DNA from: an uncultured Erysipelotrichaceae bacterium
Lineage (GTDB): Bacteria > Bacillota_I > Bacilli_A > Erysipelotrichales > Erysipelotrichaceae
DNA length: 38,594 nucleotides
Assembly (NCBI GenBank): GCA_902786245.1
Contig: CADABS010000025.1
Span: 1 to 38,594 of the forward strand
Direction of reading: 5' to 3'
The first letter of the stretch is position 1; the number at the start of each line of letters is the position of its first letter. Made by a program: the position numbers and the translations under genes. The notes beneath the pieces are model-generated. The model was not told the origin of the DNA, did no database searches, and saw only the letters and a list, made by a program, of their open reading frames with translations. Below are positions 1 through 38,594 of the stretch, in pieces.

Positions 1-29
1 TGTCCTGCAGTTTTTCATTATGGTCTGTT

Positions 30-58
30 AAAAAGGAGGCACTCTTCTGAGTACCTCC
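30..58 (-). terminator. Rho-independent terminator of the sigma/anti-sigma/DUF4349 operon
   Basis: Read on the minus strand, an 11-bp stem (AGGAGGTACTC pairing with GAGTGCCTCCT, one T-G wobble) with loop AGAA is followed by TTTTT. It lies about 50 bases after the DUF4349 stop codon. Confidence 0.8.
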
Positions 59-107
59 TCAACTCAAGACCTGGTTTCACTTACTTTGCGTAAGATCCGA
101 CATGCGG

Positions 108-1070
108 TCAGAGAATTTCTTTCTCTTTCTTTTCTTCAAATCTGTTCTTTCTTCTGCGGAACGGATGGAAGTTTTTGAATACCTGTTTTTTGACCAGGAA
201 GAAGATGATAATACCGAGGATGACCAGATACGGCAGCATATACACGAACGCGATGAGCAGATCCTCTGTGTTATAGAAGAACGAACGCATGCCGTCCTTG
301 AATGCTTCGCCGATCTGCTGGAAGAAATTCGGATGGGTATCGCTGTATTCTTTCACTTCATCCACTGTCATCGTGACTGTCGAATACTTTACATCTGTAT
401 CCATGGATTCCCGCTGTGTCTTATAGGAATTCAGGCTTGTCTGTACTTCGGTCAGCCGCTGTTCGACCAGGATCATATCTTCGATCGTTTCAGCTTTGTC
501 CATCATTTCCAGCAGTCTTGCCTGCTGAATCTCCAGTGCCTCGATCTGCACGGATACGTCGTTGTAGCGGCGGGTGATATTCTCAACGCTTGAACTTCTG
601 GATACGACTTTGCCGTAGCCGTCCATATCATTCATGAATGTTTCGAATTTCTCTGTCGGGATCCGGACGGTCAGATTCAGATGGCGGGTGCCGGTATGGG
701 CATCTGTTACGGTATACCAGTTATAGTCGGTATCGTATTCATACTCATACTCAACGATTCCGCCATTGGAATGAATGTAATTCCGGAGGCCCGATACCGT
801 TTCATCATATTTCAGTGTCTGCACCGTCAATGAACCGCTGTAGACCAGTTTTTCACTGGTCAGCACCGGATCATCGGATTCCTCTTTGAGATCCTCGAAG
901 CTGACAGATTCATTGGCAATCTGGGCAGGAGCCGCATCATATTCTGCGTCTTCTGTATAGTAGGCGCCGTTATAGCCGCCTGCCGCTGCGGTTTCCGATG
1001 ATGCGCTTTTGCCTGCGCATCCTGCCAGTATGAGCAGGAAAGCTGCTGCAATCAGATTCATTTTTTTCAT
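108..1070 (-). CDS. DUF4349 domain lipoprotein
   Basis: A 320-residue membrane-attached lipoprotein. The N-terminus is a type II signal peptide ending in the lipobox LAGC, so Cys18 should be lipidated. A DUF4349-type region follows: a beta-rich part, then a coiled coil around residues 180-245, where the family is known to carry one. A membrane helix (near residues 278-300) and a basic tail close the protein. The start is the ATG at 1070, preceded by GGGGG, only 4 bases after the anti-sigma stop; longer upstream reading gives no signal peptide. DUF4349 proteins have no settled biochemical role. Position behind a sigma/anti-sigma pair suggests it belongs to the envelope response they control. 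lgt, which would lipidate it, is 3 kb away. Confidence 0.85.
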   Translation of the reverse strand: MKKMNLIAAAFLLILAGCAGKSASSETAAAGGYNGAYYTEDAEYDAAPAQIANESVSFEDLKEESDDPVLTSEKLVYSGSLTVQTLKYDETVSGLRNYIHSNGGIVEYEYEYDTDYNWYTVTDAHTGTRHLNLTVRIPTEKFETFMNDMDGYGKVVSRSSSVENITRRYNDVSVQIEALEIQQARLLEMMDKAETIEDMILVEQRLTEVQTSLNSYKTQRESMDTDVKYSTVTMTVDEVKEYSDTHPNFFQQIGEAFKDGMRSFFYNTEDLLIAFVYMLPYLVILGIIIFFLVKKQVFKNFHPFRRRKNRFEEKKEKEIL

Positions 1071-1074
1071 GTTA

Positions 1075-1536
1075 TTATTCCCCCATTTGTTGATATTGAT
1101 ATGAATACTGTTCCTGGTATGGCAGGTTTCCGATTTCTTCCGGTGCGATATTGATCTGCAGTATACCGTCATAGACTGCTTCGAATCCTGCATCGTTCAG
1201 TTTCTGTGCCAGAACAGCGTATTCTTCTTCACTGATTTCCCGGCCGGCAGAGTCATAGACTGTGATGCAGGTCATTTCCGGTTCTGCATCGGTATAGGAA
1301 TCAAATGCGCCTGCTGCATCCTCTTCCATCTCTTCCATCGGGCCGTTTGTGATTTCCATCTTGCTTTCATCCGGTGCGTTTTTTACCGGCGATACGATCA
1401 CAAGCATCACTGCCGCTGCGGCAGCTGCCAGCGGTACGGCCAGAGGCAGCCTGAACTTCCGCCTGTTTTCGCTTTCTGCCAGATATCTTTCATCGATATC
1501 ATTCATCGCCAGCAGGATCTGTTCTGCTATGTTCAT
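1075..1536 (-). CDS. Putative membrane anti-sigma factor
   Basis: A 153-residue protein with a short cytoplasmic N-terminus (starting MNIAEQILLAMNDIDERYL, a style common in anti-sigma proteins next to ECF-type sigma genes), one membrane helix around residues 33-50 (Ala/Val rich), and an acidic outer part with no recognised domain. The ATG at 1536 overlaps the sigma TGA as ATGA and has GGAGG upstream, so the two are translationally coupled; an earlier Met has no such site. Anti-sigma function is inferred from topology and gene order. No zinc-binding HxxxCxxC motif is seen. Confidence 0.7.
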   Translation of the reverse strand: MNIAEQILLAMNDIDERYLAESENRRKFRLPLAVPLAAAAAAVMLVIVSPVKNAPDESKMEITNGPMEEMEEDAAGAFDSYTDAEPEMTCITVYDSAGREISEEEYAVLAQKLNDAGFEAVYDGILQINIAPEEIGNLPYQEQYSYQYQQMGE

Positions 1537-2090
1537 AAATAACCTTCCTCCTGCAGACATTCCTTCAGTCTGGAGCGGACTCTGTTCAGGATGACATTGA
1601 CATTGGATTCGCTCAGATGGTACCGCTGGGCAATCTTCTTCCCGCTTTCCAGATAGAAATAGCGGCGGATAAAGACGTTCCTGTCTCTTTCAGGCTGTTT
1701 CTTCAGGAAACTGTTCAGGATCGATGACAGTTCCGATGCCATCAGTTCCTGTTCCGGAGTACTGCCCGTATGCAAAGCATATTCGAGTTCTTCCAGAGCC
1801 AGTTCATATTCGCCGTCTCCCCTTTTCTGCCGGGTATCCGAACGCAGCCGGTTCATAGCCAGTCCCCGGGTGATTTTCGCAAGATAATACTGGAGCCGGG
1901 AAGGACGGTCAGGAGGCATTCTGTTCCAGGCGGTATTCCAGGTATCATTGACGCATTCTTCACTCGTCTCTTTATTGAACAGAATGTTCCAGGCAACAGT
2001 AAAACAATAGTGTCCGTATTTGTTACTGACAGCCTGTATGGCAGATTCATCTCTTCTGAAGAAGAGACTGATTACATCCCGGTCCTGCAT
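1533..2090 (-). CDS. ECF-type RNA polymerase sigma factor
   Basis: A 185-residue sigma-70 family protein with the two ECF domains only. Region 2 spans roughly residues 5-75 (including ETSEECVNDTWNTAWNRMPP, which corresponds to the helix that recognises the -10 element), and region 4 spans roughly 115-180 with the HTH sequence KIAQRYHLSESNVNVILNR. The start is the ATG at 2090, which has GGAAGGAAAG just upstream. Upstream lies a TGATAAT box and the 8-bp palindrome GTGTACAC (2113-2120). It leads an operon with the anti-sigma-like protein and the DUF4349 lipoprotein. The stress sensed cannot be read from the sequence. Confidence 0.85.
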   Translation of the reverse strand: MQDRDVISLFFRRDESAIQAVSNKYGHYCFTVAWNILFNKETSEECVNDTWNTAWNRMPPDRPSRLQYYLAKITRGLAMNRLRSDTRQKRGDGEYELALEELEYALHTGSTPEQELMASELSSILNSFLKKQPERDRNVFIRRYFYLESGKKIAQRYHLSESNVNVILNRVRSRLKECLQEEGYL

Positions 2091-2148
2091 CTTTCCTTCC
2101 TCACTATTATCAGTGTACACAATTTCACAGTTCTTACATAAATTTCTC

Positions 2149-2172
2149 AAAAAAAAGAACCTTTCCGGTTCT
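2149..2172 (-). terminator. Rho-independent terminator of the Rpn locus
   Basis: On the minus strand AAGAACC, loop GGAAA, GGTTCTT, then a run of T. It sits directly at the end of the detached Rpn C-terminal gene and separates it from the sigma operon. Confidence 0.8.
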
Positions 2173-2427
2173 TCAGACACTTTCGGCAGCGCTCTGTCTG
2201 CGGATCATCCTGCGGATCGTCTTTTCACTCTTTCCGAGGATCTGTGCAAGAAAGCGGATGATTTCACTGTCTTTCAGAGAAGGATTATTCTCTTTCATCC
2301 TTTCAAAACAGCCTGCGATGAGTTTTTTCTCAATTTCCTTCCTGACTCTTGCCTCGGTTTCCGCCTTGACAATTGCGACCTGTTCTGCCGCATATTCTTT
2401 TTTGATCACATCAATTGCATAGCACAT
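2173..2427 (-). CDS. Detached Rpn C-terminal domain (RpnS-like, possible antitoxin)
   Basis: An 84-residue protein that copies only the C-terminal part of the Rpn gene just upstream, from MCYAIDVIKKEY to the end. The first 35 or so codons are nearly identical at DNA level. It has a charged coiled-coil segment with one RVRKE unit where the large gene has three, then an HTH-like end (KSEKTIRRMIRR). The ATG at 2427 is preceded by AAGGTGG. The sequence just before it (EEGGNNN in the same frame) resembles the upstream part of other Rpn genes, so this is probably the remainder of a second tandem Rpn gene that lost its nuclease part. In E. coli the separately made C-terminal Rpn fragment blocks the full-length nuclease; this gene could do so in trans. 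It could also be a decaying remnant. Confidence 0.7.
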   Translation of the reverse strand: MCYAIDVIKKEYAAEQVAIVKAETEARVRKEIEKKLIAGCFERMKENNPSLKDSEIIRFLAQILGKSEKTIRRMIRRQSAAESV

Positions 2428-2495
2428 GTTATTGTTTCCACCTTCTTCTTTTATGATTGAGACATCTTCTGGAAGTATCCGCAAATATAACAGAA

Positions 2496-2804
2496 TCAGT
2501 TCGTCTGCATATCAAAACTTTTCCTGTTTCTGACAAGTCTGCGGATCGTCTTTTCACTCTTTCCGAAGATCTGTGCAAGGAAACGGATGATATCACTGTC
2601 TTTCAATGAAGGATTATTCTCTTTCATCCTTTCAAAACTGTCCGCGATGAGGTTGTTTTTAGTTTCCTCTCTGACTCTTGCCTCGGTTTCCTTCCTGACT
2701 CTTGCCTCGGTTTCCTTCCTGACTCTTGCCTCGGTTTCCGCCTTGACAATTGCGACCTGTTCTGCCGCATATTCTTTTTTGATCACATCAATTGCATAGC
2801 ACAT
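2496..2804 (-). CDS. Intragenic RpnS-like protein inside the Rpn gene
   Basis: In frame within the Rpn gene, codon 241 is an ATG preceded by GGAAGGAG with an 11-base spacing, a much better ribosome site than chance would give inside a coding region. Translation from here yields a 102-residue protein holding the coil and HTH-like end. The same Met is the start of the detached copy at 2427. Established knowledge: Rpn genes in E. coli make a short C-terminal protein from an internal start that neutralises the full-length toxin. Here production of the short form is inferred from the ribosome site and the duplication. Confidence 0.6.
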   Translation of the reverse strand: MCYAIDVIKKEYAAEQVAIVKAETEARVRKETEARVRKETEARVREETKNNLIADSFERMKENNPSLKDSDIIRFLAQIFGKSEKTIRRLVRNRKSFDMQTN

Positions 2805-3524
2805 ATCTGTTTTTTCTCCTTCCATCCTTCTGATTCCTGCATCCGTCAGGACATTGATCACATCGATTGCTTCATCGGAAATGCTCTGCAGATCATTATC
2901 TCTTATCAGTCTTTTCATTTTTTCAGGATTCTCTGCTGCCTGCAGAAAACGGACAACACAGCGGAGCTCCTGCGATCTGAACTGATTGATCTGTGCATCC
3001 GGAATCTGCCGGATACAGACAAGATTCATACGGTAATTCAATCTTTCCCATGGCTGCAGCTCCGGCGAGATGCCGCTGAACATCTCCGCAAATGACTGCG
3101 GCCCGTCCCAGTTTTCCTTTCCCCAGTACAGAACCAATGTCATTACCGGGCTCAGCCGCAGGTTTCTGGTCAATGCCGAGAGAAAATGCTCTGTATGGAT
3201 TCCCTTCAGCCGGCTTCTCTGACTGCGCAGATGATCTCTGTACTGACTGACATAGCCGCTGAGATCATAATCTGCAGCACGCAGAGGCATTCCGCAGTCA
3301 ATGAAGTTCTGATTTTCAATGCCGATCATCATCCTGCCGCCGGCTTTATTCACTGTAAATATCTTCTCAACGTCTCTCTGTCTGCCTTCGGGTCCGGACG
3401 GATCCGCTTCATTCAGCTGATGCGGATGAACCGTCTGCCCGCCGAAAATAAATACATTGCACAGATCAGCGAATATATCATTTTTCCGTATGAACTTCTT
3501 CAGTGCCAGATCCACTCTGCCCAT
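2496..3524 (-). CDS. Rpn family recombination-promoting nuclease / PD-(D/E)XK transposase-like protein
   Basis: A 342-residue protein of the Rpn (YhgA-like, PD-(D/E)XK) family, known as DNA endonucleases with anti-phage toxin behaviour in E. coli. The N-terminal GRVDLALKKFIRKNDIFADL matches the family opening. Candidate catalytic residues are the Asp in QRDVEK and the Glu in IGIENQ (the family's E-x-Q form), around residues 60-80. The C-terminal 100 residues hold a charged coil with an 8-residue repeat (consensus KETEARVR) and an HTH-like end. The start is the ATG at 3524, with GGAGG six bases upstream; the earlier Met in this frame lacks a site. An internal start at 2804 and a detached copy of the tail downstream are described separately. 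Its own promoter is likely (TATAAT at 3591-3596). Confidence 0.85.
   Translation of the reverse strand: MGRVDLALKKFIRKNDIFADLCNVFIFGGQTVHPHQLNEADPSGPEGRQRDVEKIFTVNKAGGRMMIGIENQNFIDCGMPLRAADYDLSGYVSQYRDHLRSQRSRLKGIHTEHFLSALTRNLRLSPVMTLVLYWGKENWDGPQSFAEMFSGISPELQPWERLNYRMNLVCIRQIPDAQINQFRSQELRCVVRFLQAAENPEKMKRLIRDNDLQSISDEAIDVINVLTDAGIRRMEGEKTDMCYAIDVIKKEYAAEQVAIVKAETEARVRKETEARVRKETEARVREETKNNLIADSFERMKENNPSLKDSDIIRFLAQIFGKSEKTIRRLVRNRKSFDMQTN
2671..2742 (-). repeat. Three tandem 24-bp repeats encoding a coiled-coil octad
   Basis: Three head-to-tail 24-bp units at 2671, 2695 and 2719; the first two are identical and the third differs at two bases. They encode successive copies of an eight-residue unit (consensus KETEARVR). 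The detached copy has one unit. Number is expected to change by slippage or recombination without breaking the frame. Confidence 0.9.
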
Positions 3525-3590
3525 AACCATCCTCCACATATGGTATATACGCATCGGATCCTGCTTCTTTTCCCTTCTGAGGACAAAAAT

Positions 3591-3596
3591 ATTATA
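3591..3596 (-). promoter_or_regulatory. Probable -10 box of the Rpn gene promoter
   Basis: Minus-strand TATAAT, a perfect -10 hexamer, about 70 bases before the Rpn start; the -35 region 17 bases further (TTCAGC) is weak. It follows the terminator of the upstream operon, so the Rpn gene needs its own promoter. Confidence 0.45.
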
Positions 3597-3621
3597 CGAC
3601 ATTTCGTATCGATGCTGAATA

Positions 3622-3652
3622 TAAAAACGGTATTATCTTTCGAAAATACCGC
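3622..3652 (-). terminator. Terminator of the lgt operon
   Basis: Minus-strand hairpin CGGTATT/AATACCG followed by TTTTTAT. It overlaps the last codons and stop of the YczE-type gene. Confidence 0.6.
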
Positions 3653-4316
3653 GCAGTGCCAGACTGTCCTGAAATTCGAATGTACTGTCGAGATACCGGC
3701 TGAGCATACCGATCAGCCTGCCGTTGACGAGGGTGCAGAATACCGTTCCTGCCTTGACGCCCATGAAATGTCCGAATCCGAAGAACAGGAAGGACAGCGC
3801 AATGGCTGATACAAAGCTGCCGCAGTCATATGCCGTTTTGACATTGGCCATCGGCAGACTGTATGTCTCCGCCACCTCTTTGACAAACAGTTCATATACT
3901 TCCGGGGCGATGTAGGTATGAAACAGAAATGCGACACCCGCACCGCAGATCACCAGCCCGCCCAGAAACAGTACTGTTCTTACCGCCAGTGTATCCGCAG
4001 AAATGATAGTGCAGAGACGGATCGAAACATCGAGCAGAAAACCGTAGAAGACAGCGGTAACGAAGGAGAACAGATAGCCCTTTTTCATCTTTCTGACTGT
4101 CAGGCACAGCAGAAACAGCAGAAATACCTGAAACACATATTCCGAAACACCGAAGGTAAACCATGGCAGGATCTTTGAAATTTTCAGATGGAGAATATAT
4201 GCCGGTGCTACGATGGCGGACATGCCGAAGTCCGCTTTTTCCATCAGAGCCGTACCGATGGCCAGAAGAACCATGCCTGTGATATAGGCCAGTTCCGTAC
4301 TGAAGTGTCTTTTCAT
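3633..4316 (-). CDS. YczE/YitT-type integral membrane protein (DUF6198-like)
   Basis: A 227-residue hydrophobic protein with five or six predicted membrane helices. The opening (ELAYITGMVLLAIGTALMEK, then ADFGMSAIVAPAYIL) is typical of the YczE/YyaS/YitT group, whose transport substrate or role is not established. It is translationally coupled to lgt: the lgt stop and this start share bases as TAATG. Nothing in the sequence indicates whether it has any link with lipoprotein processing. The family assignment is from sequence style; a specific function is not claimed. Confidence 0.7.
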   Translation of the reverse strand: MKRHFSTELAYITGMVLLAIGTALMEKADFGMSAIVAPAYILHLKISKILPWFTFGVSEYVFQVFLLFLLCLTVRKMKKGYLFSFVTAVFYGFLLDVSIRLCTIISADTLAVRTVLFLGGLVICGAGVAFLFHTYIAPEVYELFVKEVAETYSLPMANVKTAYDCGSFVSAIALSFLFFGFGHFMGVKAGTVFCTLVNGRLIGMLSRYLDSTFEFQDSLALRGIFER

Positions 4317-5083
4317 TACTGTTTCACCGCCATGGCATCGTCTTTCTTCTGCCGCAGGCGGATCAGATATGCGCCTGACAGAAAGACAAAGACGGCAATA
4401 AACTGCGAAGTGGATAAGGGACCGATACTGCCCCGGATCGTATCGCCGCGCAGGAATTCCACTGCGAATCTCCCGGCGCTGTACAGCATCAGATACAGAC
4501 CTGCGTTATCATCGGGATGTTTTCCTTTTTCCAGATTGTAATACAGGAATGCCGCAATCAGGAAATCACCGAGGGACATGATCAGCTGGGTGGGAATGAC
4601 TCTGATGCCGGCAGGTCCGAGCGATCCGGCCGGGAATGTGACACCGAACCAGGCGTCCGTCTCAATGCCATAGCAGCACCCGGCCAGGAAGCAGCCGATT
4701 CTTCCGAAGCCCTGGGCCATTGCCGCAAAAGGAATCAGCCCGTTGAAATAGCGCATGAAATCAAGACTGTTTTTGCGGCAGTAAACATACATTCCCGCCA
4801 CTGCACCGAGGATGCCGCCATAGACGACCCATCCGCCCGATCCCAGTACGGAAAGCGGATCCTGCAGAAACTGATCAAATACCGTCAGACAGTAAAGAAG
4901 CTTGGAACAGACGAAGCCGCTGATCAGCAGCACAAAGATCAGAGAATCGATTTTTTCCGGATCCAGTCCGTGTTTTTCTGCATTTTTTTCTGCCAGCCAG
5001 AATCCCAGCAGTATTCCGACGGCGATCATCACTCCGTATCCGTGTATGGTCACCGGTCCGATTGTCAGCCAGTCATTAAACAT
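4316..5083 (-). CDS. lgt: Phosphatidylglycerol-prolipoprotein diacylglyceryl transferase
   Basis: A 255-residue polytopic membrane enzyme that transfers the diacylglyceryl group from phosphatidylglycerol to the lipobox cysteine of prolipoproteins. The recognisable family features appear in order: HGYGVMIAVG near residues 14-23, GGWVVYGGILGA near 83-94, the signature QGFGRIGCFLAGCCYG near 124-139 with the essential Arg, RVIPTQL near 161, and RFAVEFLRGD near 207. Length is slightly below the usual 260-290. GGAGG precedes the ATG at 5083, and a near-consensus promoter lies just upstream. It forms an operon with the YczE-type gene. Confidence 0.95.
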   Translation of the reverse strand: MFNDWLTIGPVTIHGYGVMIAVGILLGFWLAEKNAEKHGLDPEKIDSLIFVLLISGFVCSKLLYCLTVFDQFLQDPLSVLGSGGWVVYGGILGAVAGMYVYCRKNSLDFMRYFNGLIPFAAMAQGFGRIGCFLAGCCYGIETDAWFGVTFPAGSLGPAGIRVIPTQLIMSLGDFLIAAFLYYNLEKGKHPDDNAGLYLMLYSAGRFAVEFLRGDTIRGSIGPLSTSQFIAVFVFLSGAYLIRLRQKKDDAMAVKQ

Positions 5084-5107
5084 AACAATGCCTCCGTGTA
5101 TCTACCT

Positions 5108-5136
5108 ATTCTATGCAAAAACAGGATAATTGTAAA
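5108..5136 (-). promoter_or_regulatory. Promoter of lgt
   Basis: Minus-strand TTTACA (5131-5136), 17-base spacer, TAGAAT (5108-5113): each hexamer matches consensus at five of six positions. It ends about 25 bases before the lgt start. Confidence 0.75.
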
Positions 5137-5158
5137 ACGCCGTGATCGGGTATATGAA
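5130..5158 (+). promoter_or_regulatory. Possible promoter of the hydroxyacid dehydrogenase
   Basis: Plus-strand TTGTAA (5130-5135), 17-base spacer, TATGAA (5153-5158), about 50 bases before the start. It overlaps the -35 box of the divergent lgt promoter. Both hexamers match at four of six positions, so support is modest. Confidence 0.4.
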
Positions 5159-5208
5159 TATCCTGATCATGCATCTCATGGTAGTATTACAGGGACAAGA
5201 GGTGAAGT

Positions 5209-6147
5209 ATGATTAAAGTTTTGTTTGTAACACCGATTCCGGCGGAATACCGCAGCCGTTTCACAGAAATTGCCGGAACAGAAATCGAATTTGTTCAGGC
5301 TTCCGATGTGACTGATGCACAGCTGATGGATGCCGATGTTGTCATGGGCAATCTGCCGATGGACAGACTGGCCGTCTGCGACCATCTGCAGTGGGTGCAG
5401 CTCAACAGCGCCGGTGCCAATACATATAAAGACCTGGCTCCTTCCATTCAGCTGACAAACGCGTCCGGTGCCTACGGTCCTGCCATCTCCGAACACATGA
5501 TCGGATGCGTACTCATGGTCATGAAGAACCTGGCCAATTACATGGAAGTCCAGAAGAATCACGATTTCACGAATCTCGGTTCCGTCAATACCCTCGGCAT
5601 GTCGAAGGTGCTCGCTGTCGGCATGGGCGATATCGGCTCTTCCTTCGCAAAGAAAATGCATGCCCTCGGTGCTGAAGTATACGGCGTACGCAGATCTGTG
5701 CATGATACCCCGGATTATGTAAAGCAGATGTATACGATGGATACCATGGATGAAATCCTCGGCGAATGCGATGTCGTTGCACTGTCCCTGCCGGAAACAG
5801 AAGAAACCGTGCATCTGTTTGATTATGAAAGATTATCGAAAATCAAAAAAGGCGCAATCCTGGTCAATGTCGGACGCGGCACGGCAATTGTAACGGATGA
5901 TCTTGTCCGCCTGCAGAAAGAAGATCATTTCAGCGGCATCTGTCTGGATGTCACTGATCCCGAACCCCTGCCCCGCAACCATCCGCTCTGGAATATGAAA
6001 CATGTCTATCTGACCCCGCATATCTCGGGCAGATTCAATGCGGCAGTTACCTTTGACAGAGTCCTGGATATATTTGAAAACAATCTGCGGGCCTTTACCG
6101 AAGGCAGACCTCTGCAGAATATCGTCGACAAATCAATCGGCTATTAA
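5209..6147 (+). CDS. D-2-hydroxyacid dehydrogenase, NAD-binding
   Basis: A 312-residue D-isomer 2-hydroxyacid dehydrogenase, which interconverts a 2-keto acid and a D-2-hydroxy acid with NAD(P). The Rossmann glycine motif is AVGMGDIGSS near residues 136-145. Catalytic Arg is in NVGRGTAI (near 222), Glu in DPEPLP (near 251), and His in LTPHISG (near 269). AGAGGTG lies just before the ATG. The substrate cannot be told; lactate, 2-hydroxyisocaproate or phosphoglycerate-like acids are possible. It is a single-gene unit between a divergent promoter region and a two-way terminator. Confidence 0.85.
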   Translation: MIKVLFVTPIPAEYRSRFTEIAGTEIEFVQASDVTDAQLMDADVVMGNLPMDRLAVCDHLQWVQLNSAGANTYKDLAPSIQLTNASGAYGPAISEHMIGCVLMVMKNLANYMEVQKNHDFTNLGSVNTLGMSKVLAVGMGDIGSSFAKKMHALGAEVYGVRRSVHDTPDYVKQMYTMDTMDEILGECDVVALSLPETEETVHLFDYERLSKIKKGAILVNVGRGTAIVTDDLVRLQKEDHFSGICLDVTDPEPLPRNHPLWNMKHVYLTPHISGRFNAAVTFDRVLDIFENNLRAFTEGRPLQNIVDKSIGY

Positions 6148-6153
6148 TGACAG

Positions 6154-6192
6154 AAAAGAGACGGAATCTTGTGAGGACTCGTCTCTTTTTCT
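6154..6192. terminator. Two-way terminator between the dehydrogenase and rhamnosidase genes
   Basis: Ten-base arms AAAAGAGACG and CGTCTCTTTT with T runs on both strands, between two convergent genes. Confidence 0.8.
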
Positions 6193-6199
6193 TTCTGCT

Positions 6200-8866
6200 T
6201 TATTCGGGAAGCACGCAGCTGAAGGAATAGCTGCCCGAACCTTTTTCGTGCTTCGTTCCGTCCGGCAGGATGATTTCCGCCTTTGTGCAGGGCGGCACCG
6301 TCACCTGCATTGTGAAGGTGTTCCCTTCTTTCTGCCAGCTGCTTTCGATCGTTCCATATTCTGATTCGAACGACCTGGAAGCGGATGTCAGACGGCTGTC
6401 CATGACCGGCTGAATCCGGAAGGTCCGGTAGCCCGGAGAAGTCGGAGCCATGCCGCAGATATTGCGGAACATCCAGTCATCGACGCAGCCGAACGCGTAA
6501 TGGTTCAGACTGACCGCCATCGGCGATCCGTCCGGATTGCTGGTGATCCAGCTTTCCCAGATGGTTGTCGCACCATGGTCAACCTCATACAGCCATGACG
6601 GGCACTTGTCCTGGAAAAGAAGGTCATATGCCTGCTTCACATATCCGTTTTCGCACAGCGTATCGAGAATGACCGGTGTTCCGAGGAAACCCGTATCCAG
6701 GCATCCGCCGTTTTCATCGATCAGATGCAGTATTTCCCGCATAAAGGATTCTTTCAGTTCATCCGGCACCAGGCCGTAATGAAGCGGAATGATATAGGCG
6801 CCCATCACGGGTACCGGCATTCTGCCGTCTTTTGTGATGACCCCGTCCCGAAATGCCTGTTTCATCTTTTCCGCCATGTCCCGGTAATACACGGCGTTTT
6901 TTGTTTCTCCGAGGATTTCGGAAATTTCCGCGAAATTCTTCATCGAGATATACGCGTAGACTTCCGGAATGTACTTCTTGCCTTCCTTCATCGATTCCGT
7001 CATGGACTTTGTATCGGAAAGGCCGTTTTTTGTCCTGGACGGAATCAGCCACTCACCGTAATGGAAGCCCGTATTCCAGAGATATCTGTCTGTCTCTTTG
7101 GGAATCTTCCGGTCGCCGCGGTATTTCGAGGCACAGCGGATGATATAGTCGCACCATTTTTTCATCGTATCATACTGGACCCGGAGAACTTCCGTATTGC
7201 CGGTCTGCTCATACATGGCAAGCGGCACGAGAATGCACGCGTCGCCCCAGCCGGCCGGGCCGACACTTCCTTTCATTCCGCCGATGATTTTTAACATGGT
7301 CCCAAGATCCCTGTATGTCTGGTTTGTCGGAACAACCATCGGCACGGCACCGTCATCCATTTGGTCGCAGGTTACGTTTTTCAGCCATCTTTCCAGCAGG
7401 TCGGTCGTATCTTCGTTCTGCAGGGAGGTTGCCGCATAGATTCCGATATCGCCGGTCCATCCTGCCTTTTCTCTCTGCGGGCAGTCAGTCGGAATCGAAA
7501 TCATATTGGAGCGCTGCGACCACCGGGTGTTCTCATAAAGTCTCGTCAGACGCGCGTCGGAACATTCAAAGGTGCCGGTTTCTTCCTTGTCCGTTGAAAC
7601 TGCCACGGCAGTATAGTCATCCGGATCGACCGTATCAGGACCGCTGACCCGGATATAGCGGAAGCCATGGAAAGAGAACTTCGACTCATACACAGCTTCC
7701 TGCCCGTCGGAAATATAGACGACCTTCTGGTCGCATCCCTCGCCGACACCTGCCGTACCCAGGATATTATTGAAATAATTGCCTTCCTGATCCGGTGTTT
7801 CAAAATGTTCCAGGGTGACCGCAGTACCCTTCGGAGCATGGACCCTGAAGCGGACATGTCCGGCCATGTTCTGACCGAAATCGATGATATGCTCGCCTTT
7901 GGGGGAAACATAGGTTCTCTGCGCTCTGACTTCCTTTACGTTTCTGACCGGTCTGCCCGTCTGTACGGCAAGCGTTCTGACATCTTTTTTCAGCGCTTTG
8001 ACATTCTTCCAGCCGGCAGGTTCAAATGAAGGCGTATCCCAGCCGGGCTGTGCGAGATTGGCATCATACTGTTCGCCGGCAAACAGGTCGCTGAAACATA
8101 CCGGCCCTGTTGAACATTTCTCGCTTCCGTCGGAATATACGGCCACTGTTCTGCCGTCCTTCAGTTTTACTTCCAGCTGATACATCGCCGCATGCGGCTG
8201 TTTCAGGACCTTTTTGTTTATCGTGGCTGTCGGGCAGAAATACCAGCCGTCCGCCACGTACATGCCCAGGACATTTTCCCCCTGCCGCAGAAGACCTGTG
8301 ACATCGTACACCTGATAGCACAGATATTTCTCATATGACGTATACTCCGGTGCGAACAGTCTGTCATCCGCTCTGACACCGTTGAGCGATGCCTCATAAA
8401 TTCCGTGGCATGTCGCATAGAGCCGGGCGGAAACGATTTCGCCGCCGATGGAAAAGCTTCTTCTGAACATGGTCGGGGCAGCCTGTCTGCCAAAGCCTTT
8501 TTCCCGTTTCGCGGGTGCCTGCGGTGCTTCGATCCAGACCGCCTTCCAGTCTTCCGGCACGAGGAACGCCGTTTCAAACCAGGCCGACTCTGATGCCGTA
8601 CTGCCATGATTGTCCTGAACGGTTACTGTCCATGTATAGCGGGTGCGCGATTTCAGCGGAATACCCTGATACGGAATGAAGGCGCATTCGCCGCTTTCCC
8701 GTTCTCCCGTATCCCAGACGGTGTTCTCCCCGTCTTTCAGTACAAGCCGGTACGATGTCTGTACCGTGTCATTTTCGCCACTCTGCAGTTTCCAGGAAAA
8801 ATACGGTTTTGTGTCAATGCCGAGAAGTTCTTTCTGACGGTTTGTTTTCAGATCATACAGTTTCAT
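6200..8866 (-). CDS. Alpha-L-rhamnosidase, GH78 family
   Basis: An 888-residue glycoside hydrolase that removes terminal alpha-L-rhamnose from plant glycosides or polysaccharides. Layout follows GH78: N-terminal beta-sandwich domains (residues 1 to about 340), the (alpha/alpha)6 catalytic barrel, and a C-terminal beta domain. The signature DCPQREKAGWTGD (near residues 459-471) carries the acidic residues that correspond to the catalytic and substrate-binding Asp/Glu of known GH78 enzymes; a second conserved Glu is in TTIWESW (near 771). There is no signal peptide, so the enzyme acts in the cytoplasm on imported glycosides. GGAGG precedes the ATG. The AraC gene read divergently next door is the likely regulator. 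Confidence 0.93.
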   Translation of the reverse strand: MKLYDLKTNRQKELLGIDTKPYFSWKLQSGENDTVQTSYRLVLKDGENTVWDTGERESGECAFIPYQGIPLKSRTRYTWTVTVQDNHGSTASESAWFETAFLVPEDWKAVWIEAPQAPAKREKGFGRQAAPTMFRRSFSIGGEIVSARLYATCHGIYEASLNGVRADDRLFAPEYTSYEKYLCYQVYDVTGLLRQGENVLGMYVADGWYFCPTATINKKVLKQPHAAMYQLEVKLKDGRTVAVYSDGSEKCSTGPVCFSDLFAGEQYDANLAQPGWDTPSFEPAGWKNVKALKKDVRTLAVQTGRPVRNVKEVRAQRTYVSPKGEHIIDFGQNMAGHVRFRVHAPKGTAVTLEHFETPDQEGNYFNNILGTAGVGEGCDQKVVYISDGQEAVYESKFSFHGFRYIRVSGPDTVDPDDYTAVAVSTDKEETGTFECSDARLTRLYENTRWSQRSNMISIPTDCPQREKAGWTGDIGIYAATSLQNEDTTDLLERWLKNVTCDQMDDGAVPMVVPTNQTYRDLGTMLKIIGGMKGSVGPAGWGDACILVPLAMYEQTGNTEVLRVQYDTMKKWCDYIIRCASKYRGDRKIPKETDRYLWNTGFHYGEWLIPSRTKNGLSDTKSMTESMKEGKKYIPEVYAYISMKNFAEISEILGETKNAVYYRDMAEKMKQAFRDGVITKDGRMPVPVMGAYIIPLHYGLVPDELKESFMREILHLIDENGGCLDTGFLGTPVILDTLCENGYVKQAYDLLFQDKCPSWLYEVDHGATTIWESWITSNPDGSPMAVSLNHYAFGCVDDWMFRNICGMAPTSPGYRTFRIQPVMDSRLTSASRSFESEYGTIESSWQKEGNTFTMQVTVPPCTKAEIILPDGTKHEKGSGSYSFSCVLPE

Positions 8867-8999
8867 TTCTGCCTCCTGCTGTATTTTGAATGATATTGCG
8901 GTTATTGATGCTTTGTTCTATTCTTAGTATAGCTGTATAAAAAAGGCATTTTAATGAATAAATGTGCGCAAATAATTGCACAATCTTGCGGTGAACTGT
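8867..8999. promoter_or_regulatory. Divergent control region between rhamnosidase and AraC genes
   Basis: On the minus strand a TATACT -10 box with a weak TTAAAA -35 box, 17 bases apart, would serve the rhamnosidase. An imperfect palindrome (TGTGC-GCAA/TTGCACA, near 8963-8983) lies on the other side and could be an AraC-type operator. No strong plus-strand promoter was recognised. Confidence 0.4.
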
Positions 9000-9980
9000 A
9001 TGTTTGAAAAATATCCCATGAACCATTATGAATTCTCTGATCATGCCGGCGGAATCGAACAGTATGAACAGACGGTGAAAATGACGCCGGAGGAAACCGA
9101 AAACTACGCCCTGATCATCAACGCTGATTACCGGCTCCAGGGATATGTGGACGTGCTGCGTTTTTTTCCTTCGCCAGACGACGCCTTCCGCCGCGGTTAT
9201 CACCTGCAGTCTTTTTCCCGCATGTATTCCAACGCGGAATACTATACCAGCCGGACCGGCTCGCCTTCCTTTCTGATTCTGTATACGATTGCCGGCGGCG
9301 GAATTCTTACCTACGGCGGAAACACGTACCGGCTGAAAGAAGGCGACCTCTTCTGGATCGACTGCGGACAGCCGCATACATACCGGACCGACGGACCGTT
9401 CTGGGACCATACGGATATGCATATCAGCGGAGCAGGCGTACAGACGCTGTATGAGGAATTCTCTGCCGGCAGCCATTGTGTGCTGCGGGCCGGACAGATT
9501 CCCTTTCTCACGGGCGATACGGAAGCGGTCCTTGACGCGTATTCCACACCTGCTTCCCACCGGACGATGCGGACGGCCCACTGCATTGAAACCCTGCTGT
9601 ACCATCTGATCCTTGCGGCGGATGAGACACTGAACAGGCAGCCGCAGAAAACCGTTCTCCTGCAGAATCTGATCGCGTACATGCACGAGCACTTCCGTGA
9701 ACCGCTGACAATGGACGCTCTTTCGGACCTGTGCGGCTTAAGCAAATACCATTTATCCAGAGAGTTCTGTAAGCTCACCGGCTTTCCGCCGATCGAATAT
9801 CTGATCCGCCTGCGCCTGGAAGAAGCCCGCGTCCTTTTGGCCGGTTCTGCCCTGCCGGTCTGTGAAATTGCCCGCCTCTCAGGCATTGAAAACGAAGCAT
9901 ATTTTTCCCGTCTGTTCCATCAGCGCATGCATATGACACCCGGCGCATACAGGAAACAGACGGCCGGCAAGAAGGAGTAA
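9000..9980 (+). CDS. AraC family transcriptional regulator
   Basis: A 326-residue regulator with an N-terminal cupin sugar-sensing domain (residues about 60-170, including EGDLFWIDCGQPHTY) and a C-terminal pair of HTH motifs (about 225-320, with DALSDLCGLSKYHLSREF and the family end MTPGAYRK). The start is placed at the ATG at 9000, after GCGGTG; a TTG at 8976 in the same frame has no ribosome site. It is divergent from the GH78 gene, the usual arrangement for a local activator of sugar-glycoside use; that it responds to rhamnose is inference. Confidence 0.88.
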   Translation: MFEKYPMNHYEFSDHAGGIEQYEQTVKMTPEETENYALIINADYRLQGYVDVLRFFPSPDDAFRRGYHLQSFSRMYSNAEYYTSRTGSPSFLILYTIAGGGILTYGGNTYRLKEGDLFWIDCGQPHTYRTDGPFWDHTDMHISGAGVQTLYEEFSAGSHCVLRAGQIPFLTGDTEAVLDAYSTPASHRTMRTAHCIETLLYHLILAADETLNRQPQKTVLLQNLIAYMHEHFREPLTMDALSDLCGLSKYHLSREFCKLTGFPPIEYLIRLRLEEARVLLAGSALPVCEIARLSGIENEAYFSRLFHQRMHMTPGAYRKQTAGKKE

Positions 9981-9984
9981 AGCG

Positions 9985-10033
9985 AAAAAAAGAACCGGAA
10001 TCTGTACTGACTGCACAGACACCGGTCTTTTTT
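9985..10033. terminator. Two-way terminator between AraC and rubredoxin genes
   Basis: Long interrupted stem (AGA-CCGG-TCTGT against ACAGA-CCGG-TCT) with a T run on the plus side and an A run that gives T on the minus side. Confidence 0.75.
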
Positions 10034-10042
10034 CACTGTTCT

Positions 10043-10198
10043 TTATTCCTTTGTGAATGCATCTTTGCCAAGACCGCAGACCGGGCATGCCCAGTCTTCC
10101 GGCAGATCTTCAAATGCTGTGCCGGGTGCGATTCCGTTGTCCGGATCGCCGACTGCGGGATCATATTCATATCCGCACGGGCAAATGTATTTATCCAT
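10043..10198 (-). CDS. Rubredoxin with an unusual CxC first iron-binding motif
   Basis: A 51-residue rubredoxin, a small one-iron electron carrier. It begins [14 protein letters not shown], continues with the family [11 protein letters not shown] and EDLPEDW, and ends with the second knuckle CPVCGLGKD. The first knuckle reads C-P-C-G (Cys6 and Cys8) where most rubredoxins have C-x-x-C-G; the four cysteines are otherwise in place. GGAGG lies eight bases before the ATG. It follows the histidine kinase gene by 21 bases, so it is probably the last gene of the two-component operon. Electron partners are not in this window. Confidence 0.93.
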
Positions 10199-10219
10199 TG
10201 AAATGTCCTCCTGCACACA

Positions 10220-12109
10220 TCATACCATATCCGCATACGGCAGAACCATTTCTGCTTTGAAGAAGTCGCCGTCAACGGTCAGCCGCAGGCTTCCGTTCAT
10301 GATCTCCATCAGGCTTCTGGCAATATTCAGGCCCAGCCCGCTTCCTTCGGTTGTTCTTGAGCGGTCACCCCGCACAAATCTTTCCATCAGTTCCTCGGCG
10401 CTGATATTGAGCTGCTGTGAGGATATGTTCTTGACAGCGATGCATACCGTATCATTATGCCGGGAGGCATCGAGATAGAGACGGGTGCCGGGCAGTGCAT
10501 ATTTGACGCAGTTGGAAAGCAGATTGGAGAGTACCCGCCACAGCAGGATACCGTCCGCCAGAACATGCCCGGCGTCTTCCTGTATATTCACCACCGGTGT
10601 CAGCCGGGCTTTTTCCAGTTTTTCCTGGTATTCCGCCAGAGCCTGTTCAAACATCTCCCGGACGCTGACGGGCTGCAGCGAAGCACTGATATTGCCGGTG
10701 GACGCCTTGGATGCCTCGATCAGGTCTTCAGTCAGTTTTTTCAGTCTGTCCGCATTACGGGCAAGGGTCTGCAGGTACTGCTGTCCTTCTTTTTCAGTAT
10801 GTTCTTTCTGCAGAAGATCCGTATAGTTGATGATCGATGTCAGCGGGGTTCTGATATCATGCGATACATTGGTGATCAGTTCCGTCTTGAGATGTTCCGA
10901 CTTCATCTGTTTTTCCACTGCCAGCTGAACACCGTCCGCGATACTGTTCAGGTTTCCGGCATGTTTCTTCAGATCCGGAATCATCCATTTCATGGACTGT
11001 TCCGGAATTCTGTATCCGGTATTTCCTGCCGCAATCGCCGCTGCTGCGTCTGCCAGTTTTCTGCACTGTACGGTCTGAAACATCATTGCCAGAACCGCAA
11101 TAACATCTGTACACGCCGCAAAGAGCAGAATCTCTTCTTCATAGGAGAAGATGCCTGCCAGATTGACTGCAAGCAGCGCTGTCAGAATGGCTGCGGTTTT
11201 CGGTATGAGCGGTATTTCTCTGACCAGACCGTACAGGAACACACAGATTCTTCCGAGGATACTGGTCTGCCAGAACATACGTGCTTTGAGCCGCCGGACA
11301 TAAGAGAGCAGAACGGCCAGACACAGACAGAACAGGACTGATCCCATGGCTGCCGTGCAGTATATCGCCGTGAGGCCGGAATACTCATAGAGATAGCTGA
11401 TGCCTTCCCGCATCACAAGCGCTGTGGCAGCTGATGCCCCCAGGAGCGCAGCCAGCAGTACTTCCCCGGGAAGTCTGTCCGGAAACGGATAGAGGTATAT
11501 TTCTTCTCTTTCACTGGTATGTCCGGTGCAGATGCACAGCAAAATCAGAATGATCAGTTCCAGCAGGACTCCGCCGATCAGGACCGCTGTCAGTGTTTTC
11601 CGGATGGAGTAAAAGGTGTGAAACATTGAATAGCTGATTCTGAAATCTTCGTCATGGGCAATGGTTTCATCCGTTGTCAGAATGATCCGGTCGCCATGGA
11701 CAAGCTGACGCGGACCGTGGAAGTGATACAGCGATCCGTCATCCGACACTGCAAAGACCGTCTCACCGTTTTTCTCATGATCTCCGCTTTCGCTGTAGCT
11801 GTATTCTGCGGTATAGCGGTCTTTCTGCATATCATAGATTTCATAGACTGCTGTGGACAGACAGGAATCATCCAGCTGCACATCCATTGTACTGAGCGTA
11901 TCATTCTGAACACCGGTGCGGACCAGATCTGCCAGCCGGTACAGTCTGCCGGTATAATAATGGGTATCGTAATAGGTTATATCATCACTGAACAAATACT
12001 CCCCAAGGAACAGAGCACCGGCACCGGCCCAGATCAAAGCAGCGGCAGTGACTGCGGCAGTTGCCCACAGGATCAGTTTGAACAATGCATTGGTTTTCAG
12101 TTTTTTCAT
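10220..12109 (-). CDS. Sensor histidine kinase with multi-pass N-terminus
   Basis: A 629-residue membrane sensor kinase. A first membrane helix (about residues 8-30) and an outer domain of about 120 residues precede a cluster of five or so membrane helices (about 165-340). The cytoplasmic kinase then shows the phosphorylated His in NVSHDIRTPLTS (near 420), the N box NLLSNCVKYA (near 540) and the G2 box GSGLGLNIARSL (near 598). The ATG at 12109 overlaps the response-regulator stop as ATGA, with GGAG upstream. Kinase style is that of VanS-type partners. The signal is unknown; the outer domain and lipid-side helices suggest an envelope cue. Confidence 0.9.
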   Translation of the reverse strand: MKKLKTNALFKLILWATAAVTAAALIWAGAGALFLGEYLFSDDITYYDTHYYTGRLYRLADLVRTGVQNDTLSTMDVQLDDSCLSTAVYEIYDMQKDRYTAEYSYSESGDHEKNGETVFAVSDDGSLYHFHGPRQLVHGDRIILTTDETIAHDEDFRISYSMFHTFYSIRKTLTAVLIGGVLLELIILILLCICTGHTSEREEIYLYPFPDRLPGEVLLAALLGASAATALVMREGISYLYEYSGLTAIYCTAAMGSVLFCLCLAVLLSYVRRLKARMFWQTSILGRICVFLYGLVREIPLIPKTAAILTALLAVNLAGIFSYEEEILLFAACTDVIAVLAMMFQTVQCRKLADAAAAIAAGNTGYRIPEQSMKWMIPDLKKHAGNLNSIADGVQLAVEKQMKSEHLKTELITNVSHDIRTPLTSIINYTDLLQKEHTEKEGQQYLQTLARNADRLKKLTEDLIEASKASTGNISASLQPVSVREMFEQALAEYQEKLEKARLTPVVNIQEDAGHVLADGILLWRVLSNLLSNCVKYALPGTRLYLDASRHNDTVCIAVKNISSQQLNISAEELMERFVRGDRSRTTEGSGLGLNIARSLMEIMNGSLRLTVDGDFFKAEMVLPYADMV

Positions 12110-12798
12110 GACAGTTTCTCCATTTTGTATCCCTGTCCCCAAATGACCTTGATATATCTCGGTGAAGAGGGATCGATCTCGATTTTTTCGCGGAGATGGC
12201 GGATATGCACGGCTACCGTTCCTTCATTGCCGAGCGGCTTCTCTTTCCATACCTGTTCATAGATTTCCATCGAGGAATAGACTTTTCCCGGGGTTTCCAT
12301 AAACAGTTTCAGGATGCCGTATTCCATCGGTGTCAGGCTGACTTCTTCCCCATCCAGAAATACCTGGCGGGCATTGTCGTCCAGTTCGATGCCGCCGTTG
12401 CGCAGACGCTGCGGGGAAACGGACTGTCCGCCCAGAAACATATACCGGCGCAGCTGTGAACGCACTCTTGCGACAACTTCCGCCGGATTGAACGGCTTGG
12501 TAATATAATCATCCGCCCCGACATTCAGTCCGAGGATCTTGTCTCCGTCTTCGCTTTTCGCAGTCAGAAGAATAATCGGTACATTGAACTCTTCTCTGAG
12601 CTTTGCGGTTGCGGTGATTCCGTCCATTTTCGGCATCATGATGTCCATCAGGATCAGATCAATCTTTTCTCTGTGCAGGATATCCAGTGCCTGCAGGCCG
12701 TCATGTGCAGTAAGTATGCTGTATGGTTCTGATGACAGATAGATCTTCAGTGCACTGCAGATATCTCTGTCATCGTCAACGATCAGTACAGTCGGCAT
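12106..12798 (-). CDS. OmpR/PhoB family response regulator (VanR-like)
   Basis: A 230-residue response regulator. The receiver domain (1-120) has the acidic pocket VDDD, the phospho-accepting Asp in LMDIMMPKMDG (near 52), Thr in LLTAKSE, and Lys in ITKPF. The winged-helix DNA-binding domain (about 135-228) has TPMEYGILKLF and ends VIWGQGYKME. It is coupled to the kinase. GGAGG precedes the start. A direct repeat in its promoter region could be its own binding site. Confidence 0.93.
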   Translation of the reverse strand: MPTVLIVDDDRDICSALKIYLSSEPYSILTAHDGLQALDILHREKIDLILMDIMMPKMDGITATAKLREEFNVPIILLTAKSEDGDKILGLNVGADDYITKPFNPAEVVARVRSQLRRYMFLGGQSVSPQRLRNGGIELDDNARQVFLDGEEVSLTPMEYGILKLFMETPGKVYSSMEIYEQVWKEKPLGNEGTVAVHIRHLREKIEIDPSSPRYIKVIWGQGYKMEKLS

Positions 12799-12822
12799 AT
12801 TCTTCCTTCCTCCTTCATGTCT

Positions 12823-12870
12823 ATTGTAAAAGAATGCCTGTTTAAGATAAAAGCGTGTATACGTTTAAGA
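12823..12870 (-). promoter_or_regulatory. Promoter region of the two-component operon with direct repeats
   Basis: A minus-strand TACAAT (-10, 12823-12828) lacks a good -35 box. Instead the sequence TCTTAAAC occurs twice (12840-12847 and 12863-12870), 23 bases apart, the nearer copy next to the expected -35 position. OmpR-family regulators bind such direct repeats; autoregulation is inferred. Confidence 0.4.
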
Positions 12871-12878
12871 ATTCATTA

Positions 12879-12899
12879 AAAAAGCCATCCTGCGATGGC
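12879..12899 (-). terminator. Terminator of the SSB-like/YciI-like operon
   Basis: Minus-strand GCCATC, loop GCAG, GATGGC, then TTTTTT, 13 bases after the YciI-like stop. Confidence 0.85.
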
Positions 12900-12912
12900 C
12901 CTGATGCATTGT

Positions 12913-13209
12913 TTATCCGGTGTATTTTTCACCATTGACAAGGACGACATTCATCGTTTCGATCTCAACGGTTTCCCAGACCTTTTCAGCGATGTACGGT
13001 TCGCTCTGCAGATAGGCATCCAGAGCCTGGCGGTCAGCGAATTCCATGACCATGACAGAGCCTTTCATTTTTCCTTCTTCATCGAGCAGACCGCCGGCAC
13101 AGATGACTTTGCCATTGATCTTTGCCATGTTTTCGAGATGTCTCGGACGTACTTCCATTCTCTTTTCGAGCCTGCCTGCGCCATCCAGCGCTCTGATTAC
13201 AAACTGCAT
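12913..13209 (-). CDS. YciI-like protein
   Basis: A 98-residue alpha/beta protein of the YciI/dimeric ferredoxin-like fold. Family features visible are the R-x-x-H-L stretch RPRHLENM, the central GKVICAGGLLDEEGKMKGS, and EFADRQALDAYLQSEPY. The enzymatic role of YciI proteins is poorly defined. The ATG at 13209 has AAAGGA upstream and lies 13 bases after the SSB-like gene, so they share a transcript. Confidence 0.85.
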   Translation of the reverse strand: MQFVIRALDGAGRLEKRMEVRPRHLENMAKINGKVICAGGLLDEEGKMKGSVMVMEFADRQALDAYLQSEPYIAEKVWETVEIETMNVVLVNGEKYTG

Positions 13210-13222
13210 TCTGATTTCCTTT

Positions 13223-13894
13223 CTACCAGCGGTCGGTGCCGTTGTCACTGCTTTCGAATGCCGGGGCAATGAGATCATCCCAGGCGCTGTTCTTCGGCAG
13301 AAGATCGTCTTCCTCTTCCGGCAGAACCGGTTCTGTTTCGGGTTCCGGCAGTTCTTCTTCCGGTTCCGGCAGTTCTTCTTCCGGTTCGCTCCAGGCAGAA
13401 TAGCTCTTCTTCTGCGGTACCAGTCCGTCATTGGCAAAACGGCGTCTCTTGCGTCCGAGCAGGAACTGTCCGGTAACGGTAATGGTCAGTTCATCTCTGC
13501 GTTCGATGCCGTCCGCAGACGGGTTTCTGCGGATATATGCCCGGCCTTCGATCAGAACTCTGTCGCCGGCATTGAAATTGTATACCTCATCCGCCCGCCA
13601 GTCTCTTGCCGCGAAGCTGATGACATCGTAAGAATCTTCCGGTGTATGCGAATAGTAGCTGACTCTGCTGTTTGTCTCGTTCAGCAGCACCCCGATCTTG
13701 CGGTTGCAGCCGCGGACCGTGATCTTGCCGAAAGCCATTTTCCTGTCGCCGCTGGCGCCGAGATCCGACCGCAGTCTTGCCTCGCCGCCTTCTTCGATCG
13801 TACCAATCATTGTGACATGATAGCAGATGACTTCCCCTTCTTTATCCCTGATTGACTCAAACGAAAAATAATCCTTAAAGCGTTTCTGTTCCAT
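13223..13894 (-). CDS. SSB-like OB-fold protein with acidic tail
   Basis: A 223-residue protein. Residues about 1-155 resemble a single-stranded DNA-binding OB fold, longer than the usual 110 (see GKITVRG, NFNAGDRVLIEGRAYIRR, DELTITVTGQF). The remainder is a low-complexity acidic region with a tandem PEEELPE repeat and then NSAWDDLIAP near the end. It lacks the D-D-D-I-P-F end of housekeeping SSB. A strong promoter and a 16-bp perfect palindrome lie upstream. Single-stranded DNA binding is inferred; it could serve another nucleic acid. Confidence 0.65.
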   Translation of the reverse strand: MEQKRFKDYFSFESIRDKEGEVICYHVTMIGTIEEGGEARLRSDLGASGDRKMAFGKITVRGCNRKIGVLLNETNSRVSYYSHTPEDSYDVISFAARDWRADEVYNFNAGDRVLIEGRAYIRRNPSADGIERRDELTITVTGQFLLGRKRRRFANDGLVPQKKSYSAWSEPEEELPEPEEELPEPETEPVLPEEEDDLLPKNSAWDDLIAPAFESSDNGTDRW

Positions 13895-13933
13895 ATATAC
13901 TCCTGAATGGTGAAAATGAATACCTTCTCCACT

Positions 13934-13962
13934 ATCTTATCTGCTGCCTTTGTGCTTGTCAA
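13934..13962 (-). promoter_or_regulatory. Promoter of the SSB-like operon
   Basis: Minus-strand TTGACA (13957-13962), 17-base spacer, TAAGAT (13934-13939). The -35 box is perfect. Confidence 0.75.
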
Positions 13963-13977
13963 AGCGTTTAAACGCTT
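13962..13977. promoter_or_regulatory. 16-bp perfect palindrome upstream of the -35 box
   Basis: AAGCGTTTAAACGCTT is a perfect palindrome abutting the TTGACA box of the SSB-like gene. Size and place fit an operator for a dimeric regulator. Confidence 0.65.
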
Positions 13978-14013
13978 CTTCATGGAACTGTACTGCATAC
14001 CGTGCAAAACGAC

Positions 14014-14035
14014 AAAAAAGAGGCCGCAGCCTCTT
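14014..14035 (-). terminator. Terminator of the acidic repeat protein gene
   Basis: Minus-strand AGAGGC, loop TGCG, GCCTCT, then TTTTTT, directly after the stop codon. Confidence 0.85.
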
Positions 14036-14038
14036 CGC

Positions 14039-14350
14039 TCATTCGTGTTTTTCCTCTTCCGGATCGCCTTCCATGGCGGCCAGATCCGCGAAAGGGTCCG
14101 GTTCCTCTTCTTCTGCAGACGTCTGCTTCACGACGGGAATTTCCGGAATCTCTTCGCTGTCTTCCTCCATCGCCGCAAGATCTGCAAACGGATCAGGTTC
14201 CTCTTCTTCTGTATTCAGTCCGTGAACGAATTCTTCGTATTCAGGTGTATATCTGGTTTCCGGCGCTTCCGGTTCTCCGGCAGGTTCAAATGCCTGGGCC
14301 TGGGTTTCTTCCTCTTCCTTACTGAACAATCTGCGGATTTTATCAAACAT
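14039..14350 (-). CDS. Small acidic protein with a duplicated EEEEPDPFADLAAME motif
   Basis: A 103-residue protein of unknown function. It opens with a basic amphipathic stretch (MFDKIRRLFSK) and is otherwise acidic and probably disordered. The 15-residue motif EEEEPDPFADLAAME occurs twice in the C-terminal half, at about residues 47-61 and 83-97. The start is the ATG at 14350, with GGGGGA eight bases upstream; earlier Met codons are too close to that site or lack one. It is a monocistronic unit next to the SSB-like operon. No family is recognised. Confidence 0.7.
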   Translation of the reverse strand: MFDKIRRLFSKEEEETQAQAFEPAGEPEAPETRYTPEYEEFVHGLNTEEEEPDPFADLAAMEEDSEEIPEIPVVKQTSAEEEEPDPFADLAAMEGDPEEEKHE

Positions 14351-14434
14351 ATGCAGCATCCCCCGTTTCATTCATTTTAGCATGTTCAGCAGGTTTTGAT
14401 TCAATATGTTCTTTTTCACCGTCCTGCGGATTCT

Positions 14435-14442
14435 GCTATGAT
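14435..14442 (+). promoter_or_regulatory. Extended -10 promoter placed for a leaderless Nudix mRNA
   Basis: TGCTATGAT (an extended -10 element) ends 6 bases before the GTG start, so transcription should begin at or next to the start codon. The -35 region (TTTTCA) is weak. No Shine-Dalgarno sequence is present. Confidence 0.5.
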
Positions 14443-14448
14443 ATCTCT

Positions 14449-15054
14449 GTGAACTGGCAGGACTCCATACGCACATATATTCCCCGCAATGAACAGGAAG
14501 CAGGCGATCAGAAACAGATCCTGCGTCTTTTTGAGATTTATGACGATCTGCTGGAAAGAACCAATGCCTTTGCCCATATGACCGCCAGTGCCTGGGTCAC
14601 CGATCCTTCCCGGACAAAGATCCTGATGGCCTACCATAATCTGTATGATTCCTGGGCATGGCTGGGCGGACACTGCGACGGCGATCCGGATCTGCTGCAT
14701 ACAGCCCTGAAAGAAGTCCGGGAGGAAAGCGGTCTGCGCCATATCCGGCCTTTATCCGAAGATATCATTTCCCTTGAAATCCTGACGGTGGACGGGCATA
14801 TGAAAAAAGGCGCATGGGTATCTTCCCATCTGCACCTCAATGTGACCTATCTTCTGGAAGCAGATCCCGGTGAACAGCTTCATCATAAAGACGATGAAAA
14901 CAAAGCTGTTTCCTGGTTTGATATGGATCAGGCTGTACAGATGTCCTCGGAGCCGTGGTTCCGTGAACACGTCTATACCAAACTGAACGGACGTCTCAGA
15001 GAGTTCATTCGTACAGAAGGTGATACAGGGCACCGATCAGATTGGCTTCGTTGA
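14449..15054 (+). CDS. Nudix hydrolase
   Basis: A 201-residue Nudix enzyme, which hydrolyses a nucleoside diphosphate linked to another group. The Nudix box is GGHCDGDPDLLHTALKEVRE followed by ESGL (near residues 73-96). The metal-binding REVxEE core is intact as EVREESGL; the early Glu of the box is Asp here. The start is taken as the GTG at 14449: an ATG just upstream is out of frame, and the next in-frame ATG would cut into the domain. The 3' end overlaps the convergent ROK gene by 50 bases. Substrate unknown. Confidence 0.85.
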   Translation: MNWQDSIRTYIPRNEQEAGDQKQILRLFEIYDDLLERTNAFAHMTASAWVTDPSRTKILMAYHNLYDSWAWLGGHCDGDPDLLHTALKEVREESGLRHIRPLSEDIISLEILTVDGHMKKGAWVSSHLHLNVTYLLEADPGEQLHHKDDENKAVSWFDMDQAVQMSSEPWFREHVYTKLNGRLREFIRTEGDTGHRSDWLR

Positions 15055-15913
15055 AGAAGCGGCATGCGGTTACCTTAGGCAGCGGCAGATCGGTTCCTGC
15101 CACGATATCGGGATGGATGTTTCTCAGATCTTCGATACTGGAACGAAGATATTCGATCAATACAGGCTGACGGGAGATACCGCCGCCGATGCATATTCTG
15201 TCCAGATCCAGCATGATATTCAGATTGAATGCCGCAATGGCAAACAGATCCGTATACTCTTTCAGCGCGCTGAGCGCTTTTTCTTCGCCGGCGTTGATCT
15301 TTGCAAAGGCCGCATGGCCGTCCATTTCTTTCGGACCGATGCCGTATGCCCGGGCGACTCTGTCCGTCAGTCCCCTCACACCGAGAGATGCCCAGTAGTT
15401 TTCCGGTTTTTCCGGTGCATAGATATTGATGCATGCCCCGGAGAATTCTCCGGCAAAGAAGTCTTTTCCTCTGCGCAGTTTCCCATCCAGCACAAGACCG
15501 CCGCCGATGGCGGTGCCGATGGTCATGACCGCTCCGCTTTCACAGTCTTTCAGACTGCCCTGCCAGAGTTCCGCCAGGGCTGCTGCCTTGCCGTCATTTT
15601 CGATGGATACCGGTATCTGCCATCTCTGCTGCAGAACTTCCCTGATACTGCATTCATTCAGATACGGGAAAACACCGACCGCATGGATGATTCCCTCCGC
15701 GGAATCGATGATGCCGGGCGAGGAAATGGCAACTCCGCTGACTGCTTCCCGGTACTGTTCAAAAACGGAATCCAGTGTCTGCAGAAAGGTTTCTCTGTCT
15801 GCGTTTCTGGGCACCGTGGGTATGCTGCTTTGTCCGATGATCTCTGCATCGCTGTTCATCAGGGCATATTTGATCAATGTTCCGCCCCAGTCAAAAACCA
15901 GATATTGTTTCAT
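15005..15913 (-). CDS. ROK family sugar kinase
   Basis: A 302-residue ROK protein (repressor, ORF, kinase family) without the HTH of the repressor type, so probably a sugar kinase. The ATP-binding opening is LVFDWGGTLIKYALM; the catalytic Asp is in ENDGKAAALAE (near residue 105); a second phosphate motif is TIGTAIGGGLV (near 130). The zinc-binding CxCGxxGC motif found in many ROK kinases is absent. GAGGCGGAG precedes the ATG. Its start lies only 31 bases from addB on the other strand. Confidence 0.88.
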   Translation of the reverse strand: MKQYLVFDWGGTLIKYALMNSDAEIIGQSSIPTVPRNADRETFLQTLDSVFEQYREAVSGVAISSPGIIDSAEGIIHAVGVFPYLNECSIREVLQQRWQIPVSIENDGKAAALAELWQGSLKDCESGAVMTIGTAIGGGLVLDGKLRRGKDFFAGEFSGACINIYAPEKPENYWASLGVRGLTDRVARAYGIGPKEMDGHAAFAKINAGEEKALSALKEYTDLFAIAAFNLNIMLDLDRICIGGGISRQPVLIEYLRSSIEDLRNIHPDIVAGTDLPLPKVTACRFFNEANLIGALYHLLYE

Positions 15914-15929
15914 ACTCCGCCTCTTACAA

Positions 15930-15938
15930 TGCTAAAAT
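15930..15938 (+). promoter_or_regulatory. Extended -10 promoter placed for a leaderless addB mRNA
   Basis: TGCTAAAAT ends 6 bases before the addB ATG, the same distance as at the Nudix gene. No Shine-Dalgarno site precedes the ATG. Confidence 0.5.
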
Positions 15939-15944
15939 TATTAT

Positions 15945-18605
15945 ATGAATATTTTAATCGTTAATGAATATGCAAAAGAAGCACTCCTGCATCAGATGCG
16001 CTCGGTGCAGGGGCTTTCATGCCGGTCTCTGCAGAGCCTGTTCAGTGCGGAAACGGAAGTTTCTTCAGTCAGACAGAGTCTTGAACTGCAGAAAATACTC
16101 CTGCAGCAGGCAGATGAATTCAGGACATACCGGGAGATGTTCGCATTCCCGGCTTTTATCGATGAAGTACTGCAGACAGCCCGTTCTTTTTCGCTCTGGC
16201 AGATTCATCCGGAAGATCTTCCGGCTTCCACGGAAGCGGAGAAAGAGCGCAGCGCCCTGCTGAAAGCGGCGATGAAGATGCCGCTGGCGGAGAAGCAGAC
16301 TGCAGAACAGCTGCCGGAGACCATGCGTCAGCTGTGTGAAAACAATACCCTGACCTTTGCGCCGTCTTTTGAGACGGATGTGTTCTGGCACCGGGTCCGC
16401 CGGGATCTGATGAAGATGTGCAGCGCTGCAGAAAAGAAAGAACCGCTGCCGGGGAAAACGGAATTCCTCCATGCCGTTTCACTGCGGCAGGAAATCGAAG
16501 CAGCCGCACTGCGGATCATTGCGGAAGGAATGCCGTGCAATATCATTCTCTGCGATCCTTCCGCATCTGTTTCACTGGTCCATCAGGTATTCAGAAGATA
16601 CCGGATTCCCTACAGCTGCGCTGTCGATGCGCCGGAAAGCAGGATCCCGGTTCTGTTTGATGCAATGATTGATTTTGCATTGACACCGAATGCGGAACAC
16701 CTGCTGACCCTGATTGAAAAAGACGGATTTGCAGTACCGTGTTCCCGGCAGCTCAAGGGTTTTCTGCGGCAGACAATGACAGAGACCAGGGCACCGGATA
16801 TGGTCTCTGATTTTACTGCATATATGGCAATGACCGATGCCCGCAAAGATGATCCGGCCCATGAATCACGGGAAGTACGCACCTACCGGAAACTGCAGGC
16901 AGAGGCAGAGAAATACTTTGAAGCGATCGGTGAGGATCTTTCCCTTCTGCAGAATTACGGTTCCATGAAGGAACTGGTCATGCATGCGTACAGTGTTTTA
17001 TCTGTGCATCCGCTGCTTTCCGATCCCAATCACCGGGCAGCCGGCATGGCGGTATATAAGCTGCTGAACAGCTGTCTGGATATGATTCAGACCGAACAGG
17101 ATGTGCGCTTTGTCAGTGCCTGTGTCCGCTCTCTGCAGGGATCCGGGCATTCCTACAGCACTGATTTCTGCACTGTCACCGACCTGCATCATCCGGTTTC
17201 CGCAAAGCCGCTGTCGATCGTCATCGGCGCAGACGGCAGATCCTATCCGGGATTTGCGGCTGCCGAAGGTCTCTATGATGAAGATTATCTTTCCAGGCTG
17301 AAAGGCTATCCTTCCCTGGCGGAAAGACAGAATTCCTATATGGAACAGCTGCAGTGGATCATGCACAGCGGCAGAAATACACTGGTTTTCTCCTATCATA
17401 CCAATGACAGTTCCGGCAGGCAGGTACTGCCGGCTTATGAAGTCACATCGCTGCAATCGATCGGCCCGGATCTGCCCTGGCCTCTGATCCGGAACCGGAA
17501 TGCATATTATCCGGAACATGTTCTTTCCCAGGAAACATCGAAAGCCCTGTTTACCCGGGAAGAAGATGAGAATATCGTCGGCTCTGTCAGTTCCGTCGAG
17601 ACATGGTTTCAGTGTCCCTACCGGTATTATGTACAGAGCGGTCTGCATATCCGCAGTCCCCAGTTTCTTGAACTCAATGCGTCCAGCGCCGGCACGATCC
17701 AGCACGGCTTTCTTGAAAACACAGTAAAGGTCCATGACAAGACATGCCTGGCTGATATTTCCGAAGAAGATATTTCGGAGAAGATCGATGCCTGGTTCAG
17801 GGCGATGGAAGCTGCCTGGCCGAATCAGAAAACCAGAATTGCCCTGAGCAGAAGAAGGATGACGGACAGTCTGAAGACAAGCATCGATCTGCTCAATGAA
17901 TATGAAAATGCGACGATGTTCGAAGCAGAAGCACTCGAAAAGCATTTTGAGGAATACGCAATCAGTCCGCATGTACGCTTACGGGGTACGATCGACCGGA
18001 TCTCCCGTGACCCGGGCAATCATATGATCCAGATCATCGATTACAAGTCATCAGTGCATAAGCTGAATAAGTCAAAAGTCTATGCAGGTCTTTCTCTGCA
18101 GCTGCTTTCCTATCTGATGACTGCCATGGATCTGTATCCGGAAGACGAACCGGCCGGTGCTTATTATTTCTCAATGAAGGAAGAATACATCTCGGAAAAG
18201 ACGGATGTCCGGGCGGCTTCCCAGACCCGGAATCAGTATATTCCCAATGACCTGCGCAATGATCCGGAAGCGCTGAAAGCAGCCGTATGGAAAAAACGCA
18301 GACTGTGCGGATGGGCATATACCGAACTGCGGGATGCACTGGACAGAGACGGATATCATATCGAAAAGACCATTGCGCCGATGTCTTTTGAAGAGACAAG
18401 AGAAACGCTGGCCCAGCTGTATGAATATTTCTATACGCATCTGCTCAGCGGAAATGAAGCAGATGACAGACCCGAAGGAATCAGTGTTTCACCGGTTGCC
18501 GGTGCCTGCACCTTCTGCGATTTCAGACCGGTCTGCAGATTCCGGGGCGAAGAAAGAAAGGCAGTGCCTCTGACCGGGGCGGAAGGTGAAGAAGATGAAG
18601 ATTGA
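15945..18605 (+). CDS. addB: AddB/RexB-type nuclease-helicase subunit
   Basis: An 886-residue subunit of the AddAB (RexAB) double-strand-break resection complex, the Gram-positive counterpart of RecBCD. The C-terminal nuclease domain shows GTIDRI and IIDYKSS (near 698), the D...DYK metal site. Four cysteines for the iron-sulphur pin are present: CPYRYY near 557 and CTFCDFRPVC near 855-864. The N-terminus has no Walker A motif, as in RexB rather than B. subtilis AddB, and the protein is shorter than both (about 1,100). The ATG has no ribosome site; see the promoter entry. The addA gene overlaps its end by 11 bases. Confidence 0.9.
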   Translation: MNILIVNEYAKEALLHQMRSVQGLSCRSLQSLFSAETEVSSVRQSLELQKILLQQADEFRTYREMFAFPAFIDEVLQTARSFSLWQIHPEDLPASTEAEKERSALLKAAMKMPLAEKQTAEQLPETMRQLCENNTLTFAPSFETDVFWHRVRRDLMKMCSAAEKKEPLPGKTEFLHAVSLRQEIEAAALRIIAEGMPCNIILCDPSASVSLVHQVFRRYRIPYSCAVDAPESRIPVLFDAMIDFALTPNAEHLLTLIEKDGFAVPCSRQLKGFLRQTMTETRAPDMVSDFTAYMAMTDARKDDPAHESREVRTYRKLQAEAEKYFEAIGEDLSLLQNYGSMKELVMHAYSVLSVHPLLSDPNHRAAGMAVYKLLNSCLDMIQTEQDVRFVSACVRSLQGSGHSYSTDFCTVTDLHHPVSAKPLSIVIGADGRSYPGFAAAEGLYDEDYLSRLKGYPSLAERQNSYMEQLQWIMHSGRNTLVFSYHTNDSSGRQVLPAYEVTSLQSIGPDLPWPLIRNRNAYYPEHVLSQETSKALFTREEDENIVGSVSSVETWFQCPYRYYVQSGLHIRSPQFLELNASSAGTIQHGFLENTVKVHDKTCLADISEEDISEKIDAWFRAMEAAWPNQKTRIALSRRRMTDSLKTSIDLLNEYENATMFEAEALEKHFEEYAISPHVRLRGTIDRISRDPGNHMIQIIDYKSSVHKLNKSKVYAGLSLQLLSYLMTAMDLYPEDEPAGAYYFSMKEEYISEKTDVRAASQTRNQYIPNDLRNDPEALKAAVWKKRRLCGWAYTELRDALDRDGYHIEKTIAPMSFEETRETLAQLYEYFYTHLLSGNEADDRPEGISVSPVAGACTFCDFRPVCRFRGEERKAVPLTGAEGEEDED

Positions 18606-21600
18606 TATATCCCGCAGTGATATTCACCAGCAGCGGGCGATCTGTGAAATGGACAGCCGCCGGATCGTTGTCGGTGCTTCAGCCGGTGCCGGCAAGACAC
18701 GTGTCCTGGTTACCCGCATCCTGCGTCTGTGTCTGGAAGAAAGAATTCCTCTGCAGCGCATCACTGCCCTGACATTTACCGAAGCTGCCGCCCAGGAAAT
18801 GAAAAACCGACTGGCGGAAGATCTCTATAAGCTGCGCAGTGAAACCGCAGATCCTGAAGAAACCGCCTGGATCGATGCCCAGATCAGTTCTCTGGTCCGG
18901 GCCAATATCACGACGATTGATTCCTGGTGCCTGACGATTCTGAAGAAATATGCCGCATCGGTCGGACTGGATCCGGCCTGTACCCGGCATATCCTTTCTT
19001 CCAGCCAGGATGAGATGATCCTGCGGAATGCCTATGATGCGTGTCTGCAGGAAGCCGCTGAAGCTGATGAAGAAAAAACCGTCCGTCTTCTGGAGTATTT
19101 TTCACCGCGCTCCGAAGACTATGATTCTCTTTATAAAGCCATCAGAAAGCTTATTCAGACGGCGGAATCCCTGAGCGATCCCAAGGCCTGGTATGCAAAG
19201 GCAAAGACCATGTACAGACCTTTCACAGCGCTGAAACAGCTGGATCCGGATGTTGTCAGAGCCTTCCTTGACTGTTTCTCTGTCCGGTGCAGCCAGCTGC
19301 GGGACAACTGCTTTGCCTGTATCGGAAAACTGGAAGATGCCGGAGAAAAGAAACTGAAGAAAGAACATCTGATTGCCGTTGTCAATATCGCGACCGACTG
19401 TATGCGTCTGCTGGAAGAAGGCGATTATGACGGCTATACCGCAAAGCTGGAAGATCTGGCCGCATGCAAAGTACCTGCTCCTTCCGATAAGATCATCATC
19501 GATCCGCTCCGCAAAAAGATCACGGAAGCGGTCAAAGATCTCATCCAGGATTCCTATCCGGAGAAGACGCTGTGCGCAAACAGTGCTCTGCAGGCGGAAA
19601 TCTGTGCTTCGCTGTGCGATCTGGCACAGCATACGGCCGAAACAGCCCGGCAGATGCGCCGCGATGCAGTTTCGATGAATTTTGCGGATATGGAAAGATA
19701 TGCGCTGGAGATCCTGCAGTCAGAGCGCGGCTCTGCCGCAGCAGAACTCAATGCGTCTGTCGATGAGATCCTGGTCGATGAATTCCAGGATACCAGTGTC
19801 CTGCAGGATACGATCATCCGCATCATTGCCGGTGACAAGCGTATTTTCCGGGTCGGCGATGTCAAGCAGTCGATCTACCGCTTCCGCCAGGCAAAGCCGC
19901 AGCTGATGCGCGATCTGCTTTCCGATCCCGAAGCCGCTGCGCTTTCTCTGCGCTATAACTACCGTTCCCGGGAGAATATCATTCTGTTTACGAATCTGCT
20001 CTTCTCGCGGCTGATGAATACAGAAGGACTCAAAGATACCTATACTGAAGAAGATACGGTCTCTGCCGGAGTACCGGACCAGAAACGCAGTCCGGAAATT
20101 CCCGGTGCGACCCTGGTTCTGCTGAAAGATCCCGATCCCAGGCAGACCAAAGACGGAAAACAGAAGCGGATGGAAGCCGCTCTGGCAAAGAATATCAAGG
20201 CCGGCTGGATCGCCCAGAAGATCCGGAAGATGATGGATGAAGATGCATCCCTGCAGTTCCGGGATTTTGCCGTGCTGAGCCGTTCGCACAGTGAACAGAT
20301 CGTATTGAAGAAGCAGTTTGACCGCTATGGCATTCCTTTTGATATCGATGCCCGGGAAGGCTTCTATCAGTCCGATCTCTGCCGGAATATGCTGGCATTG
20401 ATGAAAATCATTCTGGATCCCTCGGACGCATTGTCGTGGCTGACGGTTCTGACATCGCCGCTGTGCCGCTGCAGCGATGAACAGATCGCTTCCATGGTGC
20501 TGCGCCATGGCAGTATCGTTCAGGCGGCGCAGAAGGAGTGTCCGCGTCTGTGTGCGGATCTGGAGCGCTGGCGCACAATGGAACAGTCCGCTTCGGTTGC
20601 GGAAATACTGAGCGACATCGCCGATACGCCTATTGAACACGAAGGATTTGAAGTACCCTTCTTCGATGCGATGAATCCCTCCGACCAGGCAAATTTCGAC
20701 GCCCTGTTTGAAAGGACCCTGACATCGGGATATACGCATCTCTATGAACTGGCTGCGGAAATCGAACTGGGCATGGATGAGAAATCCTCCGAAGCCCTGA
20801 CCGCAGGCAAAGATGAAGATACCGTCACTGCCACAACGATCCATCATTCCAAGGGTCTGCAGTATAAATATGTATTCCTCTGGGGTACCGGCGAAAACAA
20901 AGATATGGACAATGGCAGCCAGGTACTGGTCAATGACGAACTCACGGTCGGCTTCAAGGATATCGATCTGCGCTGCCGCATTGCCCTGCCTTCAGTGCAG
21001 CAGACCGCCATCGCTCACCGCAATACGATGGAAGATCTGGAAGAATTCAGCCGGCTGCTGTATGTCGCAGTAACCCGGGCAGTTGAGCGTCTGTGGATCG
21101 TCGATGAAGAAATGGCTGTCCATGAGCGGTGTGCCTGCACGGTCGGCTTCCTGCAGGAAAGACCTGGCATTACCGGGCTGATCACCGGTCTGCTCGACCA
21201 TGAACCCGGCATGAATGAAAACGGACTGTTTGAAGTCACTGAAGAATATTATGCGGATACAGCTGCTCTGTATCATAAAGCAGCCGATGATGCCTTCCGG
21301 CCCCTGCCGCGATTTGAAATGGACTTTCCTGCGATTCCGCAGATGCGGACGCCGAGTTCGTTTGAAGCACAGCCATCCGGAAGCGCTCTGCCGCCGCTGA
21401 CCGGCACGGCATCGGGCACTGCTTACGGTACCCGTCTGCACGCTCTGGCGGAACTGCTGCCGGATGATGCGGAATGGACAGAAGAAATGATTCTCACAGC
21501 GGATCCTGAACTGCCGCCGAAGGCTGTGCAGTCTCTGCTGGCTTTTGCCCGCAGCGATCTCTATGCCAAAGCGAAGACCATGGAACTCCATAAAGAATAT

Positions 21601-21849
21601 CCTTTCTACTATGAAGATTCTGAAATGCGCATGAACGGAACCATGGACTTTGTCGCAGTCGGCAAGCAGGAGATCATCCTGATCGATTTCAAGACAGACG
21701 CAAAGCCGGTACAGAAGATCCGTTCCATCTATACACCGCAGCTGCATGCCTATGCAAAGGCTCTGGCGCATTTCTATCCCGGTCTGCCGGTCCATGCCTA
21801 TGCATGGTCATTCCATCATGACTGTGCAATTGAAATCAAAGGTACATAA
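18595..21849 (+). CDS. addA: AddA/RexA helicase-nuclease subunit
   Basis: A 1,084-residue UvrD-type 3'-5' helicase with a C-terminal nuclease. Helicase motifs in order: Walker A GASAGAGKT (27-35), motif II LVDEFQDTS (near 393), III GDVKQSIYRFRQ (near 420), IV YNYRSRENI, V TIHHSKGLQYKY (near 745), VI VAVTRAVERLW (near 825). The nuclease site is GTMDFVAV and LIDFKTD (near 1028). The ATG at 18595 has GGAAGGTG six bases upstream; a GTG nine bases earlier is less well placed. Together with AddB it degrades DNA ends until it meets a Chi site and loads RecA. Confidence 0.95.
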   Translation: MKIDISRSDIHQQRAICEMDSRRIVVGASAGAGKTRVLVTRILRLCLEERIPLQRITALTFTEAAAQEMKNRLAEDLYKLRSETADPEETAWIDAQISSLVRANITTIDSWCLTILKKYAASVGLDPACTRHILSSSQDEMILRNAYDACLQEAAEADEEKTVRLLEYFSPRSEDYDSLYKAIRKLIQTAESLSDPKAWYAKAKTMYRPFTALKQLDPDVVRAFLDCFSVRCSQLRDNCFACIGKLEDAGEKKLKKEHLIAVVNIATDCMRLLEEGDYDGYTAKLEDLAACKVPAPSDKIIIDPLRKKITEAVKDLIQDSYPEKTLCANSALQAEICASLCDLAQHTAETARQMRRDAVSMNFADMERYALEILQSERGSAAAELNASVDEILVDEFQDTSVLQDTIIRIIAGDKRIFRVGDVKQSIYRFRQAKPQLMRDLLSDPEAAALSLRYNYRSRENIILFTNLLFSRLMNTEGLKDTYTEEDTVSAGVPDQKRSPEIPGATLVLLKDPDPRQTKDGKQKRMEAALAKNIKAGWIAQKIRKMMDEDASLQFRDFAVLSRSHSEQIVLKKQFDRYGIPFDIDAREGFYQSDLCRNMLALMKIILDPSDALSWLTVLTSPLCRCSDEQIASMVLRHGSIVQAAQKECPRLCADLERWRTMEQSASVAEILSDIADTPIEHEGFEVPFFDAMNPSDQANFDALFERTLTSGYTHLYELAAEIELGMDEKSSEALTAGKDEDTVTATTIHHSKGLQYKYVFLWGTGENKDMDNGSQVLVNDELTVGFKDIDLRCRIALPSVQQTAIAHRNTMEDLEEFSRLLYVAVTRAVERLWIVDEEMAVHERCACTVGFLQERPGITGLITGLLDHEPGMNENGLFEVTEEYYADTAALYHKAADDAFRPLPRFEMDFPAIPQMRTPSSFEAQPSGSALPPLTGTASGTAYGTRLHALAELLPDDAEWTEEMILTADPELPPKAVQSLLAFARSDLYAKAKTMELHKEYPFYYEDSEMRMNGTMDFVAVGKQEIILIDFKTDAKPVQKIRSIYTPQLHAYAKALAHFYPGLPVHAYAWSFHHDCAIEIKGT

Positions 21850-21850
21850 G

Positions 21851-22480
21851 ATGGAATACAGGATCATTGATACAAAAGGCATCCGTACGCTGATGCCGGT
21901 ACCGGGAAGTTCTTCCTGGTATTATGCATGCACGGATACCGATCTGTATGAGACACAGCAGCTGTATCAGGATCATGCCCTGCCGTTGCAGCGTCTGCTG
22001 TTCATATACTATCCTAAGGGATGTATCTGTGAACCGATACCGCCGGAAGAAGGACTCTGCTATGGCGAACCGGTATGCATCAATGACCGGTTGTATATTC
22101 TGACTGTGCATTTCGGAAACGACCGGATCTGCATCCTTGAAGCAGATCATGATCTGCAGGAAATGCGGCTTCTGCATGAAATGCAATGCAGCAGTATCGC
22201 AGACTGCTACAATCTGCGACTGAGCGGCAGTCCGCTGACGCTGTACCGGCAGGAAGCACATCTGTTTGAGCTTCTGTGGCCGGAATACAGCCGCTTTGCG
22301 ATCGCACCGCAGGAATCTTTTGATCACAGATACAATGATTCCCTGCTGTTTACAAAATGGACCGAAGAGCCGGAGTACCGGGAAGAGACGGTGATCCGGA
22401 ATCTGCAGGGAGAGATCACAGAAGTACTGGACGGTCCGCTGTTTATACTGCCGGACGGGCAGAAATGGCTGATGCAATAA
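21851..22480 (+). CDS. Unknown protein in the addBA operon
   Basis: A 209-residue soluble protein with no signal peptide, membrane helix or recognised family. It starts one base after the addA stop and ends 13 bases before the esterase, so it is co-transcribed. The sequence is mixed alpha/beta with many aromatic residues (for example SSSWYYACTDTDLYETQQLY). A regular beta-strand pattern in the middle (YGEPVCINDRLYILTVHF) hints at repeated sheet elements as in beta-propeller-like or sugar-binding proteins, which is only a guess. Nothing links it to DNA repair except its place. Confidence 0.75.
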   Translation: MEYRIIDTKGIRTLMPVPGSSSWYYACTDTDLYETQQLYQDHALPLQRLLFIYYPKGCICEPIPPEEGLCYGEPVCINDRLYILTVHFGNDRICILEADHDLQEMRLLHEMQCSSIADCYNLRLSGSPLTLYRQEAHLFELLWPEYSRFAIAPQESFDHRYNDSLLFTKWTEEPEYREETVIRNLQGEITEVLDGPLFILPDGQKWLMQ

Positions 22481-22493
22481 AAGGAGGAACATC

Positions 22494-23363
22494 ATGGCAT
22501 TAATGCATCTGGATTTTGAATCGGAATTTATGGGCTCCAACCAGGACGTGTATATCATCGTTCCGGACAAACCGCGCACGAAGACCCCGAAGCAGTTCTA
22601 CGGTTCGGGAAAGAAGTACAAGGTATTATGGCTTCTGCATGGAACGTTCGGAGGCTACAGCGACTGGATCAGAAAATCGAATATTGAACTGTATGCCTGC
22701 GAAAAAGATCTGATCGTTGTCATGCCGGGTGTTGCCAACAGCGATTATGAGGCATGGGACAATTTCACCCTGGGCTATGATGCGGAAAAATACATCATCG
22801 ATGAACTGATGCCGCTGGTATACAACTGGCTGCCGACTTCCAGGGAAAGAGAAGACAACTTCATTGCCGGTCTTTCCATGGGCGGTGCCGGTGCACTGAA
22901 GTTTGCCCTGAAGTATCCGAAGAAGTTCAGCGCCTGTGCTTCCCTGTCATTTGCGCCTTCCGATATGGATGCGGCGAAAGAAGAACTGGAGACACTTTTC
23001 GCAAAGAAACGCAGCGAAGTCATGAATCCGAAAGATCCGATGCATATGCAGTTAAGAAGATACAACCAGATGCACCGGTATGATTCGGTCGATGAATATC
23101 TGGATTCTTCCTCCAATATCTACCGGATGCTGGAAGAAGCAGCCAAAAAGAAAAATATGCCGGCTTTCTTCTTCTCCACCGGTACGGAGGATCCGCTGAT
23201 GGCAAAGCCTTTTGCGGCTTTGAAGGAACATCTCAGCGAGATCGGCTTCGAAGCAGTCTGGGTCGAAGGTCCGGGTTCACATGAATGGAGGGTCTGGGAA
23301 CGGGATATTCAGATGGCGTTTGATTTCTTCGGTCTCAACGGAAAGCAGGGAAACGCATTCTGA
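22494..23363 (+). CDS. Esterase D-like serine hydrolase
   Basis: A 289-residue alpha/beta-hydrolase of the putative esterase (esterase D / tributyrin esterase EstA) group. The nucleophile elbow is AGLSMGGAG (Ser near residue 125); the acid is probably Asp in GTEDPLM (near 230); the catalytic His is in GPGSHEWRVW (near 262). The oxyanion-hole stretch is WLLHGTFGG (near 45-53). There is no signal peptide, so it works inside the cell. AAGGAGG precedes the ATG. It closes the addBA operon and is followed by a terminator. Acetyl or short-chain acyl esters of sugars are likely substrates. Confidence 0.88.
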   Translation: MALMHLDFESEFMGSNQDVYIIVPDKPRTKTPKQFYGSGKKYKVLWLLHGTFGGYSDWIRKSNIELYACEKDLIVVMPGVANSDYEAWDNFTLGYDAEKYIIDELMPLVYNWLPTSREREDNFIAGLSMGGAGALKFALKYPKKFSACASLSFAPSDMDAAKEELETLFAKKRSEVMNPKDPMHMQLRRYNQMHRYDSVDEYLDSSSNIYRMLEEAAKKKNMPAFFFSTGTEDPLMAKPFAALKEHLSEIGFEAVWVEGPGSHEWRVWERDIQMAFDFFGLNGKQGNAF

Positions 23364-23380
23364 GATAAAAAATGAACTGC

Positions 23381-23444
23381 TTATATCTGCAGTTCATAAT
23401 GTACAGTCGTATCATCACAGCCGGCTTTGACAAAGCCGGTTTTT
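23381..23444. repeat. 64-bp direct repeat, left copy (flanks the Fic segment)
   Basis: Identical over 64 bases to 24527-24590. This copy is noncoding and carries the terminator of the addBA operon. The right copy is the coding 3' end of the acetyltransferase gene. Confidence 0.95.
23421..23444 (+). terminator. Terminator of the addBA-esterase operon
   Basis: CCGGCTT, loop TGACA, AAGCCGG, then TTTTT on the plus strand. The same hairpin is in the right repeat copy inside the acetyltransferase gene. Confidence 0.8.
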
Positions 23445-23450
23445 CATTCA

Positions 23451-24341
23451 TCAGTATGCGATTCCGCAGTAATCAAGATATGACTTGAACCTGTCCTGGG
23501 CCGCAAGACAGGTATCCCGAAGATAGCCTTTTTCGTTTTTCCACTGCTGCAGTCCCCGGTAATAATACATCTTCATATCGTCTTCAATGATGAACGGTAC
23601 GATTCCATTGCGCAGGCACTCTTTGAAAAGGATCAGCCTTCCTATACGCCCGTTTCCGTCCTGGAAAGGATGAATTGACTCAAACCAGTAATGAAAATCA
23701 AGCAGATCATCAAAGGAAACTGTTTCCAGCTCTCTATAGTCCGAAAGAAGTTCTTTCATCTTTTTAGCAACATCTTTCGGCGCCGTGGTTTCTCTGCCGC
23801 CGATTTCATTGGCCAGTTTCTTATAGTCACCCACCGAAAACCAGCTTTTTCTGCTGTCAGCTGTCCCGCTTTTTAAGAGAAGGTGAAGCTGTTTGATCAT
23901 CGTTTCTGTGAGAGGACGTTTCGCCTGATCGATGATCATGTCTATACAGCGGAAATGATTCACCGTTTCCAGAATATCGTCTACATTCACTGAACCGTCC
24001 GGCGTATCGATCGTGTTGGTTTCAAAGATGTACCTGGTCTGCTCATGCGACAGCCTGCTGCCTTCCATATGATTGGAATTGTAAGTAAGTTCGATCTGCA
24101 CTTTATGATAGATGCCTCCGGTGATTCCGCTTTCTTTTTCAAGCACAAGCCTTCCCAGCAGATCTTCCGGAATTGCCTTCTGTCGAGGCTTTCTTCCAGG
24201 CTTTTCCGCAGTGTCCGGAATATTCCAGGTCTTCCCGGTAATAAACGCACCTGGTACACGTCCATCCGCACAGTACTGCCGTACGACCCGTTCCGTGATA
24301 CCCCATTTTTCTCCTGCTTCTTTGACTGAAATATATCCCAT
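23451..24341 (-). CDS. HTH-Fic family protein (AMPylase-like)
   Basis: A 296-residue protein with an N-terminal MerR/excisionase-like HTH (residues 1-40, ISVKEAGEKWGITERVVRQY) and a Fic domain. The Fic active-site motif HPFQDGNGRIGR is complete (near residue 208), which predicts transfer of AMP or another nucleotide part from NTP to a target protein. An inhibitory motif SNHMEG, matching (S/T)xxxE(G/N), lies N-terminal to the core (near 95), as in class II self-inhibited Fic proteins. The start is the ATG at 24341, after GGCGGTG; an earlier Met has no site. It sits between 64-bp direct repeats and has several repeats in its promoter region that its HTH may bind. Confidence 0.9.
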   Translation of the reverse strand: MGYISVKEAGEKWGITERVVRQYCADGRVPGAFITGKTWNIPDTAEKPGRKPRQKAIPEDLLGRLVLEKESGITGGIYHKVQIELTYNSNHMEGSRLSHEQTRYIFETNTIDTPDGSVNVDDILETVNHFRCIDMIIDQAKRPLTETMIKQLHLLLKSGTADSRKSWFSVGDYKKLANEIGGRETTAPKDVAKKMKELLSDYRELETVSFDDLLDFHYWFESIHPFQDGNGRIGRLILFKECLRNGIVPFIIEDDMKMYYYRGLQQWKNEKGYLRDTCLAAQDRFKSYLDYCGIAY

Positions 24342-24349
24342 TCTGACAC

Positions 24350-24439
24350 CGCCTGTTTTGACAGGTTCATTATACTCCTTTACCGGCTGTTTTAGCGTCT
24401 GTTTTACTGTGCTGATTCCATGCATAAACAGCCGGTAAA
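24350..24439 (-). promoter_or_regulatory. Promoter and repeat array of the HTH-Fic gene
   Basis: A perfect minus-strand TATAAT (24369-24374) without a good -35 box. Around it are three direct copies of AAAACAGnCG (24350-24359, 24384-24393, 24396-24405; the last two 12 bases apart) and a perfect 14-bp inverted repeat (TTTACCGGCTGTTT at 24379-24392 with its complement at 24426-24439). This looks like a cooperative operator; binding by the gene's own HTH is inferred. Confidence 0.6.
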
Positions 24440-24472
24440 AATAAAAAGAGCAGGCTGATCAGACCCGCTCTC
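24438..24472 (-). terminator. Terminator downstream of the acetyltransferase gene
   Basis: Minus-strand AGAGCGGG/CCTGCTCT stem (one wobble) followed by TTTTTATTTTT. It ends transcription coming from the acetyltransferase before the Fic control region. Confidence 0.7.
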
Positions 24473-24526
24473 TGCTTCGATCAAAAATACTGTTTACATG
24501 TTCCGGCTGTTTCAGAACAAGACGGA

Positions 24527-24590
24527 TTATATCTGCAGTTCATAATGTACAGTCGTATCATCACAGCCGGCTTTGACAAAGCCGGTTTTT
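24527..24590. repeat. 64-bp direct repeat, right copy
   Basis: Identical to 23381-23444. It starts exactly at the acetyltransferase stop codon and covers that gene's last 64 bases. Confidence 0.95.
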
Positions 24591-24985
24591 TTCAGGAATC
24601 CGTCGGCCTGCCATTCCCTGCGGACATAGGCATGGAGGCTGCGGATATGGTTTTCCGCTGCTTTTTCCTTGAGCAGACGAACTGCCCAGCGGCCGTATCC
24701 TTCCTTCCGGTGCGAACCGTGGATCAGAATGAATATGCGGCATTCCCCGGTTTCCGGATCGACCGCATAGCTCGCTGAACCCGTAAAGTCATTGCAGGAA
24801 CGGCAGAAGACAAAGCCGTAGAACGATTGGGCCGGATCCGTATCCACACAGGCATCATAAAATGTCTGCCATTCTTCTTTTTCAAAGGAACGGGGACCGC
24901 CCGCAAAGGCCATCGTTTTGTCCGAAGCCAGCAGTTTTCTGCGGTATGCAAGTTCATCGATTTCCGGTTTGATCAGCAGTGCCAT
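24527..24985 (-). CDS. GNAT family N-acetyltransferase
   Basis: A 152-residue GNAT-fold protein. The acetyl-CoA pyrophosphate-binding turn corresponds to GSHRKEGYGRWAVRLLKEKA (near 98-117), with R/K-x-x-G-Y-G. The final strand AGCDDTTVHYELQI is typical of the fold. The start is the ATG at 24985 with GGAAG upstream. An extended -10 box (TGCTATGAT, 25007-25015) serves it. Acceptor unknown. Its 3' end is duplicated to the left of the Fic gene, which suggests the gene originally faced the esterase directly. Confidence 0.8.
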   Translation of the reverse strand: MALLIKPEIDELAYRRKLLASDKTMAFAGGPRSFEKEEWQTFYDACVDTDPAQSFYGFVFCRSCNDFTGSASYAVDPETGECRIFILIHGSHRKEGYGRWAVRLLKEKAAENHIRSLHAYVRREWQADGFLKKTGFVKAGCDDTTVHYELQI

Positions 24986-25006
24986 GTTTTTTCTTCCAAC
25001 GCACCT

Positions 25007-25015
25007 ATCATAGCA
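25007..25015 (-). promoter_or_regulatory. Extended -10 box of the acetyltransferase gene
   Basis: Minus-strand TGCTATGAT, the same element seen before the Nudix gene, but here followed by a short leader with a ribosome site. Confidence 0.5.
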
Positions 25016-25037
25016 CGAATATGCGTGCATGAAATCG

Positions 25038-25066
25038 GAAAAAAGACTGTCTTTGACAAGACAGCC
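25038..25066 (-). terminator. Terminator of the GH1 gene
   Basis: Minus-strand GGCTGTCTT, loop GTCA, AAGACAGTC, then TTTTTT. Confidence 0.85.
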
Positions 25067-25075
25067 TCAGTGCAG

Positions 25076-26578
<1,503 letters not shown>

Positions 26579-26623
26579 TCAGTATAACAGCCTGATTGTT
26601 ACGAAAGAAAGTCATATGAATAA

Positions 26624-26646
26624 AGAAAGATGCCCGCAGGCATCTG
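26624..26646 (-). terminator. Terminator of hsp20
   Basis: Minus-strand AGATGCC, loop TGCG, GGCATCT, followed by TTCTTTATT, just after the Hsp20 stop. Confidence 0.75.
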
Positions 26647-26649
26647 TTC

Positions 26650-27099
26650 TCATTCAATCATGATTGTTTTCTTTTCCGGAAGCTTCGGAGTTTCTTTCTT
26701 CGGTACAGTCAGTTTCAGCACACCGTCTGTAAACGAAGCTTTGATATCTTCCTCGGTGACATCTTCACCGACATAGAAGCTTCTGCTCATCATGCCGCTG
26801 TAACGCTCCCGGCGTACATATCTGCCCTTGTCATCCTTCTCGTCTTCATCGAGTCCCTTGGAAGCGCTGACGGTCAGGCTGCCGTCATTGAGTTCAATCT
26901 GAATCTGTTCCTTCTTGAAGCCAGGCAGATCGATTTCGATCTCGTAGTGATCTTCGTGGTCTTTGACATCTGTCAGCATCTCCCGGTTGGCATGTCTGCC
27001 GTACAGTTTTCTGTCAACATTGTCAAACGCTTTCGGAAAGTTAAAATCATCCATCCAATCATCGAATAAATTCTCTGTAAAAATACTCGGAAACAACAT
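26650..27099 (-). CDS. Hsp20/alpha-crystallin small heat shock protein
   Basis: A 149-residue small heat shock chaperone, which holds unfolding proteins in an ATP-independent way. The alpha-crystallin domain covers about residues 38-135 (DHYEIEIDLPGFKKEQIQIE and the family motif ASFTDGVLKLTVPK), with the C-terminal I-x-I-type end TIMIE. The start is placed at the second ATG (27099), nine bases after AGGAGG; the ATG at 27105 is too close to that site. A CIRCE element overlaps the promoter, so HrcA repression is expected. Confidence 0.93.
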   Translation of the reverse strand: MLFPSIFTENLFDDWMDDFNFPKAFDNVDRKLYGRHANREMLTDVKDHEDHYEIEIDLPGFKKEQIQIELNDGSLTVSASKGLDEDEKDDKGRYVRRERYSGMMSRSFYVGEDVTEEDIKASFTDGVLKLTVPKKETPKLPEKKTIMIE

Positions 27100-27208
27100 A
27101 GTCATTCACCTCCTGCTCTTTTCATTGTTTATGTATAAACTATGTCTGAGCAAGGGAATGGAGGGTTTGGATTCTGTTGCAGGATCTTCTCTTTTCCTTT
27201 GCAATTAT

Positions 27209-27237
27209 GTTATAGCGCACTATTTTAGCACTGTCAA
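27209..27237 (-). promoter_or_regulatory. Promoter of hsp20
   Basis: Minus-strand TTGACA (27232-27237), 17-base spacer, TATAAC (27209-27214), almost consensus. The -35 box lies inside the CIRCE element. Confidence 0.85.
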
Positions 27238-27251
27238 TAGCAGAGTGCTAA
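27225..27251. promoter_or_regulatory. CIRCE element (HrcA operator)
   Basis: TTAGCACTG, nine bases, GAGTGCTAA: 17 of 18 arm positions match the CIRCE consensus TTAGCACTC-N9-GAGTGCTAA. It covers the -35 box of the hsp20 promoter. Confidence 0.93.
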
Positions 27252-27266
27252 AATATTGAACATTTT

Positions 27267-28622
27267 TTATCCGGCAAATTGCTGTTCCATATCCTTCCGG
27301 ACAATGAAATAGGCACCGTTCATCAATACGGCTGTAATGATCCAGGTTACCGGATAGACAAGGATCAGAGCCTTAGGCGTATTGTAGATCGGAAAAATGA
27401 ACGACACATACAGCAGACGCACTGCACAGGTGCCGAATACCGAAATCAGTGCCGGAATCATGGAGCGGTTCATTCCCCGCAGTGCACCGGCAGTGATTTC
27501 ATACGTACCGCACAGGAAATGTACAGCCAGTGCGTAATTGAAGCGGAACATAGCGTAGTAGATGACATCTTCATTCGTTGTAAACAGCTGAATGAATGTA
27601 TGCTTGCCAGCCTGGAATACACCCAGCAGGATCAGGTCCAGACCGATGCCCATGGCCATGCCGATACGCCATACCTTTCTGCATCTGGCTGCGTCCCTGG
27701 CACCGTAGTTCTGCGATGTGAATGTTACGACTGTCTGGGCAAAGGCATTCAGCAGACAGTAGGAAATAAAGTCGAAGTTCTGGGCAGCAGTCATACCGGC
27801 AATACAGTCGGCACCGAAGCTGTTGACCGCAGACTGGATCACGACATTGGACAGTGAGAATACCATTCCCTGCAGTCCGGCCGGCAGACCGATTTTCAGG
27901 ATACGTCCCAGGAATTCGCCATTGATCCGCAGCTTCCGCAGATCCAGATGGAATTCATCTTCATCTTTCATCAGGAAAACCACGGTCAGTCCGCCGGAGA
28001 AGCAGTTGGACAGTACCGTTGCCAGAGCTACACCAACAACACTGAGTTTAAAACCGACAACAAAGACCAGATTCAATATGACATTGATGATGCCTGCCAG
28101 AGTCAGGGATACAAACGGTCTTCTCGAATCGCCTTTGGAGCGGAGAATCGCCGATCCGAAGTTATACAGCATGATCGCAGGCATGCCGGTGAAGTATATG
28201 CGCAGATACAGCACCGCCAGCGAGATAACATCAGCCGGGGCTCCCATCAGGGTCAGGATGGGTCTGGCAATGATCATGCCCAACACAAGCAGGAAAATGC
28301 CTGACAGCAGAGCTACTGCGATAATGGTATGTACAGCATCGCTGATATCATCCCTTCGTCCTGCCCCGAGCAGATTGGCGACTGCCACATTGGCACCGAC
28401 GGACAATCCTGTAAACAGAGATACAAGCAGTCCGATGACCGATGCATTCGAACCTACTGCAGCCATTGCCTGAGGATTGGTAAATCTTCCGACAACCGCA
28501 AGATCCGCCGCATTGAACAGCTGCTGCAGCATGCTGGATGCGGCTAAAGGCAGTGCAAACAGCAGTATCTTCTTCGCCAGCGGTCCATGCAGCATATCAA
28601 TCTCATTTTTACGTACAGTCAT
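27267..28622 (-). CDS. MATE family efflux transporter
   Basis: A 451-residue membrane protein with 12 predicted helices in two homologous halves. It exchanges cations for drugs or metabolites. The family opening is visible (GPLAKKILLFALPLAASSML, then LFNAADLAVVGRF), as is the DinF/NorM-type SLFTGLSVGANVAVANLLGA. The start is the ATG at 28622, seven bases after GGAGG; upstream in-frame sequence is not protein-like. A palindrome overlaps its -10 box. Substrate unknown. Confidence 0.92.
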   Translation of the reverse strand: MTVRKNEIDMLHGPLAKKILLFALPLAASSMLQQLFNAADLAVVGRFTNPQAMAAVGSNASVIGLLVSLFTGLSVGANVAVANLLGAGRRDDISDAVHTIIAVALLSGIFLLVLGMIIARPILTLMGAPADVISLAVLYLRIYFTGMPAIMLYNFGSAILRSKGDSRRPFVSLTLAGIINVILNLVFVVGFKLSVVGVALATVLSNCFSGGLTVVFLMKDEDEFHLDLRKLRINGEFLGRILKIGLPAGLQGMVFSLSNVVIQSAVNSFGADCIAGMTAAQNFDFISYCLLNAFAQTVVTFTSQNYGARDAARCRKVWRIGMAMGIGLDLILLGVFQAGKHTFIQLFTTNEDVIYYAMFRFNYALAVHFLCGTYEITAGALRGMNRSMIPALISVFGTCAVRLLYVSFIFPIYNTPKALILVYPVTWIITAVLMNGAYFIVRKDMEQQFAG

Positions 28623-28638
28623 ATCATCGCCTCCATGC

Positions 28639-28655
28639 CGGTATATTCTATACCG
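28639..28655. promoter_or_regulatory. Palindromic operator over the MATE -10 box
   Basis: CGGTATA, three bases, TATACCG: perfect 7-bp arms that include the -10 hexamer. This is the usual place for a MarR- or TetR-type repressor to block a transporter gene. Confidence 0.6.
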
Positions 28656-28673
28656 CATGTTCATTATCTTCAA
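28645..28673 (-). promoter_or_regulatory. Promoter of the MATE gene
   Basis: Minus-strand TTGAAG (28668-28673), 17-base spacer, TAGAAT (28645-28650). Confidence 0.6.
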
Positions 28674-28736
28674 TTCAGGTGCAGTGAACAATTCGTTGTG
28701 CCTTTTCTTTCCATCAGTTTGGCTTATGCATCCGGG

Positions 28737-28764
28737 AAAAAAAAGAGAATCAGTTCGATTCTCT
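28737..28764 (-). terminator. Terminator of the sortase/SipW operon
   Basis: Minus-strand AGAGAATC, loop GAACT, GATTCTCT (loop base pairing approximate), then eight T. It is ten bases past the signal peptidase stop and closes the operon that starts at the sortase. Confidence 0.88.
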
Positions 28765-28773
28765 CCTGTATAA

Positions 28774-29262
28774 TCATTCACTCCGGAGTCTGCCTGCCAG
28801 AATCTGAAACATGACACCGCAGGCGACAAACAGCAGCAGATAAACTTTTCCGGCAGCTGTTGTCAGATACTGCAGCACAGCGCCGAGATGATCGTAATGG
28901 CTCTTTACAGATCCGATCAGATCATTATAGGAAACACTGCTGAGATCTTCCTCCAGATTCGCATCGCCCTTCGTGATAAACTCGCTTTCAAAGGGGAAGT
29001 TATCTACGACACGGTGTGTCACAACCGTACCATTGCTGGTAAATGCAATGATTTCACCTTCTTCAATGGTTTTCGGATCTCTCGGTTCCACAATGATCAG
29101 GGAGCCTACCGGAATCTCCGGCTCCATACTGCCGCTGATAACATTGTAGATTTCATAATCAGTAAATCTGGGCAATGCAGGTATTGCCATCGCTGCTATG
29201 ACAGCCAGAATCAGAAATGTACCGAATACGTTACAAAGGGCAGGTAATACTACCCTGCCCAT
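28774..29262 (-). CDS. SipW-like (ER-type) signal peptidase I
   Basis: A 162-residue membrane signal peptidase of the ER/archaeal type that includes B. subtilis SipW. The catalytic Ser is in ISGSMEPEIP (Ser45) and the general base is His83 in VVTHRVV, in place of the Lys of ordinary bacterial signal peptidases. The third motif is TKGDAN (Asp100). There are two membrane helices, at about 8-30 and 135-155. The start at 29262 follows the family opening but has a weak ribosome site. It is the last gene of an operon that contains SipW-dependent-type secreted proteins, its likely substrates. Confidence 0.9.
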   Translation of the reverse strand: MGRVVLPALCNVFGTFLILAVIAAMAIPALPRFTDYEIYNVISGSMEPEIPVGSLIIVEPRDPKTIEEGEIIAFTSNGTVVTHRVVDNFPFESEFITKGDANLEEDLSSVSYNDLIGSVKSHYDHLGAVLQYLTTAAGKVYLLLFVACGVMFQILAGRLRSE

Positions 29263-29284
29263 TATGTTTCGTTTCGGCTCGGAA

Positions 29285-30361
29285 TTACTCCTTGCTGTCC
29301 TCATCCTCGTCCTTCTTACGCTTGAAGAGGAAGTACCACAGCAGCCAGAGGATACCTGCTCCTCCGCCCAGTGTTCCAAAGAGAGTCCACGGGTTCTTGA
29401 TGAAGTTATCGATTGCGGAATTGCCATCACCTTCATTTTCACCCTGACCATCCGGCTTTGTTGTAGGTGTATCGTCGTCATCCAGATCGATTACATCTTC
29501 CGGCTGACCCTGCGGAGTAGGCTCATCATCGATGTTTTCGCCCTGACCGCCCTGACCATCATCAGGATTTACATCTGTGCCGCCCTGGCCGCCCTGACCA
29601 TTATCAGGATTTACGTCAGTACCGCCCTGACCTCCCTGACCGCCCTGGTCAGGATTGACAGTACCTTCACCGCCGCCTCCGGCAGGCTGTCCGCCTCCGC
29701 CAGCAGGCTGTCCGCCGCCACCGGCACCTTCGTTACCGCCGCCAGCGCCTTCATTTCCGCCGCCGCCAGCTTCCTGCTGTTCTTCTTCCTGCTGAGGAAT
29801 CGGTCTGTACTGGAACGGGAAGATGTTTCTGCTCGGATCAGAACTCAGCGTCTTCTGCAGGTTATAGGCCTGCGGCTGCATGCCTTCGAAATAGGTGAAT
29901 GCTACGACGATGATTTCACCGACAGTACCATAGAATGTTCTGTCCGGCTGCAGTTTTTCGCCGGTTTCCGCATTGATATACTGAACTGTATATTCTACGT
30001 TTTCACCAGGCAGTGCATACTTTGCGACCAGTGTTGTATCTTCTCTGATGACGAGTGCATCGCCTTCATTGACAGTAGCGATACCTTCGATACCTGCATA
30101 ATGCCAGCCTCTGAACTCGTATTTGGAGTTGTTGGAAGCTGCTGCAGCATCGAACTGATGGAATGCATCATAAGGCAGAACATACTGCTGTGTGCCGGCG
30201 TCCCACTGTACAGTCACTGTACCGACGACTTCCGGTCCGTCTGTATAGCTGCCGCCTTTGAATGTCACGGTAAACGGATAGTGTTCATCCGCAGCCTTGG
30301 CTCTTGTGCTCATTCCGAAGAAGAGCAGGAATACCAGTAATACTTTACTCAGCTTTTTCAT
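29285..30361 (-). CDS. Membrane-anchored surface protein with MucBP-like region and Gly-rich stalk
   Basis: A 358-residue exported protein. A signal peptide (about 1-24, ending STRAKA) is followed by a beta-rich part of about 170 residues. Its VTFKGGSYTDGP and KYEFRGWHY stretches resemble InlB B-type repeats, and YTVQYINAETGEKLQPDR resembles a MucBP unit. Then comes a Gly/Pro/Asp-rich stalk (about 190-310), an acidic stretch, one membrane helix (about 330-347) and the charged tail KRKKDEDEDSKE. No LPxTG motif is found, so it seems held by its helix. The start is the ATG at 30361, ten bases after GGAG; an ATG nine bases earlier is too close. Confidence 0.8.
   Translation of the reverse strand: MKKLSKVLLVFLLFFGMSTRAKAADEHYPFTVTFKGGSYTDGPEVVGTVTVQWDAGTQQYVLPYDAFHQFDAAAASNNSKYEFRGWHYAGIEGIATVNEGDALVIREDTTLVAKYALPGENVEYTVQYINAETGEKLQPDRTFYGTVGEIIVVAFTYFEGMQPQAYNLQKTLSSDPSRNIFPFQYRPIPQQEEEQQEAGGGGNEGAGGGNEGAGGGGQPAGGGGQPAGGGGEGTVNPDQGGQGGQGGTDVNPDNGQGGQGGTDVNPDDGQGGQGENIDDEPTPQGQPEDVIDLDDDDTPTTKPDGQGENEGDGNSAIDNFIKNPWTLFGTLGGGAGILWLLWYFLFKRKKDEDEDSKE
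29520..29780 (-). repeat. Gly-rich tandem repeats coding the surface-protein stalk
   Basis: Two kinds of repeat lie side by side: short GGGGNEGA or GGGGQPA units, then two longer units of the form GQGGQGGTDVNPD. The DNA copies are nearly identical, so the length probably varies between strains. Confidence 0.8.
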
Positions 30362-30366
30362 ATCAT

Positions 30367-31074
30367 TCATTCTCCTTCCTTTTCAGAACGGATTCTGAAT
30401 AATACGATTGCCATGATTACGAGTCCGCTGACAACCGACAGCAGCATATAAGGCATCAGTCTTGTCGGGTCAGATGTCGGAGGCGTAGTCGGAATTGATT
30501 CAAGTTCTACCGCAAATGCCATCTGCAGTGTTGCGACAGTATCCTGATATGCGTTGCCGTCTGCTTCACCGTCGAGAGCGACATTCAGAACAAGTTTGCC
30601 TGCTTTTCCGCTGGGAATCGCATCCAGGAAGAAATAATCTTCCAGTGCTTCTGTCGCTTCATGCAGACCCTGACGGTTATGGAAATCTGTTTCACCACCG
30701 ACAGCCGAGCTGTTGAACAGTTCGATTTCCTGTCCGTCATCGCCGTAGTATGTCAGTACATATCCATATGCACCGGAATTTGCGACCTTACTGGCATCTT
30801 CGAAGGATTCCACGACAGAGTTCTTCATCCAGTAATTGACTTCATCTTTATAATTGTTTCTGATTTCAACCGTGAATGTCGCATCATCACCAGGCTGCAG
30901 CTGGCTGAGTGTATCATAAGTGCTTGTCTCTTTGAAGTTAGTATCGAGCTTGTTGCCGCCATCGAAGGAAACGTAGTATCCTTCGCCGCCTTCATATGAT
31001 TCCGCCAGTACAGGTGTACCGAGTGCGAGGAACATCATACTGAATGCGGCTGCTCTGCAAATCCATTTATTCAT
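30367..31074 (-). CDS. Secreted protein with C-terminal sorting-signal-like anchor
   Basis: A 235-residue exported protein: signal peptide (about 1-24, ending PVLA), a beta-rich body, a short TPPTSDPTR linker, a membrane helix (about 203-224) and the positive tail RIRSEKEGE. The end has the layout of a cell-wall sorting signal, but PPTSD replaces LPxTG. It could be a degenerate or altered sortase motif, or a plain membrane anchor. GGGGGAG precedes the ATG. The body keeps the D/N-rich DATFTVEIRNNYKDEV found in proteins of SipW-type clusters. Exact family not recognised. Confidence 0.75.
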   Translation of the reverse strand: MNKWICRAAAFSMMFLALGTPVLAESYEGGEGYYVSFDGGNKLDTNFKETSTYDTLSQLQPGDDATFTVEIRNNYKDEVNYWMKNSVVESFEDASKVANSGAYGYVLTYYGDDGQEIELFNSSAVGGETDFHNRQGLHEATEALEDYFFLDAIPSGKAGKLVLNVALDGEADGNAYQDTVATLQMAFAVELESIPTTPPTSDPTRLMPYMLLSVVSGLVIMAIVLFRIRSEKEGE

Positions 31075-31091
31075 TATCTGCTCCCCCTTTC

Positions 31092-31910
31092 TCAGTTATG
31101 ACTCAGTGAAGCCGGATCAATGGATGTACCGTTCATGGAAACATTCTTGCCCCATGCGCTCTTGATCGCTGCAACAGCGTTATGTGTCTGTACACCATCT
31201 GCCTGTGCTTCGATCACGAACTGTACTTCATCATAGTCATATGTTGTTGTGTAAACCGTAACGCCATTCACAACTTCTGTTGTCTGTGTAACCTTCGCAG
31301 CAGTCGGATATGTAATCTTCAGCGTGTCTGTCAGCGGATCTGTTGTGCCCCCCACCGGCACAACATCCGTATAATACAGAACGGTTCTTTCATTTGTCGA
31401 TTCATCCTGGTTGATGACCCATTTGCCTTCCAGGAAATGAAGATCGATCAGAGAAGGATCTAATGATGTATCCTTTTTACCGTCTTTCTGCCAGTACTTA
31501 TAAACGCTGACACGCACATATTCATCGATCTGGCTTGAATTCGTTACAGACAGCCATTCGTTGTATGTCTTACCGAGAACCAGGTTCTTCGATTCTGTTG
31601 CTTCGATTTCAGCTCTCAGACCTGTCAGCAGCTCGCCGCCTGTCATGACCCAGTTGCCGTCCAGTGTTTCAGAACCGACTTCATAGTTTCTCGAACTGAC
31701 GGGCGCTGCACCGGAGCCGTCTGCTGAATTTGATTCATTCAGCGTAATGCCGATGTGCTTCATGTCAATTCTTGCATCGTACTCATCGGAGAAGATTTCC
31801 AGCGCTGCTCTTGCGCCGCCGATCGTTCCGAATCCCAGCAGTCCTACTGCAACAGCTGCCAGAATCAGTGTGAACAGCGGCAGTTTCTTCTGTGTATTCC
31901 GCTTACTCAT
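31092..31910 (-). CDS. SipW-dependent-type exported protein
   Basis: A 272-residue secreted protein. A long basic signal sequence (MSKRNTQKKLPLFTLILAAV then a hydrophobic run ending GGARA) is followed at once by ALEIFSDEYDARIDMKHIGI, a mature start like those of exported proteins in SipW clusters of clostridia. The body is beta-rich (for example DEYVRVSVYKYW), and there is no C-terminal anchor. It overlaps the previous gene by 8 bases and has GGAGG upstream. A role as a fibre or matrix subunit is inferred by analogy with TasA. Confidence 0.78.
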   Translation of the reverse strand: MSKRNTQKKLPLFTLILAAVAVGLLGFGTIGGARAALEIFSDEYDARIDMKHIGITLNESNSADGSGAAPVSSRNYEVGSETLDGNWVMTGGELLTGLRAEIEATESKNLVLGKTYNEWLSVTNSSQIDEYVRVSVYKYWQKDGKKDTSLDPSLIDLHFLEGKWVINQDESTNERTVLYYTDVVPVGGTTDPLTDTLKITYPTAAKVTQTTEVVNGVTVYTTTYDYDEVQFVIEAQADGVQTHNAVAAIKSAWGKNVSMNGTSIDPASLSHN

Positions 31911-32379
31911 TGATCACACCTCCCGTCGACCAGTCTGCTTCACCCTCGTTATCGAGGTTGTATGTCGCTTCATAAACTACGACAACATTGATCTCTTCCA
32001 GTTCGACGTTTGTCAGATCAAGGAAGAAGATCAGCTGGCTTGTGCTCTCGCCCGGCTGCAGGATCTTGCCATAGTACCAGTAGCCGTCATCCGCCTTTGT
32101 CCAGTCCGGATTGTTACCGTAGTTTTCCTGTACGGTAACTGCATCCGGTGCGAATGCCAGCGCTCTGACTCTGAGCGGAACTTCACCCTCATTGACGATC
32201 GTGACTTTCTTCTGCGAATCATCAACTTCTTCGACGATCCTTGTCTTGTCACTCAGGTGCAGGGTAACAGTTCCCTTCGCTGTTGTATATGTTGTGAAGT
32301 AAGCCAGTGCTGAAGGCACCGACAGTGCCAGTACCATGACCGCTGCCAGGGCAGCCATGAGCATATTCCGTTTTTTCAT
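31903..32379 (-). CDS. TasA/camelysin-like SipW-dependent small exported protein
   Basis: A 158-residue protein with a signal peptide ending PSALA, followed by YFTTYTTAKGTV. The A-Y-F-T start of the mature chain is a hallmark of SipW-dependent proteins (TasA, camelysin and relatives). The remainder is a compact beta-sandwich-like sequence (VEEVDDSQKKVTIVNEGEV, LRVRAL) without anchor. Its start overlaps the preceding stop as TAATG. It is probably exported and cut by the signal peptidase at the end of this operon. Confidence 0.82.
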   Translation of the reverse strand: MKKRNMLMAALAAVMVLALSVPSALAYFTTYTTAKGTVTLHLSDKTRIVEEVDDSQKKVTIVNEGEVPLRVRALAFAPDAVTVQENYGNNPDWTKADDGYWYYGKILQPGESTSQLIFFLDLTNVELEEINVVVVYEATYNLDNEGEADWSTGGVINE

Positions 32380-33482
32380 TACTCATTACCTCCCTGCTCT
32401 GCGTATTTCCAGTTAACCTTTTCTGCACCATCGACAGTTGTCTTGGACGCTTCGAAGTGGTTATTGATTCCATAGCCGGTCTTTCTGGAAGGAACATAGC
32501 TGTCGTTGAAGTCAAACAGCGGATCGCCCGTTTCTTCAGTAGCAATACTCAGATCCTTTTCGATTTCCTCTGCAGTGCCTTCTGTGACATCATAAGAACT
32601 TCCCTTGTAGATTTCGGTAACAACTACATAGGAACCGCCCGGAATATCCGTGAATTCAGCTTTATCACTGAAATTGTTCATTGACACAGTCAGACCGACA
32701 TAGTTTTCATACAGCTTTTCAGCCTTTGTCGAATCCGCATATGCTGCAACCCTGAACACGAATGTCGCCGGTGTTGTCTGTTCATAGCTCTGCACTGCCT
32801 TCTGAACAACGATCTTGACGAATCTGTCTTTTCTTTCCGGCTTCAGCACAACATTCAGTTCCGTCAGCCAGTCGCCATAGTCTTCCGAGCTCATCGAAAT
32901 ACCGTCTTTGGCTTCCTTTGTCGGCAGTGTGAACAGCTGCGGTCTGTAGACATATTCGTACCTGTCTGTTGTGATCTTTGTCGTAACCGCATCATCTGTG
33001 ATTTCTGCCTTGTCATTGGCTTTGTCATGCGGTACTGCCAGCCAGAGACCCGAATGCAGATTGACCGTGTTTCCTTCACCGAACTTGTCCACTGTCACCT
33101 TTTCAAGATCCAGTGTGCTGTCCTCAGCAAGCACTGCCTTGCCGGCTGTCAGGCTCAGTTTATCCCAGGCTGTTGTATCCAGCGTCTGCAGATAGCCGTA
33201 ATCACTCAGATCTGCACCTTCGCCGAAATCCACATACGGTGTATATGAATACGCGTCAAAGCCATCGAGATCCTTTGTGTCCGCTACGAGGTAGAAATCA
33301 ACCGCCGCATCGGCATCCGCCAGATCTTCAAGGTACTCCGTATCAGAAGTACCGGCGAGATAAACTGTTATCTTCGTCTCCTGGTCAATCGCATTGACAG
33401 CCTTGGGCACTGCCGTAACCACTGCCAATCCTGTTAACGCAGCCAACCCGATCCGTATGACTTTGTTTCCTTTAATCACCAT
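32379..33482 (-). CDS. Secreted pilin-like protein without sorting signal
   Basis: A 367-residue exported protein. The signal peptide (about 1-31) ends KAVNA. Two parts of Ig/Cna_B-like character follow; the second (about 215-320) has TPATFVFRVAAY and the E-box-like SYVVVTEIYKGSSYDV, as in domains with internal isopeptide bonds. There is no LPxTG motif or membrane helix at the C-terminus (ends EQGGNE), which is odd for a protein beside a sortase. GGAGG precedes the ATG, and it overlaps the sortase gene by 11 bases. It may be polymerised or bound non-covalently. Confidence 0.72.
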   Translation of the reverse strand: MVIKGNKVIRIGLAALTGLAVVTAVPKAVNAIDQETKITVYLAGTSDTEYLEDLADADAAVDFYLVADTKDLDGFDAYSYTPYVDFGEGADLSDYGYLQTLDTTAWDKLSLTAGKAVLAEDSTLDLEKVTVDKFGEGNTVNLHSGLWLAVPHDKANDKAEITDDAVTTKITTDRYEYVYRPQLFTLPTKEAKDGISMSSEDYGDWLTELNVVLKPERKDRFVKIVVQKAVQSYEQTTPATFVFRVAAYADSTKAEKLYENYVGLTVSMNNFSDKAEFTDIPGGSYVVVTEIYKGSSYDVTEGTAEEIEKDLSIATEETGDPLFDFNDSYVPSRKTGYGINNHFEASKTTVDGAEKVNWKYAEQGGNE

Positions 33483-34380
33483 GGCTGATCCCTCCTTCGT
33501 TCATATCATCCATTGATTCTTCTATATATTCTGTAACCCGTTCGCGTGTACTCTTCTTCTTTCTTGTCGAAATCAGAAGAATCACCAGCAGGATGAAGAG
33601 CATCGGTGTAGCAACCAGTGGTGCAACATATACCGGCTGCAGCTGAATCGCATCTGCATTGACATTGGCAACGCCAAGCGGATTTTCAATACGTCTGGCA
33701 TGAACCAGCAGACGGTGGCTGTTGACGCCATATGGCGTACATGTAACAAGCGTAACCAGATCCTTACCAGCCTCAATCGTCAGATTGCTGAGATCGGTCG
33801 GCTCAACGATTGTCTGATCGTACACTTCGTATGTATATGTACGGTTCAGAATCGTAAGCGTGAAGGTGTCGCCTTTCGTCAGACGGTCGATATCCGTAAA
33901 CAGACGTGCGCTTGGCAGACCTCTGTGTCCTGTAACAACGCAGTGGCTGCTTTCGCCGCCTACCGGAAGACTGCTTCCCTCAAGATGTCCGACCGCTACC
34001 TGCAGAACTGATTCATCCGTCCCGTGATAGATCGGCAGCTTGATGTTTGCCTTGGGTATATCGATATATCCCATAATACCCGAGCCGGTAATATCCAGAA
34101 CAGCGTTATATTCCGCTTTCTGCGCATCGGTCATAGTCCATTGAACACCGGTTTCAGCCATCCGCGTATTATACGCTTCCGCCTCCGCAATGATCGCGTC
34201 ATATTCAGCCGGATCCAGATTTGCGACGGCGCTTACATAGGAAGCAACCGCTCTTGACTGATGGTAGCTGTTCCACCAGTCCGCAAATGTCGGATAGCCG
34301 AGTATGGCAAGACCTAACACCAGTATTCCAACGAGGCCCAGATTGACCAGTCTGTCACTTTTCTTCTTGTTTTTTGTCAT
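33472..34380 (-). CDS. Class C sortase (pilus polymerase)
   Basis: A 302-residue membrane transpeptidase that joins pilin subunits. It has an N-terminal helix (about 12-32) and a C-terminal helix (about 255-275), the two-helix layout of class C. The catalytic His is in VVTGHRGLPSA (near 151), Cys in TLVTCTPYG (near 213), Arg in NSHRLLVHARR (near 221). The MGYIDIPKANIKLPIYHGT stretch is family-typical; the usual DP(W/F) lid motif was not found. ATG 34380 is chosen; a TTG 12 bases upstream is possible, and neither has an ideal ribosome site. It opens an operon of seven genes. Confidence 0.9.
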   Translation of the reverse strand: MTKNKKKSDRLVNLGLVGILVLGLAILGYPTFADWWNSYHQSRAVASYVSAVANLDPAEYDAIIAEAEAYNTRMAETGVQWTMTDAQKAEYNAVLDITGSGIMGYIDIPKANIKLPIYHGTDESVLQVAVGHLEGSSLPVGGESSHCVVTGHRGLPSARLFTDIDRLTKGDTFTLTILNRTYTYEVYDQTIVEPTDLSNLTIEAGKDLVTLVTCTPYGVNSHRLLVHARRIENPLGVANVNADAIQLQPVYVAPLVATPMLFILLVILLISTRKKKSTRERVTEYIEESMDDMNEGGISHGD

Positions 34381-34863
34381 TTCTCTGTTCAAGTACCCTT
34401 AATCTAATGGCATAGATGCACATAGTGCAATATGCCTGGCAAGGAGTCTTCCTGTTATACACTTTCATCTTAATCATTGACCCGTCAACAAAGCAGTCAA
34501 ATATAATCAGAAACGTGCGGTACTGATTGCCATGCATTCAATGCCGATGCGGTCAATACACATCAAAAAACAGACAGAATGCCTCACACATAAGTTATCA
34601 CTTTAGAGGTATCAATTCAATGATTGCATGCTTAAAATATTAGCATTGTCCGCCATTCAGCATGAATTGACAGCCAGATATATGACGATATATATCCTTA
34701 TATATTATATACGATTGTTAAGCACTGTTTTTATTGAATATCTGCATATATTCACTTTAGCTGCGTCAAAATCCATACATCTGTGCATAAACAAACATAG
34801 AAGCCAATCCAAAAGGACTGGCTTCTATAATTAATCATTCAAATTGTTTTTCAGAACAACTGC
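34381..34863. other. AT-rich intergenic region between backbone pilin and sortase
   Basis: No convincing gene. Near the pilin it holds a strong hairpin (separate entry), then AT-rich sequence with ATATAT inverted runs near 34680-34705. Several weak promoter-like pairs occur on the minus strand, among them a TATAAC box near 34455 and a TTGACT near 34494-34499; none is clear enough to name as the sortase promoter. Confidence 0.5.
34797..34828 (-). terminator. Terminator/attenuator between backbone pilin and sortase operon
   Basis: Minus-strand 14-bp stem (ATAGAAGCCAGTCC with GGATTGGCTTCTAT, one G-T wobble), loop TTTT, then GTTTGTTT. The broken T run suggests partial read-through. Confidence 0.75.
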
Positions 34864-36795
34864 TTATTCAGCATTCATTCTTCTCTTTGTAACAAGCGCT
34901 ACACCAGAAGCGATAACCAGGATCGAACCGAGGATGTAGAAGATTGTTGTACCAATACCACCGGTAGAAGGAAGTTCAACACCCTTAGTGTTCTGAATCT
35001 CGAACGGATGTTCTACAACGCCGCCATCTGTCCAGACAGGTTCAACCTCATTTGCATCATTGGTGAATGTCCAAGTATCGGTCTTCTTCGTAGCATCGAA
35101 ATTAGCATTGTCGCCAACAGTTACAGTATAGCTCTTCAGGATATCGGTATCATAGGTGTAGGAAGAATATCCTGTCTGATCAGTCAAAGCATTGTATTCG
35201 CTTTCAGACTTCCATTCCTGACCATCTTTAGTATACTCAGTGACGTTCTCAACCGCTACAGTCGCATCGATGACAACCTTGAATGTTCTTGTATCGCGAA
35301 CAAATCCATCCGGTGCAGAGAGTTCCTTCAGATAGTATGTACCACTGTCAAGGCCATCGAATTCCATACGGCCATCACCAGTCGTAGTTGCTACAAGGAT
35401 TGCATCAGCTTCAGCGCTCTTGGAAGCGTCGGTGAACAGGGCGAATTTCGCACCAGCCAGCGGGCTTGTCCATTTCTCACTCTTTGTGATTTCGCTGCTC
35501 ACTACTTCAGTCTTGGTAATCGGCTCTCCATTAGCATCTACGCCAGTCTTTACGAGTTCAGAGGTCTTCTTGCCTTCCAGATCCTCACCACCGCCAAAGA
35601 TGTTGGCATCCAGGGAGAATGTGTAGTGATTTGTTGTATCCTTCTTATAACCCTTGCTATCTTCATTTTCCGGGTTGTTGGAGAATTCTGTGGAAACTTC
35701 GTTCTTTTCGAGGTTTACATTCTTCGGAGCATCCGCAGCAACCTTAGCTTTATAAGTAATGGTAATTTCTGTCGGAATTATTACAGTCTGCAGGAAGCCA
35801 GGATCGAACGTAATTGTATAGCCACCATCTGTAGCAGAAATCGTATAACTAGCCTTGTCTTCCTCTCCGTCGTTGTAAGTAGCATCAACGCCTGTCACTG
35901 TTACATCATAATCAGTGCTGTCAGTCTTCTTCTCAAGTGTCAATGCAGTCAGAGTATCCTTTACATTGAATACCGGATTTTCATAAACAGTACCGAAACC
36001 AGGAATCGTTGTTTTTACTGTGAAGGTAAGAACATCGCCAGGAGCAGTTGTTGTCCAGGACAGATCTGTGGATTCTGTACCAGTGAGCGCCGTTGTACCT
36101 GTAATATCCTCGCGCCAGAGATCATCTTCATTTGCGCTTGTAGCTGTCTTGCTCAGAGTAACTGTGCTCTTCTTTGCGGCAGCTTCGTCTCCATAAGTAG
36201 CTGCAGTAGTGACTCCCCAAGTCGCATTAGCTACTTTATCAGGATCATTATACTGTGAGGAAACAAAGATCGGATTATAGACAGTATCAGGATCTTTAGG
36301 TGTTACGAGAACCATGTACATACCAGCATCGATTCCAGCCTTTTCAGCTTTACCATCTGCACCAACAGTTACTGCTGGTGTCAGTTCTGTCTTCGATGCT
36401 ACGCGTGCAAGCTTACCAGCCAGATCAGCTGTAATACCTGTAGGAGCAACCGCTGCAACGTAGCCTTCTGTTCCTTCTTCTCCTTCAGCCGGTGTTCCAA
36501 CAAAAGCCTTCTTGAATTCAGCTTCAGTCAGGACGTTTTTATATACATCAACAACTTTCCAGCCAGAAACAACGACAGAACCAGCAGGCTGTTCAGCATC
36601 GCCGACCCATTCAATAATGTGGTAAAAATGTGCCACATCGTCTTCTGCCAAACCAGTTACACTGATGGGGCTCTGATTTGTCGGTGTCGCTGCAGGTGTT
36701 ACATCATCATCGTCACCAGCGAATACATTCATGCCCATTCCGAGCATCATGACCATGGCGAGGACCAGGGTCATAAGTTTTCTAAAATGTTTCAT
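34864..36795 (-). CDS. LPxTG pilin backbone (SpaA-type isopeptide-forming)
   Basis: A 643-residue cell-wall pilin. Signal peptide (about 1-27, ending MNVFAG), an N-terminal domain, a middle domain (about 210-400) with TVTLSKTATS (candidate Lys for an isopeptide bond), and a C-terminal Cna_B/SpaA-type domain starting PLAGAKFALF with E-box YYLKELSAPDGF (near 490). The end is the sorting signal LPSTGG (near 610), a membrane helix and TKRRMNAE. This is the domain plan of polymerised backbone pilins; a classical YPKN pilin motif was not found. A strong promoter and structured leader precede it. AAAGGG lies before the ATG. Confidence 0.9.
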   Translation of the reverse strand: MKHFRKLMTLVLAMVMMLGMGMNVFAGDDDDVTPAATPTNQSPISVTGLAEDDVAHFYHIIEWVGDAEQPAGSVVVSGWKVVDVYKNVLTEAEFKKAFVGTPAEGEEGTEGYVAAVAPTGITADLAGKLARVASKTELTPAVTVGADGKAEKAGIDAGMYMVLVTPKDPDTVYNPIFVSSQYNDPDKVANATWGVTTAATYGDEAAAKKSTVTLSKTATSANEDDLWREDITGTTALTGTESTDLSWTTTAPGDVLTFTVKTTIPGFGTVYENPVFNVKDTLTALTLEKKTDSTDYDVTVTGVDATYNDGEEDKASYTISATDGGYTITFDPGFLQTVIIPTEITITYKAKVAADAPKNVNLEKNEVSTEFSNNPENEDSKGYKKDTTNHYTFSLDANIFGGGEDLEGKKTSELVKTGVDANGEPITKTEVVSSEITKSEKWTSPLAGAKFALFTDASKSAEADAILVATTTGDGRMEFDGLDSGTYYLKELSAPDGFVRDTRTFKVVIDATVAVENVTEYTKDGQEWKSESEYNALTDQTGYSSYTYDTDILKSYTVTVGDNANFDATKKTDTWTFTNDANEVEPVWTDGGVVEHPFEIQNTKGVELPSTGGIGTTIFYILGSILVIASGVALVTKRRMNAE

Positions 36796-36939
36796 ATTTC
36801 CCTTTCTTTATGGAGTTCTGCTCCATTCATAATGAGACCGTTGGTTTTTAGCCAGGACAGTGATCTATCGCCTGGTGCTGCATAATTGATTTAGTGATCC
36901 TAAACTAATTACCTGCTCCTTTCACATGGCATCACCTCA
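36796..36939 (-). promoter_or_regulatory. Structured 5' leader of the backbone pilin mRNA
   Basis: About 143 nt between the predicted transcription start and the ATG. In order on the minus strand: GAGGTG followed by a start-stop pair ATG-TGA; AAGGAGCAGG; a hairpin CCAGG/CCTGG; and ATGGAG-CAGAA-CTCCAT just before the ribosome site. The 7-mer GATCACT occurs twice. No known riboswitch class was recognised. Confidence 0.5.
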
Positions 36940-36945
36940 GTGTAA

Positions 36946-36974
36946 ATTTTAATTGGTTTTTATTTATTTGTCAC
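36946..36974 (-). promoter_or_regulatory. Promoter of the backbone pilin
   Basis: Minus-strand GTGACA (36969-36974), 17-base spacer, TAAAAT (36946-36951), both five of six to consensus. ATTGGT and ACCAAT form an inverted repeat around the spacer. Confidence 0.75.
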
Positions 36975-37222
36975 CAATATTTCTTTACATTTTTATAATA
37001 ATTATTCCTTTGTCTAATTATTAATCAATAAATCGGGTGACTGTGTGCCATATGGGCTTCTATGAGCATATTTATTGATTCTGATCTGTATACGGCTTGC
37101 CCCGTATATGAGGGATTATGTCTTTTACAATAGGCCATCCCTCCTGTTCTGCTGCCTGACTTTCAATACTGTAATATGAGGTGCCGGAGGTCCGTTTCCT
37201 CTACAGCAGGAATGGTATTTCA
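36975..37222. other. Intergenic region with nested hairpins between the two LPxTG genes
   Basis: No gene accepted. On the minus strand it holds, in order, GAGGGAT/ATCCCTC arms, TATACGG-GGCAAG-CCGTATA (37089-37108), then the large inverted repeat at 37023-37080. None has a T run, so no terminator of the upstream adhesin gene was found; read-through into the pilin is possible. Confidence 0.5.
37023..37080. repeat. Perfect 11-bp inverted repeat with 36-base loop
   Basis: AATCAATAAAT at 37023-37033 and its exact complement at 37070-37080. It lies upstream of the pilin promoter. Confidence 0.85.
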
Positions 37223-38594
37223 TTATGACCACCTCCTGCGTCTGTACATCAGCCAGCCTGCTGACAGGATCATGATGAGACCTGCCAGCGTATATGCCTG
37301 TGTGCCTCTGCCGCCTGTATGAGGCAGTTCAGCGCCGGAAGAGTTTGTCACTGACAGCGACGCTTTGAATTCAACGGCTGAAACAGTTTCTGACCTTGTT
37401 CCCTGCATAATACTGACTCTGCCATTGCTCTCCACAGTGATCGCCATCGGTCTTGGATCCAGGACATATCCTTCTGGTGCTGTTGTTTCAACCAGATAGT
37501 ATGTACCCGGCACCAGTGCCCCGAGTGACACCTTACCAAATGTTTCTTCTTCAGATGAAGTTGTCAATCCGCTTTGTATCGGCATTGCACCTTCTCCGAT
37601 TTCACCGTCCGCAACAGCCTCTTCTCCATAGAGGTCAAAGACTGCTCCAGACATTTTTTTGGTCAGGTTTCCGACATCTACTTTGATAATTTCAATTTCA
37701 TAATCGATGTATTTATTTACGAAAGATGCAGTCTGCACTCCGGATTCATCATTCGGGGATACAACTACCGTAATTCCGCCTTTTGCCGCATCATAGCCGG
37801 CTGCAGACGTATCGATAAATGTATTCGGATTGCCCAATTCGGTTTCTTTAACGACATATGTTCCCGGCGCCAGCCCTGATACGCTCAATTCCTTATCCGG
37901 AACACCGCCGGTAATCGTGATACTCAGTTCTCCAATCTGCGTTCCGTCAATTTTCGAGGCAGGCGTTGTACCATCTTCGTTAAACACCGTAAATACATAT
38001 TTTCCGTCCGCTTTGGACCTTACGGCTTCCGCCAGTGTTTCCGGAGCTGATTCATTGATCAGTACCGATTTCGTTATCTTCAAAGATCCCTGCAGCAATT
38101 TATTATTGATAATTGCTGTATCGTCATCATGCAGACCATTGGAAAGTCCCAGATATGTTGTTTCATACCCTGCTGACGGATATGTTTCCACAACATAGTA
38201 GGTATATTCGTTGCCAAGTTCATCGAACCTGGGAAGATCGCTCTTTTCCCATTTCCAACCATCCGATTCCGTAACGGTATATGTATCTCCGACCTGTTCA
38301 ATCACAGTGGTTTCACACGGCAGATTTGTATCATCTCTGGGGGTATAACTATCGAGAATTGTCTGCAGTTCTGCCTGTGTTATAACCTGTGCTTCAGATC
38401 TGTCCGGTGCCGCTTTCAGTTTCGGTCTTATTCCTGCCGCAAGCAGCTTTGTACCTCCTGCCGCCTGCACATTTTTGCCTGCCTGCACAATTGTTATATC
38501 TAACAGTAAACAATTTTGTGGATAGAACGATAGCTGACTTATAATGAATCTGCCATGAATAGAAATACTTAAGCAGCCATTCAACTCTATTCTT
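37223..38594 (-). CDS. LPxTG adhesin-like Cna_B protein, 5' end beyond the window
   Basis: The frame is open to the window edge, so the N-terminus is missing; about 457 residues are seen. Several Cna_B-type units follow one another: one with WKWEKSDLPRFDELGNEYTY and VVETYPSAGY, one with KYVFTVFNEDG and GTYVVKETELG, and one with GAVFDLYGEEA and E-box YYLVETTAPEGY. The C-terminus is a sorting signal: LPHTGG, membrane helix, YRRRRWS. It is probably the minor or tip pilin of the locus or a separate adhesin, anchored by the class C or a housekeeping sortase. The first 60 visible residues are not clearly family-like and may belong to a degraded domain. Confidence 0.85.
   Translation of the reverse strand, partial: RIELNGCLSISIHGRFIISQLSFYPQNCLLLDITIVQAGKNVQAAGGTKLLAAGIRPKLKAAPDRSEAQVITQAELQTILDSYTPRDDTNLPCETTVIEQVGDTYTVTESDGWKWEKSDLPRFDELGNEYTYYVVETYPSAGYETTYLGLSNGLHDDDTAIINNKLLQGSLKITKSVLINESAPETLAEAVRSKADGKYVFTVFNEDGTTPASKIDGTQIGELSITITGGVPDKELSVSGLAPGTYVVKETELGNPNTFIDTSAAGYDAAKGGITVVVSPNDESGVQTASFVNKYIDYEIEIIKVDVGNLTKKMSGAVFDLYGEEAVADGEIGEGAMPIQSGLTTSSEEETFGKVSLGALVPGTYYLVETTAPEGYVLDPRPMAITVESNGRVSIMQGTRSETVSAVEFKASLSVTNSSGAELPHTGGRGTQAYTLAGLIMILSAGWLMYRRRRWS

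Follow-up and report, generated by a model that had tools for sequence, protein, structure and literature searches.

A sortase pilus locus joined to a SipW cassette that probably anchors the pilus base in an Erysipelotrichaceae bacterium

In textbook sortase pili, a class A sortase acts on the LPxTG signal carried by the basal pilin and so ties the pilus to the wall. How gut bacteria like the one studied here hold their pili is a puzzle, because no class A sortase was detected in this genome and Mediterraneibacter gnavus (Lachnospiraceae) is reported to have sortases of the B and C types only (srtB1-6, srtC1-2; PMC13121745). A locus in the window that we analysed (38,594 nucleotides, an entire contig ending at 38594) suggests a testable answer: the basal pilin would be split, and its anchor would be a stalk exported through SipW. 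We give a probability of about 0.58 to this reading of a composite pilus locus, in which the basal pilin O6 docks on a SipW-exported stalk anchored by O3 and O2. We found no description of a composite sortase-pilus/SipW locus in the open-access literature; the locus is a variant of sortase pili that is new as far as the literature searched shows.

Gene order and conservation of the locus

All genes present lie on the minus strand, where the sequence-only reading had placed them: two LPxTG pilins upstream of a seven-gene unit consisting of a class C sortase, O6, O5, O4, O3, O2 and SipW.

37223..38593, minus strand: LPHTG pilin or adhesin with SpaA and Cna_B domains (Pfam SpaA E 4e-18, Gram_pos_anchor E 5e-9)
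34864..36795, minus strand: LPSTG backbone pilin, 643 aa, with a SpaA domain and LPSTGG anchor (Pfam SpaA E 1e-14, Gram_pos_anchor E 1e-6)
34796..34829, minus strand: terminator-like hairpin in the interval between backbone pilin and sortase, 15-bp stem and T-rich tail (-24.7 kcal/mol, z -8.05)
33472..34392, minus strand: class C (pilin-polymerising) sortase, 306 aa (NF033745 E 1.2e-79, cut-off passed)
32379..33482, minus strand: O6, predicted to be a basal pilin of two domains, pilin D1 and CnaB, with a conserved tail and no LPxTG (AF2 model)
31903..32379, minus strand: O5, SipW-type exported protein, 158 aa, putative TasA/BsaA superfamily (hhalign to PF12389-type proteins 98.7% over 144 columns)
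31092..31910, minus strand: O4, SipW-type exported protein, 272 aa, putative TasA/BsaA superfamily (hhalign to PF12389-type proteins 95.9% over 159 columns)
30367..31074, minus strand: O3, exported protein, 235 aa, whose C-terminus bears a sorting-like signal, a membrane helix and a charged tail
29285..30370, minus strand: O2, conserved exported protein with a Gly/Pro-rich linker and C-terminal membrane anchor (weak MucBP/Flg_new match)
28774..29304, minus strand: SipW-type (Ser-His, ER-type) signal peptidase (TIGR02228 E 2.3e-25, 89 bits, cut-off 51.85)
28741..28767, minus strand: intrinsic terminator 3' of SipW, GAGAAUC-GAACU-GAUUCUC hairpin and U8 (-11.7 kcal/mol, z -2.76)

The profile matches bear out the proposed succession of two LPxTG pilins, class C sortase and SipW genes. 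The region holds a class C sortase, the sole PF04203 match in the genome, with LPxTG backbone and accessory pilins carrying SpaA/CnaB domains; the backbone pilin also matches the iso_D2 pilin model at E 6e-11, under that model's cut-off. The LPHTG pilin gene is cut at 38594 because the window is the whole contig, and its N-terminal part is uncertain, the first ~40 codons having no match in any relative compared. For the peptidase, the start codon is uncertain (29304 or 29262) and the Bacillus SipW equivalog NF046067 is matched under its cut-off. Bacterial-type signal peptidases have Ser and Lys at two positions of interest; the ER-type label given from the letters alone holds, because Ser (ISGSMEP) and His (VTHRV) stand at these positions, and the TIGR02228 cut-off is passed.

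The seven genes are tightly packed. The sortase and O6 overlap by 11 nt, O6 and O5 meet in TAATG, O5 and O4 overlap by 8 nt, O4 and O3 are separated by 17 nt, the largest gap in the unit, and O3 and O2 overlap by 4 nt. From the sortase to O2 there is therefore no room for an internal terminator; a search for one between the sortase and SipW genes, which would have divided them, found no internal split, and a terminator hairpin follows SipW. The sortase and SipW parts thus form one unit, as had been claimed. A single transcript is likely for these seven genes; the pilins are not simply on one transcript with them, because the strong hairpin at 34829-34796 splits the LPSTG pilin from the sortase. 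We rejected the idea of a conserved attenuator at this place: strong hairpins occur only in the window and in the relatives L120 and L143, and in most relatives the hairpin of this interval is weak or absent.

The comparison with related genomes, which the sequence-only reading had called for, showed the gene order to be conserved. The O5-O4-O3 cassette was found in 58 distinct examples, among Erysipelotrichales as well as Clostridia (mainly Lachnospiraceae). In 38 of these, spread over both Bacilli (Erysipelotrichales) and Clostridia, a gene for a class C sortase lies just upstream; since sampling began from the cassette, 38/58 is not a natural frequency. Firmicutes bacterium M10-2, Erysipelotrichaceae bacterium OPF54 and Sarcina sp. 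DSM 11001 are among the cultivable carriers. We regard the genetic link between sortase pilus and SipW cassette as solid. The cassette also occurs without a class C sortase or pilus genes, and then mostly with giant CnaB adhesins. In several relatives, the pilus operon opens with a second signal peptidase gene.

This last arrangement indicates that pilus loci do recruit peptidases, and it would suit a scheme in which the SipW cassette is mainly export machinery for the pilus, SipW trimming pilin precursors and O5 to O2 serving as assembly chaperones, on the pattern of the signal-peptidase-like proteins that occur in streptococcal pilus islands. We consider this very unlikely: the cassette occurs without pilus genes, O6 and both pilins have signal peptides of ordinary appearance, and a separate peptidase is often already present.

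O6 and the domain shared by all cassettes

In all 58 cassettes, the protein encoded before O5 has the same CnaB domain, with a K/E/N(D) triad, followed by a tail GxGxxNx[FY]. The tail Asn is invariant (58/58), and a pattern search recovers the motif in 55 of 58; outside these proteins it was seen in 8/1804 other ORFs and in 0/72 LPxTG ORFs. An LPxTG signal or a C-terminal membrane helix was found in none of the 58 upstream proteins. Copies of the C-terminal domain equal copies of the cassette in seven of eight genomes. At this position the sortase loci encode O6, and most sortase-less loci encode a giant adhesin.

Two short features of O6 bear on its function.

32841..32870, minus strand: pilin-motif-like W205-x8-K214 at the end of D1, K214 being the lysine predicted to accept the backbone pilin
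32382..32489, minus strand: C-terminal tail with GYGINNHF and Asn341, a predicted docking signal whose Asn is present in 58/58 upstream proteins

In the AF2 model of O6 (pLDDT 79.5), residues 31-217 resemble CppA D1 (Z 11.2) and residues 221-331 resemble CnaB domains (Z ~9.4); the top Foldseek match of the model is GBS52, a minor pilin (E 1.7e-6). The motif lysine is aligned in 38/38 sortase loci and in 4/20 others. The motif Trp is present in 34 of 38 sortase loci, and its lack in the other four is a point against a basal pilin. The LPxTG wall-anchoring signal of a basal pilin is absent, as is a membrane helix, from O6 and its 37 counterparts. In our best reading, O6 would be a basal pilin that has no LPxTG anchor and is held instead by docking on a SipW-exported stalk.

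It could be argued that O6 serves a SipW fibre as its adhesin or cap and is not a pilus base, and that the class C sortase (SrtC) acts on O3 or O6 to join the fibre to pilus or wall. The large CnaB adhesins at the same position in sortase-less loci would agree with this, as the position may simply mean "adhesin," and so would the LPxTG-like signal on O3. We find it improbable, since O6 is small and is predicted to have a pilin D1 fold, and its lysine is conserved in every sortase locus but seldom present in loci without SrtC.

The sequence-only reading held that covalent pili and SipW-processed fibres are normally separate systems, which fits TasA of B. subtilis and BsaA of C. perfringens (PMC7395162). 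The hybrid fibre or pilus-matrix complex that it called plausible is not the best reading; a cassette for attaching adhesins or the pilus base fits better than a mixed fibre, because the cassette also occurs with giant CnaB adhesins without a class C sortase and because the docking-like C-terminal domain encoded upstream is common to all loci. Alternatively, the locus could specify two independent structures under one promoter, not physically joined: a sortase pilus, and a fibre or matrix of SipW/TasA-like type, with O6 a minor pilin of the first or a tip protein of the second. Fibres of TasA and BsaA need no sortase to form (PMC9674648, PMC7395162), BsaA polymers of C. perfringens were unchanged when the sortase gene beside sipW was deleted (PMC7395162), and O5 and O4 seem to belong to the same superfamily. 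This remains unlikely in our judgement, as both halves meet in O6, which joins a predicted pilin D1 to the C-terminal domain marking all SipW cassettes and is encoded exactly at the operon junction.

The exported proteins and a proposed route to the cell surface

By comparison with TasA/camelysin-type profiles only, O5 and O4 appear to be members of the TasA/BsaA superfamily. O5 matches TIGR04090 at E 8.5e-5, under its cut-off, and no candidate reached the cut-off of any curated model for a TasA/BsaA/camelysin-type substrate; profiles of O3, O4, O5 and O6 gave no significant match to sequences of solved structures. The AF2 model of O4 is a beta sandwich without a clear PDB match: its fold search returned generic beta sandwiches only (best Z 6.4), and TasA was not among the matches, which excludes nothing. 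O3, kept in 58/58 cassettes, is not clearly TasA-like (TasA model, weak at E 0.027; hhalign 62%, local). No model of a TapA or BsaB/BsaC partner was matched by O2 or O3 at E values of up to 0.1. In some relatives O3 is fused to O2, or O2 to SipW.

The candidate anchoring signal lies near the C-terminus of O3.

30469..30483, minus strand: sorting-like motif PPTSD of O3 (VKTGD, IPxTGD and VRTSD in relatives)

The motif with its hydrophobic helix is found by pattern in 53/58 cassettes and in 38/38 sortase loci. That the window has PPTSD, which differs from VKTGD, counts against anchoring by a class B sortase. About a dozen loci encode a class B sortase right beside SipW, and in L167 the two are fused; this genome has two class-B-type sortases, both away from the locus, and none is adjacent within the window. 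Genome-wide co-occurrence of class B sortases with the cassette is uninformative because 272 of the 316 genomes of the order have class B. The presence of the cassette in genomes without any sortase, judged by PF04203, was rejected, since PF04203 misses class B and G093 has one; G072, a fragmented assembly, is the only cassette genome left without a sortase match.

We propose the following scheme. SrtC would polymerise the LPxTG backbone pilin, with the tip adhesin at the fibre end, and polymerisation would be ended by O6, which may supply the acceptor lysine K214 and has no LPxTG of its own. The CnaB domain and Asn-bearing tail of O6 would then dock, possibly by strand complementation as in TasA, on a stalk of SipW-processed TasA/BsaA-like subunits, perhaps O5 followed by O4. 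O3, with its [VIP]xTG/S[D] sorting-like signal, and the membrane-anchored O2 would hold the stalk at the cell; the O3 signal is probably recognised by a class B sortase, which some relatives encode beside SipW and this genome encodes away from the locus. The same stalk could display giant CnaB adhesins in loci without SrtC. On this scheme, the SipW cassette probably fastens the base of the pilus to the cell, taking the place of the usual wall-anchoring signal.

Comparison with known systems and meaning

Canonical basal pilins combine a Lys, an LPxTG signal and a class A sortase (PMC8244301). SpaCBA, the GBS pilus islands and Ebp share with our locus the LPxTG tip and backbone pilins and the class C sortase, and O6 is predicted to match their basal-type pilin in being small and two-domain, with a lysine that may serve for linking; they differ in that here the predicted basal pilin is without LPxTG, a SipW/TasA-like cassette is in the same operon and class A sortase was not detected in the genome. 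The tapA-sipW-tasA operon of Bacillus subtilis is alike in its SipW-type peptidase and SipW-exported beta-sandwich proteins, O5 and O4 being putative members of the same superfamily by their profiles, whereas here the linkage is to a class C sortase and to a protein that is either pilin-like or a giant CnaB protein, O3 has a sorting-like signal and O2 matches no TapA model. The sipW-bsaABCRSD operon of Clostridium perfringens (PMC7395162) likewise has SipW, BsaA-type proteins, which O5 and O4 putatively resemble, and a sortase gene nearby, but its srtB is dispensable for BsaA polymers and no pilins or O6-type protein are described. The class B sortases of M. gnavus have candidate targets nearby with their own sorting signals, and the accessible part of that report mentions no link to SipW (PMC13121745).

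More broadly, and tentatively, at slightly short of even odds, the O5-O4-O3-O2-SipW cassette may be a general, interchangeable surface-display machine that recognises the CnaB domain and GxGxxNx[FY] tail, displays giant adhesins or, via O6 as adapter, a sortase pilus base, and thereby takes over, in gut Firmicutes, the step of pilus anchoring that otherwise depends on LPxTG and a class A sortase. If the proposed attachment is true, it would unite two surface systems that have been described separately, define a new C-terminal display signal and give a handle on the adhesion of abundant gut commensals.

Layout and conservation of the composite locus

The window is one whole contig of a 2.75-Mb genome, whose family has among its named members Erysipelotrichaceae bacterium OPF54 and Firmicutes bacterium M10-2. 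From position 38594 downward, the minus strand carries, in order:

to 38594, minus: LPHTG protein, gene truncated at the contig end
minus: LPSTG backbone pilin
minus: class C sortase (SrtC)
minus: O6, O5, O4, O3 and O2, exported proteins
minus: SipW, ER-type signal peptidase

The sequence-only reading had named a class C sortase and an ER-type signal peptidase, and our profile searches agree: the sortase falls in class C (NF033745, E 1e-79), and SipW belongs to the ER/archaeal type (TIGR02228, 89 bits against a cut-off of 52), with Ser and His at its catalytic positions. The seven genes from sortase to SipW overlap or are spaced by at most 17 nt, the uncertain SipW start set aside, and a hairpin with eight U directly follows SipW. 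A far stronger, terminator-like hairpin (15 bp, -24.7 kcal/mol, z -8) separates backbone pilin from sortase at 34796-34829; since comparably strong pilin-sortase hairpins occur among relatives only in loci L120 and L143, it is probably a local attenuator, and this step may be attenuated. From the tight spacing and the hairpin positions, the sortase-to-SipW unit therefore reads as one operon. In the truncated LPHTG pilin gene, the initial ~40 codons (38440-38594) do not resemble a pilin and have no match in relatives, possibly an assembly edge effect.

We searched 316 genomes of the order with O4 and 84,980 species genomes with O3, annotated the neighbourhoods of matches by profiles made in this analysis, and found 58 distinct O5-O4-O3 cassettes. 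The composite locus is real, and its gene order is conserved elsewhere: upstream of 38 cassettes stand a class C sortase gene and then O6, as in the window, although 38/58 is no natural frequency because sampling started from the window's own cassette. LPxTG backbone and tip genes precede the sortase and O6 in most of these 38, and SipW lies directly downstream in 42/58. The hosts are Erysipelotrichales and Clostridia, chiefly Lachnospiraceae, and include one isolate, Sarcina sp. DSM 11001. OPF54 has two pairs of matching locus copies (G113:C1:2797144 and 2910775; C1:241065 and C2:33618), with identical O4 proteins within each pair.

In the remaining 20 cassettes no class C sortase lies within reach; six of these meet a contig edge within 2 kb. 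Most are preceded by a giant protein (1126 to >3000 aa); the one examined, in L061, has strong Cna_B matches. In one cassette, L148:5465-8615, a class B sortase takes the place of SrtC ahead of an O6-type protein. On a FastTree tree of O5+O4+O3, head type changes at least 3 times, against a mean of 16.8 and minimum of 12 for shuffled labels; heads have therefore been swapped rarely but repeatedly.

A shared C-terminal domain and the pilin-like O6

All 58 proteins encoded before O5, whether a short O6 or a giant adhesin, have the same C-terminal domain. Its fold is CnaB-type, with PF19407, listed as a CnaB-like isopeptide family (PMC12617251), over cut-off in L142. Lys228, Glu290 and an Asn are invariant, the window protein having Asp327 at the Asn position. 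The tail that follows, GxGxxNx[FY], has an Asn invariant in 58/58; as a pattern it occurs in 55/58 heads, against 8/1804 other ORFs of these loci and 0/72 of their ORFs with LPxTG. None of the 58 heads has LPxTG itself or a hydrophobic C-terminus. By profile search, domain copies equal cassette copies in 7 of 8 genomes; G018 has two extra. These are giant proteins with the docking-like domain and no cassette directly behind (G018:C24:24272 and G018:C38:124225), both stretches containing a stop (TAA); a cassette could serve them in trans.

The AlphaFold2 model of O6 (pLDDT 79.5, 25-sequence alignment) has two domains and is pilin-like. In the model, residues 31-217 match the C. perfringens pilus protein CppA in its N-terminal part (Z 11.2, rmsd 2.9, 137 residues), and residues 221-331 match pilus-protein CnaB domains (Z about 9.4). 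The top Foldseek match is GBS52, a Streptococcus agalactiae minor pilin (E 1.7e-6), and the match lists also contain the basal pilins S. sanguinis PilB, SpaE and EbpB. W205-x8-K214 closes the first domain and is spaced like the classic pilin motif (WxxxVxVYPK). In sortase loci, 38/38 O6 proteins have the Lys and 34/38 the Trp; in the other loci, 4/20 upstream proteins have the Lys. In known pili, the basal pilin accepts the backbone LPxT at its pilin-motif Lys, and a class A sortase then uses the basal pilin's own LPxTG to join it to the wall (PMC8244301). O6 shares the candidate Lys but lacks LPxTG; the locus would work like a canonical sortase pilus, but misses this one defining feature on its base.

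Cassette proteins and associated enzymes

SipW-type signal regions can be seen by eye in O5 and O4 (ALAYFTTY, GARAALEIFS). Profile-profile comparison with PF12389-type (TasA/camelysin) proteins gave 98.7% over 144 columns for O5, 95.9% over 159 for O4 and 62% over a short stretch for O3. O5 has sub-threshold BsaA matches, and BsaA-like loci of genomes G006 and G043 form a bridge to O4 and O3. The O4 model, a beta sandwich, has no clear match among solved structures, so TasA-fold membership is a candidate assignment. The locus contains a SipW system, but the substrates of that system fall below the curated TasA/BsaA cut-offs. O3 ends in a sorting-like signal, [VIP]xTG/S[D] followed by a membrane helix and charged tail (53/58, including 38/38 sortase loci). 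Fusion frames tie the remaining parts together: O3-O2 in L117:10882-12558, L118:459-2087, L119:509-2110 and L159:5830-7734, and O2-SipW in L144:10757-12292.

About a dozen loci have a class B sortase (TIGR03064; 3/5 examples over cut-off) adjoining SipW, often with a 4-nt overlap. In L167:11717-13564 (Lachnospiraceae UBA3632), SipW-type peptidase and class B sortase are one 615-codon ORF. The window genome has two class-B-type sortases, both on other contigs; a PF04203 search of this genome gave no sortase besides SrtC. A second, weakly SipW-like signal peptidase, probably of bacterial type, often heads the pilus operon (L062:16373-16963, L115:5658-6239, L143:3734-4351 and others); such loci therefore hold two peptidases.

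A proposed pilus base on a SipW-exported cassette

We found no description of a sortase-pilus/SipW composite in the open-access literature searched. In C. perfringens, BsaA polymers do not require the sortase adjoining sipW-bsaA (PMC7395162); for B. cereus, a sortase-independent assembly has been described (PMC13082335). The hybrid first suggested for this locus was partly right; the better reading, with docking predicted from sequences and models, is a pilus whose base would plug into a SipW-exported attachment cassette. SrtC would attach the O6 residue K214 to the final backbone pilin, ending growth, and the O6 C-terminal domain and tail would dock onto O5. O5-O4-O3 may build a short stalk, perhaps via strand complementation of the kind demonstrated for TasA (PMC9674648). 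A class B sortase would join O3 to the wall, and O2 would keep the base in the membrane. In this proposed arrangement, gene order would therefore be tip-to-base order, and the giant adhesins would be displayed by the same O5-O4-O3 stalk.
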